Positions 1 through 64,000 of a stretch of DNA of 64,000 bases are shown here, in pieces. This stretch comes from an uncultured Hyphomicrobiales bacterium (GTDB lineage Bacteria; Pseudomonadota; Alphaproteobacteria; Rhizobiales; Beijerinckiaceae), in NCBI GenBank assembly GCA_903861645.1, contig CAIOVE010000005.1:1-64000 (forward strand), in the 5' to 3' direction. Positions within the stretch are counted from its first letter, which is position 1. Every line of letters starts with the position of its first letter. Position numbers and translations under genes: made by a program. The notes beneath the pieces are model-generated. The model was not told the origin of the DNA, made no database searches, and saw nothing but the letters and a program-made list of their open reading frames with translations.

Positions 1-1289
1 TCGAGCACGCCCGAAATTTCCGCGTCGCGCAATTTGGTGCCGGTCGCCTGCGGCCGGCCCTCGCGCAAGATGTTCTTGCGCCGGAATTCGAGCGGATCGA
101 TTCCCAGCCCGCGCGCGATCATGTCGGTGTGCGATTCGTAGGCCCACACAAGCTGCGGAATGCCGAAGCCGCGCAGCGCCCCGGCCGGCGGGCGGTTCGT
201 GTAGAGCGCGTAGGAATCGATCGACACGTTTTCGATGTCGTAGGGGCCGGGCGCGGTGAAGCCCGATTTCTGCGTCACGCGCGGGCCGATGTCGGCGTAG
301 GCGCCGCCGTTCCAGAACACCTCGCAACGACGACCGGTGACGCGGCCATCCTTGTTCACGGCGCTTTTGATGCGGAACGTGCTGGCGTGCTTGGTGATGG
401 TGAAGAACTGCTCCTCCATCGTCAGCGACAGCTTCACGGGCCGGCGCGCGAGCAGCGCGAGGCAGGACACGAGCGCCTCCAGCTTGATGTAGAGCTTGGC
501 GCCGAAACCGCCGCCAACGAAGGGCACTTTCACGCGCACGCGATTTTCCGGCCAGCCCAGCAGCCGCGCGATTTCGATGCGCACGAAGGACGGGCTCTGC
601 GACGCCGTGTGGATCGTCAGGGAACCCTCGCCGGGCTCGGCCATCGACACCATCGGCTCCAGCGGCGTGTGCATCACCTGCTGGGTGCGGAACTCGTGTT
701 CGTAAACGCGATGCGCGGCGGCGAAGGCCGCGTCGACATCGCCGCGACGCAACTGGTAGTCGATGGCGACGTTCGTATCGCGCTTGCCGACGAGATGCTT
801 GAGGTCGGGGAACGTACCGGCGGGCTTCAAGACCTCGTGGACGATGGCTTTCGAGTCCATCGCCTCGACCTCGTCGAAGACGGCGTCCATGTCCTCGTAG
901 ACGGCGGTGATCAGGCTGGCGGCCTCGGCGGCCACATGAGGATCCTCGGCCAGCGCCACCGCGACCGGCTCGCCGATGTGGCGCACCTTGCCGAGGGCGA
1001 GCACCGGCTGATCGTGAAAGGCCGGACCGTAATAGGGATCGGGGCAGACGGCGCGAATGTCCTCGCCCGTGACCACCATGAAGACGCCGGGCAAGGCGGC
1101 CGCGGCGCGCGTGTCGATCGAGACGATGCGCGCGTGCGGCCTTGAGCTGCGAAATACCTTCGCGTGTAGCAGGCCCGGCGCCGAGAGGTTGTGGACGTAG
1201 TCGACGCGGCCCGTGACCTTCTGGCGGCCCTCGAGCCGGGGAACGGAACGCCCGACCTGCCCGGCCGGCATGATTTTCATGTCGTTCAT
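1..1289 (-). CDS. Xanthine dehydrogenase family molybdopterin-binding subunit (partial, C-terminus outside window)
   Basis: Large, molybdenum-cofactor-binding subunit of a xanthine dehydrogenase/CO dehydrogenase-like hydroxylase. About 429 residues are present; the gene runs off the left edge. The reading opens with MNDMKIMPAGQ, a ggagtg ribosome site five bases before the ATG, and then the usual start of the a/b hammerhead domain (SVPRLEGRQKVTGRVDYV). Later landmarks are FVGGGFGAK and GALRGFGIPQ, both typical cofactor-contact segments of the family. It starts four bases after the FAD subunit gene ends, so the two are translated together. The 2Fe-2S subunit is not upstream and may lie beyond the window edge. 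The substrate cannot be read from sequence. The family is secure. Confidence 0.92.
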   Translation of the reverse strand, partial: MNDMKIMPAGQVGRSVPRLEGRQKVTGRVDYVHNLSAPGLLHAKVFRSSRPHARIVSIDTRAAAALPGVFMVVTGEDIRAVCPDPYYGPAFHDQPVLALGKVRHIGEPVAVALAEDPHVAAEAASLITAVYEDMDAVFDEVEAMDSKAIVHEVLKPAGTFPDLKHLVGKRDTNVAIDYQLRRGDVDAAFAAAHRVYEHEFRTQQVMHTPLEPMVSMAEPGEGSLTIHTASQSPSFVRIEIARLLGWPENRVRVKVPFVGGGFGAKLYIKLEALVSCLALLARRPVKLSLTMEEQFFTITKHASTFRIKSAVNKDGRVTGRRCEVFWNGGAYADIGPRVTQKSGFTAPGPYDIENVSIDSYALYTNRPPAGALRGFGIPQLVWAYESHTDMIARGLGIDPLEFRRKNILREGRPQATGTKLRDAEISGVL

Positions 1290-1293
1290 GGCG

Positions 1294-2154
1294 TCACTCC
1301 CCCGCGATGGCTTGCGCGAGCGCGCGCCGCAGATAAACGCGCAACAATTCCGTCTTGTAGGCGGCCGAACCACTGGCGTCGTCGATGGTTTCCGTCGCCG
1401 CCGCGGCCGCCTCGGCGGCCCGCTCGAAGGTGGCGGCGTTGGCTGGCGCGCCGCGCAACGCGGCCTCGGCGCTCGTGGCGCGCGTCAGCATGGCGGTCGC
1501 CGCGCCGATCATGACGCGCGCGTCGGCGATCACGCCGCCATCGAGCCTGATCGAAACAGCGACGCCGAGCGCCGGCCAGTCCTCGGCCGCCCGCGTGGTG
1601 CATTTGAGATAAACCGACCGCCAGCCCGCCTGCGCCGGAACCACCGCCGCGACGATCAGCTCGCCGCGCGTCAGCGCGGTCTCGTAATAGCCGGTGTAGA
1701 GCGCTTCGACCGCGATCCGGCGCTCGCCGCGCGGCCCGGCGACCACGACATCTGCGCCCAGCGCCGCGAGAATGGGCGGCAGGTCCATGTGGGGGTCGCC
1801 ATGGGCGAGGGCGCCGCCGACGCGCGCGACGTTGCGCACCCGCACATTCGACAGATGCTTCATCGCCCGCGAGATGACCGGCGCTGTTTTCGCGACCTCG
1901 GCGTTGTGTTCGAGGGCCGAAAGGGTCGCCATGGCGCCGATCCGCAGACCGCCGTCGGGCGTCGCCTCGATCCGCGCGTGCGCGGCCTCGACCGCCCCCA
2001 GATGCACGAAGCGCGTGGGCTTGTAGAGGCCCGATTTCAGCATCAGCATCAGGGCCGTGCCGCCGGAAAAGGCGCGCACCGACTCGTCGTCCGTGTCGAG
2101 CAGCGCGATGGCCTCGCCGAGCGTCGCCGGATGAACCAGTTCGAAACCTCGCAT
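1294..2154 (-). CDS. Xanthine dehydrogenase family FAD-binding subunit
   Basis: Medium, FAD-binding subunit (286 aa, normal length) of the molybdenum hydroxylase whose large subunit follows at once. FAD-domain landmarks are FSGGTALMLMLKSG near residue 35 and VRNVARVGGALAHGDPHMD near residue 105, followed by the CO dehydrogenase flavoprotein C-terminal domain. The ATG at 2154 has gaggaa upstream and matches the family start MRGFELVHPATL; an ATG 27 bases further upstream (2182) is in frame but adds nine unconserved residues. In the intact enzyme this subunit passes electrons from the iron-sulfur subunit to NAD or a quinone pool. The start is divergent from the RidA gene at 2317. Confidence 0.92.
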   Translation of the reverse strand: MRGFELVHPATLGEAIALLDTDDESVRAFSGGTALMLMLKSGLYKPTRFVHLGAVEAAHARIEATPDGGLRIGAMATLSALEHNAEVAKTAPVISRAMKHLSNVRVRNVARVGGALAHGDPHMDLPPILAALGADVVVAGPRGERRIAVEALYTGYYETALTRGELIVAAVVPAQAGWRSVYLKCTTRAAEDWPALGVAVSIRLDGGVIADARVMIGAATAMLTRATSAEAALRGAPANAATFERAAEAAAAATETIDDASGSAAYKTELLRVYLRRALAQAIAGE

Positions 2155-2316
2155 GCCCGCCCCGTTTCCTCGATCGTCCATTACCAGTGCCAATCCGGAT
2201 AGCCGCCCCTGCGGCGAAAGACAAGAATTCCCCGCGCCCTCCGACGGTTCAAGACTTGCTATGCGCCCCATGTTCTGCGAAGGGGCGCGGGACAAGGGGA
2301 CGCGGGAACAAACCTG

Positions 2317-2694
2317 ATGAATTTTGTGTCGACCAGCGAGGCGCCCGCTGCGGGCGGGCATTACAGTCAGGCCGTCGTCGCGAACGGTTTCGTGTTCGTC
2401 GCGGGCCAGTTGCCCATCCGCCCGGGCGGCGGCATTCCCGAGGGCGTCGAGGCCCAGACCCGGCAGGCGCTGGGCAATGTCGCGGCCATTCTCAAGGCGG
2501 CGGGCTCCGGTCTGGACAAAATCGTCTCGGCCACGATCTACGTGAGCGACATCGCCCACTGGCCGGAGGTCAACCGCGTTTACGCCGAGGTTCTCGGCGC
2601 CCACAAGCCGGCGCGCACGGTCGCCGTGTCGCCCCAACTGCATTTCGGCGCCCTGATCGAGGCGCAGATCGTCGCCCTCGCGCCCGCCGCCTGA
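2317..2694 (+). CDS. RidA family protein
   Basis: A 125-residue protein with the full RidA/YjgF/UK114 fold: YSQAVVANGFVFVAGQLPI near the N-terminus, a central TRQALGNVAAILKAAGSGLD helix, and the C-terminal strand with the conserved arginine (PARTVAV). RidA proteins hydrolyse reactive enamine/imine intermediates to keto acids; members inside catabolic operons often act on a pathway intermediate. It lies 19 bases before a fumarate-reductase-like flavoprotein gene and is probably co-transcribed with it, which suggests that the flavoprotein makes an imine or unstable enol product. That link is inference. Confidence 0.9.
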   Translation: MNFVSTSEAPAAGGHYSQAVVANGFVFVAGQLPIRPGGGIPEGVEAQTRQALGNVAAILKAAGSGLDKIVSATIYVSDIAHWPEVNRVYAEVLGAHKPARTVAVSPQLHFGALIEAQIVALAPAA

Positions 2695-2713
2695 GGCCGG
2701 AAACGGAAAAGCC

Positions 2714-4393
2714 ATGCATCTCGAAACCGATGTTCTGATCATAGGAGCCGGCGGGGCCGGCATGTACGCCGCCATCGAGGCCGCCCGCGCCGGCGCCTCG
2801 GTGATCCTGGCCGACCGCAGCCTCATCGGGCGTGGCGGGGCCACCGTGATGGCCCAGATGACCGTCGCCGTGGCGCTGGGCGAACAGACGCCCGACCACT
2901 GGGAACATCACCTCGCCGACACGCTGGCGGCGGGCCGCGGCCTTTGCGACGAGAACCTCGCCGCCATGCTCTGCGAGGAAGGCCCCGCCCGCATCCGCGA
3001 GATGGACGCGTGGAAGGTCGGCTGGGCCCGCGAGGACGGGCACATCAAGCAGGCCCACGCGCCCGGCCATGACCGACCGCGCTGCGTTTACGTCGACTTT
3101 CTCGCGACGGGCCCCGCCGTGTCGCGCACGCTGCGCGCGCAATTGAACCATTTCGACGGCGTCCGCCGCGTCGGCGATCTCCTGATCGTCGACATCGTCG
3201 TGCGCGATTGCGTCGCGGTGGGCGCGGTCGCGCTGCACACGCCGACCGGCGAGATCGTCACCATCGCGGCGAAGTCCACCATCATCGGGACGGGTGGCCT
3301 GACGCGCCTTTATCGACGCAACAGCGCCTCCTCGAACATGAGCGGCGACGGCTACGCGCTCGCCCTGCGCGCAGGCGCCGAACTCGTCGACATGGAATTC
3401 GTGCAGTTCTTCCCCATCGGCCATCTGGCCCCGCGCCTCGTCGGCATGGACCCGATCATGTGGGATCCCTTCCGCTACAAGCTCGGCGGCAAGCTGCTGA
3501 ACGGCGACCATCAGCCCTTCGAGGAGGAATACGCCGCGCGCGATTCGCGCAGCGACGGCGCCTATGTGCTGACCCGCGACCTCGCCACCTACGCCATCAC
3601 CAAGGAAGTGGAAGCCGGCCGCGGCAGCCCCGCCGGCGGCGCCTGGCTGAGCTTCAGGCACATTCCCGAGGCCGATATCCGCCGCGCGTTCGGCCCCGTG
3701 GTCGACCGTCTGGCCGAGAACGGCATCGATCTCGCCCGTCAGGATGTCGAGGTCGCCCCCATCGCCCATTACCACATGGGCGGCGTGCGGGTTGATACGA
3801 GCTTCGCCACCAGCGTGCCCGGCCTGTTCGCTTGCGGCGAGGCGGTCGGCGGCGCCAATGGCGCCAATCGCCTGTCCGGCAACGCCATCACGGAGGCGCT
3901 GGTGTTTGGCGCCCGCGCAGGCCAGACCGCCGCCCGCCACGCCAGCGGCGTCGCGCAAGGATGGACGGAGGCCGCGGCCAAGACCTCGGTCGACATGCTG
4001 AAAAGCGCCAGCGCGCGGCCAGGCCCTAATCTCGCCGAAGCCGTGGCGCGGTTGCAGGCCGTCATGGCCGACAAGGTTGGCGCGTTCCGCACCGCTGAAA
4101 AGCTCGACGCGGCGCTCGCCGACCTGGACGCTCTCGCCCGCGAGATCGGCGATACGCCCATGATCAGCGCGAAGGCCTTCGATCCCGTGCTCGTCGACTG
4201 GCTCGACCTGCGCCAGATGCTGCTCGTCGCGCGGTCGGTCGCCATCGCCGCGAAGGCGCGCACGGAAAGCCGCGGCGCCCATCAGCGCGAGGATTACCCG
4301 GGTCTCGACAAGGCCTGGACGCACAATCAAGTGGTCACGCTGGCGGGCGGCGACATCGCCCTGCGCGCCGCGTCGCCAGCCAAGAGGGGATAA
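2714..4393 (+). CDS. Fumarate reductase/succinate dehydrogenase-like FAD-binding flavoprotein
   Basis: 559-residue flavoprotein of the SdhA/FrdA/L-aspartate oxidase superfamily. It has an N-terminal dinucleotide-binding loop (VLIIGAGGAGMYAAIEAARAG), the HYHMGG active-site segment at about 352-357, the second FAD segment (FACGEAVGGANGANRLSGNA) and the C-terminal domain ending near SRGAHQREDYPGLD. The histidine that carries covalent FAD in succinate dehydrogenase is not evident: the matching stretch reads GRGGATVMAQMT, so FAD is probably bound non-covalently. It is followed after five bases by a stand-alone 2Fe-2S protein. No membrane anchor genes are present, so it is more likely a soluble dehydrogenase/reductase pair than respiratory complex II. 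Confidence 0.85.
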   Translation: MHLETDVLIIGAGGAGMYAAIEAARAGASVILADRSLIGRGGATVMAQMTVAVALGEQTPDHWEHHLADTLAAGRGLCDENLAAMLCEEGPARIREMDAWKVGWAREDGHIKQAHAPGHDRPRCVYVDFLATGPAVSRTLRAQLNHFDGVRRVGDLLIVDIVVRDCVAVGAVALHTPTGEIVTIAAKSTIIGTGGLTRLYRRNSASSNMSGDGYALALRAGAELVDMEFVQFFPIGHLAPRLVGMDPIMWDPFRYKLGGKLLNGDHQPFEEEYAARDSRSDGAYVLTRDLATYAITKEVEAGRGSPAGGAWLSFRHIPEADIRRAFGPVVDRLAENGIDLARQDVEVAPIAHYHMGGVRVDTSFATSVPGLFACGEAVGGANGANRLSGNAITEALVFGARAGQTAARHASGVAQGWTEAAAKTSVDMLKSASARPGPNLAEAVARLQAVMADKVGAFRTAEKLDAALADLDALAREIGDTPMISAKAFDPVLVDWLDLRQMLLVARSVAIAAKARTESRGAHQREDYPGLDKAWTHNQVVTLAGGDIALRAASPAKRG

Positions 4394-4398
4394 CCGCC

Positions 4399-4749
4399 AT
4401 GAAGGCCACCATCGCCATCCAGCGCGGCGCGCCAGGCGAAACCGCTCATGTCGAGACATTCGAGGTCGCCTTCGAGCCTGGCCAGTCGGTGCTCGACGCC
4501 CTGCGCATCCTGCGTCGCGAGACCGACCCGTCGCTCGCCTTTCGCTTTGCCTGCATCAACGCGAACGCCTGCAAGGAATGCATGATGCTGATCGACGGCG
4601 AGGTCGATTACGCCTGCAAGGTCAAGCTGAAGGAAGGCGTGACCTCGTTGCTGCCCCTGCCCAAGAAGGCGCTGGTGCGCGACCTCGTCACGGAAATCGC
4701 GCCGCCCGACGAACGCCTCTTCGCGCCCGTCCGCAAGAGCGCCCGCTAG
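4399..4749 (+). CDS. Stand-alone 2Fe-2S protein, SdhB/FrdB N-terminal domain type
   Basis: 116-residue protein equal to only the plant-ferredoxin-like N-terminal half of a succinate dehydrogenase iron-sulfur subunit. The putative cluster cysteines are C52, C58, C61 and C73, spaced C-x5-C-x2-C-x11-C; standard SdhB has C-x4-C-x2-C. The C-terminal 4Fe-4S/3Fe-4S domain is absent. It sits five bases after the flavoprotein gene and is presumably its electron-transfer partner. Its TAG stop overlaps the stop of the opposite-strand gene in a shared CTAG at 4746-4749. Confidence 0.78.
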   Translation: MKATIAIQRGAPGETAHVETFEVAFEPGQSVLDALRILRRETDPSLAFRFACINANACKECMMLIDGEVDYACKVKLKEGVTSLLPLPKKALVRDLVTEIAPPDERLFAPVRKSAR

Positions 4750-5729
4750 GCGCGCGCCTGCCGCAGGGCCGCGTCGAGGCCGCGCAGCAGCGGCAGGACC
4801 ACGTCGAGCGTCGGCGTCGGGACGCCCGCCGCCCGGCCAAAGGCTTGCACCTGACCGACGATGGCGTCGACCTCCAGCGCGCGGCCGGTGTCGACGTCCT
4901 GCAACATGGATGAACGCCCCGGCGAGCGCCCGCCCGCGGGGCGAACGATCGCCTCCGGATCGATCTCGCCACGCAAATCACGCCCCATGGCGGCGGCGAC
5001 CGCCAGCGTCTCGTCGATGGCGCGAACGCAGAGATCATCAAGGCCGGGAATGGCCCCGCCCTCCCGCGAGGTCAGCCGCGTCAACGCCGCGAACGGGTTG
5101 GAGCTGATGTTGACGCAGAGCTTGCGCCAGATGTCGGCGCGAATATCGGCCGAAACCAGCGCGTTCAGACCCGCGGCGGCCAGCATGTCGGCGACCATCC
5201 GCGCCCGATCCGAGCGCGAACCATCGGGCTCGCCGATCAGCCAGCGATTGCCGCCTGTGTTGAGCACGACGCCCGGCGCGACGACCTGATTGGATGAATT
5301 GATCACGCCGCCGAGCGCGCGAGCGCCGCCGACCCCGCGCCAGAGCGCGCCCTCGGGATCGAGCAGGTCGAGCGGCGCGTCGCGCCCCGTTCCATGGTTC
5401 CACCACCACGGCACGCCATTGATCAGAAACACCGCGACGCCCCGCGCGCCAAGCAGGCGCGCCAGTGGCGCGGCGATGGCGGGGATGGAGGGCGATTTCA
5501 GCGTGACGAGAACCACGTCCTGCTCCGGCAGCGCGGCGGGATCATCCGTCGCCGCGTGGGGCCTGCCGCCGATTTCCGCGCCGCCGGCGCGCAAGACGAT
5601 CCCCTTGTCGCGAATGGCCGCGAGATGCGCGCCACGCGCGATGACCGACACCTCGTGCCCGCCCGTGGCGACGAGACGGGCGGCGAGATGCCCGCCAATG
5701 GCGCCGGCGCCGTAGATGCAAACCTTCAC
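4746..5729 (-). CDS. 2-dehydropantoate 2-reductase family protein (ApbA/PanE)
   Basis: 327-residue NAD(P)-dependent dehydrogenase with the glycine-rich loop IYGAGAIGGHLAARL at the N-terminus, the central LVTLKSPSIP segment and the C-terminal ApbA_C helices. Canonical PanE reduces ketopantoate to pantoate, but paralogues inside catabolic operons reduce other 2-keto acids. It starts with GTG (5729) and is the last gene of the minus-strand operon from 11465 downward, 27 bases after the hpaI-like gene. That context favours a catabolic or accessory role over pantothenate synthesis, though this is inference. Confidence 0.85.
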   Translation of the reverse strand: MKVCIYGAGAIGGHLAARLVATGGHEVSVIARGAHLAAIRDKGIVLRAGGAEIGGRPHAATDDPAALPEQDVVLVTLKSPSIPAIAAPLARLLGARGVAVFLINGVPWWWNHGTGRDAPLDLLDPEGALWRGVGGARALGGVINSSNQVVAPGVVLNTGGNRWLIGEPDGSRSDRARMVADMLAAAGLNALVSADIRADIWRKLCVNISSNPFAALTRLTSREGGAIPGLDDLCVRAIDETLAVAAAMGRDLRGEIDPEAIVRPAGGRSPGRSSMLQDVDTGRALEVDAIVGQVQAFGRAAGVPTPTLDVVLPLLRGLDAALRQARA

Positions 5730-5756
5730 GTCGGCCTCGCTAGATCGGGGAAGACC

Positions 5757-6521
5757 TCAAGCCTTGAACTTTTTCGCCAGCGCGTCGGCGTTCTTGGCGA
5801 GCAGGCCAATATCCGAACCGACCGCGACGAACAGATAGCCCCAGTCGATATAGCGCCGCGCCTCGTCCTCGTTGGCGGTCAGAATGCCGGCGGGCTTGCC
5901 GACCGCCTTCAACCGGTCAACCGCCTCCTTCAGCGCGGCCTGCACGACGGGGTGGCCGGGCTGGCCGATGTGACCCAGCGAAGCGGCGAGATCGGACGGG
6001 CCGATGAACACGCCATCCACGCCCTCGACCGTCGCGATGGCCTCGATATTGTCGAGCGCCAGCCGCGTTTCCGCCTGCACCAGCACGCAGATTTCCTCGT
6101 CGGCGCGCTTGAGGTAATCGCCGACGCGGCCATAGCGCGCCGCGCGACCGCTGGCGGTCACGCCGCGCACGCCCTTGGGCGGATAACGCGTCGCGGCGAC
6201 GGCCCGCTTGGCCTCCTCCGCATTCTGCACATAGGGCAACAACACCGATTGCGCGCCAATATCCAGCACGCGCTTGATCAGCACGGCATCGTTCCACGCG
6301 GGCCGCACGATGGCCGACGCCGCGCCAGTGGCGACCGCCTGCAACTGGCCGAGCAGGTCCGGAACCTCGTTGGGCGAATGTTCCGTGTCGAGCAACAGCC
6401 AGTCATAGCGGCTGTAGGCGACGAGTTCGGCCGCGATATTCGAGCACAGGCTGCACCACAGGCCAATCTGCAATTCGCCGCGCGCGAGACCATGCTTGAA
6501 GGCGTTTTTCGGAAGATCCAC
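5757..6521 (-). CDS. hpaI: HpcH/HpaI family aldolase (4-hydroxy-2-oxoheptanedioate aldolase type)
   Basis: 254-residue class II pyruvate aldolase. The metal and catalytic residues are all in place: H48 in DTEHSPNE, R73 in IVRPAWND, E151 in VQAETR and D177 in FIGPSDLAAS. In homoprotocatechuate meta-cleavage HpaI splits 4-hydroxy-2-oxoheptanedioate to pyruvate and succinate semialdehyde. The preceding gene, seven bases upstream, is the hydratase for the step before, which supports this role. Other members of the family act on 2-keto-3-deoxy-sugar acids, so the exact substrate is uncertain. Confidence 0.87.
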   Translation of the reverse strand: MDLPKNAFKHGLARGELQIGLWCSLCSNIAAELVAYSRYDWLLLDTEHSPNEVPDLLGQLQAVATGAASAIVRPAWNDAVLIKRVLDIGAQSVLLPYVQNAEEAKRAVAATRYPPKGVRGVTASGRAARYGRVGDYLKRADEEICVLVQAETRLALDNIEAIATVEGVDGVFIGPSDLAASLGHIGQPGHPVVQAALKEAVDRLKAVGKPAGILTANEDEARRYIDWGYLFVAVGSDIGLLAKNADALAKKFKA

Positions 6522-6528
6522 GGATCAC

Positions 6529-7311
6529 CTATATGAACTGGATGGCGAGGGCGCCGAGCGGGCCGAAGTCGGCGTTGAGCGTGTCGCCCTTGCGCGCGAA
6601 GACAACGCGCGTGAACGAACCGGCCAGAACGATGTGGCCGGGTTCCAGCGAAACGCCATGCGTGCCCAGCTTGTTGGCGAGCCAGGCGACGCCCATGGCC
6701 GGATGGCCGAGCACGCCCGCCGCCAGACCGGTTTCCTCGACCTCGCCGTTGCGCGACATGATGCCGCCCACCCAGCGCAGATCGACATCGAGCGGTTTCA
6801 CCGGCCGCCCGCCCAGCACGAGACCCGCGCCCGCGCCATTGTCGGAAATCGTGTCGGAAATCTTGCGCGTGTCCTTCAGGCGCGCGTCGACGATCTCGAT
6901 CGCCGGCACGACATATTCCGTCGCGCGCAACACATCGGGCAGCGTGACGCCGGGGCCCGTCAGGCGCTGGCCCATGATGAACGCGAGTTCCACCTCCACG
7001 CGCGGCAGGCAATAGGCGTCATGGCGCGCCTTGCCGCCATCGGCGATCATCTGCGTGTCGAACAGATAGCCATAGTCGGGCTCGTCGATCATCGAGGACC
7101 GCTGCATCGCCTTCGACGTCAGGCCGACCTTGTGGCCGATGATCCGCGCGCCATTGGCGACCTTGCGCCGGGCGCCCTCGGCGGAAATCGCGTAGGCGTC
7201 GTCGAAATCGATATGCGGCCAGGTGATCGACAGTTGCGTCGCCTGAACGCGGTCGCGCTCGGCCTTTTCAAGCACGTCGGCGGCCGCGAGCCGTTCTTCC
7301 TGCGTCATCAT
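6529..7311 (-). CDS. hpaH: 2-oxo-hept-4-ene-1,7-dioate hydratase (fumarylacetoacetate hydrolase superfamily)
   Basis: 260 residues, the normal length for HpaH/HpcG-type hydratases. Family landmarks are IIGHKVGLTSKAMQ near residue 58, PRVEVELAFIMG near 103 and EIVDARLKDTRKISDTI near 138. The enzyme adds water to 2-oxohept-4-enedioate, giving the substrate of the HpaI aldolase encoded next. The other homoprotocatechuate genes (dioxygenase, dehydrogenase, isomerase/decarboxylase) are not nearby. It belongs to the minus-strand operon that also has three Bug receptors and an LVIVD-repeat protein. Confidence 0.88.
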   Translation of the reverse strand: MMTQEERLAAADVLEKAERDRVQATQLSITWPHIDFDDAYAISAEGARRKVANGARIIGHKVGLTSKAMQRSSMIDEPDYGYLFDTQMIADGGKARHDAYCLPRVEVELAFIMGQRLTGPGVTLPDVLRATEYVVPAIEIVDARLKDTRKISDTISDNGAGAGLVLGGRPVKPLDVDLRWVGGIMSRNGEVEETGLAAGVLGHPAMGVAWLANKLGTHGVSLEPGHIVLAGSFTRVVFARKGDTLNADFGPLGALAIQFI

Positions 7312-7335
7312 GTTCCGGTCGTCTCCCGCCAGTGG

Positions 7336-8457
7336 TCAGATTCGTTCGAGAATGTGCAAGCCACGCACGCGATCGAGCAGATAGATCAGCCCGCGTTCGT
7401 CGACAAATACATCGTTGCTCGACACGCGGCGAGAGCCTTCGGGCACGTCCGGCACGTAATGCGCCACCTCGCGCGGCGCGTGCGGCTTGGAAATGTCGAC
7501 GACGCGCAATCCGTTGGCGAACCAGGCGACCGGCACCTCCATGCCCGTGATCTTCTCGACCGGCTGATGGCAACCGGTCATGGGCGGCGCTTCCTTGTCG
7601 CCGAGATGATCGAGCTGGAAACTCGCGAAGGGAACCGGACGCGTCTCGTCGGTGATGTCGACCAGCCAGAGGAAGGCGGGCGGCCCCACGCCAATCTTGG
7701 CGACGTCCTCGTCGGCGACGAGCATCACGCGGCGCCCGTTGATGGGAAACGGCACGAGCACGGCGCTGTGCGTCGGGCACATGAAGGGCGGGCTCCAGTC
7801 GAGGCCCGAAACGAATTTCGGCTTCGACATGTCGGAAATGTCGAGAATGACAAAACCGCCATGCCAGTAGCTGGTGAACAATCTGTCGCCGAAGCGCAGG
7901 GGATGATGGCATCGCTTGTCGTCGGCCGCGCCCCAGGTCGGCTTCTCGCCACCCGCCAGCCATTGACCGGGCATGTGCCAGCGGCCGACCTCGCGCGGCT
8001 TCGTTGGATCGATCAGATCGAGGATCATCACGATCGTGCCGGAATAGCCCGCCTGCGTCGCCGATCCGTAGAAATAGCGACCATCGAAATCGAACCGATG
8101 CACGCCCTTGCCGGGCGTCGCCCATTTGTGAATCAGCTTCGGCGCGGCGGGGTTGGCGATATCGTATATGGCGAGGCCGCCGCCATATTCGGTCGCGTCG
8201 TCGATGTCATCGCGCATGACCTCGTGATTGACCAGCATCAGGCCGTTGCCGACGCGCACCTTGTGCGAATGAATCCCCTCGGGAATCTCGATCGAGGCGA
8301 CCTGCCGCGGCTTTTTGGGATCGCGCACGTCCACGATGCTCGTGCCATGCGGCGCCTTCATGTGGCCGATGAAGGCGTGACCGCGATCGACGACGATCTG
8401 TCCGCCGCCGATATTGTCGAAATAGCCGACCTCGCCAATGCCCTTCGCGTCGCTCAC
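7336..8457 (-). CDS. LVIVD-repeat protein (predicted beta-propeller)
   Basis: 373-residue protein built from repeated strands of the LVIVD type: TSIVDVRDPKKPRQVASI, LAIYDIANPAAPKLIHKW, VMILDLIDPTKPREVGRW, FVILDISDMSKPKFVSGL, LRVVDISKPHAPREVAHY. Such repeats form a propeller like that of WD40 and YVTN proteins. No signal peptide is visible, so it is probably cytoplasmic. Function is unknown; its place between the receptors and hpaH suggests a lyase, isomerase or binding role in the same catabolic route. A motif-free enzyme role is conjecture. Confidence 0.8.
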   Translation of the reverse strand: MSDAKGIGEVGYFDNIGGGQIVVDRGHAFIGHMKAPHGTSIVDVRDPKKPRQVASIEIPEGIHSHKVRVGNGLMLVNHEVMRDDIDDATEYGGGLAIYDIANPAAPKLIHKWATPGKGVHRFDFDGRYFYGSATQAGYSGTIVMILDLIDPTKPREVGRWHMPGQWLAGGEKPTWGAADDKRCHHPLRFGDRLFTSYWHGGFVILDISDMSKPKFVSGLDWSPPFMCPTHSAVLVPFPINGRRVMLVADEDVAKIGVGPPAFLWLVDITDETRPVPFASFQLDHLGDKEAPPMTGCHQPVEKITGMEVPVAWFANGLRVVDISKPHAPREVAHYVPDVPEGSRRVSSNDVFVDERGLIYLLDRVRGLHILERI

Positions 8458-8501
8458 GTCAATCTCCGTTTTGTCTTTTGTCCTGGCGGTTCCGCGCGCG
8501 C

Positions 8502-9467
8502 TTAATCCTGCAGGGGAATATGCGCGTCGCGGACGATCGTCTTGAAGCTTTCGACATCCGCCTTGTAGAAGGCGGCGAATTCATCCGGCGTCGAACCGAC
8601 GGATTCAACGCCGAAGGACTCGACCTGCTTTTGTATTTCAGGCGACTCCAGCGCCGCCTTCGCCGCGCGATAAATGCCGTCGACGACATCGCGCGGCGTG
8701 CCCGCGGGCACGAAGAACGCCTGATACCCGCCCGACACGAAATCCGGCACGCCCTGCTCCGACACCGTCGGCACGTCGGGCAAGCCCGCCGCGCGATGGG
8801 GCGAGGTGACCGCGAGACCGCGCAGCACCCCCGACAGCACCTGTGATTTCGCCGTCGAGATCGGCAGCGAGCCAACCTGAACCTCCTCGCCGATCAGCGC
8901 CGAAATGATCTGGCCGTCGCCACGGAAGGGCACCATCTGGATATCCATGCCGGTGCGCAACTTCAGCAGTTCCATTGTCAGATGCAGCGAATTGCCGATG
9001 CCAGACGCGCCATAATTCAGCGTGCCCGGCTTCGCCTTCGCCAGTTCGACGAGGCCGCGCAAATCCTTCACCGGCAGTTTCGGCGACGCGGCGATCAGCA
9101 CGCTTGTCGAGAACAACTGGATCACCGGCGTGAAATCGCGGAAGGGATCCCACGGCAGGGTTTTGTAAATGGCCGGCGAAATCGACTGCCCGTTGGTGTT
9201 GAGCAGGATCGAATAGCCATCGGGCGGCGATTTCGCGACGTTCTCGATGCCGACATTGCCGCCGGCCCCGGCGCGGTTGTCAACGACGACGGGAACCTTC
9301 ATCGATTCCTGCATCTTCTGGGCGAACAGCCGGGCGGTGAGATCGACCGCGCCACCCGCGGCGAAGGGCACGACGATGCGAATGGGCTTGGATGGATAGG
9401 TCTGCGCCCACGCCGGCGCGACCAACAGCGCGCAAGCCAACACGATCGCCCGATGGGCAAGCTTCAT
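8502..9467 (-). CDS. Bug/TctC-family extracytoplasmic solute-binding protein
   Basis: 321-residue periplasmic receptor of the tripartite tricarboxylate transporter (Bug) family. It has a Sec signal peptide ending AWAQ, then the family opening YPSKPIRIVVPFAAGG, VVVDNRAGAGGNVG, and the ligand-loop NYGASGIGNSLHL. ATG 9467 has an ideal ggagga site and gives the right signal peptide; longer readings lack one. It is the last of three neighbouring paralogues that share the C-terminal end IPLQD. No tctA or tctB is in the window, so the membrane partner must be elsewhere or absent. Ligand is unknown, probably a carboxylate. Confidence 0.92.
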   Translation of the reverse strand: MKLAHRAIVLACALLVAPAWAQTYPSKPIRIVVPFAAGGAVDLTARLFAQKMQESMKVPVVVDNRAGAGGNVGIENVAKSPPDGYSILLNTNGQSISPAIYKTLPWDPFRDFTPVIQLFSTSVLIAASPKLPVKDLRGLVELAKAKPGTLNYGASGIGNSLHLTMELLKLRTGMDIQMVPFRGDGQIISALIGEEVQVGSLPISTAKSQVLSGVLRGLAVTSPHRAAGLPDVPTVSEQGVPDFVSGGYQAFFVPAGTPRDVVDGIYRAAKAALESPEIQKQVESFGVESVGSTPDEFAAFYKADVESFKTIVRDAHIPLQD

Positions 9468-9499
9468 CGTTTCCTCCACGTCGCGACGCCGGGCGCCGC

Positions 9500-10471
9500 T
9501 CAATCCTGCAAGGGAATGTTGGCGTCCCTTACCACCTGCTGGAATTTCGCGCGATCCGAGAAATAGCGCTTGTCGAATTCCTCCGGACTCGAGCCGACCG
9601 GCTCGAGCGCGAGATTTTCCAGCACGGGGCCAACGTCGGGCGCGGCGAGCGCCTTTTGCGATTCGCGCCACAGGCGCTCGATGATCGGCCGCGGCGTGCC
9701 GGCGGGCGCGAACAGCCCCATCCAGCCCGGCACGTCGAAACCGGGCACGCCCTGTTCCGCGATGGGCGGCACATTGGGCAGCGAGCCCGCGCGCTTGGCC
9801 GTCGTCACCGCGATGGCGCGCAAGGCGCCCGCGTCGATATGCGCCTTCGCCGTGATGAGCGGCACGATGGCCGCCTGCACCTCGCCGGCGAACATCGCCG
9901 AGAACAACGGCGCGTCGCCACGAAACGGCACCATCTGAATATCCATGCCCGTCTCGTGCTTCACCATCTCCATCGTGAGATGCAGGGAGTTGCCGATGCC
10001 CGTGGAGCCGTAATTGAGCTTGCCGGGATTGGCTTTCGCGTAGGCGATGAGCTCGGGCAGCGTTTTCACGGGCAGGGATGGCAACACCACCATCACGGAC
10101 GTGGTGGAAACCAGTTGCGTGACGCGGACGAAATCCTTGTCGGCGTCATAGGGCAACGACTTGTAGATCGCCGGACTGATCGCGTGACCGTTGATGTTGA
10201 AGAGGATCGTATAGCCATCGGGCGGCGCCTTGGCGACGGCGTTCGCGCCAAGATTGCCGCCGGCGCCCGCGCGGTTGTCGACGATGACGGGCGTGTTCAT
10301 CTGGTCCTGCAACTTGCCGGCGATCAGTCGCGCCAGCGCGTCCGTCGCGCCGCCGGCGGCGTAGGGCACGACCATCTTGATCGTGCCCGCCGGCCACGTC
10401 TGCGCTTGCGCGAACGAGCCAAGACCGATCAGCGCGCAGCCGATGGCGGCGAGACGGCGGAACAACGCCAT
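9500..10471 (-). CDS. Bug/TctC-family extracytoplasmic solute-binding protein
   Basis: 323-residue receptor, middle copy of the tandem set. Signal peptide ends in SFAQAQ; the mature protein opens TWPAGTIKMVVPYAAGG and keeps VIVDNRAGAGGNLG and NYGSTGIGNSLHLTME. It ends DANIPLQD, like its neighbours. ATG 10471 lies ten bases after the stop of the preceding copy, which indicates one transcript. The copies are clearly paralogous but not identical, so they have had time to diverge and may differ in ligand. Confidence 0.92.
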   Translation of the reverse strand: MALFRRLAAIGCALIGLGSFAQAQTWPAGTIKMVVPYAAGGATDALARLIAGKLQDQMNTPVIVDNRAGAGGNLGANAVAKAPPDGYTILFNINGHAISPAIYKSLPYDADKDFVRVTQLVSTTSVMVVLPSLPVKTLPELIAYAKANPGKLNYGSTGIGNSLHLTMEMVKHETGMDIQMVPFRGDAPLFSAMFAGEVQAAIVPLITAKAHIDAGALRAIAVTTAKRAGSLPNVPPIAEQGVPGFDVPGWMGLFAPAGTPRPIIERLWRESQKALAAPDVGPVLENLALEPVGSSPEEFDKRYFSDRAKFQQVVRDANIPLQD

Positions 10472-10481
10472 GGCGATCTCC

Positions 10482-11465
10482 TCAATCCTGCAAGGGAATA
10501 TTCGCGTCCTTCACGACCTGCTTGAAGCGCGCGACATCCGCCTTGTAGATCTTGTCGAAGGCGTCGGGTCCGGCGTCGGCGGGGTCGAGCGTCAGGTTGG
10601 CCAGCGGCTCCTTCAGCTCCTTCGATTTGACCACGGCGAGCGATTCGCGCGCTAGCAGATCGACCACCTCGCGCGGCGTGGCGGCGGGCGCGAAAAGCGC
10701 CAGCCAGCCCGCGATGCTGAAACCCGGCAGGCCCTGCTCGGCGATGGTCGGAATGGTCGGCATGTTCGGCACGCGCTCGCCCGTGGTGACGGCGATGGCG
10801 CGAATGGCGCCGGCGTCGATATGCGACTTCGAGGCGGTCGTCGGCACCAGCGCCGCCTGGATTTCGCCGCCGATAAGCGCGGTGAACAGCGGCGCGTCGC
10901 CCGTGAAGGGCACCATCTCGATGTCGATGCCGGTCGCGTGCTTGACCATCTCCATCGTCAGATGCAGCGCGTTGCCGACGCCGGTCGAGCCATAATTCAT
11001 CTTGCCGGGGTTGGCCTTCGCGTAGGCGACGAATTCCTGAAATGTCTTGATCGGCAGCTTGTTGTTGACGACGATCACGGTCGAGGTGATCGCCAGCTCG
11101 GCCACGCGCGCGAAATCGGCCACCGGGTCGAAGGGCAGCGACTTGTAGATCGCCGGACTGATGGCCTGCCCGTTGGTGTGCAGCAACAGCGTGTAGCCAT
11201 CGGCGGGCGACTTCGCGACCATGTTGGCGCCGACATTGCCGCCCGCGCCACCGCGATTGTCGATCACCACGGGTTGCTTGAGGCGCTCCTGCAATTGGGC
11301 GGCGAACACGCGGCCAAACGAATCGACCGAGCCGCCGGCGGGAAAGGGAATCACGATCTTGATGGGCTTGGCGGGCCAAGCCTGCGCGCGGGCGTCGCCG
11401 ATGTTTCCCGCGAGGGCGACGGCGGCGGCCGAAAAGATTACTTCGCGACGTGACGCGAGACCCAT
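10482..11465 (-). CDS. Bug/TctC-family solute-binding protein with Tat-like signal
   Basis: 327-residue receptor, first gene of the minus-strand catabolic operon. The N-terminus MGLASRREVIFSAAAVALAG carries a twin-arginine-like signal, unlike the Sec-type leaders of the next two copies. The mature part opens AWPAKPIKIVIPFPAGGSVD and ends DANIPLQD. ATG 11465 with ggga nearby was chosen because longer readings put extra residues before the signal. The operon promoter should lie within 11466-11562, where I see no clear motif. Confidence 0.9.
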   Translation of the reverse strand: MGLASRREVIFSAAAVALAGNIGDARAQAWPAKPIKIVIPFPAGGSVDSFGRVFAAQLQERLKQPVVIDNRGGAGGNVGANMVAKSPADGYTLLLHTNGQAISPAIYKSLPFDPVADFARVAELAITSTVIVVNNKLPIKTFQEFVAYAKANPGKMNYGSTGVGNALHLTMEMVKHATGIDIEMVPFTGDAPLFTALIGGEIQAALVPTTASKSHIDAGAIRAIAVTTGERVPNMPTIPTIAEQGLPGFSIAGWLALFAPAATPREVVDLLARESLAVVKSKELKEPLANLTLDPADAGPDAFDKIYKADVARFKQVVKDANIPLQD

Positions 11466-11562
11466 GTTCGATTTCTCCCTTGACGATCGCGCCGCGGCGC
11501 ATGCGAGCCGACGCGCGGCGACAGGATGGCCGCGCGCGCCGCCGAGGTCAAACGGGAGAAGA

Positions 11563-11820
11563 TCAGTGCCGCGACGCCGTCGTGAACTCGCCATCGCGAA
11601 TGCGTTGCGGCAGGCGCTCGGCGAAAACCGCGACGGGTTCCTCGCCATAGGCGCCGACCAGCTCCTGAAAGGCGGCGAAAAGCGCGGCGTGGGCGAAACT
11701 GTCGCCCTCCAGCCCCGAAAGAATAGCCTCGGCGAAGGCCTCGGTCACGAAACCGAGGGCCTCGCGCCGCTCGTCGGCGGCGCCTTCATCGTCGAAATTC
11801 GGGAGTGTTTTTTCGGTCAT
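11563..11820 (-). CDS. Small hypothetical protein
   Basis: 85-residue acidic, helical protein starting MTEKTLPNFDDEG and ending DGEFTTASRH. The ATG at 11820 gives a compact acidic product, whereas the longer in-frame reading upstream is arginine- and serine-rich and looks non-coding. No family is recognised and no membrane segment or signal is visible. It lies between a secreted TIGR02301-type gene (start of that stop at 11912) and the Bug operon. It may be a small regulatory or accessory protein; nothing more can be supported. Confidence 0.55.
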   Translation of the reverse strand: MTEKTLPNFDDEGAADERREALGFVTEAFAEAILSGLEGDSFAHAALFAAFQELVGAYGEEPVAVFAERLPQRIRDGEFTTASRH

Positions 11821-11911
11821 GCCGTCGAACCTTAGCGACTCGCGCCACGCGCCGCGACCATGGTCTTTAAAAAAGGTTAACGCGGAAACCGGCGTTTGAA
11901 ACGAATGCGGC

Positions 11912-12343
11912 CTAACCGCCGCCGTAGCGCGAGCCGACGTCGCGCGCGAGCCGCCCGCCTTCGTCGATATAGCGCTCGATGACGACGCGCGCGTTGGCCG
12001 TGCAGACCCGGTAGGTCGTCTCGAAACCACGAAATCCCCGGTTATAGGCGCCCGCCAGCCGCTCCTTGCGGGCCGCGCCGCCAGTTTCCGCCTCCATCAG
12101 GCTCGCCATGCGCGCGCGCCACTGGTCGCCATCCCTGGCGCCGCAGAGATCGCGCAGATACGCGAGCGAACCCATGATTTCGGCCAGGCGCAACAGTTGC
12201 GGCTCGTAGGGCGCGGAAGGATCGACCGTCGGCGGCGGGGGCGCCGGAGCGGATGGCCGCGATTGCGCGCGAACCGAACCGCCCATTGGCGCGATGAGAA
12301 GCGCCAGCAACGCCAGCGCGCGCCAGGCTTGCGGGGTCGTCAT
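11912..12343 (-). CDS. TIGR02301/DUF2385 family secreted protein
   Basis: 143 residues with a signal peptide (ALALLALLIAPMGGSVRAQ), a proline-rich linker, then a conserved helical domain: LRLAEIMGSLAYLRDLCG, a W-x-R-M segment, AYNRGFRGFETTYRVC and a C-terminal RYGGG. The two cysteines fit the pattern of a periplasmic disulfide. The family is widespread in Hyphomicrobiales and has no assigned function. Its ATG overlaps the stop of the upstream NUDIX gene by four bases (ATGA), so the two are coupled. Confidence 0.82.
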   Translation of the reverse strand: MTTPQAWRALALLALLIAPMGGSVRAQSRPSAPAPPPPTVDPSAPYEPQLLRLAEIMGSLAYLRDLCGARDGDQWRARMASLMEAETGGAARKERLAGAYNRGFRGFETTYRVCTANARVVIERYIDEGGRLARDVGSRYGGG

Positions 12344-12780
12344 TTCCCCGCCGCCAGCGACCAGCCGCGCTCGAGAATGGGCAACAAGCCCGGCGTCAGC
12401 GTCAACGCCGAAGCCTTCGCGCGATCGGCCCAGAGCATGATCGGCAGTTCCTCGCCCGGCTCGCCCTCGCCCGAAATCCAGCGTCCCGCGAAGGACGCGA
12501 CGAGAAAATGGGTGCGCACCCGGCCGTCGTCGTCGCGCGCGATGACATCGGAATAGCCGGTCAGACCGAGGATCTCGGCGCGCACGCCGGTTTCCTCCTG
12601 CAATTCGCGCAACGCGGCGTCGGCCAGCGTCTCGCCGGTTTCCACCAGCCCGCCGGGCAGCGTGTAAACGTCGAGAAATGGCGCCCGGCCGCGGGAGGCG
12701 AGCAAAACCCTGCCGTCGCGAAAAACGGCGAGACTGGCGGCCAGAAACGGCCGGGAGGGATAGGTGCGTGATTCCGTCAT
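12340..12780 (-). CDS. NUDIX hydrolase
   Basis: 146-residue NUDIX protein. The Nudix box is GGLVETGETLADAALREL followed by QEETG, matching G-x5-E-x7-R-E-U-x-E-E-x-G-U, so the divalent-metal pyrophosphatase site is intact. The N-terminal AASLAVFRDGRVLLASRGR is typical of ADP-ribose or 8-oxo-dGTP-type members, and substrate choice cannot be told. ATG 12780 was chosen because upstream in-frame sequence lacks family similarity. It is the first gene of a two-gene coupled unit with the TIGR02301 protein. Confidence 0.88.
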   Translation of the reverse strand: MTESRTYPSRPFLAASLAVFRDGRVLLASRGRAPFLDVYTLPGGLVETGETLADAALRELQEETGVRAEILGLTGYSDVIARDDDGRVRTHFLVASFAGRWISGEGEPGEELPIMLWADRAKASALTLTPGLLPILERGWSLAAGK

Positions 12781-12917
12781 GAGCGCTCGCTTGCGCGATG
12801 AAAATAGGCGATCCGCCCGGATATACAATCCCGCGGCTCCGCTGGACGCGGACGCCCGGACGCGGCTAGCTTGTCGCATAACAGTTTTCCGGCGCCTGGC
12901 CGGGAGGGAAACGCCCG

Positions 12918-13943
12918 ATGCCCGTCATGCGCTTGCCAATGGCCCTTGTTGTCTTCTGTTTCGCCGCCTCCGGCGCGCGGGCGGAATCCGTCGAGGCCTT
13001 CTACAGGGGCAAATCGATTTCCCTTCTCGTCAGTTCATCGCCGGGCGGCGGCTACGACACGCTGTCGCGGGCCATCGCGCGGCATCTGGGCAAGCATATT
13101 CCCGGCAACCCCTCCATCCTCGTGCGCAACATGCCGGGCGCGGGCGGCATTGTCGCGACGAGCTTCATCGCGAAAGTCGCGCCCCGCGATGGCCTGACCA
13201 TCGCCGGCGTCCAGAACAACACGCCCTACGAGCCGCTGTTTGGCACCAAGGAAGCCGACTACGATTCGACGAAACTGACCTGGCTGGGGACGCCGTCCGT
13301 CGAGACGGGCCTGCTGATCGCCTGGCATGGTTCGCCGGTCAAAAGCCTCGAAGACGCGCGCAAAATGCCCATGACGGCGGGCGCGTCGGGCGCGAATTCG
13401 ACGCCAAGCTTTTACGCGCGGCTGCTGAACGAGTTGCTCGGGCTCAAGATCAAGGTCATTCCGGGCTTTCCCGGTCAGAACGAGGCCTATCTCGCCATGG
13501 AGCGCGGCGAAATTGACTCCTATGGCGTGACCTTCTGGTCGTCGCTGACGTCAACCAAGTCCGACTGGATTCGCGACAAGAAGATTCGCGTCCTCGTGCA
13601 ATACGGCCCGCGCAAGGAGCCGGCGCTGGGCGACACGCCCTACGGCCCGGACCTCGTGAAGACCGAGGACGACAAGCTGCTGTTCGAGGCGGCCTACGCG
13701 CCGCTCGCGGCCGGTCGGCCCTTCGTCGCGCCGCCCGACCTGCCGCCCGAGCGCGCCAAGGCGCTGCGCGACGCCATGCTCGCCACCTTCAAGGATCCGG
13801 AATTCCTCGCCGAGGCGGCCAAGCTCCAGCTTGAAATCAACAAGCCGATCTCGGGCGAGGAAATGCAGGCGCAGGTCGCCCGCGTCTACAAGATGCCAGC
13901 GCGCATCGCCGAGCGGTTGCGGCGAATTTCCCAGAGCTACTGA
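12918..13943 (+). CDS. Tripartite tricarboxylate transporter-type substrate-binding protein
   Basis: 341-residue periplasmic receptor from the second branch of the Bug-like family. It has a signal peptide ending SGARA, then VEAFYRGKSISLLVSSSPGG, the loop HIPGNPSILVRNMPGAGG, and PGFPGQNEAYLAMERGEID. It is closer to the receptor at 18192-19196, which shares HIPGNPS and MPGAGGI, than to the three tandem copies at 8502-11465. It stands alone, with no transporter membrane genes next to it. Confidence 0.88.
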   Translation: MPVMRLPMALVVFCFAASGARAESVEAFYRGKSISLLVSSSPGGGYDTLSRAIARHLGKHIPGNPSILVRNMPGAGGIVATSFIAKVAPRDGLTIAGVQNNTPYEPLFGTKEADYDSTKLTWLGTPSVETGLLIAWHGSPVKSLEDARKMPMTAGASGANSTPSFYARLLNELLGLKIKVIPGFPGQNEAYLAMERGEIDSYGVTFWSSLTSTKSDWIRDKKIRVLVQYGPRKEPALGDTPYGPDLVKTEDDKLLFEAAYAPLAAGRPFVAPPDLPPERAKALRDAMLATFKDPEFLAEAAKLQLEINKPISGEEMQAQVARVYKMPARIAERLRRISQSY

Positions 13944-13948
13944 GCCGA

Positions 13949-14335
13949 TCAGGCCCCGCGTCGCGCCGCGACGGCGCGAAACGTCATCGCGAAGGGTCGA
14001 CCCGCGACGGCGCCGCCAAGGCCGTCGGTGAACCGCAACGGCGAACACGCCGCCAGCGCCTCGACGACCGAGGCGACGAAACGGCGTCGAAGCCCTTCGT
14101 CGCCCGTCAGGCGCGCATAGGTAATGCGCGGCTTGCCCTGAATGGAGCCGGATCGGTGGAAGGCGAAAACCATCGTGAGTTCCATGCCTTCCGAGCCGAT
14201 GGGCGGTTTCCAGCACGCCAGCAGGGCCGGTCCGATCTCGCCGTAGCGTTGCAGAACGGGTCTCGGGATCGCCTCGTCCGGCCAAGCCGCGGCGGGCGTG
14301 AGAAACAGCAGCAGCGCGGCGAGCGCCAGCCTCAC
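13949..14335 (-). CDS. Small secreted protein, TonB C-terminal-like
   Basis: 128 residues with a clear signal peptide ([17 protein letters not shown]) and a domain resembling the periplasmic TonB C-terminal fold: [20 protein letters not shown], then a strand with [11 protein letters not shown] and [10 protein letters not shown]. Two cysteines could pair. It starts with GTG at 14335 and overlaps the pdxH stop by four bases (GTGA). Such small proteins are common next to pdxH-like genes in Hyphomicrobiales. Function is unknown. Confidence 0.68.
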
Positions 14336-14955
14336 GGAAACAGGCGCTCGACCGACCAGCCGCCCTCGGGCCGCGCCCGGCGGAACGCCACCCGCTCATG
14401 CAGGCGGAAGGGCTTGTCGGTCCAGAACTCGAAATAAACCGGCTTGATGCGGTAGCCGATCCAGTGCGGCGGCCGCGGCACCTCGCCAATCGGATATTTG
14501 AGCGCGACCCGCGCCACGGCCTTCTCCAGCGCGAAACGCTCGTCCATGGGCCGGCTCTGCTGGCTGGCCCAGGCGCCGATCCGGCTGTCGCGCGGCCGGC
14601 TGGCGAAATAGGCGTCGGACTCGGCGGTCGTGACCTCTTCCACCGGGCCGCGCAGCCGCACCTGCCGGCGCAAGGACTTCCAGTGAAAGTTGGCGGCCGC
14701 CTTCCAGCTCGCGTCGAGCTCGACGCCCTTGGCGCTCTGACGGTTCGTGTAAAAGACGAAGCCCCTGATATCCCAGTCCTTCATCAGGACCATGCGCAGG
14801 TCGGGCAGGCCGTCGGGGTCGACGGTGGCCACGGCCATGGCGCTGGGATCGTTCGGCTCGCTCTTGCGCGCCTCCTCGAAAAGCGCGCCGAACCGGTCGA
14901 AGGGCTCGCCCTCCGCCGCCTCTGAACCCGGCGTTAACTGTTCCAGTGTTTTCAT
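14332..14955 (-). CDS. pdxH: Pyridoxamine 5'-phosphate oxidase
   Basis: 207 residues, full length for PdxH. The FMN-dependent enzyme oxidises pyridoxamine or pyridoxine 5'-phosphate to pyridoxal 5'-phosphate, last step of vitamin B6 synthesis and salvage. Landmarks are [20 protein letters not shown] (FMN contact), [14 protein letters not shown], the [14 protein letters not shown] segment and the C-terminal [14 protein letters not shown] 14955 gives the usual N-terminus. Its start region overlaps the region upstream of the divergent surface-protein gene. Confidence 0.95.
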
Positions 14956-14980
14956 GATGCCAGCGATATTTGTGCAACGG

Positions 14981-15472
14981 ATGCGGCGCGTGCGGTTCTG
15001 CCTGTCGGCATTGACGAATTCATACAGGCCTGCGCGGCTCCCCGCCAGCCACGGTTTCTTCATGGGCGTATTCGCGCTGCTCGCGACCCAGGGGCTCGGC
15101 GGCTGCTCGACGGTGATCCCCCTGCCCTCGATGATTTCGACCGACGACATCACCGGGTCCATCGGCAAATCGCCCTCGCCCCTGTCGTCGTCGCTCGACG
15201 CCGAGGACTGGCGCCGCGCCCGCGCCGCGATGGCGGTGGCGCTCGATCCGCAGGGCAATGGCGCGGCGGTGAACTGGGACAATCCGCAATCGGGCGCGCG
15301 CGGCGTGTTCCGCCCCGTCGGCGAAGCCCATCCCTCCGACGACAAGATCTGCCGCGCCTTCCTGTCCGAGATCGGCGGCGCGGCCCCCGCGCAAAGCGTG
15401 CAGGGCGTCGCCTGTCGCGAGAAAAGCGGCGACTGGACCGTGGGCGACGTCAAGCCGTGGAAAAAGGCCTGA
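14981..15472 (+). CDS. RT0821/Lpp0805-type surface protein, putative lipoprotein
   Basis: About 163 residues. The C-terminal half matches the RT0821/Lpp0805 surface-protein domain: [42 protein letters not shown] and a final [12 protein letters not shown]. The N-terminal part contains a hydrophobic stretch ending LGGC, a possible lipobox. Start is uncertain: ATG 14981 is given, but 14954 (overlapping pdxH) and 15062 (directly before the hydrophobic stretch) are in frame and none has a strong ribosome site. Confidence 0.78.
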
Positions 15473-15537
15473 CGACGATCCTTGCGGCGGGGCTTTCCCA
15501 TCCATAGGTTGCCGGCACCCGCTTTCCGGAGTCCGCC

Positions 15538-17592
15538 GTGTCCGTCATCCCCACGCTCGACAGCGCCAACCCATTCGCCGACGTCTGGTCGACGCCCTTC
15601 GGCGCCCCGCCATTCGCCAGCATCAGGCCCGAGCATTTCCGGCCCGCCTATGACGCCGCGCTCACGCTGAACCGGGCGGAAATCGACGCCATCGCGACCA
15701 ATCCGGAGCCGCCGACCTTCGCCAACGTCATCGAGGCGATGGAACGCGCGGGCTCGGCCGTCGACCGCATCTCCAGCGTGTTCTGGAACCTCTCGGGCAC
15801 GATGTCCGACGAGCCCATCCGCGAGATCGAGCGCGATCTTTCGCCGATCCTGTCGCGCCACGACAGCGCGATCATGCTTGATCCCCGGCTGTTCGCGCGC
15901 ATCGACGCGGTGTTCAAGGGCCGTCACGCCGCGGGCCTCGACGCCGAACAGCTTCGCCTCGTCGAGCGCACCCACAAGAGCTTCACCCGCGCCGGCGCCG
16001 CGCTGGGCGAGGCCGAGCGGACGCGGCTGGCCGAGATCAACGAGCGGCTGGCGACGCTGGGCACGGCGTTCAGTCAGAACGTGCTGAAGGACGAAGGCGA
16101 CTTCATCCTGCTGCTGGAAAACGACGACGATCTCGCGGGCCTGACAAAGGACTTCCTCTCCGGCGCCGCGGCGCTCGCCGCGGATCGCGGCCATACCGGC
16201 AAGCACGCGGTGTCGCTGTCGCGCGGCGCGGTCGAGGACTTTCTCACCAATTCCACCCGCCGTGACCTGCGCGAGAAACTGCTCAACGCCTTTCTGATGC
16301 GCGGCGAATCCGGCGGGCCGACGGACAATCGCGCGATTATCGCCGAGACGCTGGCGCTACGCCATGAGCGCGCGCGCCTCACCGGCTACAAGACCTATGC
16401 CGACTACAAGCTCGACGACACGATGGCGGGCGACACGGCGGCGGTCTACGAACTGATGGAAAGCGTCTGGCGGCCCGGACGCCTCGCCGCGCTGCGCGAC
16501 CGCGAGCGGTTGCAGGCGCTGGCGCGCGACGAGGGCGGCAACTTCGCGCTCGCGGGCCACGACTGGCGCCATTACGCCGAGAAGCTGCGCCGCGCGGACC
16601 ATGCCATCGACGACGGCGAACTGCGGCCCTATTTCGAGCTCGACCGCATGATCGAGGCCGCCTTCTTCGTGGCGAACAAATTGTTCGGCCTCGTCTTCGA
16701 GGAACGCCACGACATCGAGACCTACCACCCGGATGTGCGCGTCTTCGAGGCGCGCGACGCCAATGGCGAACATGTCGCGCTGTTTCTCGGCGACTATTTC
16801 GCGCGCCCCTCGAAGCATGGCGGCGCGTGGATGTCGGCCTTCCGCCGCCAGCGCAAGTTCAACGGCGAGCAACGGCCGATCATCGTCAACGTGCTGAACA
16901 TCTCGAAGCCGTCGCCCGGCGCGCCCGCCCTGCTCTCGATCGGCGAGGCGGGCACGCTGTTCCACGAATTCGGCCACGCGTTGCACGGCATGTTGTCCAA
17001 CGTGACATACGAAACCCTGTCGGGCACCGCCGTCAGCTCCGATTTCGTCGAGTTGCCATCGCAACTCTACGAACACTGGCTGATGACACGCGAGGTGCTG
17101 ACCCGCTTCGCCCGCCATCACGCCACCGGCGCGCCCCTGCCCGACGATCTCATCGACCGCCTGCGCGCGGCGCGGAAATTCAATCAGGGCTTCGCCACGG
17201 TTGAATTCTGCTCCTCCGCCTTCGTCGACATGGACGCGCACATGTCCGAGAACGTCCCCGACCCCATGGCGCTGGAGGTCGCGACGCTGGCGCGCATCGA
17301 GAACCCGGCGGAAATCCCCATGCGCCATCGCACGCCGCACTTCGGCCACGTCTTCGCGGGCGAGGGCTACGCGGCGGGCTATTACAGCTATCTCTGGTCG
17401 GCGGTGCTCGACGCGGACGCCTTCGCCGCCTTCGAGGAGACCGGCGACGTGTTCAATCCCGACGTCGCGAAAAAGCTGCGCGAGAACATCTACGCGGCGG
17501 GCAATCTGCGCGACCCGCGCGAGGCCTACACCCGCTTTCGCGGACGCCTGCCGAGCGTCGAGCCGCTGCTCAGGGGACGCGGGTTTGTCTAG
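15538..17592 (+). CDS. dcp: M3 family metallopeptidase (peptidyl-dipeptidase Dcp-like)
   Basis: 684 residues, right for Dcp/oligopeptidase A. The zinc site is the HEFGHALHG motif at about 476-484, with the downstream glutamate region [12 protein letters not shown]. Enzymes of this family remove C-terminal dipeptides or degrade short peptides in the cytosol. The GTG at 15538 is used as start; it follows a cggag ribosome site and gives the usual N-terminus [16 protein letters not shown]. No signal peptide is seen, so it is cytoplasmic. Confidence 0.93.
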
Positions 17593-17649
17593 CCCGCGCG
17601 CGCGGTCTAGAGTCGCTTCAAGATCAACGATCGGGAAGCGAAGCGCAGC

Positions 17650-18195
17650 ATGTCGGGGCAAGTCCGCCGGGTCGTGACCGGTCATAACGAACACGGCGAA
17701 TCCTGTTTCATCTTCGACGGGCCGGCGCCGCACGTCTATCAGCGCAGTCCCGGCAGTTCGCGCGTGACCGAATTGTGGGACACGGCGACGACGCCGGCCA
17801 GCAACGCGGGCGACGCCGACCCCACGGCGCGCGCGTTTCGCCTGCCGCCGCCGGCCAATGGCAGCGTGTTTCGCGTCGTCTCATACCCGCCCGACAGCGA
17901 GCGGCGCGCGGCGCTCGAGGCGGAGCACGCCTCGACCCATGACGACGGCACCGGCCGCACCGGCGCGCTTGATCGTTCCAACGCGCGCCATCCCGGCTTC
18001 CACAAGACCAATTCCATCGACTACGCGATCGTGCTGTCGGGTGAAATCTGGGCCCTGATGGAAGAGGGCGAGACCCTGCTCAGGCAGGGCGATGTTCTTG
18101 TTCAACGCGGCACCAATCACGCGTGGAGCAACCGCTCGAACGCGCCCGCCGTGCTCGCCTTCGTGCTCATCGACGCGGAGCCCGTGCGCCCATGA
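17650..18195 (+). CDS. Cupin-domain protein
   Basis: 181 residues with one C-terminal cupin: HKTNSIDYAIVLSGEIWALM and GDVLVQRGTNHAWSNRSNAP. Only part of the usual histidine/glutamate metal set is obvious (H in the first motif and H in the second). Related proteins act as small dioxygenases or regulators of aromatic-acid metabolism; the function here cannot be fixed. The stop overlaps the start of the following receptor by four bases (ATGA), so receptor and cupin are probably used together. Confidence 0.84.
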   Translation: MSGQVRRVVTGHNEHGESCFIFDGPAPHVYQRSPGSSRVTELWDTATTPASNAGDADPTARAFRLPPPANGSVFRVVSYPPDSERRAALEAEHASTHDDGTGRTGALDRSNARHPGFHKTNSIDYAIVLSGEIWALMEEGETLLRQGDVLVQRGTNHAWSNRSNAPAVLAFVLIDAEPVRP

Positions 18196-19196
18196 AAGCG
18201 ATCGCCGCCATCGCCGCTCTCCTGCTCGCCGCGCCCGCCGTCGCGCAGGAAACCATCACCAAGCCGATCACCATCTACGTCGCCGGCACCGCGGGCGGCG
18301 GCATCGATCTCTACGCGCGTCTCGTCGCGCGGCATCTCGGTCGCCATATCCCCGGCAATCCCAGCGTCAATGTGCAGGACATGCCCGGCGCCGGCGGCAT
18401 TCGCGCGGCGAATTTCCTCGCCGATTCCGCGCCGAAGGACGGCACGGTTCTGACCACCTTTCCCGGCGGGCCGCTGATCGAGCCGCTCGTGGGCGCGCGC
18501 AATCCCGGCTACGACATGAGCAAGTTCAACTGGATCGGCGCCGTCAGCCGCGACGTGAGTCTCTGCGTGTCCTGGGGGCCGACGCCCTTCAAGTCCATCG
18601 ACGACGCGAAAAAGCAGGAGATGGTGCTGGCCGGCACCGGCGCGGGCTCTGAAACCGACACCTACCCTCTCATCCTCAACGACACGATCGGCACCAGGTT
18701 TCGCCTCATCACCGGCTACCTCGGCAGCAAGGAAACCTTCATGGCGATCGAGGGCGGCGAGGTGCATGGCCGCTGCGGCCTCACCCTGTCATCGCTGGAG
18801 GCCTCGAAACCCGACTGGCTGCGCGACCATCTCGTCAACGTCATCCTGCAACTCGGCTTCGAGAAAAACCCGAAAGCGGGCGACGCGCCGCTGATCTTCG
18901 ATCTCCTGACGAAGGAAGCCGACAAGCAGCTTTTCGCGCTGTTCCTCACGGGCACCGCGATGGGCCGGCCCTTCGCCGCGCCGCCCGGCACGCCGCCGGG
19001 CAAGGTGGAGTTGCTGCGAAAGGCCTTCGACGCGACCATGACGGACCCCGAATTCCTCGCCGACGGCAAGACCATGCAGGCGGAGATTTCGCCGACCTCC
19101 GGCGTCGACGCGCAGGCCCTTATCGCCAAGGTCTACGCCACGCCGCGCGACGTGGTCGAGCGCGCGAAAAAATTGATCACGCCCGCGGCCAAGTAG
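18192..19196 (+). CDS. Tripartite tricarboxylate transporter-type substrate-binding protein
   Basis: 334-residue periplasmic receptor. It has a signal peptide (AAIAALLLAAPAVAQ), then ITIYVAGTAGGGIDLYARLV and HIPGNPSVNVQDMPGAGG. ATG 18192 overlaps the cupin stop and gives the full signal peptide. It is a paralogue of the receptor at 12918-13943. A strong terminator lies 15 bases downstream, so the cupin-receptor pair is a closed transcription unit on its right side. Confidence 0.9.
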   Translation: MKAIAAIAALLLAAPAVAQETITKPITIYVAGTAGGGIDLYARLVARHLGRHIPGNPSVNVQDMPGAGGIRAANFLADSAPKDGTVLTTFPGGPLIEPLVGARNPGYDMSKFNWIGAVSRDVSLCVSWGPTPFKSIDDAKKQEMVLAGTGAGSETDTYPLILNDTIGTRFRLITGYLGSKETFMAIEGGEVHGRCGLTLSSLEASKPDWLRDHLVNVILQLGFEKNPKAGDAPLIFDLLTKEADKQLFALFLTGTAMGRPFAAPPGTPPGKVELLRKAFDATMTDPEFLADGKTMQAEISPTSGVDAQALIAKVYATPRDVVERAKKLITPAAK

Positions 19197-19210
19197 GCGC
19201 GGCGGTCTCG

Positions 19211-19238
19211 AATTCCCGATTGGACGGGGATTGTTTTT
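19211..19238 (+). terminator. Rho-independent terminator after the cupin/receptor pair
   Basis: Stem ATTCCCG (19212-19218) pairs with CGGGGAT (19225-19231), with one G-T wobble and a six-base loop; it is followed by TGTTTTT. Adjacent bases extend the stem by one A-T pair. Confidence 0.72.
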
Positions 19239-19322
19239 GACGAGCCCCTGTTGCTTATGCTGGCGCCTCGACTTCATCCACGTTGGCGCCCGCGGCCGCC
19301 ATGAATCGCGCAAGGATTTTCA

Positions 19323-19979
19323 ATGACCGACTCTGAAGGGCGAAAGCCGGTGGAAACAGTGCCGGAAAAGCCAACGAAGTTGCCCGCCGACGTCCACCCG
19401 GAATCACGCTCGCGCCTGCCGCTGGTGAAACGCGACGACCTCGATGATAACGGCAAGAAGGCCTATGACGCGGTCGTCGATCCCGACAGCCGCCTCAAGG
19501 CCCAACTGATCGGACCGGCCGGAATCTGGCTCAACGTGCCCGAGCTTTCGCCGCATATTCGCGAGATCAACTGGTTCTTGCGCAACCGGTTCCCGCTCGA
19601 CGCTAAACTGACGGAGTTGATCATCCTGACGACCGCGCGCGCGTCGGACGCCCAGATCGAATGGGCGGCGCATGAGCCGGCGGCGCTGAAGGCGGGCCTG
19701 TCGCAACACGTTGTCGACATCGTCAAGCATCGGCACCCGATCACGGACGTCGAGCCAGAGGAAGCCGCCATCATCCAGTTCGCGCGCGAACTGCTCGAAA
19801 ACAATCACCTTTCATCGGAGACCTACGCCGAGGCGCTGAAGCACTTCGGCCAGAAAAACCTCGTGATGATGGTGCTGCTGATGGCGAACTATTCGCAGAC
19901 CGCCATCATCCTGCACGCCTTCGATCAGCAATTGCGCCCGAACCTGACGCCATTGCTGCCCGTCGCCGATCACCACTGA
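19323..19979 (+). CDS. Carboxymuconolactone decarboxylase family protein
   Basis: 218 residues with one CMD/AhpD-like helical domain: LRNRFPLDAKLTELIILTTA, then RASDAQIEWAAHEPAALKAG, the E-x-x-x-H segment that is the family core. No CxxC is present, so it is not an AhpD-type peroxidase. Relatives include 4-carboxymuconolactone decarboxylase, which acts in protocatechuate ortho-cleavage, and many proteins of unknown activity. It faces the ligA-ligB pair and lies near receptors, so a role in aromatic breakdown is plausible but unproven. Confidence 0.85.
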   Translation: MTDSEGRKPVETVPEKPTKLPADVHPESRSRLPLVKRDDLDDNGKKAYDAVVDPDSRLKAQLIGPAGIWLNVPELSPHIREINWFLRNRFPLDAKLTELIILTTARASDAQIEWAAHEPAALKAGLSQHVVDIVKHRHPITDVEPEEAAIIQFARELLENNHLSSETYAEALKHFGQKNLVMMVLLMANYSQTAIILHAFDQQLRPNLTPLLPVADHH

Positions 19980-20018
19980 CGGCGCCGATCCACCGCGCCG
20001 AAAGCCCGGCGCGGGCGA

Positions 20019-20879
20019 TCAGGCCGCGGCCTTCGGCGAATCGGTGTTTTGCAGCACGACGTTGCCGACCGCCGTGTTCATCGCGGGGACATGATAGAAG
20101 CGGTGCACGACGTCGACATTGTCGGCGAGCGCGCCCCGCATCGTCAGCCACATGATGATTTCCATGCCTTCCGCGCCGACTTCCCGAACGTATTCCGCGT
20201 GGGAGATTTTCGTCAGCTCGACCGGCGACGTCGTCAACTTGTCGATGAAGTAGTTGTCGAATTCCTGATTAATGATGCCGGAGCGCGCGCCATGAATCTG
20301 GTGCGACATGCCGCCCGTGCCAGCGATCACGACCTTGAGGTCCTCGTCATAGGATTCGACCGCCTTGCGGATCGCCTTGCCCAGCGCATAGCAGCGCTCG
20401 GCGGTCGGCTGCGGATATTGAATAACGTTGACGCAGATCGGAATGACCTTGAACGGCCAGGCCTCTGGCTGTCCGCAGGCGAGCGACAGCGGCACCGTGA
20501 GACCGTGGTCGACGTCCATCTCGTTCATCATCGTCATGTCGAACTGGTCGAGCACGAGCGATTCGGTCATGTGCCAGGCGAGGCGTGAATCGCCCCGCAC
20601 CACCGGCACGCGGCGCGGACCATGGCCCTCGTCGGCGGGATTGAATGAATCGGCGCAACCGATCGCGAATGTCGGCGTGTACTTGAACGTGAAGCCATTG
20701 GCGTGATCGTTATAGATCACGATCATGACATCGGGCTTGAGATCGGCGAGCCATTTCTTGGTCGGCTCGTAGCCTTCGAAAATGGGCCGCCAGTATGGTT
20801 CGGCGGTTCGGCCCATGTCGATGATCCGACCAAGCAACGGCACGTGGGATGTGCAGAGTCCAGCGACGATCCTAGCCAA
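20019..20879 (-). CDS. ligB: Protocatechuate 4,5-dioxygenase beta subunit (class III extradiol dioxygenase)
   Basis: 286-residue catalytic subunit. The LigB iron ligands are conserved: H12 in CTSHVP, H59 in NDHANG and E240 in GAEGMEIIMW, plus the catalytic base H193 in GGMSHQIHG. All positions are shifted by two against the classic enzyme, which is a consistent match. It opens the ring of protocatechuate (or a gallate-like relative) between C4 and C5. The start is TTG at 20879 with aagga eight bases upstream. It overlaps the ligA stop by eight bases. Confidence 0.9.
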   Translation of the reverse strand: MARIVAGLCTSHVPLLGRIIDMGRTAEPYWRPIFEGYEPTKKWLADLKPDVMIVIYNDHANGFTFKYTPTFAIGCADSFNPADEGHGPRRVPVVRGDSRLAWHMTESLVLDQFDMTMMNEMDVDHGLTVPLSLACGQPEAWPFKVIPICVNVIQYPQPTAERCYALGKAIRKAVESYDEDLKVVIAGTGGMSHQIHGARSGIINQEFDNYFIDKLTTSPVELTKISHAEYVREVGAEGMEIIMWLTMRGALADNVDVVHRFYHVPAMNTAVGNVVLQNTDSPKAAA

Positions 20880-21270
20880 TTTGGTGTTCCTTTTTCGAAC
20901 GGTTGCCGGCCATGGGGCGCCCGCCGGCGTTCATCATGTCCTCGTATGCCGTGATGGACATGCCCGTCATGATCGCGTTCACGTGCTGGAAGGGCGTTCC
21001 ATCAAAGACCGCCAGCTTCACCATGCAAAACACGTTGCCGCCGAGTTCCAGCATCCGCGTCCAGTCGCGTTTCAGCACGGCGTCGCGTTGCTCGTCCGTC
21101 ATGGCGAATTTCGTCAGATACGCGGCCTCGCCGGCCTTGAAGGCCCCGCGGTTATCGGCTTCGAGCAGCGAGGTCAGGAACTTGTTGAGTTGATAGCCCT
21201 GGCGCAATCGATCGCCATTGAACAGGATCGTGCCGGGGATGTCGTTGAATGCATCGGCTGGGTTGGTCAA
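20872..21270 (-). CDS. ligA: Protocatechuate 4,5-dioxygenase alpha subunit
   Basis: 132 residues, close to the usual 130-140. LigA is the small partner that caps the LigB active site. Signature segments are GTILFNGDRLRQGYQLNKF, FMTDEQRDAV-like FAMTDEQRDAVLKRDW and the C-terminal TGMSITAYEDMMNAGG. I place the start at TTG 21270, because a perfect AGGAGGT lies four bases upstream of it (21275-21281 on this strand) and the product begins at the conserved region; an ATG at 21342 would add 24 arginine-rich residues. Confidence 0.85.
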   Translation of the reverse strand: MTNPADAFNDIPGTILFNGDRLRQGYQLNKFLTSLLEADNRGAFKAGEAAYLTKFAMTDEQRDAVLKRDWTRMLELGGNVFCMVKLAVFDGTPFQHVNAIMTGMSITAYEDMMNAGGRPMAGNRSKKEHQIG

Positions 21271-21274
21271 CCGG

Positions 21275-21281
21275 ACCTCCT
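21275..21281 (-). promoter_or_regulatory. Strong ribosome binding site deciding the TTG start of ligA
   Basis: Reads AGGAGGT on the minus strand, followed by CCGG and then TTG. It is full complementarity to the 16S rRNA tail and lies inside the reading frame of the longer ATG-initiated option, which argues that translation begins at TTG. Confidence 0.75.
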
Positions 21282-21403
21282 GTATTGCGACGCGCCGTTC
21301 CGAACGATCACGGCGGCGCGTATTCGGCGCATTCAGCGTCATTGATTGTTAGAACAGAAGGCCGGTGTTATCAACGCGCAAGCTGAATTAGGGGGACGCG
21401 CCC

Positions 21404-22408
21404 ATGTCGAATCGTTGGACCGAGAGCGGGATATTGAGCCGCCGCGCCACAATCAAGCTCGGCGCCGCCGCGGCGGTCATGGGGCCAAACGCCGCTCTGT
21501 CCGCGGACTACCCGAGCGGCCCCATCACCATGATCGTGCCGGTACCGGCGGGGACCGTGCTCGATATCATCGGGCGCTTCGCCAGCGTGCGATTTCAGAA
21601 GGATTTCGGTCAGCCGATCGTGATCGAAAATGTCGCCGGCGCCGCCGGCAATCTCGGCGTGGCCCGCGCCGCCCGCGCAAAGCCCGATGGCCAAACGATC
21701 CTCTACAGCGTGAGCGGACCGGTCTCGACGAACAAGTTCATCATGAAGAACATGCCCTACGACGTGGACAGGGATCTCGCGCCGGTCATTCTCGTGGGAA
21801 CCTCGCCCGTCGCGATCGTCGTTCACAAGACGTTTCCCGGCGCCACGCTCGCCGAATTCATCGCCCACGCCAGAGCGCATCCGGGTGAAATTTCCTATGG
21901 CTCCTCAGGCATTGGATCGCCGCAGCATCTGTGCGCGGAATACCTGCAGTCGCTCGCCAATATAAAACTCGCGCACGTGCCCTATAAAGGCGCGCCGGAA
22001 TCCGCGAATGACGTTATCGCCGGTCAGATTCCCTGCGCCTTCACGTCCGTGTCGCTGGCCTATGAGCAGATGAAGGCCGGGCAGGTCCGCATTCTCGCGA
22101 TTTGCGATGACGAGCGGACGCCGCTCGCGCCGGAGCTTCCAACCGTGGGAGAGACCGTCCCGCGGTTCACCAACGCGCCGACAGGATGGCAGGCCATGTT
22201 CGTGCCCGCCGGCACCTCGCCGGAGATCATCGCTATCCTGAACAAGGAATTGAACTTCGTTTTCAACGATCCCGACGTGACCAGCCGGTTCAAGGGGCAG
22301 TTCACACGCTTCATCGGCGGCGCCCCCGATGCCGTGACGAAAAAGATCAGGGCCGAAGGCGAGGTCATCGCCTCGATCGTCAAGCGCATCGGCCTCGAAC
22401 CGCAATAG
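21404..22408 (+). CDS. Bug/TctC-family solute-binding protein with Tat-like signal
   Basis: 334-residue periplasmic receptor. The leader MSNRWTESGILSRRATIKLG contains a twin-arginine motif, followed by a hydrophobic stretch ending ALSADYPSGPITMIV. Family loops IVIENVAGAAGNLG and ISYGSSGIGSPQHL are present. It diverges from ligA across 133 bases, so one regulator could serve both. A role in uptake of the dioxygenase substrate is an inference from position. Confidence 0.9.
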   Translation: MSNRWTESGILSRRATIKLGAAAAVMGPNAALSADYPSGPITMIVPVPAGTVLDIIGRFASVRFQKDFGQPIVIENVAGAAGNLGVARAARAKPDGQTILYSVSGPVSTNKFIMKNMPYDVDRDLAPVILVGTSPVAIVVHKTFPGATLAEFIAHARAHPGEISYGSSGIGSPQHLCAEYLQSLANIKLAHVPYKGAPESANDVIAGQIPCAFTSVSLAYEQMKAGQVRILAICDDERTPLAPELPTVGETVPRFTNAPTGWQAMFVPAGTSPEIIAILNKELNFVFNDPDVTSRFKGQFTRFIGGAPDAVTKKIRAEGEVIASIVKRIGLEPQ

Positions 22409-22449
22409 AGGCGGCCATTGGCCTGGCGGCCGGTTCCCGCGGCAGCCCC

Positions 22450-23691
22450 CTACCGCGCCTCCCGCCACAACACGCGCGGCGAAATGTCTGCGACCTCGCG
22501 ACAGCCGGTGTAGGCCATGGCCGTATCCAGCTCGCGCTTGAGCAGGGCGAGCGCGTGCGCCGCGCCATCCTCGCCGGCGACGGCCGTTCCGTAAAGCGTC
22601 GGGCGGCCGGAGAGCACCGCCTTCGCGCCGAGCGCCAGCAGCTTCAAAATGTCGCCGCCGCGCCGCACGCCGCTGTCGGCGATGACGACCAGCTTGTCGC
22701 CGGCCGCGGCGACGATCTCCGGCAGGACGTCGAGCGAGGTCACCGCCGTATCGAGATTACGCCCGCCGTGGTTCGAGATCACGACGCCGTCGACGCCCTC
22801 GCGGATGCCGCGCTCGACGTCATCGGGCTGGTGCACGCCCTTGACGAGGATCGGGCCCTTCCAGATGTCGCGCAGGCGGGCGATGTCGTCCCAGCTCAGA
22901 TTGTCGCCGCGCAGGGTTTCGGCGCCGCCGACCATGCGCACCTGCGCGCCCTTGGCGTCGTTGGGATAATGGGCCTGCTTGGGCATTCCGCCGTTGAGCA
23001 GGTAGGGCCGCAACACGCGCCACATCCAGCCCGGCGAGGTCGCAACATCGGCGACGATGGTCGGGTTGAACGTGAAGGGCGAATTGAACCCGTTGCGTCG
23101 GTTGTATTCGCGGATCGGCGGCACCGGCGTGTCGCCGGTGAGGATCAGCGTCTCGAAGCCGGCGTCGCGGGCGCGCCGCACCAGCGCATGCGACAGTTCA
23201 CGGTCGCGCCACATGTAGAGCTGGAACCACTTGCGCCCCTCCTCCACCGTGGCGATGCGCTCGATGGCGGTCAGGGACGGCGTCGCCAGCGTGAAGGGCA
23301 CGCCCGAGCGGGCGGCGGCGCGCGCAAGCTCAAGCTCGCCCTCATACCAGGCGAGGCCCGCCGCGCCCGTCGGCGCGATGGCCAGCGGCATCGACATGGG
23401 CTTGCCGAAGAGCTCGATCTCCTGGCTGCGGGTGGAAACGTCGACCAGCACCTTGTTGCGCAGCTTGATGCGCTGGAAGCCCGCCCGGTTGTCGCGCAGG
23501 GTCGCCTCGTCCTCCGATCCGCGGTCGATGAACTCGAACACGCCGCGCGGCATCCGGCGCTTCGCGCCGAGCCTGAGATCCTCGATGTTCAGGTAGCGGC
23601 CGGCCAGCGCGGGAACCGGCTTGGGCGACGGCCACGGCGCGTTGCGGCGCAAGGCGGTCTCGGTCGCGCCGGGCGCGGTGGGTGCGTTCAT
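22450..23691 (-). CDS. FMN-dependent alpha-hydroxy-acid oxidase/dehydrogenase (LldD-type)
   Basis: 413 residues of the L-lactate dehydrogenase/glycolate oxidase family. The FMN barrel motifs are [56 protein letters not shown] and the catalytic-histidine segment [11 protein letters not shown], followed by [12 protein letters not shown]. It lacks a signal peptide, so it is a cytoplasmic or membrane-associated enzyme that oxidises an alpha-hydroxy acid to the keto acid. Substrate could be lactate, glycolate or mandelate. It diverges from the DnaJ-type gene. Confidence 0.92.
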
Positions 23692-23854
23692 CTCGGTCCT
23701 CCCGTTTCGCCGCCAGTTTACGGCGGGAGGTGGAATCGACGCAAACGGCGCCCCCGGACCGCGACAGCCTTGCGCACGCGCCGCCCGCGAACCATATATC
23801 GGGCGAGACATAGCGTCCGCGCCAATCATGGGCGGACGCCGGAGTGGGCTCCAG

Positions 23855-24799
23855 ATGCGCGATCCTTATGTGATTCTTGGGGTGTCGAAGTCCGCCAGCG
23901 CCGACGAGATCAAAAAGGCCTATCGGAAGCTGGCGAAGAAATTTCACCCCGACCAGAACAAGACCGACCCCAAGGCCCAGGAGAAGTTCTCCGAGGCCAA
24001 TTCCGCCTATGAAATTCTCGGCGACGAGAAGAAGAAGGCCCAGTTCGACCGCGGCGAGATCGACGCCGAGGGCAAGCCGCGCGGCTATGAAAGCTTCGGC
24101 GCGGGCGCCGGGCCCGGCGGCTTCCGCCGTCAGGCAGGTCCGGGCGGCGGCGATTTCGAGTTCAACTTCGGCGGCGGCGGGCCACGCGGTGGCGCGGGCT
24201 TCGACCCCAGCGACATTTTCGAGGGTCTGTTCTCCGGTCGCGGTCGCGGCGGCGGCCAGCGCGCCGCGCCCAGGGGCGAGGACCTCGGCGGCACGGTGAC
24301 CGTACCGCTGGAAAAGGCGGCGCTCGGTGGCGACGCGCGGGTCATCCTGCCCAATGGCCGCACGCTCGACGTCAAGATTCCCGCCGGCATCGAGGACGGC
24401 AAGCAAATCCGCCTCAAGGGTCAGGGCAACCCCAGCCCCTACGGCGGCGAGGCCGGCGACGCGCTGATCACGGTGAAGATCGCCCGTCATCCGCACTTCA
24501 AGGTCGAGGGCCGCGACCTCCGGCTCGACCTGCCGATCACGCTTTACGAGGCAGTGCTCGGCGGTAAGGTCGAGGCGCGCACCCTGACCGGTGCGGTCGA
24601 ATTGACCGTGCCGCCCAACAGCAGTTCCGGCCGCACCCTGCGCCTGCGCGGCAAGGGCCTGCCCGCCACGGGCGGAACCCCCGGCGGCGACCTGTTGGTG
24701 AGCCTCAAGATTGTCCTGCCCGAAAGCGTCGATCCCGAGCTTGAAACCCTGATGAGGCGCTGGCGCGACACGAAGGCCTATCGGCCCCGCGAGGGCTGA
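23855..24799 (+). CDS. DnaJ C-terminal domain cochaperone (CbpA-like)
   Basis: 314 residues: J domain at 1-70 with the HPD motif (KKFHPDQNK), a glycine/phenylalanine-rich linker at about 75-145, then two peptide-binding domains ([19 protein letters not shown]). There is no CxxCxGxG zinc finger, so this is a type II DnaJ rather than canonical DnaJ. It stimulates Hsp70 ATPase and delivers substrate. ATG 23855 has ggagtggg upstream. It ends 22 bases inside the opposite-strand DUF4105 gene. Confidence 0.92.
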
Positions 24800-25809
24800 T
24801 CGTCCGTCGCGCCCGGCAGGCCCGCCCGGATCGCGCGCGAGAACGCCTCCGATGTCGTGGCGTCGGCGGCAATCGCGCGCGGCGAGATTTTCGACGCCTC
24901 GCGCAACGCGGGAAACGGCAGGCTCGTGTCGAGCACGCCATGGTCGTAGGCGTAATCGGGAAAATAGCCGGAGAACAGCACGCGCCAGTCGAGCGGAACG
25001 CCCGGATCGACCATGCGCGCGATCTTGAACACCACCGTCGTGCAATTGGTCGTCGCCGTGTTGTACCAGCGCGGATGGTCGGCGAGATCGTTGGCTTCGT
25101 CGACATAGGCGATGAGCGCCGCCCGCGCGGCGGCCACGTCGATGCGCAGGCGGTAGAGCCGCAGATCCTCGCGCCGCGCGTTGGTGCGCAGGCGGATGAG
25201 ATCGCGCTCGTCGCCCGCCAGCGCGATCAGTTCGGCCTGCTTGAAAAAGCCCTCGATGGCGGAGAAATGCTGCGTCTTGTCGCGTCGCAACTCGATTGAC
25301 CAGGCGAGATGACGCCCGTCCGAAAAACCGAAGCTGACGATCGTGTGCGCAATCGCCTCGCCCGCCCAGTAATCGGCCACGAGATCGACGCTCGCGAGTT
25401 GGCGCAGGTCGTAAACGCGCGTCTCCCACCGCGGCGTGAAGTCCTCCTCGCTTCGCCAGTCGAAATCGCGCACATTCGTGATCGTCAGCAGGTCGCCGCT
25501 GAGCGTTCCGCGCGCCGCGCGCGACAGCTCCACCGCCCAGTCGCGATGGTTCGAGGGCAGCAGGGTCGACCACCAACCCAGCAGGATCGCCATGGCGAGC
25601 CCGAGCGTCGCCAGCGCGACCCGCCGCCGACGCCGGAAAAACAACACAAGCGCGATCAGGGCGACAACGCACCACATCGCCGCGAGCGTCGCCCTGCCGG
25701 GCGGCGCGAAGGGCGCGCGATACCACAGCGCCAGCGCGCCCCAGACGGCGAGACCCAGCACGGCGAGCACGACGAGGGCGCCCGCGCAAAATCGGCCAAA
25801 TCGCCGCAT
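24778..25809 (-). CDS. DUF4105 domain membrane protein
   Basis: 343 residues. The N-terminus holds three hydrophobic segments (about 8-30, 40-58, 65-85), followed by a large extracytoplasmic part. The DUF4105 core includes [33 protein letters not shown] and, near the C-terminus, [17 protein letters not shown], a cysteine segment that could be a thiol active site. Function is not established; a periplasmic peptidase-like role has been suggested for the fold but is unproven. Its 3' end overlaps the convergent DnaJ-type gene by 22 bases. Confidence 0.83.
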
Positions 25810-25972
25810 GAATGATTCGCCCCGGTTGGAAACCCTGAAGAAAGACAACCGATACAGGCGGCCGCCAAACCTTCCAAGACCTCGCCCGCGGGCCCTTTCG
25901 CGCCAACCGCCAATCGGCCTATGCTGGCGACAAAGCTGGATCATGCAATCCGGCGCATCGGGAGGACGCAAC

Positions 25973-27247
25973 ATGACCGGGCATCATTCGACCTTTGACA
26001 CGCGCGCCAATCGCCGTCGCTTCCTGCGTTATCTCGCCGGCAGCGCCAGCGTCGCCTACGCGGGCGGCGGGAGCATCGCGCGGGCGCTTGAGGCGCCGAA
26101 TCGCCTGCCCGATCCCATGGTCTGGGCGCCGCGCGATCTCGACCATCTCATCGCGACGCCGAAGGAGGCGATCAACGTCTTCGATTTCGAGCCAGTCATG
26201 CAAAAGAACGTGCCGCCGGCCCATTTCGGCTACATGGCCTCGGGCATCGACGACGAGGTGACGCTGCGCGCCAATCGCGAGGGCTTTCTGAAATATCAGT
26301 TGCGCCCGCGTCGTCTTGTCGACGTCAGCAAGGTCGACATGACCATGCGGATTTTCGGCGAGACCTACGACACGCCGATCATGCTGGCGCCGACGGGCGG
26401 TCATCGCGGTTATCACCCCGATGGCGAGATCGCGACGGCGCGCGGCGCGAAATCCGGCAATCACGCCATGATCGTCTCGACGCAGATGTCGGCGCCGGTG
26501 GAGGATATCGTCAAGGCGCGCGAAAAGCCGATCTGGTTCCAGCTTTACGCGACCAACAAGTTCGAGGTCGCCAGGCATCACGTCGAGCGCGCGGAAAAGG
26601 CGGGCTGCACCGCCGTCGCCGTCACCGTCGACCGCAGCGGCGGCCGCAATCAGGAAACCCTGTTCCGCCTGCAGCGCAAGGACACCCGCGATTGCGCGGG
26701 CTGCCATGAATCATCCTCGGGCGGCGGCGAAATGGCGCGGCCCAAGCAACCCATGTACGACGGCGTCGACCTCTCGGGCCTCAGAAACATTCAGGCTTCC
26801 GCGATGACGTGGGATTATCTCAAGCGCATCCGCGACGCGACGAAGATGAAATGCGTCATCAAGGGCATCCTCGCGGCGGAGGATGCTAAAATCGCCGCCG
26901 ATCTCGGCTATGACGCGATCATAGTTTCCAACCATGGCGGCCGCGCCGACGAGGCGGGCGCCTCGACCATCGAGAGCCTGCCGGAAATCATCGCCGCGGT
27001 CGGCGGGCGCATGCCCGTGCTGATCGACAGCGGCTTTCGCCGCGGCACCGACATCGTCAAGGCGATCGCCATGGGCGCGACCGGCGTCGCCGTCGGGCGG
27101 CCCTATCTCTGGGGCCTCGGCGCGTTTGGCGAGGCGGGCGTGACGCGCGTGCTCGAACTGTTGCGCATCGAACTGCTGGCGGCCATGCAGCAGGCCGGCG
27201 CGCCGACGCTGAAGCATCTCACCCCCGCCATGGTCAGGCATGTCTAG
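25973..27247 (+). CDS. Tat-exported FMN-dependent alpha-hydroxy-acid oxidase with a CxxCH motif
   Basis: 424 residues. The leader RANRRRFLRYLAGSASVAYA is a clear Tat signal, so the enzyme should fold with FMN in the cytoplasm and act in the periplasm. FMN-barrel motifs follow: PIMLAPTGGHRGYHPDGE, IWFQLYATNK, CVIKGILAAED, the catalytic histidine in VSNHGGRADEAG (usual form NHGGRQLD), and VLIDSGFRRGTD. Unusually, CAGCH at 241-245 forms a c-type haem consensus inside the variable loop. ATG 25973 has an ideal ggagga upstream. Substrate is unknown. Confidence 0.9.
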   Translation: MTGHHSTFDTRANRRRFLRYLAGSASVAYAGGGSIARALEAPNRLPDPMVWAPRDLDHLIATPKEAINVFDFEPVMQKNVPPAHFGYMASGIDDEVTLRANREGFLKYQLRPRRLVDVSKVDMTMRIFGETYDTPIMLAPTGGHRGYHPDGEIATARGAKSGNHAMIVSTQMSAPVEDIVKAREKPIWFQLYATNKFEVARHHVERAEKAGCTAVAVTVDRSGGRNQETLFRLQRKDTRDCAGCHESSSGGGEMARPKQPMYDGVDLSGLRNIQASAMTWDYLKRIRDATKMKCVIKGILAAEDAKIAADLGYDAIIVSNHGGRADEAGASTIESLPEIIAAVGGRMPVLIDSGFRRGTDIVKAIAMGATGVAVGRPYLWGLGAFGEAGVTRVLELLRIELLAAMQQAGAPTLKHLTPAMVRHV

Positions 27248-27345
27248 CGGGCGCGGCGTCGCGCGTCGCTTGCTTGACCCTCATTTCGCGTGACCTTATG
27301 CCCTGACGATCCGGGCGGGACGTCGCCCGGCGCGCGGGATGTGCA

Positions 27346-29688
27346 ATGGCGGAACCGGCACGGATTGGAATTGGCGCGCGAACGCCACGCGTGGAAGACG
27401 CGGCGCTCGTGCGCGGCAAGGGATGTTTTCTCGATGACATTCACGTGCCCGGCGCGCTGGAAGCCGTGTTCCTGCGCAGTCCCCTCGCCCATGGCCTGAT
27501 CCGCAAGCTCGATCTCGCCGCGGCGCGCGCCCATCCCGGCGTGCGCGCCGTCTTCGCCTACGACGATCTGCGCGCGCGCCTGACGATGGATCGCATTCCC
27601 CTCGCCCTGCCGGCGGCGGGCATCCGCTTCCATGTCGATCCCTTCGTGCTGGCGCGCGAGGAGGTCTGTTACGCGGGCGAGCCTATCGCGCTCGTCGTCG
27701 CCGACAGTCGTCGGGTGGCGGAGGACGCCGTCGCGCTGATCGACCTCGAAATCGAACCCCTGCCCGCCGTCGCCGATCCCGTGAAGGGGCTGGAGCCCGG
27801 CGCGCCGCGCGCGCGGCTCGATTGTCCGGATAATTTCGTCGCCAGCAACGGCATCGACTACGGCGACATCGACGCGGCCTTCGCGGGCGCCGCGCATGTC
27901 GTGAAGGAGCGCTTCCGCCTCGACAAGGGCGGCGGCCATTCCATCGAGCCGCGCGGCGTCATCGCCCGCCACGATCCGCTGGAAGGTCGGCTCACGGTCT
28001 GGGATTCGACGCAGATGCCCCACCGCACGCGCGGCGTGCTTGTGACGACGCTCGGCCTCGACGAGGAACAGGTGCGCGTCATCGCGCCGGATGTCGGCGG
28101 CGGCTTCGGGCCGAAAGCGGTTTTTCATCCCGAGGAACTCGCCATACCCGCCGCGGCGCTTTTACTGGGTCAACCCGTCAAATGGGTCGAGGATCGGTTC
28201 GAGAGTTTCACCGCGACGATCGGCGAGCGCGAGACCGACTGGGACATGGAAGCGGCTTTCGACGCCGACGGGCGGCTGCGCGGCATTCGCGGTCGGCTGC
28301 GTTACGACCACGGCGCGGCGACACCCTATGGCGTGGCGCTGCCGTTCAACGCCTGCACCAATCTCATCGGGCCCTATGTGCTGCCGGCGTTCAAAATCGC
28401 CATCGAACTGTGCCTGACCAACAAGACGCCGGCGGCCCCGACGCGCGGCGCCGGCCGCCCGCAGGGCACCTACGTCATGGAGCGCCTGCTCGACGCCATG
28501 GCCGCGCGCATCGGCCTGCCGCGCGACGAAATCCGCCGGCGCAATTTCATCGCCGCCAGCCAGATGCCCTACGCCGTTCCGGTCAAGCAGCGCGACGGCA
28601 GCCTGATGACCTATGACAGCGGCGATTATCCCGAATGCCAACGGCGCGCGCTGGCGGCGGCGGGCTGGTCCGATTTTCCCGCGCGACAAGCCGCCGCGCT
28701 GAGGGAAGGCCGCTATATCGGGCTCGGCCTGACGAATTATGTCGAGGGCACGGGCCGCGGCCCGTTTGAAAGCGCGTCGATCCGCGTCGGACCCTCCGGC
28801 AAGGTGGTGGTCACGACGGGCGCGACGGCGCAGGGACAGGGCGTGCAAACCATGCTGGCGCAGATCGTCGCCGGCGTTCTGGGGCTTGAGCCGCAAGCCA
28901 TTCAGGTAATCGCCGGCGACACCAACGCCAGCCCCATGGGCCTCGGCGCCTTCGCCAGCCGGCAGGCCGTGACCGCGGGCAACGCCGTGTTTCAGGCCGC
29001 GACCCTCGTCGCCGAGAAGGCGAAGGCCGCGGCTTCGACCCTGCTGGAAGCCTCGCCCGACGATCTCGAACTGCACGACGGCGCCGTGCGCGTGAAGGGC
29101 GTGCCCGGCCATCAAAAGACGCTGACGGAAATCGCCCGCTCGCTGGCCGGCGCCGCGGGCTTCGCCTTGCCGGCGGGCATGACGCCCGGCCTCGCCGCCG
29201 CGACGGACTTTCTGACGACCGGGCTCACCTACACCAACGGTTGCCATCTCGCCGAAGTCGAGGTCGATCCGGAAACCGGCGGCGTGAAGATAAATCGTTA
29301 TGTCGTCGTCCACGACTGCGGCACGATGATCAACCCCATGATGGTCGAGGGCCAGATACTCGGCGGCGTGGCGCACGGCATCGGCATGACCCTCTTCGAA
29401 TGGATGCGCTACGACGACCAGGCGCAGCTGCTGACCGCGACCTTCGCCGACTATCTGCTGCCGACGGCGGACGTGTTGCCGCGCCTCGACATTCATCACA
29501 TGATCTCGCCGACGCCGCTCAACCCGCTGGGCGTCAAGGGCGCGGCGGAAAGCGGCACGATCGGCGCGCCCGCGACCATCGTTTCGGCGATCGAGGACGC
29601 CCTGTCGCCCTTTGGCGTGCGCATTCGCGATCTGCCGCTGACGCCCGCGCGCCTGCGCGCGCTTGTGCGCGAAAGGAGCGCCGCATGA
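27346..29688 (+). CDS. Molybdenum hydroxylase large subunit (CoxL-like)
   Basis: 780 residues, the full length of a molybdopterin-binding subunit. Landmarks are the N-terminal IGARTPRVEDAALVRGKGCF, IAPDVGGGFGPKA, APTRGAGRPQG and the C-terminal GVKGAAESGTIGAPATIVSA with the glutamate of the active site. The TRGAGR stretch matches the form-II CoxL type (AYRGAGR) rather than true CO dehydrogenase (AYRCSFR). It hydroxylates an unknown, probably heterocyclic or aldehyde, substrate. The stop overlaps the medium-subunit ATG. Confidence 0.93.
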   Translation: MAEPARIGIGARTPRVEDAALVRGKGCFLDDIHVPGALEAVFLRSPLAHGLIRKLDLAAARAHPGVRAVFAYDDLRARLTMDRIPLALPAAGIRFHVDPFVLAREEVCYAGEPIALVVADSRRVAEDAVALIDLEIEPLPAVADPVKGLEPGAPRARLDCPDNFVASNGIDYGDIDAAFAGAAHVVKERFRLDKGGGHSIEPRGVIARHDPLEGRLTVWDSTQMPHRTRGVLVTTLGLDEEQVRVIAPDVGGGFGPKAVFHPEELAIPAAALLLGQPVKWVEDRFESFTATIGERETDWDMEAAFDADGRLRGIRGRLRYDHGAATPYGVALPFNACTNLIGPYVLPAFKIAIELCLTNKTPAAPTRGAGRPQGTYVMERLLDAMAARIGLPRDEIRRRNFIAASQMPYAVPVKQRDGSLMTYDSGDYPECQRRALAAAGWSDFPARQAAALREGRYIGLGLTNYVEGTGRGPFESASIRVGPSGKVVVTTGATAQGQGVQTMLAQIVAGVLGLEPQAIQVIAGDTNASPMGLGAFASRQAVTAGNAVFQAATLVAEKAKAAASTLLEASPDDLELHDGAVRVKGVPGHQKTLTEIARSLAGAAGFALPAGMTPGLAAATDFLTTGLTYTNGCHLAEVEVDPETGGVKINRYVVVHDCGTMINPMMVEGQILGGVAHGIGMTLFEWMRYDDQAQLLTATFADYLLPTADVLPRLDIHHMISPTPLNPLGVKGAAESGTIGAPATIVSAIEDALSPFGVRIRDLPLTPARLRALVRERSAA

Positions 29689-30560
29689 AGGCCGCGCCAT
29701 TTGTCTATCACGCGCCTGACACCCTCGCCGCGGTGCTCGACCTGATGGCGCGGCTAGACAACGCGCGACCGCTGGCCGGCGGGCAATCGCTGATGCCGAT
29801 GATGAACTTTCGCGTCGCGACGCCCGATCACCTGATCGATCTTGGACGCGTCGCCGGCCTTGCGGGAATCGAGGTCGTCGGCGACCGCCTGCGCGTTGGC
29901 GCGATGACGACCCAGCGGATGCTCGAAAAATCCGCGCTCGTTCGCGAGGCCTGCCCGCTGCTGGCCGAGGCCATCGATCATGTCGGCCATCAGCAGACGC
30001 GCAACCGCGGCACGCTGGGCGGTAGTCTCTGTCACTTGGACCCCGGCGCGGAATTGCCCGTCGCGGCGATGGCGCTCGGCGCCGAACTCATCGTCGTCAG
30101 CGCGCGCGGAACACGCGTGCTCGCCTTCGCCGATTTTCCCATGGGCTATCTGACGACCGCGCTGGAAGCGGATGAAATCCTGACGCGCGTCGACCTGCCC
30201 ATCGCCGGACCGCGCGAGGGTTGGGCCTTCATCGAGTTCAACCGGCGACCCGCCGATTTCGCCATCGTGTCGGTCGCGGTCCGGCTGTCGCTCGACGATG
30301 ACGGCCAAGTCGAAAACATCTCGATCACGGTCGGCGGCGTGCGCCCGACGCCGCTCAAGCTAGCGGAGGTCGAGGGCCTGTTGACCGGCCAAATGCCAGA
30401 TGCGGCGATCATCGCGCGCGCGGCTGCGGTTATCGCGGGGCTCGACTGCGAGGGCGACGATCTCTATCCGCCCGACTATCGACGCGACCTCTGCGAAACC
30501 CTGACCCGTCGCGCGCTGACGCGGGCGGTCGAACGCGCGAAAGGACGCGGGCATGGCTGA
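29685..30560 (+). CDS. Molybdenum hydroxylase FAD-binding subunit (CoxM-like)
   Basis: 291 residues. FAD motifs AGGQSLMPMMNFR (about 35) and NRGTLGGSLCHLDPGAELP (about 105) are in place, followed by the CO dehydrogenase flavoprotein C-terminal domain. ATG 29685 overlaps the large-subunit stop (ATGA), so it is translationally coupled. It carries electrons from the small subunit to the acceptor. The gene ends eight bases inside the small-subunit gene. Confidence 0.93.
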   Translation: MKAAPFVYHAPDTLAAVLDLMARLDNARPLAGGQSLMPMMNFRVATPDHLIDLGRVAGLAGIEVVGDRLRVGAMTTQRMLEKSALVREACPLLAEAIDHVGHQQTRNRGTLGGSLCHLDPGAELPVAAMALGAELIVVSARGTRVLAFADFPMGYLTTALEADEILTRVDLPIAGPREGWAFIEFNRRPADFAIVSVAVRLSLDDDGQVENISITVGGVRPTPLKLAEVEGLLTGQMPDAAIIARAAAVIAGLDCEGDDLYPPDYRRDLCETLTRRALTRAVERAKGRGHG

Positions 30561-31050
30561 CACCCGGCATGTCGCCTTCACCGTCAACGGCCGCCCCGTG
30601 GAAGCGACGGTGGAAACGCGCGTTCATCTGGCCGATTTCCTGCGCCACGAACTGCTGCTCACCGGCACGCACGTCGGCTGCGAGCATGGCGTCTGCGGCG
30701 CCTGCACCGTGCTGGTCGACGGCGCCTCGACGCGCGCCTGCCTCATGCTTGCCGTGCAGGCCGATGGGCGACACGTTGAAACCATCGAGAGCGTCGCGGC
30801 CGCCGACGGCGCCGCGCATCCGATTCAGGCGGCGCTGTCGCGCCATCATGGCCTGCAATGCGGCTATTGCACGCCGGGCGTGGTGATGACGCTCGTCGAG
30901 CTTGATCGCGAGCGCGCCGGACGCGCACTGACCGAGGCCGAGATTCGCGCGGCGCTGTCCGGCAATCTCTGCCGCTGCACGGGCTATCAGGGCATGGTCG
31001 ACGCGGCGCTCGAATTGTTCGGCGCATCGGCCGATCAGTCGAGCGTCTGA
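30553..31050 (+). CDS. Molybdenum hydroxylase 2Fe-2S subunit (CoxS-like)
   Basis: 165 residues with both iron-sulfur sets: the plant-type site [15 protein letters not shown] with a fourth cysteine in TRACLML, and the helical site [10 protein letters not shown] plus CRCTGY. It completes the large-medium-small operon. The order differs from the common medium-small-large order of cox genes. The 3' end overlaps the convergent ABC permease gene by 16 bases. Confidence 0.95.
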
Positions 31051-32177
31051 CGGAAACGTCGGATCGCCACCAGCATCGCCAGCAGCATGAGGCCCGTCAG
31101 CCAGAGCGCGTCGACGCGCAGATCCTCCATGCCCGAGCCCTTGAGCATGATGCCGCGCACGATGCGGATGTAATGGGTCACGGGCAGGCATTCGCCGATC
31201 CATTGCGCCCAGGCCGGCATGCCCGCGAAGGGAAAGGCGAAGCCGGACAGCAGAATGTTCGGCAGGAAAAACATGATCGCCATCTGCATGGCTTGCAACT
31301 GGTTCTGCGCGACCGTCGAGAACGTGTATCCGATCGACAGGTTGGCGGCGATGAACAGAAGCGACAGCAGCGAAAGCAGCGTCAGGCTGCCGATCACCGG
31401 CACGCCGAAGGCGATATAACCGGCGCCGACAATCAGCGTCGCCTGAATGAGCCCGACCAGCAGATAGGGCGCGATCTTGCCCATCATGATTTCGGTCGGG
31501 CCGATCGGCATGGCCAGCAGGCTTTCCATCGTGCCGCGCTCGACCTCGCGCGTCACCGACAGCGCCGTGTAGATCAGCATGGTCATGGTGAGGATCGTGC
31601 CCAGCAATCCCGGCACGATGTTGAGCTGCGAGGAGCCGGCGGGATTGTAGCGCGCGTGCGAGCGTATCTCGAAGGCGGGCGGCGCGTCGTCCTGAACGGG
31701 GGTGAAGCGGTCGCGCGTCAGCGCCGTCTTGACCAGGCTGCCCAACGCGCTCAAGGCGGAGCCCGACGCCACCGGATCGGTCGCGTCGGCCGCCACCAGC
31801 AAGGCCGGCGTGTCGCCCCGCCGCAACGAACGCTCGAAATTGGCGGGTATCTCGACGACGAACAGCACCTCGCCCGATTGCAGCAGATGGTCGAATTCCA
31901 CCTCGCTGGAAACCACCTTGCGGATGTCGAAGAAATCGCTGTTGCGCAACGCCGCGAGAATGGAACGACCGACGTCGCTTGATTCCTGCAACATGACCGC
32001 GGTCGGCAGATGACGCGGCGTGGTGTTGATCGCGTAGCCGAACAGCAGCAACTGCATCAGCGGCACGGTGATCATCGTGGCGAGCGTCACCCGGTCGCGG
32101 CGCAGTTGCAGGAATTCCTTCACGAGCATCGCCCAGAAGCGCGAGAACAGGCCGGGGAAATCGCCGTCGCCGCTCAC
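31035..32177 (-). CDS. ABC-2 type transporter permease
   Basis: 380 residues of the YbhR/YhhJ-type exporter family. One transmembrane segment lies near residue 25-45, a large periplasmic domain follows (about 50-190), then five hydrophobic segments from residue 195 to the end, including LLAMPIGPTEIMMGKIAPYL. It starts with GTG at 32177, overlapping the ATPase stop by four bases. With the ATPase and membrane-fusion protein it forms an exporter; the substrate is not readable, but homologous systems move drugs or other small toxic molecules. Confidence 0.9.
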   Translation of the reverse strand: MSGDGDFPGLFSRFWAMLVKEFLQLRRDRVTLATMITVPLMQLLLFGYAINTTPRHLPTAVMLQESSDVGRSILAALRNSDFFDIRKVVSSEVEFDHLLQSGEVLFVVEIPANFERSLRRGDTPALLVAADATDPVASGSALSALGSLVKTALTRDRFTPVQDDAPPAFEIRSHARYNPAGSSQLNIVPGLLGTILTMTMLIYTALSVTREVERGTMESLLAMPIGPTEIMMGKIAPYLLVGLIQATLIVGAGYIAFGVPVIGSLTLLSLLSLLFIAANLSIGYTFSTVAQNQLQAMQMAIMFFLPNILLSGFAFPFAGMPAWAQWIGECLPVTHYIRIVRGIMLKGSGMEDLRVDALWLTGLMLLAMLVAIRRFRQTLD

Positions 32178-33118
32178 TGGAAATTATCCTTCGCGCGCGT
32201 CATCAGATCGATGAACACGTCCTCGAGACTTGGCTCGTCGCGCGTCCAGCGCAGCGAAGCGTCGGATCGGTGGGGCGCGATGGCGCGCTCGAGCGCGGCC
32301 GCGTCGCGACCGCCCACGTGCAGGCTGGCGCCGAAGGGCGCGACCATGTCGACGCCCGGCGTCGCCGCCAACTTGATGGACAGGGCCTGCAATTCGTCGC
32401 CCGTGACGCGCCACGTGGTCAGGCCCGCGCCGGCGACCACTTCATCGACCGTGCCGCGCGCCAGCAATTCGCCATAGGCGATATAGGCGATCTCGTGACA
32501 ACGCTCCGCCTCGTCCATGTAGTGGGTCGAGACAAGCACCGTCAGCCCATCCGCGGCGAGCGCGTGAATCTCGTTCCAGAATTCGCGCCGCGCCTTGGGA
32601 TCGACGCCCGCCGTCGGTTCGTCGAGCAACAGCAGATCGGGCGACGGCAAAATGCAGGCGCCGAGCGCCAGCCTTTGCTTCCAGCCGCCGGATAGTTCCG
32701 CGGCCAGTTGCGTCTCGCGGCCCGCCAGCCCCAGCCGGTCGATCGAGGCGCGCGCGGCGCCGGCGGGATCGCGCAAGCCGAAGACGCGCGCGACGAATTC
32801 GAGATTCTCGCGGATCGACAGATCCTGATAGAGCGAGAATCGCTGCGTCATGTAGCCGACATGGCGCTTGATCTTTCTGCTCTCGGTCAGAATGTTGTAG
32901 CCAAGGCAGGTTCCCTCGCCGCTGTCGGGCGTCAGCAGACCGCAAAGCATGCGGATGGTCGTCGTCTTGCCCGAGCCGTTCGGCCCCAGAAAACCATAAA
33001 TCTGGCCGCGCCGGACGCGCATCGACAGGTTCTTCACCACCGCGCGCCCGCCGAAGGATTTCGTCAGCCCGCGCACGTCGATGGCGATGTCGGAACCAGG
33101 CGCGACGGACGCGGTCAT
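32174..33118 (-). CDS. ABC transporter ATP-binding protein
   Basis: 314 residues with a single nucleotide-binding domain. Walker A is GPNGSGKTT, the signature is LSGGWKQRLALG and Walker B LLLLDEPTAGVD is followed by the STHYMDEAERC switch region. A C-terminal extension of about 75 residues is typical of ABC-2 exporters. E. coli YbhF has two such domains in one chain; here there is only one, so the transporter probably uses two copies. Overlaps neighbours on both sides by four bases. Confidence 0.93.
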   Translation of the reverse strand: MTASVAPGSDIAIDVRGLTKSFGGRAVVKNLSMRVRRGQIYGFLGPNGSGKTTTIRMLCGLLTPDSGEGTCLGYNILTESRKIKRHVGYMTQRFSLYQDLSIRENLEFVARVFGLRDPAGAARASIDRLGLAGRETQLAAELSGGWKQRLALGACILPSPDLLLLDEPTAGVDPKARREFWNEIHALAADGLTVLVSTHYMDEAERCHEIAYIAYGELLARGTVDEVVAGAGLTTWRVTGDELQALSIKLAATPGVDMVAPFGASLHVGGRDAAALERAIAPHRSDASLRWTRDEPSLEDVFIDLMTRAKDNFQ

Positions 33119-34065
33119 GGCGCCGCCGGTCGAACGGTGACGGGTTGCCCGACGTGGAACTGTTCGGGATGATCCAGCCTCGCCTCGATCTTGAAGACGA
33201 GCTTGCGACGTTCCTCGAGGCTGTAGATCACCGGCGGCGTGAATTCGGATTGCCGCGCGATGAAACTCACGCGCGCCGTCAGGTTCGCCGGGCAACCATC
33301 GCAGGAAATCGTCACGGGCGCGTCGATCTTTAGGCCCGGCAAGCCGGACTCCGGCACGAAGAACCGCGCCTTCAGATTGCCTGGCGGCAAAAGGGACAAC
33401 ACGGGTTTGCCCGGCGGCGCGATTTCGCCGGGCCGGAAGTAGATTTCCTCCACGCGCGCGTCGGCGGGCGCGACGACGCTGGCCCGGGCGAGCCGCGCCC
33501 GCGCGTTGGCCAGTTGCGCCTCCGCTTGCTGCACCGCGCCGCGCGACACGTCTATGTCCTCGCTCCGGCCGCTGAGGCGGGCAACGTCGATCTGACGCGC
33601 CGCGTTCTCGACTGCGGCGCGATCGCGATCGTAGTTCGATTGCGCCTGATCGAGCTGCTGGCGCGTGGCGTTGCCCTTGCCGACGAGCGCGCGAACGCGT
33701 TCGAGTTCGGCGGTCGAGAAATCGAGCGCCGCGTGGGCCTGCCGCTGGCTCGCCTCGATGACGGCCACTTCCTCGGGTCGCTGCTGCGCGGCCTCGACGC
33801 GCGCCAGTCGCGCGCGCGCCTGCGCCAGCGCGCCCTCGGCGGCGGCGACATCGGCGGCCTGCAAGGTCGCGTCGATGGCGAACAGGGGATCGCGCGCCTT
33901 CACCTGCTGGCCCTCGGCGACCCGCATGGCGACGATGCGACCGGAATCCTCGGGCCCGACAAAGACCATGTCGGCCTCGATCCACCCCTGCCATTGCGCG
34001 TCCGCGGCCGGCTGGCATCCAGCGAGCGCAAGCAGGCCAAGCGCCATCAATACACGCGCGCTCAT
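33115..34065 (-). CDS. HlyD-type membrane-fusion lipoprotein
   Basis: 316 residues. The leader ends in LALAGC, a lipobox with the acylated cysteine at residue 17, so the protein is anchored by lipid. Two biotinyl-lipoyl-like halves flank a long alpha-hairpin (about 75-180) rich in Q, A and R, then the beta-barrel region with IDAPVTISCDGCPANLTARV. It bridges the inner-membrane pump to an outer-membrane channel that is not encoded nearby. ATG 34065 overlaps the TetR gene stop. Confidence 0.9.
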   Translation of the reverse strand: MSARVLMALGLLALAGCQPAADAQWQGWIEADMVFVGPEDSGRIVAMRVAEGQQVKARDPLFAIDATLQAADVAAAEGALAQARARLARVEAAQQRPEEVAVIEASQRQAHAALDFSTAELERVRALVGKGNATRQQLDQAQSNYDRDRAAVENAARQIDVARLSGRSEDIDVSRGAVQQAEAQLANARARLARASVVAPADARVEEIYFRPGEIAPPGKPVLSLLPPGNLKARFFVPESGLPGLKIDAPVTISCDGCPANLTARVSFIARQSEFTPPVIYSLEERRKLVFKIEARLDHPEQFHVGQPVTVRPAAP

Positions 34066-34712
34066 GGCTTTTTCGCTCCCGCCCCGGTCAGCAGGTCTAT
34101 ATGCGCGTTCAGCAGCGCGCGCGTGTCGAGGGGCTCGATGGAGCCAAACAGTCCATCCCATGTGATGCTCATGAAAAAAGGCGCGATGAATAGATGGGGC
34201 AAGGCTTGCTCCACGCCGACGGGTATTTCACCACGTCGGGCGGCGCGCCCCAGCACGTCGCGCAGCAGCGGAAGAATGCGCGAGACGATGTCCCGATGAT
34301 AGAATTCCGCGATTTCGGGAAAGCGTCCGGCCTCGGCGATGACGAGGCGAAAGACCTCCTTGCGGCGCGTGCCCAGCACCTCGGCCTGAAACTTGTCGAC
34401 GAGCCCCCGCAACAACTGGTCGATGGGCGCGTCGGTGGCCGCGAGTTCGCCGATGCGCTCGATCATCGGCGCGGCGGCGCCCCGCACCAGATCCATGAAA
34501 AGCGATCGCTTGTCGGCGAAGTATAGATAGATCGTACCCTTCGCGACGCCCGCCCGCGCGGCGACATCCTCCAGCCGGGCGGCGGCGTAACCGCGCTCCG
34601 CGAAGACGTCGAGCGCCGCGTCGAGAATCTGGCGACGCCGATCCTCCGCCACAAGCGCGCGTCGACGCGGTTGCTGTTCGGCGGCGGGGCGGGGTCGGGC
34701 GGCGGCGGTCAT
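34062..34712 (-). CDS. TetR/AcrR family transcriptional regulator of the ABC exporter operon
   Basis: 216 residues. The N-terminal helix-turn-helix is typical: ILDAALDVFAERGYAAARLE, then VAARAGVAKGTIYLYFADK. The C-terminal part resembles the TetR_C_11-type ligand pocket. It is the first gene of the exporter operon and overlaps the next gene by four bases. A perfect palindrome covers its promoter, so it very likely represses itself and the pump, released by a ligand that the pump may export. The arrangement is like the E. coli CecR-YbhGFSR locus. Confidence 0.93.
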   Translation of the reverse strand: MTAAARPRPAAEQQPRRRALVAEDRRRQILDAALDVFAERGYAAARLEDVAARAGVAKGTIYLYFADKRSLFMDLVRGAAAPMIERIGELAATDAPIDQLLRGLVDKFQAEVLGTRRKEVFRLVIAEAGRFPEIAEFYHRDIVSRILPLLRDVLGRAARRGEIPVGVEQALPHLFIAPFFMSITWDGLFGSIEPLDTRALLNAHIDLLTGAGAKKP

Positions 34713-34722
34713 GAGGCCTCAT

Positions 34723-34742
34723 ATGACTGACGGGTCAGTCAT
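34723..34742. promoter_or_regulatory. TetR-type operator palindrome
   Basis: Perfect inverted repeat: ATGACTGAC, two bases GG, GTCAGTCAT. Arms of nine bases and a two-base centre fit TetR/AcrR operators, and TGACTGAC-type halves are common for this family. It lies ten bases before the regulator ATG and overlaps the -10 element, so binding would block RNA polymerase. Confidence 0.85.
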
Positions 34743-34766
34743 AACATGATTCGCGCCCCGGAACAA
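34738..34766 (-). promoter_or_regulatory. Promoter of the TetR/exporter operon
   Basis: On the minus strand TTGTTC (34766-34761) is a -35 element and TATGAC (34743-34738) a -10 element, separated by 17 bases. The -10 runs into the operator palindrome. Both hexamers are good but not perfect. Confidence 0.62.
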
Positions 34767-34781
34767 TTGATGTTCGATTGA

Positions 34782-35774
34782 TCACATTTCCATCGCGCTT
34801 GGCGCGAAAACCTCGTCCAGCGTCATGAGCCGAGGCGTCAGCCCCTGCTCGAAGGAATGCAACGCCGCGGTCTCGAGCGTCTTGCGATTGGCGACGACGC
34901 CGTGCCTGACCAGCGTGCGCGACAGCGCCTGTCGCGCCTCGGCCGGCAGCAGGCCCGCGTCGATGTGATACTCGCAATGCTCCAGCCGCTCGCGATCGGC
35001 GATGGCGTTGGCCTCGTTGAAGGCCTTGATCAGATTGATGACGATCCAGGGATTTCGCTCGGCGATTTCGCGCCGGATGACCATGCCGTGGTTGATCGGA
35101 AAAACGCCGGTCTTTTCGAAATAGCGCACGCCTTCCGCGCGGGGATCGGAAAACAGCGTGCGGATGGCGGGATGGTTGCGTAGATCGACGTTGCTGCGAT
35201 TCACCAGCGAGGCGTGGCCGCGGTAGTGCACGCAGGCGTCGAGTTCGCCGGACAGCATCATCGAGGCCACGCTTTTCTCGACCGGAATCTGGTTGACCGT
35301 GACGCCGGCGGGCGGTGTGAAGCCCGTCGCGCCGCCATGGCTGAGATCGGGCGTGCGCTCCATGAACCATTCGCAGTCGGAGGATGTCACGCCGAACTCA
35401 TGCTGCAACGCGCCGCGCGTCCAGAGCGCGCCGGTCTGCTGGTATTCGGTGACGCCGACGCGCTTGTCCCTGAGATCGGCGGGCGTTTCGATGCCGCTGT
35501 CTCGCCGCACAAGGATGTGGGAATGGAAAAAGCGACGCGTCGTGAAGATCGGCAGGCCGACGAAACGCCGGTCTCCCTTGGACAGGGCGATAATAAAGGA
35601 TGAAAACGACATCTCCGCCACGTCGAAGTCGGCGTATTTCAATTGCCGCCAGAACAGTTCCGACGCGTGTACGACGTTGGGCGTGAGTTCGGCGCCATCG
35701 ACCCGCGCGCGACCATCAAGGATCGGCCAGGTGCGGGGATTCGACGCGAAGGCGATGCTGAGGGAAAGGGACAA
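34782..35774 (-). CDS. 4,5-dihydroxyphthalate decarboxylase-like protein / substrate-binding fold
   Basis: 330 residues with the type 2 periplasmic-binding fold seen in 4,5-dihydroxyphthalate decarboxylase: SIAFASNPRTWPILDGRARV at the N-terminus, FDVAEMSFSSFIIALSKGDR, LRDKRVGVTEYQQTGALW and YFEKTGVFPINHGMVIRRE. There is no signal peptide, which favours a cytoplasmic enzyme over a transport receptor. Proteins of this family act in phthalate breakdown, leading to protocatechuate, which fits the ligA-ligB pair 14 kb away. The assignment to substrate is uncertain. Confidence 0.8.
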   Translation of the reverse strand: MSLSLSIAFASNPRTWPILDGRARVDGAELTPNVVHASELFWRQLKYADFDVAEMSFSSFIIALSKGDRRFVGLPIFTTRRFFHSHILVRRDSGIETPADLRDKRVGVTEYQQTGALWTRGALQHEFGVTSSDCEWFMERTPDLSHGGATGFTPPAGVTVNQIPVEKSVASMMLSGELDACVHYRGHASLVNRSNVDLRNHPAIRTLFSDPRAEGVRYFEKTGVFPINHGMVIRREIAERNPWIVINLIKAFNEANAIADRERLEHCEYHIDAGLLPAEARQALSRTLVRHGVVANRKTLETAALHSFEQGLTPRLMTLDEVFAPSAMEM

Positions 35775-35840
35775 GGCGGCCTCCCGAGAGTTGCCGTTGT
35801 CATCCCTGTTTTTACGCCGCGTCGCAAGCCGCGCGGGGCG

Positions 35841-37835
35841 TCAGGCGGCGAGACCCTGCGTCTGACGTTCGAGATAAGCGGCCACCGCGTCGCCGCTCAT
35901 GGGCTTGCCGATCAGATAACCCTGCGCCTCGCCGCAATGATTTTCGCGCAGGAACATGAGTTGATCCTCGGTCTCGATGCCCTCGGCCGTGACCCGCAAC
36001 CGCAGATCGCGCGCGAGACCCAGAATGGCCCGCACGATCGCGCCGGCGTCCGGATTCTGCACCGTCTCGGCGACGAAGGACCGGTCGATCTTGAGACGAT
36101 CGAAGGGCAGGTGACGAAGATAGTTCAACGACGAGAAGCCAACGCCGAAATCATCAAGCGCGAGGCTGACGCCAACATCGCGCAACGATGACAACAGATG
36201 CCGCGCCAGCGCCTGATCCTCGATCAGCGCGCTTTCGGTAACTTCGATCTCGAGCCGCGCGGCCGACAGTCCGGATTTGCGCAGGGCGCTTTCAACCATC
36301 GCCACCAGCGAGCGCGAGCGCAGTTGCAGGGGCGAGATATTGACGGCGACCCTGAGATGTCCGGGCCACGTCGCGGCGGCGGCGCAGGCCGCGCCAAGGA
36401 CATAGGCGCCCAGCGCGTCGATCAGGCCCCGTTCCTCGGCGAGCGCAACGATCTCCGGCGGCGGCACGAAACCGCGCACGGGATGTTTCCAGCGCAAAAG
36501 CGCCTCGAAGCCGACGACGCCGCCGGTCGCGATATCGAGAAACGGCTGATAGTTCAGCGTCAACTTTTCCGTCGTCAACGCGTCGCGCAAATCCCGCTCG
36601 AGCGCGTCGCGCGTCTGCCGACTGATTTCGTCGGCGACCGTATAGAAATGCGCTTGCCCCGGCCCAAGGCTTTCCGCGATCGACAGGGCGAGCGCCGCGT
36701 TGCGCAATATGTCGTCGGAACGGGACGTCGGATCGCGCGCGACGGCCGCGCCAAGGTTGGCCTCGACCGAATGTTCGATGCCGCCCATGACAAAGGACTG
36801 CTGGAAGCAGGCGAGCAACCGATTGGCGTAGGCGCGCACCGTGGCCTCGCCGCTAAGACCCAGCGCGAGCACCGCGAACTGATCGCTGTCGAGGCGCACC
36901 ACCAGATCGACGTCGCGACTGGACGCGCGCAGCCGGGTGGCGACCTGGCGCAACAGTTCGTCGCCGACCGCGTAGCCCAGGCGATGATTGACATCGCGCA
37001 AGCGATGAATGTCGAGTTGGAAAAGCGTGAAACTCTCGCTTGACCGGGCGCCCCGCGTGATCGCCAGCTTGATGGCCTCGCGCAATCCCGCGACATTGGG
37101 CAGGCCGGTGAGACTGTCCCGGCAACTGAGACGTTCGAGGTCGAAGCGCGAAAGCAGTCGGGAAACAAGATCGATCGCCTGTCGCGTCGAGCCGTCGATC
37201 AAAACGAAGGCGTAGGCCAGAACGAGCAGGATCAGCAGCGCGCACTCGCGGCCAGGAACGTGAGCGAGGCCGATAATCGAACCGACAACCAGCGGAACGA
37301 TCATGCCGATCGCCGCGGCCGGCGCGCTGCCTAGCACGAGAACGCTGCCGCCCATCATGCCCGCGCACAGGCAGATGATGACGTCGCGACCGCTTTCGGG
37401 CGCGTCCGCGAACATCAGCGCCGGGACCGCGCCCCAAACCGCGCCCAGCAACACGCCATTGCGAATCGCGCGTCGCATCGATCGCACGGAGGCCATCGCC
37501 GGCCCCGCGGCGCGTACGGCGGCGGGATAGGGGCGGGCGCTGAGCGCGACGCACAGAATGGCCGTGGCCGCCCAGACCAGCGCGTCGGTCCGCAGAGACG
37601 AGTCCCAGAGCGCGGCGACCAGCACGCAAACATTGAACACGTTGGCCGCGACGATGGCGGTGAAATACTGCTTGATGGTCGCCAGTTGCGCGGCGCGTAT
37701 CTGGCCGGCGATGGCTTCCGTCACGACGGCGTCCTCGACGAGGCGCGCGTAATCGCCGACGATCACCGCTCCCGCGTGGCGAAGTCTTCTAAGCGCGCGG
37801 CGCGCACGCGCCTGAACGATCGAAAGAAAATTCAT
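35841..37835 (-). CDS. Membrane GGDEF/EAL protein with degenerate GGDEF
   Basis: About 664 residues. The N-terminal 220 residues hold around five to six membrane segments. The GGDEF domain (about 235-400) has lost its signature: R-x-GGDEF reads RLDSDQF at 314-320, so cyclase activity is improbable. The EAL domain (about 415-660) keeps FEALLRWKHP, EVTESALI, LALDDFGVGFSSLNY, LKIDRSFV and VTAEGIET, the metal and catalytic set for cyclic di-GMP phosphodiesterase. Start is uncertain: ATG 37835 is given; ATG 37868 is 11 codons longer and neither has a strong ribosome site. Confidence 0.87.
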   Translation of the reverse strand: MNFLSIVQARARRALRRLRHAGAVIVGDYARLVEDAVVTEAIAGQIRAAQLATIKQYFTAIVAANVFNVCVLVAALWDSSLRTDALVWAATAILCVALSARPYPAAVRAAGPAMASVRSMRRAIRNGVLLGAVWGAVPALMFADAPESGRDVIICLCAGMMGGSVLVLGSAPAAAIGMIVPLVVGSIIGLAHVPGRECALLILLVLAYAFVLIDGSTRQAIDLVSRLLSRFDLERLSCRDSLTGLPNVAGLREAIKLAITRGARSSESFTLFQLDIHRLRDVNHRLGYAVGDELLRQVATRLRASSRDVDLVVRLDSDQFAVLALGLSGEATVRAYANRLLACFQQSFVMGGIEHSVEANLGAAVARDPTSRSDDILRNAALALSIAESLGPGQAHFYTVADEISRQTRDALERDLRDALTTEKLTLNYQPFLDIATGGVVGFEALLRWKHPVRGFVPPPEIVALAEERGLIDALGAYVLGAACAAAATWPGHLRVAVNISPLQLRSRSLVAMVESALRKSGLSAARLEIEVTESALIEDQALARHLLSSLRDVGVSLALDDFGVGFSSLNYLRHLPFDRLKIDRSFVAETVQNPDAGAIVRAILGLARDLRLRVTAEGIETEDQLMFLRENHCGEAQGYLIGKPMSGDAVAAYLERQTQGLAA

Positions 37836-37935
37836 GAACGCGGAACAATCCCGGATGATGAATATCATCGGGTCCAGAATGCCGCGATTTAATTGCCAAA
37901 AAGCTAACCTACTCCAGGTAAGGCTCTCAAAAGCC

Positions 37936-37970
37936 AATAAAAACAGCCGCCCCGTTGCGTCGGGGCGGCT
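37936..37970 (-). terminator. Rho-independent terminator after the haem/propeller gene
   Basis: Perfect ten-base stem AGCCGCCCCG / CGGGGCGGCT with a six-base loop (37945-37970), followed on the minus strand by GTTTTTATT. It begins 16 bases after the stop of the gene ending at 37986 and separates it from the GGDEF/EAL gene. Confidence 0.88.
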
Positions 37971-37985
37971 CCAGTCGCGTCGCGG

Positions 37986-39833
37986 TCAGTTCGCCGCGGC
38001 CTTCGCGGCGGTCAGGTCCTCGGCGGCGCGGAACGACATCACCGCGACCTTGTTGGCGCGGAAATAGGGCAACGTCACCTGCATGCCCTTGGCCGTTTCC
38101 AGCAGCGAAACGTAGCGCACCTCGCCGCCACGCGTGGGCAGGTCGAACAGCGTCCACGCGTTCGTCGCGGGATCGAGACGGGCGACCTGATCGGTCATCC
38201 AGAGATTGGTCCAGGCGTTGTGCTTGCCGTCGACGGCGACGTGATAGGGCAATGTCGCCTTGGGGAAAGGCAGTGGCACATAGGTGATGTCATTGGTTTT
38301 CGTGTTGATTTTGGCGAGATTGCCGCCCCACGAATTGCCCACCCAGAGCACGTCGGCGTTCTTGTCCGTGCCCATGCGCCGCGGCCCCTGTTGCCAGGGG
38401 AAAGGCGAATTGAAGTCGGGCGCGACCGCCTTGTCGTAGATGGCCATGGTGGCCGGCGACACGCGGTCGAGCTCCTCCTTGATCGGCGTCAGCTTCAATT
38501 CGGAAACCGCGCCGGTCGCGCCATCGCCCTTGCCGATGATGTCGAGCGCCATTTCGGCCCACCAACCATTGCCGTCCCGGTCGGACGCCGTGCCATAGGT
38601 CACGCCATTGCCGTTGGGCGTCTTGAAGGTCTTCGATTTGTATTCCGTGAACTTCTCCGTTTTGGGGTCGAAGCGCAGGGCGCCCTCGGGGGCCGACACC
38701 CAGATCATGCCCTTGCCATCGTAATCGACGGTCACCGCGCCGCCCGTCGGCATCATGCCCTCCGGCGGCAGGAAAACGTCGACCTTCTCGGTCCTCGGGT
38801 CGAGGCGCGCCAGTCCGCCCTTCTGGGTCGTGATGTTGAACCAGAGAATGCCATTGGGATCGCGCGTCATGCCGTGCGTCGGCGCGGCGAAACCGCCGGG
38901 CCCGCCGATCTTGATGTTGTGAATCTCGCCGGTGACGGGATTTATTTTGGCGACGGACGCGACATGGTTCGGAACGTTCGACGTGTGCCAGATGTTGCCA
39001 TCGAGATCGAGCCAGGCGTCATGCACGACCGAGCCCAGACCCGAGGGCGTGCCGAGCTTCCAGTCTGATCCATCATTGGTGGCGGTCCTTTCCGGCAGAC
39101 CGGCTTCCGGGTTGATCGGCACGTCGTATTCGCGGAACACCACGCGCGCCGCCTCGCCCGAGGGCCACGGCCGCATGTGATCGAACCTCATCGAGGTTTC
39201 GCCGGGACCGCGCGCCCGGGCGAGATAGGCGGCGAGCTGCTTCTGGTTGACATCGATGACCGCCTGCGCGGGGCGATCGACCTTCATGCCGTACACATTG
39301 ACGTTCTTCATGAGGTTGAGAATCTTGTTCCAGCCTTCCTCGTCGAACTTGTGTTGCAGGACATAACTCGCCGAATGACAGCTCGTGCACTGGCTGCGCA
39401 GGATGCGGTGCATCGCCGCGTCCTCGGGCGTGTCCTGCGGCATGGCCGCCAGCAACTCGTTGCCGGGCAATTGCCGGGCGAAATCCTTCAACGGCGCCAG
39501 CGCGAAATCCTGTTTTTTCTTGCCGTCGGCGGCAACCGTCGTGGTCGCCGTGTCGAAGGTCAGCGCCTGCGCGCGGACGCGATAGTTGCCCGCCGGCAGG
39601 GGCGGCAGGTAATACTCGCCATTCTCGTCGGTAAAGACGGTTGTCGTGATGTTGGACCCGTCGGCCTTGGCCGAAACGGTGACGCCGCCCATCGGCTTGC
39701 CATCCGGCCCCTTGACCTGGCCGGACAGGATCGCGTCGGCGGCAATGGCTGGCGCGCCCCAGGCAAGGGCCGCCGCGAGGGCGAGGGCGCTGGCCGCGGT
39801 CGAGAATTTTCTGACGTGCGAGATCGAATTCAT
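37986..39833 (-). CDS. Periplasmic protein: carboxypeptidase-regulatory-like domain, CxxCH haem motif, Vgb-type propeller
   Basis: 615 residues. A signal peptide ends near ALAWGAPAIAAD; residues 35-115 are a carboxypeptidase-regulatory-like beta-sandwich (SGQVKGPDGKPMGGVTVSA); CTSCH at 149-153 is a c-type haem site; from about 240 there is a beta-propeller like virginiamycin B lyase, with repeats such as GNIWHTSNVPNHVA, GILWFNITTQKGG and GMIWVSAPEG. It is 31 bases after a cytochrome c gene, so it probably hands electrons to it, which suggests an oxidoreductase. The substrate is unknown. The combination looks like an uncharacterised dehydrogenase. Confidence 0.85.
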   Translation of the reverse strand: MNSISHVRKFSTAASALALAAALAWGAPAIAADAILSGQVKGPDGKPMGGVTVSAKADGSNITTTVFTDENGEYYLPPLPAGNYRVRAQALTFDTATTTVAADGKKKQDFALAPLKDFARQLPGNELLAAMPQDTPEDAAMHRILRSQCTSCHSASYVLQHKFDEEGWNKILNLMKNVNVYGMKVDRPAQAVIDVNQKQLAAYLARARGPGETSMRFDHMRPWPSGEAARVVFREYDVPINPEAGLPERTATNDGSDWKLGTPSGLGSVVHDAWLDLDGNIWHTSNVPNHVASVAKINPVTGEIHNIKIGGPGGFAAPTHGMTRDPNGILWFNITTQKGGLARLDPRTEKVDVFLPPEGMMPTGGAVTVDYDGKGMIWVSAPEGALRFDPKTEKFTEYKSKTFKTPNGNGVTYGTASDRDGNGWWAEMALDIIGKGDGATGAVSELKLTPIKEELDRVSPATMAIYDKAVAPDFNSPFPWQQGPRRMGTDKNADVLWVGNSWGGNLAKINTKTNDITYVPLPFPKATLPYHVAVDGKHNAWTNLWMTDQVARLDPATNAWTLFDLPTRGGEVRYVSLLETAKGMQVTLPYFRANKVAVMSFRAAEDLTAAKAAAN

Positions 39834-39864
39834 GGTCTTCTCCCCGATGTCGTGCCGGTGGCGT

Positions 39865-40221
39865 CTATTTCGCGGACGCGGTCAGGCCGGGCGGATTGAC
39901 GGTCTTGAGAAAGTCGACGATGGCGTCGATTTCGGCGGGTTCGAACAGGTATTTGAAGCCGGGCATGTTGGGCCCGCCATTGGCGATCACGCCCTTGAGT
40001 TCGGCGTCGCGGCCATTGTCGAAATTCGCCTTCGACAACATAGGACCATAGGTGACGGTTGAGTTGATCTGGATATGGAAATGACAGACGCCGCAGTACT
40101 GGGTGGCAAGCCTTTGCCCGATTTTCTGTTGATCCGTCAGGGCCACGCCCGCCTGTTGGGCGCTGGCCAGACCAGCGCCGGCCAGCAAGGCGGCGATGGC
40201 GAGAATGACGCGTCGCGACAT
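39865..40221 (-). CDS. Small c-type cytochrome
   Basis: 118 residues. A signal peptide (ILAIAALLAGAGLASA) precedes a single haem domain with CGVCH at 43-47 and likely axial methionine in GGPNMPGFKYLFE. It resembles the cytochrome c subunits of periplasmic dehydrogenases. The downstream gene also has a CxxCH motif, and the two form an operon closed by a strong terminator. It diverges from hrcA. Confidence 0.9.
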   Translation of the reverse strand: MSRRVILAIAALLAGAGLASAQQAGVALTDQQKIGQRLATQYCGVCHFHIQINSTVTYGPMLSKANFDNGRDAELKGVIANGGPNMPGFKYLFEPAEIDAIVDFLKTVNPPGLTASAK

Positions 40222-40343
40222 CCGATTTCCTCCCGGTGTGAATTTTCCTCGATATTACCCCGGCCGCGGCGGAACACAAGCCCCGCCAACAGGCCGTCGA
40301 AGCGCTTGCGCGTGACCGAAAATTTCCGTGGTATGATTGAATC

Positions 40344-41444
40344 ATGACGGCTTCAGGCAAGGAACCATCGCGCGACGCGCCCGGCGCCGAACGGAGCGCG
40401 CTTATCTCCCTCAACGACAGGTCGCGGGAGATTTTCCGGCGCATCGTCGACGGCTATCTCGCCACGGGCGGCCCCATGGGATCGCGCAATCTTTCGCGCG
40501 CCCTGCCCATGACCCTGTCGCCCGCCTCGGTCCGCAACGTCATGCAGGATCTCGAGGATCTCGGCCTCGTCTTCTCGCCGCACGCGAGCGCCGGTCGCCT
40601 GCCGACCGAGCTTGGCTTGCGCTTTTTCGTCGACGCCCTGCTGGAGATCGGCGACCTGCCGCGCGAGGAGCGCGAGCGCATCGACGCGCAGGTGAAGGCC
40701 ACGGCCCGCGACCGGCCGCTGGAAGATGTGCTGACCCGCGCCACCACCATGCTCTCGGGCCTGTCGCGGGGCGCGGGCGTGGTGCTGACGACCAAGGACA
40801 ACGCCCGGCTGAAGCACATCGAATTCGTGCGGCTGGAGCCCGAGCGCGCGCTGGCGGTGCTGGTCGCGGAAGATGGCTCGGTGGAAAACCGCGTCATCCG
40901 AATCCCCCTTGGCCTGCCGCCCTCCGCGCTCGTCGAGGCCGGCAATTACCTCAACGCCCGCATCCGCGGCCGGACCCTCGCCGAGGCGACGGCGCGGATT
41001 CAGGCGGAACACGCCCAGGTCGAGGCGGAACTGGGCGAACTCACCACGCGGCTGGTCGACGCGGGCCTCGCCACCTGGACCGGCATTGGCGAACAGCCGC
41101 AACTGATCGTGCGCGGACAGGCCAACCTGCTCGAGGATGTTCACGCGCTGGAGGACATGGAGCGCCTGCGCAGCCTGTTCGCCGATCTCGAAACCAAGAA
41201 GGACGTGATCGACCTGCTGTCGCGCGCCGAAAGCGGCGATGGCGTGCGCATTTTCATCGGCTCGGAAAACAAGCTGTTCTCCCTGTCGGGCTCGTCGATG
41301 ATCGCCGCGCCTTTCCGCGATGGCCAGCAGCGCATCGTCGGCGTGCTCGGCGTCATCGGCCCGACGAGGCTCAATTACGCGCGCGTCGTGCCCATGGTCG
41401 ATTACACCGCGCGCGTCGTCGGCAAGCTGATGGGCGGCGACTGA
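40344..41444 (+). CDS. hrcA: Heat-inducible transcription repressor HrcA
   Basis: 366 residues, normal length. HrcA binds CIRCE elements and represses groE and similar operons; folding depends on GroEL. The N-terminal winged helix ([20 protein letters not shown]) and the C-terminal domain with [20 protein letters not shown]-type signature are complete. No CIRCE repeat is visible in the 120 bases upstream. In many relatives grpE or rph is adjacent; here the neighbours are a cytochrome gene and a Liv-type transporter, so it seems relocated. Confidence 0.95.
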
Positions 41445-41452
41445 GCCACCGC

Positions 41453-42166
41453 CTAGTCGAGCCCGAGGAATTTCGCGCCAAAACCCTTGTCGTTGCGCAG
41501 CGTTTCCCGGTCGGCGTCGAGCACCGTGCGCCCGTTCTCGATGACGCTGGCGCGTCGCACGAATTCCAGCGCGCGATGGGTGTTCTGCTCCACGAGCAGC
41601 ACCGTCACGCCCGTGTCGGCGATGGCCGACAGGGCCACGAGCACGTCGCGGATGATCAGCGGCGCGACGCCGATGAAGGGCTCGTCGAGCAAGAGCAGGC
41701 GCGGCTTGGCCATGAGCGCGCGGCCGATGGCGACCATCTGCTGCTGGCCGCCGCTGAGCGTGCCCGCCGGCTGCGCCGCTTTCTCCTTCAGGATCGGGAA
41801 CAGCGAAAGCACCTGATCCAGCGTCGCCGCGCGCTGCCGGCGCGGGGCGGCCAGAAAGGCGCCCATTTCAAGATTCTCGCGCACGCTCATGGCGGCGAAC
41901 AGGCGGCGGCCTTCCGGCACCAGCACGACGCCGCGCTCAAGCCGGGCGGCGACGGATTCGCGACCGATGTCGGTTTCCTCGAACAGGATGCGACCGCCCA
42001 TGGTCGGATAATAACCGACGATGGCGCCGAGCGTCGTTGACTTGCCCGCCCCATTGGCGCCCAGCAAGCCGATGCGCTCGCCGGGCTCCACGGTCAGGTT
42101 GATGTCCCAGAGCGCTTGCAGGCCGCCATGGGCGACGGCCAGATGTTCAACGCGCAGAAGGCTCAT
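41453..42166 (-). CDS. livF: Branched-chain amino acid-type ABC transporter ATP-binding protein (LivF-like)
   Basis: 237 residues, LivF length. Walker A GANGAGKST, signature LSGGQQQMVAIGRAL and Walker B LLLLDEPFIG are all standard. The start overlaps the preceding fusion gene stop by four bases (ATGA at 42163-42166). Gene symbol follows the family; Liv-type systems also carry urea, amides and aromatic acids, so the ligand is open. Confidence 0.92.
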   Translation of the reverse strand: MSLLRVEHLAVAHGGLQALWDINLTVEPGERIGLLGANGAGKSTTLGAIVGYYPTMGGRILFEETDIGRESVAARLERGVVLVPEGRRLFAAMSVRENLEMGAFLAAPRRQRAATLDQVLSLFPILKEKAAQPAGTLSGGQQQMVAIGRALMAKPRLLLLDEPFIGVAPLIIRDVLVALSAIADTGVTVLLVEQNTHRALEFVRRASVIENGRTVLDADRETLRNDKGFGAKFLGLD

Positions 42167-43914
42167 GGAACCTCCGGATTGGCGTGGCCGAGATAGGTCG
42201 CCAGCACGTTTTCGTCGTGCATGGCCTCGGCGAGCGGCGCGTCGGCGATCACCGATCCGCTGTCGAGCACGATGAGGCGATCCACGACGCTGGCGAGCGC
42301 CGAGAAGATATGTTCGACCCAGATGACGGTGACGCCATAGCGATCTCTAATTTCCCTGATGTGTTCGACGAATTTGGCGATCTCGACCGTCGAGAGGCCC
42401 GAGGCGACCTCGTCCACCAGCAGCAGCTTCGGCTCGCCGGCGAGCGCGCGGGCGATTTCCAGCACCTTCTTTTGTTGCAGGCTCAATTGGTCGGCGCGCT
42501 TTTCGAGACAATCATCGAGGCCAACGAAGCGCGCGAAGGTTTCCGCCTCCAGCATGGACTGTTTCAAGGGCGCCCGCGCCCGGCCAAACGTGCGCCCGAC
42601 GGCGATGCATTCGCGCACCGTCAACTCGCCGAAGGGTCGCGGTATCTGGTAGGTGCGGCCAATGCCGAGGCCGGCGATTTCATCCGGGCGGAATTGCGAA
42701 ATATCCTTGCCGTCGACGAGAATGGTCCCCGATTTCGGATGCAGCACGCCCGAGATCAGGTTGAACAGGGTTGTCTTGCCCGAGCCGTTGGGGCCGACCA
42801 GCCCGACGATCTCGCCCTGCCTGATTTCCAGCGACGCCTTGCGCACGGCGATATTGCCGCCGAACGCCATCGTGACATCGCGGCATTCGAGGATCTTGCG
42901 ACTTGCGTCGATCGGATCGGCGCGCAGCGGCAAGGCGTCCGAGCGGGCGCCGCCGCGCAGGGCGGGAACCTCGAAATGACTTTCGCGCGACAGCCAGCCG
43001 AGCGCCGCGCTGTTGGCGATGGTCCGCCAGCGCAACAGGCCGCCGGGGATGAACCGTCCGATAAGAACAATGACGAGACCGTAGATCGTCCCTTGCAGCA
43101 TGTTGAGCTTGATCAGCAACACCTGTTGCAACGATGTCAGCAACGCGACGCCGACCAGCGGCCCCAGCAGAAGACCCGAGCCGCCAAGCAGGGCGGCGGC
43201 GATGGGAATCAGCGCCACGCCCATGTTGAACATGGTGTAGGGGTCGATGAAGCTGAACTGCCACGCCTGAATGGCGCCGGCGAGGCCCGCGAACACGCCG
43301 CTCAGCATCAGCGTCGCGATCTTGATCGGGAACAGTCTCACGCCCGACACCTGCGCGACCTGCTCGTCGTTGCGCACCGCGCGCATGGCGTAGCCAAACC
43401 GCGACCTCATAAGCGCGAGGGTCGTGACGAAGGTTGCGAGGGTCAGGATAAGCATCAGATAATAGGCGGGATTCAGCACGTAGTTCGGCGGCAGGGTGAT
43501 GCCCTCGCTGCCGCCCGTCAGGCCGGAAAGGTTGCTGGCGAGCAATTCGCACAGCGGCACGATGGTCAACGTCGCGAAGGCGAAATAATCGCCCTTCAGC
43601 CTAAAAATCGGCGCCGACAGCAGCGCGGCGGCGATGGCGACCGAAACGACGGTGCCCGCGAAACAGATCGGCAGCGGCGCGCCCGCGACGAGCAGCATGC
43701 AGAACGTGTAGCCGCCGATGCCGTAGAAGGCGTAGTGACCGAGGTTGAGATAGCCCATCAACCCGTTCACCCAGTCCCAGCTCTGCGCGATCACGAAGGC
43801 GACGAGCAGCGCGAAGACGAAGGAAACGATGTACGCGTTGGCCAGCAGGGGCAGCGTGGCGAGCGTCAGCGCGACGACGGCCGCGCCCGCGAGGGCGAGA
43901 GGTCGCGATGTCAT
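42163..43914 (-). CDS. Fused LivM-type permease and LivG-type ATPase
   Basis: 583 residues. Residues 1-315 are a LivM permease with about eight to ten membrane segments (YLNLGHYAFYGIGGYTF, GLTGGSEGITLPP, RAVRNDEQVAQVSGV). A linker of about 30 residues leads to a LivG ATPase (about 345-583) with Walker A GPNGSGKTT and Walker B LLLVDEVASGL; the signature is LSLQQKKVLEIARAL, lacking the usual glycine. The start (ATG 43914) overlaps the LivH gene by four bases. Such a fusion of permease and ATPase is uncommon but known in Hyphomicrobiales and Burkholderiales. Confidence 0.9.
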   Translation of the reverse strand: MTSRPLALAGAAVVALTLATLPLLANAYIVSFVFALLVAFVIAQSWDWVNGLMGYLNLGHYAFYGIGGYTFCMLLVAGAPLPICFAGTVVSVAIAAALLSAPIFRLKGDYFAFATLTIVPLCELLASNLSGLTGGSEGITLPPNYVLNPAYYLMLILTLATFVTTLALMRSRFGYAMRAVRNDEQVAQVSGVRLFPIKIATLMLSGVFAGLAGAIQAWQFSFIDPYTMFNMGVALIPIAAALLGGSGLLLGPLVGVALLTSLQQVLLIKLNMLQGTIYGLVIVLIGRFIPGGLLRWRTIANSAALGWLSRESHFEVPALRGGARSDALPLRADPIDASRKILECRDVTMAFGGNIAVRKASLEIRQGEIVGLVGPNGSGKTTLFNLISGVLHPKSGTILVDGKDISQFRPDEIAGLGIGRTYQIPRPFGELTVRECIAVGRTFGRARAPLKQSMLEAETFARFVGLDDCLEKRADQLSLQQKKVLEIARALAGEPKLLLVDEVASGLSTVEIAKFVEHIREIRDRYGVTVIWVEHIFSALASVVDRLIVLDSGSVIADAPLAEAMHDENVLATYLGHANPEVP

Positions 43915-44789
43915 GCCCGCCGCCATGTTCCAAGGCCGCGGGGAAAGACGACGAGAATGAGCAGCAGCAGCACGACGCTGATCGCCGGCGCCCATTTCGG
44001 CGCCCAGTAGAACGCGGTCAGCGATTCCGCCACGCCGAGCATCACGCCCGCGACCATCGCGCCGGCGAGATTGCCTATGCCGCCAATGATGATGATGGTG
44101 AAGGCCCGCACGGTCAGGCTGAAACCCATGTTGGGATCGACCGGATAGATGAGCGCGTAGAGCACGCCCGCCACCGCCACGAGACCGGAGCCCGCCGCGA
44201 AGGTCAGCGCGCGGGCCCGCGACGCGTTGACGCCGCACAGCGTCGCGCCCATCGGGTCTTGCGTCACCGCCCGCACGGCGCGGCCAAACCACGCATGCTT
44301 GAGATAGAGATGCAGGACGAGGGTCAGCGCCACGATGCCCGCGAGAATCCAGACCTGCGTCATCGAGACAAACACTTCGCCGAATTCGAGCATATCCGAG
44401 CGGACGGGGATATTGCGCTGGTTGGTGCCGGCGACGACGCCGGTGATGTCGCTCATGGCGATGAGCGCGCCGGTGGTGATCAGCACCGTGCCGATGGTCT
44501 CGTCATGCTTGCTCCGCGACGCCAGCGGCCGCAGCAGCGTCGCGTGAAACAGATAGCCGAAGGCGAACACCGGTATCGCCAGCGCGGGGATGATGAGCAG
44601 CGGATTCCAGTCGGTCGCGGCGTAGATCAGGCTCGCGATAACGCCGGAAATAGCCAGAAACGTGCCGTGGGCGATATTCAGGATGTTCGCCACGCCATAG
44701 ACGAGCGACAGGCCGAAGGCGACAAGCGCGTAGATGCCGCCGAGCAACAGGCCGCTGAGCAGCACCTGGACAAGGATGTCTAAGGACAT
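43911..44789 (-). CDS. livH: Branched-chain amino acid-type ABC transporter permease (LivH-like)
   Basis: 292 residues with about eight hydrophobic segments. Family landmarks are GGIYALVAFGLSLVYGVANI and RAVTQDPMGATLCGVNASRA, the EAA-like loop that contacts the ATPase. It is the first gene of the minus-strand importer operon, divergent from the receptor gene across 195 bases that probably hold both promoters. Confidence 0.92.
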   Translation of the reverse strand: MSLDILVQVLLSGLLLGGIYALVAFGLSLVYGVANILNIAHGTFLAISGVIASLIYAATDWNPLLIIPALAIPVFAFGYLFHATLLRPLASRSKHDETIGTVLITTGALIAMSDITGVVAGTNQRNIPVRSDMLEFGEVFVSMTQVWILAGIVALTLVLHLYLKHAWFGRAVRAVTQDPMGATLCGVNASRARALTFAAGSGLVAVAGVLYALIYPVDPNMGFSLTVRAFTIIIIGGIGNLAGAMVAGVMLGVAESLTAFYWAPKWAPAISVVLLLLILVVFPRGLGTWRRA

Positions 44790-44984
44790 GAAAGGTCGCC
44801 TCCCCCGACCGACCTTCTTGAATCATTTATTGATCGACAGGAACACGACGGACGCCGTGGCGTCAATGGAGGCGCGAGACATCGGACGCGCGGCCGCATT
44901 CCTTGACACCGACGCCCGTTATGAAATCATCCGCGCCGGAAAAGCGGCCAAGTCCGCGCGCATCCAGGGGGAAGGGAACGCTCG

Positions 44985-46196
44985 ATGAACAATCGCATGT
45001 TGTATATCGCCGCCGGCGCCATGGCGCTGGCGCTTGGAGCGCCGGGCGCGCTGGCCAAGCAGAATTCCTGCGACGACCCGATCGTCATCGGCACGACGAT
45101 TTCACTGACCGGGCCGCTCGCGAGCCTGACGCCCGGCTGGGACAAGGTGACCGAGCAGCTCGCCGCGGAGATCAACAAGCCCGGCGGCATCATGATGAAG
45201 TCGTGCAACAAGCGCGTGCCGATCAAGTTCGTCATCTATGACGATCAGGGCAATCCCGCGACCGCGACCAGCCTGCACGAGAAGATGGCGACGGTCGACA
45301 ACGTCGACGTCTTCGCCGGCGTCGACTGGAGCTTCGTGGTCGGGCCGGTGTCGAACGTCGCGGAAAAGTACAAGATCCCGCTGATCGGCGGCAACGTCGC
45401 GACGCCCGCCCTGTTCGAGCGCGGCCTCAAGTATTTCTGGGCGACGCCCTATCCGATGGCCTCCAACTGGGACGCCAATTTCGCCGACCTGATCAAGAAC
45501 GTCGATCCGAAGCCCAAGACGATATTCTGGGTGACGCAGGACAATCCCGTTTACAAGGCGGTGTTCGACATCTGGTCCAAGAAGCACGAGGCCGCCGGAC
45601 TCAAGATCGTCGGCTCGGAAATCTTCCCGAACGACATCAAGGATTTCAGCTCCATCGTGCTGAAAATCCGCGCCGCCAAGCCCGACATTATCCATGTCAA
45701 TTCCTTCGACAACATCGCCGTGCCGCTGATGCAGCAGTTGCGGCAGATGAAGGTGAAGGTGATGGACATTCACTTCCCCATCGCCTCCGAGGCGCTCGCC
45801 GCGCAGACCAAGGCCTACGGCGGCATCGAGGGCATCACCAGCGTCGCCTCCTGGATTCCCGGCGTGAAGGGACCGTTCAACGAACTGATCGAACGCGTCT
45901 ACAAGAACGCCGGCGTCAGCCTCGAGGCGACCGCGACCAACATGCCGCGCTTCACCGCCTATCTCATCATGATCCAGGCGATCGAGAAGGCGGGCGTCGT
46001 CGACCGCGAAAAAATCCGCGAGGCCCTTTACAAGGGCTCGTTCGACGGACCCAACGCGCGCATCACCTTCGACGAAACCGGCGCGCCGGATACGCAGACC
46101 CTCGTGACGCAGGTTCAGGACGGCAAGTTTACCGTTGTCTGGCCGCCCAATCAGGCGACCGCGAAGGTCCGCTGGCCCGCGCCAACCTGGCAGTAA
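44985..46196 (+). CDS. ABC transporter substrate-binding protein (LivK-like)
   Basis: 403 residues with a signal peptide (MLYIAAGAMALALGAPGALA) and a type 1 periplasmic-binding fold: IVIGTTISLTGPLASLTPGW, VFAGVDWSFVVGPVSN, TIFWVTQDNPVYKAVFDIW. It supplies the ligand to the divergently encoded Liv-type importer. The gene starts 195 bases from livH. A terminator follows that overlaps the folC stop. Ligand unknown. Confidence 0.92.
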   Translation: MNNRMLYIAAGAMALALGAPGALAKQNSCDDPIVIGTTISLTGPLASLTPGWDKVTEQLAAEINKPGGIMMKSCNKRVPIKFVIYDDQGNPATATSLHEKMATVDNVDVFAGVDWSFVVGPVSNVAEKYKIPLIGGNVATPALFERGLKYFWATPYPMASNWDANFADLIKNVDPKPKTIFWVTQDNPVYKAVFDIWSKKHEAAGLKIVGSEIFPNDIKDFSSIVLKIRAAKPDIIHVNSFDNIAVPLMQQLRQMKVKVMDIHFPIASEALAAQTKAYGGIEGITSVASWIPGVKGPFNELIERVYKNAGVSLEATATNMPRFTAYLIMIQAIEKAGVVDREKIREALYKGSFDGPNARITFDETGAPDTQTLVTQVQDGKFTVVWPPNQATAKVRWPAPTWQ

Positions 46197-46222
46197 GAAC
46201 CGGGGCCCACGCCCTTAAATGG

Positions 46223-46256
46223 AACGCCGCCGGCTCACGTCGGCGGCGTTTCGTTT
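46223..46256 (+). terminator. Terminator of the LivK-like gene, overlapping the folC stop
   Basis: Stem AACGCCGCCG (46223-46232) with CGGCGGCGTT (46241-46250), eight-base loop, then TCGTTTT. The folC stop codon at 46235-46237 lies in the loop, so the same hairpin may also serve the minus strand, where a short A/T run follows. Confidence 0.7.
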
Positions 46257-47539
46257 TCCGCGAGGACGGTTCCGGCGAGATAAAGCGACCCCGTGATTAG
46301 CACGCGCGGCGGCGCCGGCCAGTGTCGCGCCGCCAGCATGTCGAGCGCCGCGGGAACATCCGGCGCCTCGCGGGCGGGAACGCCAAGACGACCGGCGATG
46401 GCGACGATGTCGCCGGGCGCGCGGCCGGCGTGATCCCCCGCGACGGGCACGGCGACGATCTCGGTGGCAAGACCCCGGAACGACGTCAGGAAGGCCTCGG
46501 AATCCTTCGTCGTCAGCATGCCCACGATCATGACCAACGGGCGCGGCGACCGCGCCGCCATCTCGGCCATGGCGCCGGCGAGCGCGACGCCGCCCGCGGC
46601 GTTGTGGCCGCCATCGAGCCAGAGGTCGGCGCCATCGGGCGCGCGCGCCAGCAACGCGCCGCGCTTCAACTGCTGCAACCGCGCCGGCCACGCGACCTCG
46701 ACCACGCCGCGCGCGAAGGCAACGTCGGGCAGGTCGGGAAAAGCCATCCGCAAGGTCGCGATGGCGACGCCCGCGTTGCCGATCTGGTGCGCGCCGGGCA
46801 GCGCCGGCAAGGGGAGGTCGAGCAGGCCGCGATCGTCCTCGAAGACCAGCCGCCCGCGTTCATCCCGCGCGGAAAAATCCTGTCCGCCGATGATGAGCGG
46901 CGCGCGCAGCTCCGCCGCCCGCCGCTCGATCACGGCGCGCGCCGCGTCGGCCTGATCGGCGATGACGGCGGGCGTCCGGGCTTTAAGAATGCCCGCCTTC
47001 TCGAAGGCGATCTTTTCGATCGTGTCGCCGAGAAAGTCGACATGATCGATCGAGACGGGCGTGATGACGCAGGCAAGCGGCCGCTCGACGACATTGGTCG
47101 TGTCGAAGCGTCCCCCAAGCCCCACTTCCAAAAGCAGAACATCGGCGGGATGCTCGCTGAACAGCTTGAACGCCGCGACCGTGGTGATCTCGAAAAGCGT
47201 GATCGGTGCGCCCGCGTTGACGCGTTCGCAATCGGCGAGCGCGCGCGCCAGTTCATCCTCGTCGACGAGCTTGCCGGCGAGGCGGATGCGCTCATGAAAG
47301 CGCACGAGATGCGGCGATGTGTAGACATGGACGCGCTTGCCGGCGGCCTCCAGCATCGCGCGCATGAAGGCGACGGTCGAGCCCTTGCCATTGGTGCCGG
47401 CGACGTGAATGACCGGCGGCAGTCGATCCTGCGGGCGACCGAGTTTTTCGAGCAGATCGATCGTGCGACCAAGCGACAGGTCGATCTTTTTGGGATGCAG
47501 GCGGGTCAGGCGCTCCAGCAGGATGTCGGAGACGGCCAT
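46235..47539 (-). CDS. folC: Bifunctional dihydrofolate/folylpolyglutamate synthase
   Basis: 434 residues, standard for FolC. The enzyme joins dihydropteroate to glutamate and lengthens the polyglutamate tail. ATP-binding loop HVAGTNGKGSTVAFMRAML, TSPHLVRFHERI, EVGLGGRFDTTNVV and the C-terminal LWLDGGHNAAG are conserved. ATG 47539 lies one base after the accD stop; a longer frame would overlap accD. Part of the trpA-accD-folC cluster typical of alphaproteobacteria. Confidence 0.94.
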   Translation of the reverse strand: MAVSDILLERLTRLHPKKIDLSLGRTIDLLEKLGRPQDRLPPVIHVAGTNGKGSTVAFMRAMLEAAGKRVHVYTSPHLVRFHERIRLAGKLVDEDELARALADCERVNAGAPITLFEITTVAAFKLFSEHPADVLLLEVGLGGRFDTTNVVERPLACVITPVSIDHVDFLGDTIEKIAFEKAGILKARTPAVIADQADAARAVIERRAAELRAPLIIGGQDFSARDERGRLVFEDDRGLLDLPLPALPGAHQIGNAGVAIATLRMAFPDLPDVAFARGVVEVAWPARLQQLKRGALLARAPDGADLWLDGGHNAAGGVALAGAMAEMAARSPRPLVMIVGMLTTKDSEAFLTSFRGLATEIVAVPVAGDHAGRAPGDIVAIAGRLGVPAREAPDVPAALDMLAARHWPAPPRVLITGSLYLAGTVLAENETPPT

Positions 47540-47540
47540 G

Positions 47541-48413
47541 TCAGGCCGCCTTGCCACCCTCGCGCGCGGGCCGCTTCATCAGCACGGCGCAAAGGCTCGA
47601 CAGGGTCGCGCGCATGTCCTTGCGATGCACGACCATGTCGACCATGCCGTGGGTCTTGAGATATTCGGCGCGCTGGAAACCTTCCGGCAGGCGCTCGCGA
47701 ATGGTCTGCTCGATGACGCGCGCCCCGGCGAAGCCGATCATCGCGCCGGGCTCGGCGATGTGGACGTCGCCCAGCATGGCGAAGGAGGCGGTGACGCCGC
47801 CCGTCGTCGGATTGGTCATCACCACGATATAGGGCAATTTCGCCGCCTTCAGACGGCGCACGGCGACGGTGGTGCGCGGCATCTGCATCAGCGAGAACAT
47901 GCCTTCCTGCATGCGCGCCCCGCCCGAGGCGGTGAACATGATAAAGGGCGCCTTGCGGTTCACCGCTTCCATCATGCCCGCGACAATGGCCTCGCCGCTC
48001 GCCATGCCGAGCGATCCCGCGATGAAATCGAAATCCTGCACGCCCGCGACGACCTCGAGGCCATCGAGCCCGCCGATGGCGATCTTGACCGCGTCCTGCG
48101 AGCCCGTCTTGGCGCGGAAATCCTTGATGCGATCGGTGTAGCGCTTGACGTCGCGGAATTTCAGCGGATCGAGCGGCGCGTCGGGCGTCGGAAAGTCGAT
48201 GTACTTGCCTTCGTCGAAGAGGCTCGCGAGGCGCGCCTTCACGGGCATGCGCATGTGGTAGCCGGAATTCGGCACGACGAAGAGGTTGGACTCGAGATCC
48301 TTGTGGAACACGAGTTCGCCGCTGTCGGGGCACTTGATCCAGAGATTCTCCGGCGTCTCGCGCTTCAGGAAGGACCTGATCTTCGGCGGGACGACATTCG
48401 ACATCCAGTTCAT
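47541..48413 (-). CDS. accD: Acetyl-CoA carboxylase carboxyltransferase subunit beta
   Basis: 290 residues. Carboxyltransferase core motifs are [19 protein letters not shown] and [17 protein letters not shown]. The N-terminal zinc ribbon of E. coli AccD (four cysteines) has degenerated: only one cysteine remains ([18 protein letters not shown]), as in many Hyphomicrobiales. It forms malonyl-CoA with AccA for fatty acid synthesis. It lies three bases after trpA. Confidence 0.95.
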
Positions 48414-48416
48414 GGC

Positions 48417-49247
48417 TTACCCCTTGCGCGCGGCGCGCACGCCCGCGGCGAGTTCGCGCACCAGCGAGGCGACCGCCTCGATCGAGCCCGGCGTCGCGCG
48501 ATTGTCCTTGTCGAGCGTGGATTTCAACGCGTCGATCAGCGCCGTGCCAACGACCACGCCATCGGCGTGCGCCGCGATGGCCGTGGCGGAGGCCGCGCTC
48601 TTGACGCCAAAGCCAACCGCGACGGGCAGCGGCGTGTGGCGCTTGATGCGGGCGACCGCGTCGCCCACCTTCGAGTAATCGGGGATGGCCGCGCCGGTGA
48701 CGCCGGTCAGCGAGACGTAATAGACAAAGCCGGAAGTGTTCGCGAGAACGGCGGGCAGGCGCTGGTCGTCGGTCGTCGGCGTCGCCAGCCGGATGAAATT
48801 CAGCCCCGCCTTCAACGCCGGCACGCAGAGCTCCGCGTCTTCCTCGGGCGGCAGATCGACCACGATCAACCCATCGACGCCCGCCGCCTTCGCCTCGACG
48901 AGGAAGGCTTCGACGCCATGCACATAGATGGGATTGTAGTAGCCCATCAGCACGATCGGCGTTTCGTTGTCGGTCTCGCGAAAGCGGGCGACCGTGGCGA
49001 TGGTCTTCTTGAGGGTCGTCCCCGCCTTCAGCGCGCGCAGGCCGGCCGCCTGGATCGACGGCCCATCGGCCATCGGATCGGTGAAGGGCATGCCCACCTC
49101 GATCACATCGGCGCCGGCCCCTGGCAGGGCGCGCAGCAGATCGAGCGAGGTCGCGAGGTCGGGGTCCCCGCACATCACGAAGGTCACGAGGGCGGCGCGG
49201 CCCTCGGCGCGGCATTTGGCGAAACGGGCGTCGATGCGGGTTGTCAT
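48417..49247 (-). CDS. trpA: Tryptophan synthase alpha subunit
   Basis: 276 residues. TrpA cleaves indole-3-glycerol phosphate to indole and glyceraldehyde 3-phosphate. The signature [20 protein letters not shown] includes the catalytic glutamate, and [11 protein letters not shown] holds the catalytic aspartate. [11 protein letters not shown] and the phosphate-binding VGFGVKSA are present. ATG 49247 gives the usual MTTRIDARF start. trpB is not in the window. Confidence 0.95.
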
Positions 49248-49283
49248 GGCGGGCGGAGCGTTAGCACAGGCGCGCGGCGAGGG

Positions 49284-49305
49284 AAACGCCGGCGACAGGC
49301 CGGCG
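49284..49305 (-). terminator. Possible weak terminator after the secreted hydrolase gene
   Basis: Seven-base stem CGCCGGC / GCCGGCG with a five-base loop (49287-49305), followed on the minus strand by TTTCCC. The T-run is only three bases, so termination may be incomplete and trpA may receive read-through. Confidence 0.4.
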
Positions 49306-49351
49306 CGCCCGACGCGATGCAAAAACAGTCAGTCGATCATCACGGCGCGCT

Positions 49352-50740
49352 TCACGCCCGCGAATGGGGAAGGCCGCCCGCGCGCAGCCGGTCGAACCAG
49401 TCGACGATGTTTTCCTTGCCGTCCAGCGTCGAGGCGTCGCCATAAAGCGAGGCGAGGAAGGTCCCGCGATGGCTGCCCCCGGCCACCGGAACCCCCGTCG
49501 CCATCGGGCCGCCGGCCACGAGGGCGCGCGAGGCCATGACCGGGTGGATGGCCTCGTCGGCGAGGCCGAAATGAAACCGGATCGGGGCGTCGTAGCGCCA
49601 ATAGGTGGACGAATTGGCGGCGAGAAGGCGGATGAAGGCGCTGTTGCGCTCGTCCGTCGCGCGGTCGAAAAAGCCGGGAACGAGCAGATCGGCGCCGGAG
49701 GGAAAGGGCTTGGCGGGATCGAACGCCAGCGAATAATCCGCCCAGAATTTACGCGCGAAGGCATGAAACTCCGGCCTGATCGCGCTTTCCATCAGACCTT
49801 TCGGCCCAAGGTTGAGTTCATAGCTGCCAAGCGCCACGATCATGCAGAGCGAAATCCAGTTGGGCGACGCGGGATAGGCGGCCTGACCCGCCGGCGTGGA
49901 AAAGGTTTGCGCGCCAGCCCAGAAGCGCCAGGCTTCCACCAGATCGTTGAACGGGCTCGCCACGGCGGTCCCCCTGACCGGCCGCGACCGCCGCCGCAGC
50001 GCCTGATGCAGCCATTGCGTGTTGAGCGCGCCCTGCGACCAGCCATTGAGGAACAGATCGCCCGCGCCGACCCGGAGTTCGCGCATGGTCGCGTGGCCCG
50101 CGCCAAGCATGGCGAGGCACGTGCGCTCGGTGACGCCCCTGACGGCGTAGGCCTCGCCCCTGCCATTGCGATAAGGCCCCTTGCCGACATAGTCGGCCGC
50201 GATCACCGCGTAGCCGCGACCGGCGAAGCGATGCACGTTGAACAGGGTTTCAAGCGAATCGGCGGCGTCGGTAAGCCGATAGGCGGAATCTGCGAGCCGG
50301 ACGAGATTGGAGGGAACCTGATCGAAGGACAGGATCGTGCCGTGCTGCCAGGAAACCACCGGCGGCGACCGGACGCCGACAGGCAGAGCCAGAAGTCCGC
50401 TGATTTTCAGCCGCTCATCCGTCTCGGGCAAGGCGACGCTCGTGACGATCCGATGCAATTCGACATCATGGCGCGCGCCCGAAGTGGCGGCGTCGAAGCC
50501 CGGCAGGATGGACGGCTTGTTGAAGGCCGGAAAGGCGTCGGCGACGAGGGCGTCGAGACGCGCGGCCGACAGGCGGCAGGCGCCATCGAACAGGCCCGCC
50601 GCCCGCGCCGGGGCCGCGCGAGCGAGGCCGATGCCGCTCGCGGTCATCGCGGAGGCGCCGGCGAGCCGCAGCATCGCGCGCCGATCGAAATGGTGAGCGA
50701 GGTCGCGCGCCGGTTGGCTGGATGTAGGTTTGTTGATCAC
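49352..50740 (-). CDS. Secreted alpha/beta-hydrolase (lipase/esterase-like)
   Basis: About 462 residues. The leader contains DRRAMLRLAGASAM, a Tat-like signal. The alpha/beta-hydrolase fold shows VSWQHGTILSF (oxyanion region), the nucleophile elbow LNGWSQGALNT (G-x-S-x-G), FHFGLADEAIHPVMAS (acid region) and AGGSHRGTFL with a likely catalytic histidine. The start is taken as GTG 50740 because an in-frame ATG that keeps the signal is lacking downstream; upstream ATGs add a long arginine-rich stretch. Substrate unknown; an extracytoplasmic ester hydrolase is likely. Confidence 0.75.
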   Translation of the reverse strand: MINKPTSSQPARDLAHHFDRRAMLRLAGASAMTASGIGLARAAPARAAGLFDGACRLSAARLDALVADAFPAFNKPSILPGFDAATSGARHDVELHRIVTSVALPETDERLKISGLLALPVGVRSPPVVSWQHGTILSFDQVPSNLVRLADSAYRLTDAADSLETLFNVHRFAGRGYAVIAADYVGKGPYRNGRGEAYAVRGVTERTCLAMLGAGHATMRELRVGAGDLFLNGWSQGALNTQWLHQALRRRSRPVRGTAVASPFNDLVEAWRFWAGAQTFSTPAGQAAYPASPNWISLCMIVALGSYELNLGPKGLMESAIRPEFHAFARKFWADYSLAFDPAKPFPSGADLLVPGFFDRATDERNSAFIRLLAANSSTYWRYDAPIRFHFGLADEAIHPVMASRALVAGGPMATGVPVAGGSHRGTFLASLYGDASTLDGKENIVDWFDRLRAGGLPHSRA

Positions 50741-50905
50741 GATCGACGCGGCTCCCGCTGAATGACGTCGACCGATTTGGTCCAACAGACTCGATCGAGC
50801 AAGTGGCGCCAGGTGTTGCGACACCGCCACACAATGCCGGATTTCCTCAATGTAACCAACGGAATTACAGCGCCCGCGATACCTGAGGCGTCGCAAGAAA
50901 ACGGC

Positions 50906-50927
50906 GGGCGCGCGTCAAGGCGCGCCC
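50906..50927 (+). promoter_or_regulatory. Hairpin in the leader of the outer-membrane protein gene
   Basis: Perfect eight-base stem GGGCGCGC / GCGCGCCC with a six-base loop, 29 bases before the ATG at 50957 and not followed by a T-run. It may stabilise the mRNA or hide nothing; it does not cover the aaagga ribosome site. Confidence 0.4.
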
Positions 50928-50956
50928 ATCGCCGCTCGCGACGCAAAGGAAAAATC

Positions 50957-51634
50957 ATGAAATCGCTGCTGCTCGCGGCCACCGCCCTGACCGCCTTCAC
51001 CGTCTCCGCCTTCGCCGCCGATCTTCCCGCGCGCAAGCAGGCGCCCGTGTTCCCCGCCGCGCCGATCTTCACCTGGGGCGGCTTTTATATCGGCGCCGAT
51101 GTCGGCGGCGCCTGGGGTCGCGAGCGCGACACCCTGCACATCATCGAGGCTGACTCGTTTCCCGTCAGCGGCGCGATTGGCGGCCTTCACGCCGGCTACA
51201 ACTGGCAGATGAACCAGATCGTCGTCGGCGCCGAAGCGGACGTCGACGCGAGCAATGTGACCGGCAAGGCGGCCGCCGTCGGCTTACCGCCGGGAAGCTT
51301 CCTGTCGCTCAAGAATAACTGGCGCGCGTCCCTGCGGCTTCGCGCGGGCTACGCGATCGACACCACCCTGCTTTACGTGACGGGCGGCGCGGCTTTCGCG
51401 GGCGTCAAGTCGAACCTCGTTGTCAATGTAGACCCCTCGTGGTCGCACACGCTGGGCGGCTGGACCATCGGAGCCGGCGTCGAGCACGCCTTCACGGCTA
51501 ACTGGATCGGCCGCGTGGAGGCCCGTTACTCGGACTTCGGACAGGCGAACAATAAGGCGACGCCGCCATTCGACGCGTTCAAGGTCGGTTTGCGCGACGT
51601 CCAGGTTCTCGCGGGCGTCAGCTACAAGTTCTGA
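50957..51634 (+). CDS. Outer-membrane beta-barrel protein (Omp25/Omp31-like)
   Basis: 225 residues. A Sec signal peptide (MKSLLLAATALTAFTVSAFA) is followed by the usual Hyphomicrobiales opening AADLP, then FTWGGFYIGADVGGAWG, GGLHAGYNWQMNQIVVGAEA, alternating hydrophobic strands, and a C-terminal strand ending VSYKF with a terminal phenylalanine as recognised by the BAM machinery. An aaagga site precedes the ATG, and a perfect terminator follows. It is an abundant structural or porin-like protein. Confidence 0.92.
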   Translation: MKSLLLAATALTAFTVSAFAADLPARKQAPVFPAAPIFTWGGFYIGADVGGAWGRERDTLHIIEADSFPVSGAIGGLHAGYNWQMNQIVVGAEADVDASNVTGKAAAVGLPPGSFLSLKNNWRASLRLRAGYAIDTTLLYVTGGAAFAGVKSNLVVNVDPSWSHTLGGWTIGAGVEHAFTANWIGRVEARYSDFGQANNKATPPFDAFKVGLRDVQVLAGVSYKF

Positions 51635-51656
51635 CAACCAGCAACCTGAAAGATCC

Positions 51657-51683
51657 GAAAGCCCGGCCCCGCGCCGGGCTTTC
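51657..51683 (+). terminator. Rho-independent terminator of the outer-membrane protein gene
   Basis: Stem GAAAGCCCGGC / GCCGGGCTTTC with a five-base loop; the T-rich 3' arm is followed by TTGCGTTTT. It starts 23 bases after the stop. Confidence 0.85.
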
Positions 51684-51754
51684 TTGCGTTTTGGGGCCAT
51701 TCCCGGACGAGACGACGCGGAATTGCGAATGAATTATAATGGCTTCGTCATGAC

Positions 51755-52684
51755 ATGGACGGCAATCGACGGAAACGCGCGGCGAAGATGATTGGCGCCT
51801 CGATCAGGCATTATCGCTGGAAAGCGCGGCGGCTCCTCGCGCGGCTGACGCGCGAACGCCGCCCCGTCCGGGTCGTCATTTTCGGTGAGCACAGCGAGGA
51901 CTGGATGAGCGCGCTGGCTTCGGACGCGCCCGTCTGGAAGAGCTTTCCGCGTGTGCGAGAGGTTCTGCTCGCAGCCGACGCGGCCGGCCTGCCAGCGGAT
52001 AGGCCCGACAACGTCGGCACCGTCGTGATTCCCCTGATGGAGGATCATGCGCGAAATCTCCCGTCCGGCTTTCACGCGCTCTCGCCCGACCGGCGCTCGA
52101 TCGACATATTGGCGGACAAGGCGGCTTTCGCGGCCCATGGCTCAAACCTCGGCCTCGATCGTCTGTGTCCGGCGACCTTCCGCGACGCCAGACGGGCGAC
52201 CTTCCCCTGCGTGTTAAAGCGACTGGACCTCAACGCCGGCCGGGGCGTCGCGCTGGCGCGATCGCGGTTCGAGCTTGAGTTGAGGCTGGAGCAGGAGCCC
52301 TGGCTCGGCCATCCCTACATCCTGCAAGCATACACGCCGGGCGACGTCGAATATGTCACCCATTGCGTTTGCCGCGATGGCCGGTTGCTCTGGCATGGCT
52401 CGTTCGCCTATCGAATCCGGGGAAGCGACGCGATCAGGACGTCCGACAACGTGGAGACCATGAGCGCCATCGCCGCGCCGCCGGGCGTCATCGCCGCGAT
52501 CGGACGCTTTTTGAGGCCTCTCGCCTACAGCGGTCCCTGCAATGTCGATTACAAGATCGCGCCGGACGGCGGGATCGTCGTGCTGGAAATCAACCCGCGG
52601 CTGGGCGGCTCGCTGATGCGTCCCGAAAATGTCGGATTTCTCGCGCGGGCGCTATCTGAAATCATCGACGCGGCGACGCCCTGA
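51755..52684 (+). CDS. ATP-grasp domain protein
   Basis: 309 residues. The C-terminal half is ATP-grasp: the lysine-containing glycine loop FPCVLKRLDLNAGRGVA, ILQAYTPGDVEYVTHC and the metal site IVVLEINPRLGGSL. Such enzymes ligate a carboxylate to an amine or thiol through an acyl-phosphate. No partner gene for a peptide or cofactor lies next to it, so the substrate is unknown. Start: ATG 51755 is used; ATG 51788 is an alternative that would remove eleven basic residues. Confidence 0.8.
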   Translation: MDGNRRKRAAKMIGASIRHYRWKARRLLARLTRERRPVRVVIFGEHSEDWMSALASDAPVWKSFPRVREVLLAADAAGLPADRPDNVGTVVIPLMEDHARNLPSGFHALSPDRRSIDILADKAAFAAHGSNLGLDRLCPATFRDARRATFPCVLKRLDLNAGRGVALARSRFELELRLEQEPWLGHPYILQAYTPGDVEYVTHCVCRDGRLLWHGSFAYRIRGSDAIRTSDNVETMSAIAAPPGVIAAIGRFLRPLAYSGPCNVDYKIAPDGGIVVLEINPRLGGSLMRPENVGFLARALSEIIDAATP

Positions 52685-52720
52685 GCGACCTGGCAAAAGC
52701 AATGAAACCATTGAATTAGC

Positions 52721-52795
52721 TGGTGCTGCGAGAGAGGATTGAACTCTCGACCTCTCCATTACCAATGGAGTGCTCTACCACTGAGCTACCGCAGC
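52721..52795 (-). tRNA. tRNA-Thr (anticodon GGT)
   Basis: Complete 75-base cloverleaf on the minus strand including an encoded CCA end. Acceptor GCTGCGG pairs with TCGCAGC (one G-U), the anticodon stem is CTCCA / TGGAG with loop TTGGTAA, and the T arm is GAGAG TTCAATC CTCTC. The anticodon GGT reads ACC and ACT threonine codons. Confidence 0.97.
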
Positions 52796-52908
52796 CCGGG
52801 ACGACGTCGCGAGCCGCGCGTCGTCAAGGCGGGGCGCTTGTGCCATGGGATGCGCGGCGTGGCAAGCGCGGCTTGCGCGATCCCGCGCGAAACGGCAAGG
52901 ATCGTCGC

Positions 52909-53085
52909 ATGACAACCAGAACGCCGCCCGAACCCGCGCCGACGGTCGCCGCCGAACGCGCCGCCGAGCGCAAGCGCCAGCAGGCCGAGCGGCTCGCCAG
53001 CGCCCTGCGCGAGAACCTGCGCCGCCGCAAGGAGCAGGCGCGCGTGCGCGCCGGCGCGCCCCCGGCGGGCGCCGACACGGAATGA
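52909..53085 (+). CDS. Small conserved charged protein upstream of murA
   Basis: 58 residues, rich in arginine, alanine and glutamate, with a predicted single helix (AAERKRQQAERLASALRENL, then RRRKEQARVR). It starts at ATG 52909 after an aagga site. Small proteins of this type are commonly found immediately before murA in Hyphomicrobiales. Function is unknown. No signal peptide or membrane segment. Confidence 0.7.
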   Translation: MTTRTPPEPAPTVAAERAAERKRQQAERLASALRENLRRRKEQARVRAGAPPAGADTE

Positions 53086-53225
53086 CGGCGGCGGGCGGCC
53101 CAACCCCACCCGGCGCTTTTCGCCTTGTTCCCGCCCTTGTCGGGGGCCTATAGCTGGGGTTTGACAATTGCCCCTCCCGGCGTCCGGCGCCGGGTGCGCG
53201 GCGCGGCTCAGGCCCGCGAGGAACC

Positions 53226-54521
53226 ATGGACAGAATTCGCATCGTCGGCGGCCCAAGGCTCGAAGGCGTGATTCCCATTTCAGGCGCCAAGAACGCCGCG
53301 CTGCCGCTGATGATCGCCTCGCTGCTGACGCGCGAGACCCTGACGCTGGAAAACCTGCCGCGGCTGGCCGACGTGCGTCTGCTGTTGCGCATTCTTGGCA
53401 ACCATGGCGTCGACCACACCATCGCCGGCAAGCGGCCGGGCGAGCTGGCGACATCGGGCCAGACGCTGCATCTGCACGCCCGCGACATCGTCGACACGAC
53501 AGCGCCCTATGAGCTGGTGTCGCGCATGCGCGCCAGCTTCTGGGTGCTGGCGCCCCTCCTCGCCCGCATGGGCGAGGCGAAGGTGTCCCTGCCCGGCGGT
53601 TGCGCCATCGGCACGCGCCCGGTGGACCTGTTGTTGATGGCGCTCGAACAACTCGGGGCGAAAATCGACATCGAGGCGGGCTATGTCATCGCCTCCGCGC
53701 CCAAGGGTCTCGTCGGCGGCGTGATCGACTTCCCCAAGGTGACCGTCGGCGGCACCCACACCGCCTTGATGGCCGCCGCCCTCGCGCGCGGCCACACGAC
53801 CATCCGCAACGCCGCCCGCGAGCCCGAAATCGTCGATCTCGCCGATTGCCTCATCAAGATGGGCGCGCGAATCGAGGGCGCGGGCACGTCGACCATCGAG
53901 ATCGAGGGCGTCACCAGCCTCGGCGGCGCCCGCCACGCGGTGCTGCCCGACCGCATCGAGGCCGGCACTTACGCCATGGCCGTGGCCATGACCGGCGGCG
54001 ATGTGATGCTGCAAGGCGCGCGGCCTGAATTGCTGCAATCGGCGCTCGACGTGCTGGAACACACCGGCGCGCGCATCACGACGACCAACGAGGGCATCAG
54101 GGTCGCGCGCAACGGCGGGGGCATTGCCCCCGTGGACGTGGCGACCGCGCCCTTCCCCGCCTTTCCGACCGATCTTCAGGCCCAGTTCATGGCCCTGATG
54201 ACCCGCGCCGGCGGCGTATCGCGCATCACCGAGACGATTTTCGAAAACCGCTTCATGCACGTGTCCGAGCTCGCCCGTTTCGGCGCCAAAATTCACCTTG
54301 AGCACGACACCGCCGTGATCACGGGCGTGCCCAACCTCAAGGGCGCGCCGGTCATGGCGACCGATCTGCGCGCCTCTGTCTCGCTGGTCATCGCCGCGTT
54401 GGCGGCCGAGGGCGAGACCATCGTCCACCGCGTCTATCATCTGGACCGCGGATTCGAGCAGCTTGAACAGAAACTTGGGGCCTGCGGCGCCATTGTCGAG
54501 CGCCTGTCGGCGCCGGATTGA
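53226..54521 (+). CDS. murA: UDP-N-acetylglucosamine 1-carboxyvinyltransferase
   Basis: 431 residues. MurA transfers enolpyruvate to UDP-GlcNAc, the first committed step of peptidoglycan synthesis. The N-terminal [15 protein letters not shown] and the active-site loop [15 protein letters not shown] are conserved; C126 is the cysteine attacked by fosfomycin, so the sensitive form is encoded. It leads a conserved cluster (DUF2948, hisD, UPF0262, phosphatase). Confidence 0.97.
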
Positions 54522-54541
54522 GCGCCGACAGGGAGGCGGCA

Positions 54542-54979
54542 ATGCCGGAAAATCCCCTTCGTCTGCTGGCCCGCGACGCGGAAGACCTCGCCGTTTTCTC
54601 GGCGCACATGCAGGACGCGATCGTGCGCGCGGCCGACATGGCCTACCTGCCCAAGGCGCGCCGCTTCGCGCTGGCGGGCGCCCGGTTCGACTGGCTGGCC
54701 GCCGAACGCGGCCAGATCGAGCGCTGCGAGGTCGGGCTGCATTTCGAGGGCGTGCTGGCGGCCGTCACCACGGGCTTCGACCGCGCTGCTCCCGACGTCG
54801 TGCTGAACCTCCTGAGCATCGTTTTCACCCCCGGCGAGGCACCGGCGGGCGAGGTGTCGCTGACCTTTTCGGGCGGCGCCGGCGTGCGGCTGAAGGTCGA
54901 ATGTCTCGACGCCCAGTTGCGCGATCTGGGTCCAAGGTGGCAAACGAAATCCCGACCGGGCCACGCCGACGACGCGTGA
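54542..54979 (+). CDS. DUF2948 family protein
   Basis: 145 residues. The family is found between murA and hisD in many alphaproteobacteria and its function is unknown. Conserved stretches are RLLARDAEDLAVFSAHMQDA, YLPKARRFALAGARFDW and the C-terminal VECLDAQLRDLGPRW. ATG 54542 has gggagg upstream; a TTG at 54518 would overlap the murA stop but adds only poorly conserved residues. Confidence 0.9.
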   Translation: MPENPLRLLARDAEDLAVFSAHMQDAIVRAADMAYLPKARRFALAGARFDWLAAERGQIERCEVGLHFEGVLAAVTTGFDRAAPDVVLNLLSIVFTPGEAPAGEVSLTFSGGAGVRLKVECLDAQLRDLGPRWQTKSRPGHADDA

Positions 54980-55013
54980 CCCCCAAATGAACGCGCATTC
55001 GCCGGAGTAACCC

Positions 55014-56309
55014 ATGCCCGTCTGGCTCGACGCAAGCCGGCCCGATTTCGCCGCCGCCTTCGCCACCCTGCTCGCCGACAAGCGCGAACAGGCCGTCGAC
55101 GTCGACCGCGATGTCGCCGCCATCATCGCCGACGTCATGGCGCGCGGCGACGCGGCGCTCGCCGATTATTCGCTGCGCTTCGACAGGCTCGACCTGTCGA
55201 CAACGCCCATGCGCGTCTCCACCGGCGAGATCGACGCGGCGCTGGCCGCCTGCAAGCCCGAAACCCTCGCGGCCCTCGACCTCGCCCACCAGCGCATCGT
55301 CGCCTTCCATGAGCGTCAGAAGCCCGCCAACCTGCGCTTCACCGACGCCGCCGGCGTTGAGTTGGGCTGGCGCTGGACGGCTATCGAGGCGGTGGGCCTC
55401 TACGTGCCCGGCGGCACGGCCAGCTATCCCTCGTCGGTGCTGATGAACGCCGTGCCCGCCAAGGTCGCGGGCGTCGAGCGCGTGGTCATGGTCGTGCCCT
55501 CGCCGGGCGGCGCGCTCAACCCGCTGGTGCTGGCCGCGGCGCGCCGGGCCGGCGTCGACGAAATCTATCGCATCGGCGGCGCGCAGGCCGTCGCGGCGCT
55601 GGCTTATGGCACCGCGAGCATCGCGCCGGTCGCCAAGATCGTCGGCCCCGGCAACGCCTGGGTCGCCGCGGCCAAGCGTCGCGTCTTTGGCAAGGTCGGC
55701 ATCGACATGATCGCCGGGCCCTCCGAGGTGCTCGTGCTGGCGGACGCCACGGCCAATCCCGAATGGGTGGCCGCCGACCTCCTCGCGCAAGCCGAACACG
55801 ACACGGCCGCCCAGTCGATCCTTGTCACCAACGACGCCGGTTTTGGGCGCGCGGTTGAAAGCGCGGTCGAGGGCCAGTTGAAGACGCTGCCGCGCCGCGA
55901 CATCGCCGGCGCGAGCTGGCGCGACCATGGCGCGATCATTCTGGTGGCCAACCTCGCCGAAGCGTTGCCCCTCGTCGACCGTCTCGCGCCCGAGCATCTG
56001 GAAATCATCGCGACGGACGCTGACGCGCTCGTCGAGCGCGTGCGCAACGCCGGCGCGATCTTCATTGGCGGCCACACGCCCGAGGCCATCGGCGATTATG
56101 TCGGCGGCTCGAACCATGTTCTGCCGACGGCGCGCTCGGCGCGCTTTTCCTCGGGTCTGGGCGTGCTTGATTTCATGAAGCGAACCTCGATCCTGAAATG
56201 CTCGCCCGACAGTCTGCGCGTGATTGGCCCCGCGGCGATCGCGCTCGGCGAGGCCGAATCGCTCGGCGCCCACGCCCGCTCGGTGGCGATCCGCATGAAC
56301 GGGGCATAA
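55014..56309 (+). CDS. hisD: Histidinol dehydrogenase
   Basis: 431 residues, full length. HisD oxidises histidinol to histidine in two NAD-dependent steps with zinc. Landmarks: [34 protein letters not shown], the signature [15 protein letters not shown] and [11 protein letters not shown], and [14 protein letters not shown] with the zinc and base histidines. A cggag site precedes ATG 55014. It is followed one base later by the UPF0262 gene. Confidence 0.97.
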
Positions 56310-56310
56310 C

Positions 56311-56793
56311 ATGTCCGCCGGGCCGACCCGCCAGCGACTGATCTCCGTCACGCTCGACGAGGCGTCGATCGGTCATGGCACGCCCGACCAGGAACACGAA
56401 CGCCGCATCGCGATCTACGATCTCGTCGAGATCAATTCCTTTGGCGTGCCCGATCACGCGGGCGGCCCCTATTGCCTGCATGTCGCCATGCGCGACAAGA
56501 AACTGCTGCTCGACGTTCGCGACGAATCCGGCGCGCCCGTCATCGCGCATCTGCTGTCCCTGACGCCCTTCCGTCGCATCCTCCGCGATTATTTCATGGT
56601 CTGCGAAAGCTATTTCGCCGCCATCCGCACCGCCACGCCCTCGCAGATCGAGGCCATCGACATGGGCCGGCGCGGCCTGCACGACGAGGGCGCGCATCTC
56701 CTGTCCGAACGCCTGACCGGCAAGATCGCCTGCGATTTCGACACGGCGCGCCGTCTCTTCACCCTGCTGACCGCCCTGCACTGGAGAGGCTGA
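56311..56793 (+). CDS. UPF0262 family protein
   Basis: 160 residues. UPF0262 occurs after hisD across Hyphomicrobiales and lacks an assigned function. Conserved segments are [25 protein letters not shown], the [20 protein letters not shown] helix and [15 protein letters not shown]. It follows hisD by one base and precedes the phosphatase by two, so all three are co-transcribed. Confidence 0.93.
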
Positions 56794-56795
56794 CC

Positions 56796-57287
56796 ATGTC
56801 CTCCGGCGCGGCGGATAGTCCCGGGCCCGCAGCGGCCGCGGTCGCGCGCAAGCGGCCGCAATCGGTGCTGTTCGCCTGTTCGCACAACGCCGTGCGCTCG
56901 CCCATGGCCGAGGCCATCGCCCGCCAGTTGTTCGGCCGCGAAATCTACTTCGCCTCCGCCGGCCTGCGCGCCGGCGAGAAGGATGGCTTCGTCGAGGCGG
57001 TGATGGACGAGGTCGGCGTCGACATGAGCAAGCACAGGCCGCACGCCTTCGACGACCTCGAGGACATGAATTTCGACCTGATCGTTAGCCTGTCGCCCGA
57101 GGCGCACCATCGCGCGCTCGAATTCACCCGCTCGCTCGCCCTCGACGTGATTTTCTGGCGAACCCTTGATCCCACGGCGACGCAGGGCAGCCGGGAAACC
57201 ATCCTCGACGCCTATCGCGGCGTGCGCGACGGGTTGCGCGAGCGGATCGTCAAGGAATTCGCCTGGCGCCCCATGGGCGAGGTCTGA
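56796..57287 (+). CDS. Low-molecular-weight tyrosine phosphatase/arsenate reductase family protein
   Basis: 163 residues. After a 20-residue proline/alanine-rich lead comes the P-loop CSHNAVRS (C28-x5-R34), the catalytic site of LMW-PTPase and ArsC-type enzymes, and a later acid segment RTLDPTATQGSRE. This type sits in the murA-hisD cluster in many alphaproteobacteria. The real substrate, protein phosphotyrosine or arsenate, is not settled. In many relatives infA follows; here it does not. Confidence 0.87.
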   Translation: MSSGAADSPGPAAAAVARKRPQSVLFACSHNAVRSPMAEAIARQLFGREIYFASAGLRAGEKDGFVEAVMDEVGVDMSKHRPHAFDDLEDMNFDLIVSLSPEAHHRALEFTRSLALDVIFWRTLDPTATQGSRETILDAYRGVRDGLRERIVKEFAWRPMGEV

Positions 57288-57293
57288 GGCGCG

Positions 57294-57995
57294 ATGCGCG
57301 CCGATGGCCTCCGCTGGATCGGCGCCGCGGAAATGGCCGCGCCGCGTTTCGACGCGGCCATGGCGGTGGCCGGCGTTTTCGATCTGCGCGATCCCGCCCT
57401 CGCCGGCCTTCCGACGCTACCGCCCACGGCGAGCGACATCCTCGATGAAGGTCGTCCGCTCGCGGGGCGGCGCGATCACTTTCGCGCGCGCCGCGCGCTG
57501 ACGCGGCATCTCCTGGCCCGCTGGCTAGGCCGCGCGCCGGAAAACGTCGTCGTCGCCCATGACGCCGCGGGGGCGCCGCGCGTGTTGGCGCCGGACAATG
57601 GCGCTTTTGTCTCGGTGGCGGCGCGCGGTCCCATCGCGGCCATCGCCGTCGCCGCCACGCCCATCGGCATCGACATCGAGCCGGTCGAGACGCCCCGCGA
57701 GCCCGTGTGGACGGTTCTGCATCGCGACGAACGCGCGGCCATAGCGGGCGCGTGGCGAGATGGCGATGACGCGCCGTTTCGCGACACATGGATCGCCAAG
57801 GAAGCGTGGCTGAAGGCGCTGGGCGCGGGCCTGCGCCGGGATCCCGCCGGGGTTTTGATCCGGCGCGATGGCAAGAGCGGGTTCACAATCGTGGATAATA
57901 GCGACCCGCGACAACTTGCACTCAGCGCCTTGCGCACCGTGGCGATGGGCGATGCGACGATCCGCTGCGCCGTGGCGATCCTCGCCGCGCCCTAG
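57294..57995 (+). CDS. 4'-phosphopantetheinyl transferase superfamily protein
   Basis: 233 residues. The magnesium site GIDIEPV (D127, E129) and the WIAKEAWLKALG motif (W166 to G177) identify a Sfp/AcpT-type enzyme that loads phosphopantetheine onto carrier proteins. The first conserved motif is weak: the segment equivalent to the histidine motif reads FVSVAARG. Such enzymes usually serve secondary-metabolite or alternative carrier proteins. Its TAG stop shares a CTAG with the opposite-strand mtnA stop. Confidence 0.85.
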   Translation: MRADGLRWIGAAEMAAPRFDAAMAVAGVFDLRDPALAGLPTLPPTASDILDEGRPLAGRRDHFRARRALTRHLLARWLGRAPENVVVAHDAAGAPRVLAPDNGAFVSVAARGPIAAIAVAATPIGIDIEPVETPREPVWTVLHRDERAAIAGAWRDGDDAPFRDTWIAKEAWLKALGAGLRRDPAGVLIRRDGKSGFTIVDNSDPRQLALSALRTVAMGDATIRCAVAILAAP

Positions 57996-59092
57996 CCGCC
58001 GACCACGCGGTCGGGGAACATCGCCGCCAGCGCGCCGGCCTCCGCCGCGCAGACGCCGCGTTCGGTGATGAGGCCGCTCACCAGCCGCGCCGGCGTGACG
58101 TCGAACCCATGATTGAGCGCCGGGCTGCCCTCCGGCGTCACGCGCACGGTCTCCAGCCGACCCTCGCGCGTCATGCCCGTGAGATGCGTGACCTCCTCCT
58201 CGCCGCGGATTTCGATGGGGATTTCGGCCCCGTCGGCGATGGCGAAGTCGATCGAGGGCGAGGGCGCGGCCACGTAGAAAGGCAGATCGTTGTCGCGCGC
58301 CGCCAGCGCCTTCAGATAGGTGCCGATCTTGTTGCAGACGTCGCCATTCGCGGTGACCCGATCCGTGCCGACGATGACGCAATCCACCATGCCGTTGCGC
58401 ATGAGATGGCCGCCGGCGTTATCGACGACGATGGTGTGCGGCACGCCGTGGTTGCCGAGTTCCCACGCCGTCAGCGATGCGCCCTGATTGCGGGGCCGCG
58501 TTTCGTCCACCCACACATGCACGGGAAGGCCGGAATCATGCGCCTTGTAGATGGGCGCGGTGGCCGTGCCCCAGTCGACGGTGGCGAGCCAGCCAGCGTT
58601 GCAATGGGTGAGAATATTGAGCCGCTCGCCCGGCGCCTTTCGCGCGGCGAGAGCGCGCAGGATCGCCAGCCCGTGATCGCCGATGGCGCCGTTGATGGCG
58701 ACATCCTCCTCGGCGAGTTCATTCGCCGCGGCCAGCGACGCCGCCGACCGCGCGTCGGCTGGCAAGGGCCGCAGCAGGGCCGCCATGCGCTCCACCGCCC
58801 AGGCGAGATTGATGGCGGTTGGCCGCGCCGCGGGCAGACGCGCCGTCGCCTCGGCGAGTCCCGCGTCGCTGGCGTTGACCCGCATGGCCAGCGCCATGCC
58901 ATAGGCCGCCGTCGCGCCGATCAATGGCGCGCCCCGCACCCACATGTGACGGATGGCGTCGATGGCGTCGTCAAGGGTTTCCAGTTGTCGCGTCGCGAAC
59001 CGATGCGGCAGGAGCGTCTGATCGATGACGACGACGGAGCGGCCATCCGCGTCGAGAAAAACGCCGCGACGGGCTTGTCCATTCACCAGCAT
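57992..59092 (-). CDS. mtnA: S-methyl-5-thioribose-1-phosphate isomerase
   Basis: 366 residues. MtnA converts methylthioribose 1-phosphate to methylthioribulose 1-phosphate in the methionine salvage pathway. Signature segments are IRHMWVRGAPLIGATAAYGM, the catalytic-cysteine LTHCNAGWLATVDWGTA, VDETRPRNQGASLTAWEL and the catalytic aspartate in CVIVGTDRVTANGDV. ATG 59092. Other salvage genes are not present nearby, and no SAM riboswitch was visible in the leader. Confidence 0.95.
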   Translation of the reverse strand: MLVNGQARRGVFLDADGRSVVVIDQTLLPHRFATRQLETLDDAIDAIRHMWVRGAPLIGATAAYGMALAMRVNASDAGLAEATARLPAARPTAINLAWAVERMAALLRPLPADARSAASLAAANELAEEDVAINGAIGDHGLAILRALAARKAPGERLNILTHCNAGWLATVDWGTATAPIYKAHDSGLPVHVWVDETRPRNQGASLTAWELGNHGVPHTIVVDNAGGHLMRNGMVDCVIVGTDRVTANGDVCNKIGTYLKALAARDNDLPFYVAAPSPSIDFAIADGAEIPIEIRGEEEVTHLTGMTREGRLETVRVTPEGSPALNHGFDVTPARLVSGLITERGVCAAEAGALAAMFPDRVVGG

Positions 59093-59222
59093 GCGACTCG
59101 TCTCCGATGGCGTCGCGGCGATCTAGCGGAGCGGCGCGCGCGACGGCAAGCCCGGCTGGCGGAAAACCTCGCCACGCGGGCGCCGATCGGCTAGCCTTGG
59201 CGATATTCCGCGCGGAGGTTTC

Positions 59223-60557
59223 ATGCGCCGCATCATTCTCGGCGCCCTGGCTGGCGGACTGGCGCTGGTCGCCGCGACCGCCGCCAGTGTTTACTGGTAC
59301 CAACGCCCGACCGTGTTGCGGGTGGGCGTCGCGCGCGACAGCGAGGACCAGAAGGTCATGGTGGCGACCGCGCAGGTCCTGTCGCGCGACCGCGAGAACG
59401 TCCGCCTGCGCGTCATCGGTCTCGACAACCCCAATTCGGCGGCGGCGGCCTTCGAGGCCGGCCAAGTTGATCTGGCCGTGACCCGCAGCGACATCAACAT
59501 GCCGAAATCGGCCGAAACCGTGGCGATCCTCAGCAGGAGCGCGGCGCTCGTCATCGCGCCGGCCGCTTCGGCGATCGTCGGCGTCAACGACCTCAAGGGC
59601 AAGCGCATCGCCGTCGTCGTGCCCCGCCCCGAGGCGACCGCCAATCCCCGACTGCTCGACTATATCCTGTCGCGCTACAATCTGGCCGGCGATCTGACCA
59701 CGCGCCTGCCCCTGACCCTGAGCGAGTTGCCGGCGGCGCTGGCGGACAAGCGCGTCGACGCGGTTTTCGCGGTTGGCCCGCCGGCGTTCGGCCCGATGAT
59801 GGACGTGGTGGCGATGGTTGGCGCCGCGTCCGATGGTCCGGTGAATTTCATACCCCTGAGCGAAAGCCGGGCGATCTCCAGATTATCGCCGACGCTGGAA
59901 TCCTTCGAGGTCGCCCGCGGCGCCTTTGGCGGCGCACCGCCGCGGCCGGCGCGCGACATCACCACCATCAGCGTGAGCACGCGCCTGATCGCGCCAGGCG
60001 CGCTGCGTGATACGCTCGTTTCGAATATCGCCCGCGTGATGTTCACGCAGCGGCCGGCCATCGCGGCGGCCGCGCCTTCCGCCAACCTGATGGAAGCGCC
60101 GCCAACGGACAAGGACGCCGCGTTGCCGACCCATCCCGGCGCCGCCGCGTGGATCGACGGCGAGGAGGAAACCTTTCTCGATCTATATGGCGATTACTTC
60201 TATATCGGCGCGATGGTGTTGAGCGTCATCGCCTCGGCGATCGCCGCCGTCGCCAGCCGCGTTTCAGCCGAGGGCCACGCGCGCGTCGAAACCCAGTTTG
60301 AAAGCCTGCTGGGGCGCTTGCTCGAATATATCTCCCGCGCGCGCGAGAGCCAGTCGCGCGCCGAGCTGGACGTGCTGGAGCGCGAGGCCGACGCCCTGCT
60401 CGCCGAGGCGTTGCGGATTGGCGGGGGGCGCGGTCTCGATACGCACAGGGTGGCGGCGCTGGGGTTGGGCCTCGATCAGTTGCGAGACGCCATCATGGCG
60501 CGGCGCATGACCATCGACATGGCGGGCGAGGCGCGGCCGCTGGAACGAACTCCATGA
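59223..60557 (+). CDS. TAXI-family TRAP receptor with C-terminal membrane segment and coiled-coil tail
   Basis: 444 residues. The N-terminus is a membrane-spanning signal anchor (about 5-25). The TAXI binding domain follows: VLRVGVARDSEDQKVMVATA, VDLAVTRSDINMP, LKGKRIAVVVPRPEATANP. Unlike ordinary TAXI receptors it ends with a second hydrophobic segment (about 325-345) and a charged, helical tail of about 100 residues (RVETQFESLLGRLLEYISRA and on) that looks like a coiled coil in the cytoplasm. ATG 59223 has an ideal ggaggt. It overlaps the next gene by ATGA. No TRAP permease is encoded nearby, so it may be a sensor or scaffold of the operon. Confidence 0.85.
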   Translation: MRRIILGALAGGLALVAATAASVYWYQRPTVLRVGVARDSEDQKVMVATAQVLSRDRENVRLRVIGLDNPNSAAAAFEAGQVDLAVTRSDINMPKSAETVAILSRSAALVIAPAASAIVGVNDLKGKRIAVVVPRPEATANPRLLDYILSRYNLAGDLTTRLPLTLSELPAALADKRVDAVFAVGPPAFGPMMDVVAMVGAASDGPVNFIPLSESRAISRLSPTLESFEVARGAFGGAPPRPARDITTISVSTRLIAPGALRDTLVSNIARVMFTQRPAIAAAAPSANLMEAPPTDKDAALPTHPGAAAWIDGEEETFLDLYGDYFYIGAMVLSVIASAIAAVASRVSAEGHARVETQFESLLGRLLEYISRARESQSRAELDVLEREADALLAEALRIGGGRGLDTHRVAALGLGLDQLRDAIMARRMTIDMAGEARPLERTP

Positions 60558-61276
60558 TGGCGGGCGCGGAAATTCACGCCGTTTTCGACGTGCTCGCCTG
60601 GCTCGCCGCGGCGGCCATGGCTTTTTTTGTCGCGCGCTGGCGACCTCTGTCCTTTCCCGTGACGGCGGCGGCGCGTCAATCCTATTACGCGACGCTGGTC
60701 GTGGGGTCGGCCATCGGCGCCTACCTGTTCGGAACGCTGAACCTGTGGGCGAGCGGGATGCCTGGCGTCGCGCGCTCCATCGAGGGCGCGATCTTCGGCG
60801 GCGTCTGCGCGGTCGAAATCTGGAAACGCGCGACCGGACAGCCGGCGCGCACCGGCGCGCGCTACGCCGCGCCGCTCGCCATCGGCGTGGCGGTCGGACG
60901 CATCGGCTGCTTTCTCTCGGGCGTCGAGGATTTCACTTACGGCCTCCCATCCGACCTGCCCTGGGCGCATGATTTCGGCGACGGCGTCATGCGCCATCCC
61001 GTGCAGCTTTACGAAAGCCTCGCCATGGCCGCCTTTCTCGCCGTCTATCTTTGGAAGCTCGCGCGACGCGACGCCCTCTGGACGTTGAACGGATTCTATA
61101 TCGCCGTCGGCTTTTACGGCGCGCAGCGCTTCGTCTGGGAATTCATCAAGCCATATGGGCCCATCGTCGGCCCCTTCACGGTGTTTCATTTCCTGTCGGC
61201 GGCGCTCGTCGTTTACGCCGCGGCGATGGCGTGGACTGGCGCGCCGACGGGCGCGCGCGCTACCATGAACGCGTAA
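60554..61276 (+). CDS. Lgt-family (prolipoprotein diacylglyceryl transferase-like) membrane protein
   Basis: 240 residues with about seven hydrophobic segments. The region VGRIGCFLSGVEDFTYG (about 114-130) and RHPVQLYES (147-155) align with Lgt, but the Lgt signature G-R-x-G-N-F-x-N-G-E is altered to GRIGCFLSGV, and the segment around E77 (SIEGAIFGG) aligns with the catalytic-histidine loop FHGG of true Lgt, with E in place of H. It is therefore a paralogue, perhaps acting on other lipid or head-group substrates. Start overlaps the TAXI gene, and the radical SAM gene follows after 25 bases. Confidence 0.85.
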   Translation: MMAGAEIHAVFDVLAWLAAAAMAFFVARWRPLSFPVTAAARQSYYATLVVGSAIGAYLFGTLNLWASGMPGVARSIEGAIFGGVCAVEIWKRATGQPARTGARYAAPLAIGVAVGRIGCFLSGVEDFTYGLPSDLPWAHDFGDGVMRHPVQLYESLAMAAFLAVYLWKLARRDALWTLNGFYIAVGFYGAQRFVWEFIKPYGPIVGPFTVFHFLSAALVVYAAAMAWTGAPTGARATMNA

Positions 61277-61301
61277 CCGGGCTCGCCCATTGGAGAAACG
61301 G

Positions 61302-62717
61302 ATGACCGCCCACCCCGCGCGCAAGGCCAAGCCCTATGTCTTTTATGGGCAAACGACATCCCTCTGCGATGTCTGCCTCGCGATGGTTCCGGCGAAAATT
61401 CTCATTCAGGGCGATGACGTCTTCTACGAAAAGCGTTGCCGCGAGCATGGCGTCCGCAAGGCGCTCGTCTCGACCGACGCGGCCTTTTTCAAGTGGCAGC
61501 GCGCGTTTCTGAAACCCGGCGACCGCCCGCTGAAACTGTCGAGCCATACGGAATATGGTTGCCCCTATGATTGCGGCCTGTGCCCCGACCATGAGCAACA
61601 TTCCTGCCTCGCGCTGGTCGAGATCAACGAGCATTGCAACCTGACCTGTCCGGTCTGCTTCGCCGATTCCTCGCCCGCGCGCGAAAAACATCTGCCGCTC
61701 TCGACCATCGAGCGCATGTTCGACGCCATCGTGGAGGCGGAGGGCGAGCCCGACCTCGTGCAGATTTCCGGCGGCGAGCCGACGTTGCACCCCCAATTTT
61801 TCGAGGTGCTGGAACTCGCGCGCTCCAAGCCCATTCGCCACGTGATGCTCAACACCAACGGCCTGCGCATCGCGCAAGAGCCGGACTTCGTGGAGAAACT
61901 GGCCGAAAACAAGAAGGGCTTCGAGGTCTATCTGCAATTCGATTCGTTGCGGCGCGAGGCGCTGATGGACATTCGTGGCGCCGACCTGCGCCGCGTGCGC
62001 CAGCAGGCGCTCGAAAACCTCGAGAAGCACGGCATTTCAACCACGCTCGTTTGCGTGGTGAAGAAGGGCGTCAACGACGACGAGATCGGCGAGATCGTCA
62101 AATACGCGCTCGAATGGAAATGCGTGCGCGGCGTTACGTTCCAGCCGGTGCAGGACGTCGGCCGCAACGAACATTACGATCCCGCGCGCGACCGCATCAC
62201 CCTGTCGGACATTCGCCGTCGCATCGTCGAGGAGTCCGGCGTGTTCGGCGCGCGCGACATGATTCCCCTGCCGTGCAATCCAAGCTCGATCACGATCGGC
62301 TATGGCGTGCGCAACGGCAAGTCCGTCGCGCCGGTCACCTCGCTGGTCGCCAGCGAGGAGTTTCTGTCGGAAATTCCCAACGCCATTTCCTTCGAGAAAT
62401 ATCCCGAGCTGCAAAAGCGCATCTTCGAGCTTTTCTCCCTGTCGACGGGCCCCAGCGACGCCGCCGAGCGCGTCGCCGCGTTGCTCTGCTGCCTCCCTTC
62501 CGTGCCCGTGCCGCAAGGTCTTTCCTACGAAAACATTTTCCGCGTCACGGTCATCGAATTCATGGACGCGCATAATTTCTGCGTCGCGAACGTCAAGCGC
62601 AGTTGCGCCCATTTCGTCACGCCAAACGGCCAGATCATTCCCTTCGAGACCTACAACCTGTTTTACCGGAACGGAAAAATCGACGCGATCCGCAAGCGCT
62701 TGGAGGCGAATCGATGA
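61302..62717 (+). CDS. Multi-cluster radical SAM protein, tetraether synthase (Tes)-like
   Basis: 471 residues. Cysteine sets: C22 and C25 with C46 (rubredoxin-like), C87, C91, C94 and C102 (auxiliary cluster), and the SAM motif C112-x3-C116-x2-C119 in HCNLTCPVCF; SGGEPT follows. The C-terminus has C427 and C435 in FCVANVKRSCAHF followed by TPNGQIIPFETYN, matching the end of archaeal Tes proteins, which join lipid chains by C-C bond formation and hold an iron centre and several 4Fe-4S clusters. ATG 61302 with ggaga was chosen over TTG 61290. Bacterial relatives of Tes exist; the true substrate here is unknown. Confidence 0.82.
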   Translation: MTAHPARKAKPYVFYGQTTSLCDVCLAMVPAKILIQGDDVFYEKRCREHGVRKALVSTDAAFFKWQRAFLKPGDRPLKLSSHTEYGCPYDCGLCPDHEQHSCLALVEINEHCNLTCPVCFADSSPAREKHLPLSTIERMFDAIVEAEGEPDLVQISGGEPTLHPQFFEVLELARSKPIRHVMLNTNGLRIAQEPDFVEKLAENKKGFEVYLQFDSLRREALMDIRGADLRRVRQQALENLEKHGISTTLVCVVKKGVNDDEIGEIVKYALEWKCVRGVTFQPVQDVGRNEHYDPARDRITLSDIRRRIVEESGVFGARDMIPLPCNPSSITIGYGVRNGKSVAPVTSLVASEEFLSEIPNAISFEKYPELQKRIFELFSLSTGPSDAAERVAALLCCLPSVPVPQGLSYENIFRVTVIEFMDAHNFCVANVKRSCAHFVTPNGQIIPFETYNLFYRNGKIDAIRKRLEANR

Positions 62718-62944
62718 GCGAGGCCTCGACGAGGAACGGTTGCGCGGCGACCTTCCCGATCGTCATGGGCCTGTCGATGCTCGCGCCCGGCGGCCTGTGC
62801 ATCGTCCTGGCCCTGCCCGACCCCAAACGCCATCGTGCTCGGCGCGCCGCCGATCCTGCTGGGCGCGCTGTGCATATTCGCCGCCGTCAAGCCACGGCGC
62901 GGAAATCAGGCATGGCGTCGTTCGCCCAAAATACCGCTCCATGA
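62714..62944 (+). CDS. Small membrane protein, probably frameshifted
   Basis: 76 residues as read. The first part has a hydrophobic helix (FPIVMGLSMLAPGGLCIVLAL). After GAC CCC AAA at about 62819-62827 the reading becomes arginine-rich, whereas the +1 frame from there continues as AIVLGAPPILLGALCIFAAV, a likely second membrane helix. That looks like a one-base insertion in an A-run, or a sequencing error. It overlaps the radical SAM stop by ATGA and its own stop overlaps the next start by ATGA. Function unknown. Confidence 0.45.
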   Translation: MSEASTRNGCAATFPIVMGLSMLAPGGLCIVLALPDPKRHRARRAADPAGRAVHIRRRQATARKSGMASFAQNTAP

Positions 62945-63240
62945 GCGACCTACCCCCTCCTGGAGCGCTTCGTCGCATTGGCGGACTCGCGGGCGTCGCC
63001 GGCGGTTTGATGCTGGTGATCGCCGGCCTGCTGATGATCGCGCCCCTGATGGGCCTGCTGGCGACGCTGTTCATCCTTGGCCTCTGCACCATGAGCGTCA
63101 ATCCGGGCGCGGGTCTGGATTCCTCGACATTCGCGCTCATCGCCATCGTTGGCTGCGCGATCATCGGCCTGCTAGGCTGGGTCGGGATCGCCCTCATTCG
63201 CAAGGGCCTGCGCGCCATGAAAAAGAGGTCGCCCTCATGA
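62941..63240 (+). CDS. Small two- to three-helix membrane protein
   Basis: 99 residues with hydrophobic segments at about 15-38 (LAGVAGGLMLVIAGLLMIAP), 40-55 and 65-88 (FALIAIVGCAIIGLLGWVG), and a basic C-terminus KKRSPS. ATG 62941 overlaps the previous gene (ATGA), and its stop overlaps the next start. No family is recognised. Its linkage to the Lgt-like and radical SAM genes suggests a subunit or accessory role. Confidence 0.6.
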   Translation: MSDLPPPGALRRIGGLAGVAGGLMLVIAGLLMIAPLMGLLATLFILGLCTMSVNPGAGLDSSTFALIAIVGCAIIGLLGWVGIALIRKGLRAMKKRSPS

Positions 63241-63506
63241 ATCCGCCGCCCCCGCCCCGCCCGCCGCTTTCGCCCGGCGGCGTCATCCTCTTCCTGCTGG
63301 GCGGCGTGCTGCTGGTCTTTCCCGGCGGCTGTTCGCTGTTAGCCATTTTCGCGACCCTCGCGGATCGGCTGGCCCACCCCGCGCGCGGCGCAAACTACGA
63401 CGGCGTCGTCTACGTCGTCTCCGGCTTCGGCCTGGTGATCGCCCTCTTCGGGTTTTTCATCGCCCGCGCCGGCTGGCGGTGGCGGCGGCCCGTCCAGCGA
63501 CCGTAA
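63237..63506 (+). CDS. Small membrane protein with proline-rich N-terminus
   Basis: 89 residues: MNPPPPPRPPLSPGG, then a hydrophobic helix (VILFLLGGVLLVFPGGCSLL), a polar loop and a second helix (VVYVVSGFGLVIALFGFFIA). ATG 63237 overlaps the previous stop (ATGA). It is the last gene of the operon; a terminator follows at 63556. Not recognised. Confidence 0.58.
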   Translation: MNPPPPPRPPLSPGGVILFLLGGVLLVFPGGCSLLAIFATLADRLAHPARGANYDGVVYVVSGFGLVIALFGFFIARAGWRWRRPVQRP

Positions 63507-63555
63507 ATCGTGCGTCGATAGCTGTTCCCAAACCGGTTGTTTTACTGTATTGCAC

Positions 63556-63593
63556 CGCGGCAAGCGGGAAATTGCCGCGCGTTTTCCTTTTTC
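63556..63593 (+). terminator. Rho-independent terminator after the lipid-operon candidate
   Basis: Stem CGCGGCAA (63556-63563) with TTGCCGCG (63572-63579), eight-base loop, then CGTTTTCCTTTTTC. It closes the operon from 59223 and separates it from typA. Confidence 0.83.
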
Positions 63594-63692
63594 ATTGGCG
63601 TCTGTCGTGCATCCGTCATCCGGACGGGTCAGGACGACGCCATGCCGCCCGCCCCTCGGGAGCCCGGTCGCGGCCCTGCCCAAGAGACCCTT

Positions 63693-64000
63693 ATGAAGCT
63701 CCGTAATATCGCCATCATCGCCCACGTCGATCACGGCAAGACCACCCTCGTCGACCAGTTGCTCCGCCAGTCCGGCGCCTTCCGCGACAACCAGCGCGTC
63801 GCCGAGCGCGTGATGGATTCCAACGATCTGGAAAAAGAGCGCGGCATCACGATCATGGCGAAGGCCACCTCCGTCGACTGGAAGGACATCCGGATCAACA
63901 TCGTCGACACCCCCGGCCACGCCGACTTCGGCGGCGAGGTCGAGCGGATCCTCTCCATGGTCGACAGCGCCATCGTGCTCGTCGACGCGGCCGAGGGGCC
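63693..64000 (+). CDS. typA: Translational GTPase TypA/BipA (partial, C-terminus outside window)
   Basis: The first 102 residues of a ribosome-associated GTPase. G1 is [15 protein letters not shown], the G2 region is [11 protein letters not shown] and G3 is [17 protein letters not shown]. LepA and EF-G share these, but the opening [17 protein letters not shown] together with [20 protein letters not shown] fits TypA. It acts in ribosome assembly and stress responses. Runs off the right edge. Confidence 0.93.

Follow-up and report, generated by a model that had tools for sequence, protein, structure and literature searches.

The window, a 64,000-nucleotide stretch of DNA from an uncultured Hyphomicrobiales bacterium, carries a run of six genes on the + strand (Table 1). 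ORF calls on the window reproduced the gene positions given in a preliminary description of this DNA. They also confirmed its account of genes lying in one direction and joined almost throughout by 4-base overlaps: such overlaps occur at four of the five junctions, and the only exception is a 25-base gap between the Lgt-like gene and the radical SAM gene.

Table 1. Features of the six-gene run and its 3' flank
Feature	Position	Strand	Evidence
TAXI/NMT1-like protein gene	59223-60557	+	PF16868, 49.1 bits (cut-off 27); hydropathy
Lgt-like membrane protein gene, diverged paralogue	60554-61276	+	PF01790, 70.6 bits
Radical SAM protein gene, relative of Tes/GDGT-MAS and TrsS	61302-62717	+	Profiles, motifs, predicted fold
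SM1, small membrane protein ORF, APGGLC ending helix	62714-62944	+	ORF calls, hydropathy
SM2, small 2-helix membrane protein, ILGLC and IVGC cysteines	62941-63240	+	ORF calls, hydropathy
SM3, small 2-helix membrane protein, FPGGC	63237-63506	+	ORF calls, hydropathy
Possible intrinsic terminator, 8-bp stem and T-rich tail, 3' of last gene	63556-63579	+	Terminator scan

The preliminary description placed a strong terminator at the end of the run. A stem with a T-rich tail is indeed present there, but "strong" was an overstatement, because terminator-like sites in the region were not enriched over shuffles (4 observed against 4.3 expected) and the z value of the 61-nt fold at the candidate was -0.16. 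A promoter scan of the locus found no sigma-70-type promoter, and a scan for close relatives, bearing on viral spread, returned no relative in viral_contigs. Pfam and NCBIfam profile scans covered the six proteins of the run. The Pfam scan yielded PF04055 (85.6 bits) and PF23545 (60.6 bits) above their cut-offs, together with PF09084, also above cut-off and listed with PF16868; for SM2 and SM3 it gave no family above the curated cut-off.

The TAXI-like protein exceeds the PF16868 cut-off and scores 74.7 bits against TIGR02122, whose cut-off is 84.35. Hydropathy predicts membrane helices at residues 4-22 (N-terminal) and 326-344 (C-terminal), followed by a C-terminal tail. TAXI homologues adjoin the Lgt-like/radical SAM pair only in close relatives (L009/L034 and L011/L033) among the loci searched, a set lying outside L099-L128. 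The TAXI-like protein was therefore rejected as a core component, and its proposed membership of the system was unsupported; it is a local accessory, outside the conserved core.

The radical SAM protein and its relatives

Archaeal Tes is an enzyme that fuses membrane-lipid tails. The radical SAM protein of the window had been called Tes-like, a description that fits its sequence and predicted fold; its score against the Tes model and its C-terminal cluster site speak against a plain Tes role. The best NCBIfam models were those of the TrsS radical SAM (seleno)protein (NF045646, 321.2 bits, cut-off 490) and Tes (NF045702, 268.6 bits, cut-off 450). Both scores lie below cut-off, and neither family has a known non-lipid product as far as the results show. 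The protein contains a rubredoxin site C-x2-C-x20-C-x2-H (C22, C25, C46, H49), an N-terminal cluster motif C-x3-C-x2-C with a His (C87, C91, C94, H97), and the radical SAM cluster motif C-x3-C-x2-C (C112, C116, C119). Thus, three of its four metal sites match the pattern given for MJ0619 in the available text of PMC9433317. The fourth, the C-terminal cluster site, is altered: the equivalent of Met439 is Ile418 (numbered by our own count), and the FC equivalent is FE/FD. Conserved cysteines are found elsewhere in the protein, at C325, LLCC396/397 and C435. The predicted model aligned with GDGT-MAS/Tes (MJ0619; PDB 7tol, 7tom) over its whole length, with a TM score of 0.82 to 7tom; in the best 50 matches listed, folds other than GDGT-MAS reached only 0.28-0.42, and the next matches were SuiB and SkfB, which are peptide-modifying radical SAM enzymes. 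Hydropathy predicted no membrane helix, and the protein is therefore taken as cytosolic. Unlike that of GDGT-MAS/Tes, its gene is linked with those of an Lgt-like protein and of small membrane proteins.

The top NCBIfam score, that of TrsS, could point to non-lipid small-molecule chemistry, either pterin methylation or the arsenic/selenium chemistry hinted at by the TrsS/DVU_1556 branch. The Pfam name of the N-terminal ribbon is taken from HMPTM, and in a sister branch the radical SAM family is paired with a methyltransferase instead of an Lgt-like gene. In L028 and L037, for example, a methyltransferase adjoins the radical SAM gene, its best models being DVU_1556 (about 135 bits against a cut-off of 155) and arsenite methyltransferase. 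The TrsS cut-off is not reached, however; none of the six window proteins scanned is a methyltransferase, and in the branch to which the window belongs, the place of the methyltransferase is taken by the Lgt-like gene. In the portion of PMC9433317 available, the authors report being unable to corroborate MJ0619 as a pterin enzyme and judge its pocket unsuited to pterin; given this, a pterin methylase deduced from the HMPTM name was set aside. Overall, such non-lipid chemistry is very improbable.

The Lgt-like protein

The Lgt-like protein scores above the cut-off of 24.9 for PF01790 (LGT), the family it shares with E. coli Lgt (5azb). The NCBIfam Lgt equivalog cut-offs are not reached (best score 31.8 against 334; TIGR00544, 27.4 against 118.9). 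In the window protein, the equivalents of Y26, H103 and N146 are His, Glu and Cys, respectively, whereas R143, Y235, R239 and E243 are kept. Across the Lgt-like set, Y235 and R239 are conserved in 46/46 proteins, E202 in 45/46, and R143 is Arg in 44/46 and Lys in the other 2. At the position of N146 all 46 carry Cys, none of the 46 has His at H103, and Y26 is mostly replaced by His. According to the parts of the Lgt literature consulted, R143, Y235, R239 and E202 belong to the reported glycerol pocket or phosphatidylglycerol-binding residues, and conservation of H103 across Lgt proteins is described as not absolute. The retention of these binding residues supports the earlier suggestion that the Lgt-like protein may bind or transfer a phospholipid. 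The structural model had a pLDDT of 93.4; Foldseek gave no significant PDB match, with E. coli Lgt (5azb) absent from the best 50 matches listed, so the link to Lgt is drawn from sequence.

The gene does not encode the housekeeping Lgt, an identity that was rejected since a separate copy (249 bits) is located elsewhere in the same genome. A near-full-length Lgt was likewise present in 18/18 genomes searched; 17 of these had a second, weak match (58-73 bits), which shared a contig with the radical SAM gene in all 13 genomes checked by contig. The changes Y26H and N146C also occur together in MSMEG_5408, the second Lgt homologue of M. smegmatis, which is presumed to have low Lgt activity in the text available from PMC13251419. 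A Cellulomonas Lgt-family protein has the identical Cys, yet no radical SAM gene lies nearby.

Conservation of the gene pair and the small membrane proteins

In 47 of 59 other loci, the radical SAM gene is adjoined on the same strand by an Lgt-like gene, which is upstream in 33 and downstream in 14. These loci were fetched with the radical SAM sequence alone, and the recurrence of the pair therefore indicates more than chance. Most belong to Alphaproteobacteria or to a group presumed to be Planctomycetota; the pair also occurs in four named records, namely Persicobacter, two mycobacterial plasmids and Nonomuraea. In the G452 group, the radical SAM gene was present in 28/29 genomes with an Lgt-like match of at least 130 bits, a cut chosen after seeing the data, compared with 41/294 genomes overall. 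Tree distances of the two proteins were correlated over 46 pairs (r 0.776), against 0.275 or less in 2000 shuffles. The radical SAM gene and the Lgt-like gene are thus the conserved core. With respect to the gene set originally proposed, this pairing and the small proteins proved to be conserved, but the TAXI gene did not.

A small membrane ORF lies downstream in 35/47 loci with the Lgt-like gene, compared with 3/12 without it; under a stricter start and motif rule, a motif ORF was downstream in only 17 of the 47. Several small-protein paralogues occur per locus, with four each in L014 and L015. In the window, SM1 looks frameshifted, the 62835 frame encoding its second hydrophobic segment, and its first half matches small ORFs that in L011 follow the radical SAM gene. 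Of 53 small membrane proteins, 47 have a cysteine whose predicted position is the outer half of a helix. The cysteine motif was found in 29/36 loci, whereas 500 residue shuffles averaged 14.6 loci and never exceeded 26; the window's entry in this test is a spurious long ORF. In the first control, 27/44 small ORFs inside the target stretch had the motif, compared with 4/19 outside (Fisher p 0.005); the 4 outside also adjoin an Lgt-like or radical SAM gene, which on a post hoc reading leaves 0/15.

The cysteine position and the multiple paralogues could suggest a module directed at proteins, in which both enzymes act on the small membrane proteins: these would be lipidated by the Lgt-like protein, and their cysteine or backbone would be linked or altered by the radical SAM protein, in the manner of the peptide-modifying enzymes SuiB and SkfB, which follow GDGT-MAS as fold matches. 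A lipid enzyme is nevertheless the closest fold by far among the best 50 matches listed, and the cysteine is predicted near the outer face whereas the radical SAM protein is taken as cytosolic. In Persicobacter, moreover, the 1.3 kb that follow the pair contain no + strand ORF of at least 60 aa. This makes a protein-directed module quite improbable.

A possible role in membrane lipid modification

Our preferred reading, to which we give about an even chance, is that the set is a conserved bacterial module for modifying membrane lipids. It builds on the families identified, the fold predicted for the radical SAM protein, the residues retained or replaced, the linkage and the predicted cysteine position, from which we infer the lipid substrate and every reaction step. 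The Tes-like enzyme, presumably in the cytosol, would make 5'-deoxyadenosyl radicals and attack a lipid alkyl chain at an unactivated C-H. In line with this reading, GDGT-MAS accommodates two lipids in hydrophobic pockets, as described in the available sections of PMC9433317. The Lgt-like integral membrane protein would bind a phosphatidylglycerol-like lipid and probably transfer or present it, as something other than lipoprotein Lgt. At least one small membrane protein, with its cysteine near the outer face, may be the partner or acceptor of the Lgt-like protein, and the TAXI-like protein would be a local accessory to the module. Several points argue against such a module: the Tes and TrsS cut-offs are not reached, the C-terminal cluster site differs, the Lgt-like model drew no significant PDB match, Persicobacter lacks the small ORF after the pair, a sister branch is paired with methyltransferase, and the Cellulomonas protein stands apart from any radical SAM gene.

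The same predicted fold and three metal sites would also suit a bacterial tetraether-type synthase, in which the radical SAM protein joins the acyl tails of two phospholipids to form membrane-spanning lipids, with phosphatidylglycerol delivered or positioned by the Lgt-like protein. This is the idea of the preliminary description, with no part for the TAXI-like protein. In GDGT-MAS, as PMC9433317 describes, the C-terminal cluster binds the substrate carbon through a C-S bond. It is this cluster whose ligands are changed here, although it could be rebuilt from C325, LLCC396/397 and C435, and an M439A variant of GDGT-MAS is reported to retain activity. Bacterial Tes homologues have been proposed to act in brGDGT formation, but the role was left unconfirmed in the accessible parts of PMC8941075 and PMC11868695. 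We regard a tetraether-type synthase as possible but rather unlikely.

A bolder scheme would tie the lipid to protein. The Lgt-like enzyme would load a (diacyl)glyceryl group from phospholipid onto the intrahelical Cys near the outer face of the small multi-helix membrane proteins that belong to it, instead of onto lipobox lipoproteins. The Tes-like enzyme would then couple or alter the tail of that lipid, giving a membrane protein with a cross-linked or membrane-spanning lipid. The Cys found in place of Asn146 in all Lgt-like proteins examined may serve as a catalytic relay. This scheme is speculative and on balance unlikely; were it true, it would represent a new type of protein lipidation.

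No description of the gene set together was found in the literature searched. That distantly related bacteria keep it together suggests an undescribed way to alter membrane lipids or tie them to proteins. The bacterial role of Tes homologues is left open in the text available from PMC8941075, PMC9433317 and PMC11868695; a recurrent Lgt-like partner with fixed changes, along with small cysteine proteins, turns this question into a testable pathway. Persicobacter psychrovividus appears to have a two-gene form of the system.

Gene cluster and linkage of the radical SAM and Lgt-like genes

The operon layout proposed in the preliminary description was borne out: six ORFs (TAXI-like, Lgt-like, radical SAM and three small membrane ORFs) were found in place, all on one strand, with 4-base overlaps at four of the five junctions. 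The exception is the Lgt-like/radical SAM junction, with a 25-base spacing. The "strong terminator" at the cluster end is plausible as a terminator, but does not stand out above chance. The flanking genes, which we take to be mtnA-like and typA/bipA-like, are apparently unrelated. The second hydrophobic stretch of the first small ORF was found in the frame of the ORF at 62835; the first ORF thus looks frameshifted, through either genuine decay or an assembly error.

Coordinates of the features discussed
Feature	Sequence	Position	Strand
Upstream flanking gene	Window	57992-59092	minus
Gene cluster	Window	59223-63506	plus
First small membrane ORF	Window	62714-62944	plus
Downstream flanking gene	Window	from about 63692	
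Broken radical SAM gene	L026	7992-9370	
Sister radical SAM/methyltransferase region	L130, Mycolicibacterium vanbaalenii plasmid	481-6339	
Lgt-family gene	L157, Cellulomonas plasmid	3743-4531	

Relatives were retrieved with the radical SAM protein query alone. Only six true homologues (L032-L037) were kept from the near-genome search; further matches there, at E 1e-9 or weaker, were other radical SAM proteins and were left out. The best 30 of 51 phylum-group matches were turned into loci, and the resulting set of 59 excludes the locus of the window itself and four duplicate retrievals. An Lgt-like gene adjoins the radical SAM homologue on the same strand in 47 of these 59 other loci. It lies upstream in 33 and downstream in 14, and 25 of the 33 upstream genes overlap the radical SAM gene or end within 10 bases of it. 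In seven of the 12 loci without it (L010, L028, L029, L031, L113, L115, L120), one flank of the radical SAM gene is shorter than 500 bases; five (L037, L121, L122, L126, L128) have no adjacent Lgt-like gene despite at least 500 bases on both sides, and in the genome of L126 (G674) an Lgt-like match occurs on the gene's own strand at a distance of about 4 kb. Among the other 21 phylum-group matches, three (G579, G663, G516) have an Lgt-like neighbour by coordinates, and the remaining 18, mostly 27-39% identical, have no adjoining match at 130 bits. Members of the surveyed loci went into the Lgt profile behind these figures. Tree distances of the two genes correlate with r 0.776, uncorrected for shared ancestry; the highest value reached in 2000 shuffles was 0.275. 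In L026, the radical SAM gene is broken across two frames and adjoins an Lgt-like gene.

Distribution

Among 61 near genomes (37 of the genus, own genome counted), a close radical SAM homologue was found in four of the genus (G000, G011, G015, G017) and one of the order (G058), and a distant one in G031. At class level, 6 of 385 genomes, own genome counted, carry a homologue. Five class genomes match the window Lgt-like protein above 100 bits. The radical SAM gene is present in four of them, and G386, the fifth, has an apparent broken remnant of it; the divergent Lgt-like genes of G261 and G431 (L067, L068) escaped this search. In the phylum group of G452, taken as Planctomycetota, with L021, L023 and L024 sharing the gene order of L022, the gene occurs in 41 of 294 genomes at E 1e-40. 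Lgt-like matches of at least 130 bits, a cut chosen after viewing the match list and with a profile that includes linked copies, occur in 29 of its genomes; 28 also have the radical SAM gene, and none was found in the other, G738. Loci L020 and L022 are titled Candidatus Kuenenia stuttgartiensis; their G+C of 0.65-0.67 is, we presume, far above the value of that organism, and the titles may be wrong.

Ten records of a plasmid collection contain the radical SAM gene. In the six examined (all but H4-H7), an Lgt-like gene lies beside it in four (Persicobacter psychrovividus, Mycobacterium avium, M. branderi and Nonomuraea gerenzanensis), and a methyltransferase takes its place in two (Mycolicibacterium vanbaalenii, Halorarius halobius). 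Close to the M. vanbaalenii pair lie a second radical SAM gene and a binding protein of the PhnD/SsuA type, which faintly resembles the situation of the TAXI/NMT1-like gene in the window. Two records retrieved with the Lgt-like query, from Indioceanicola and Cellulomonas, have no annotated radical SAM gene in the 8.4 kb covered. The Indioceanicola protein carries HGGL and NGE, as ordinary Lgt does; that of Cellulomonas reads GRLGC, with Cys at the N146 place, and counts against strict linkage. The Cellulomonas gene neighbours CcdA, glutaredoxin and redoxin genes.

Radical SAM and Lgt-like proteins

The radical SAM protein exceeded the Pfam cut-offs for Radical_SAM and a zinc ribbon named after HMPTM. 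Its top NCBIfam scores, TrsS (321.2 bits, cut-off 490) and Tes (268.6 bits, cut-off 450), both fell short. The closest solved structure by sequence was that of GDGT-MAS (7tol), at E 1.9e-67 and, when a 40-row profile was used, 5.9e-113. The structural model (pLDDT 87.7) aligned to 7tom with TM 0.82 across 503 columns; the remaining fold matches among the 50 listed, 7tol aside, reached TM 0.28-0.42. The spacing of the rubredoxin, N-terminal and radical SAM cluster motifs, as described for MJ0619 in the available text of PMC9433317, is the same in the window protein. The C-terminal cluster site is altered, with Ile for Met439 and Glu or Asp for the Cys of FC. The protein is Tes-like in its predicted fold and in the three metal-site motifs, but not by the family cut-off or at the C-terminal site. 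Cysteines C325 (64 of 64 rows, four being duplicate loci), C396 (51/61), C397 (53/61) and C435 (62/63) are conserved and may bind a cluster.

The host genome has a separate housekeeping Lgt (249 bits, versus 68.7 for the Lgt-like protein). All 18 genomes searched contain a near-full-length Lgt, and 17 contain a second, weak match of 58-73 bits, which shares a contig with the radical SAM gene in 13 of 13 checkable genomes; G458 (L028) has four Lgt matches, none in this weak range. We aligned 46 Lgt-like proteins, one each from the window, Persicobacter and 44 of the 47 loci (after removal of three short sequences), with 11 housekeeping Lgt, ORFs from 20 loci passing an HGG-/N..E-motif filter that partly builds in their uniformity. 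According to the accessible parts of PMC13251419, E. coli Lgt requires Y26, H103, R143, N146, G154 and R239, H103 varies among Lgt proteins, and N146 is Cys in more distant ones; a second Lgt homologue of M. smegmatis, MSMEG_5408, shows Y26H and N146C and is presumed there to have low Lgt activity. The accessible parts of PMC4728403 report that R143 and R239 bind and activate PG and that H103 is critical, with a proposed role toward the acceptor. In the Lgt-like proteins, R143 (Arg 44, Lys 2), Y235 and R239 (46 each), E202 (45) and G154 (39) are largely kept, as is E243 (Glu 36, Asp 9, Gly 1). R246 is Lys in 39 and Arg in 7, E151 is mixed, and Y26 is His in 37, Tyr in 5 and a gap in 4. H103 is replaced (Val 25, Glu 6, Leu 5, Ala 4, Met 4, Phe 1, Ile 1), and N146 is Cys in all 46. 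These residues indicate conservation on the donor side and change on the acceptor side; a different acceptor may be used. The split between the two groups had support of 0.895 after rooting and 1.0 on the tree as built; its monophyly test on the rooted tree was false. Foldseek of the Lgt-like model (pLDDT 93.4) gave no significant PDB match.

Small membrane proteins and possible function

Downstream of the radical SAM gene, no more than 1.3 kb away, 38 of the 59 loci have a small membrane ORF (50-170 aa, at least two hydrophobic segments). These are 35 of the 47 loci with an Lgt-like gene and 3 of the 12 without (L010, L115 and L126, the first two cut by contig ends). The start of such an ORF overlaps by 4 bases in 23 of the 38. 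None of 12 proteins scanned exceeded a Pfam cut-off, and the Persicobacter locus (L129) has no plus-strand ORF of at least 60 aa from the pair's end (7389) to 8714. The window, two mycobacterial plasmids and 32 of the 47 loci supplied 53 non-independent proteins for a cysteine count, chosen by a second helix rule and after removal of ORFs that touch the Lgt-like gene. With topology predicted from hydropathy and charge only, the outer half of a helix holds a cysteine in 47 of the 53; on that prediction, 61 helix cysteines are outer and 22 inner, with Gly/Ala/Ser/Thr/Pro at -1 or -2 in 51 and 9, respectively. Examples of the motifs are FGGGC, LPGLC and PSGLC in the alphaproteobacterial type, LNAAC in the G452 group, AGICTGLNP in mycobacteria, and APGGLC, ILGLC with IVGC, and FPGGC in the window. 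Since Lgt is reported to act at the periplasmic side (PMC4728403, available text) and the cysteines are predicted to be outer, the Lgt-like enzyme could reach them.

Bacterial Tes homologues are described as unconfirmed candidates in the available parts of PMC8941075 and PMC11868695, the latter including Planctomycetota among the candidate carriers, and homologues are present in bacteria not known for biphytanyl chains (PMC9433317, in part). The word "lgt" is absent from the texts of PMC8941075 and PMC11868695 and from the accessible part of PMC11186832, and a literature search outside subscription papers and preprints returned no title on the Lgt-like/radical SAM pair or on the pair with small membrane protein genes. 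The best reading, to which we give about even weight, is that the module modifies lipids and pairs a Tes-like enzyme with an Lgt paralogue put to a new use. The small cysteine proteins are likely its partner, and tail-to-tail lipid coupling is possible; the boldest reading, that a protein-borne lipid is altered through radical chemistry, seems improbable. In L014 and L015, four consecutive small membrane proteins follow the radical SAM gene, all of them bearing a cysteine of the GLC or GGC type, and some of those in L105, L106 and L126 carry an N-terminal CxxC...CxxC ribbon-like stretch.
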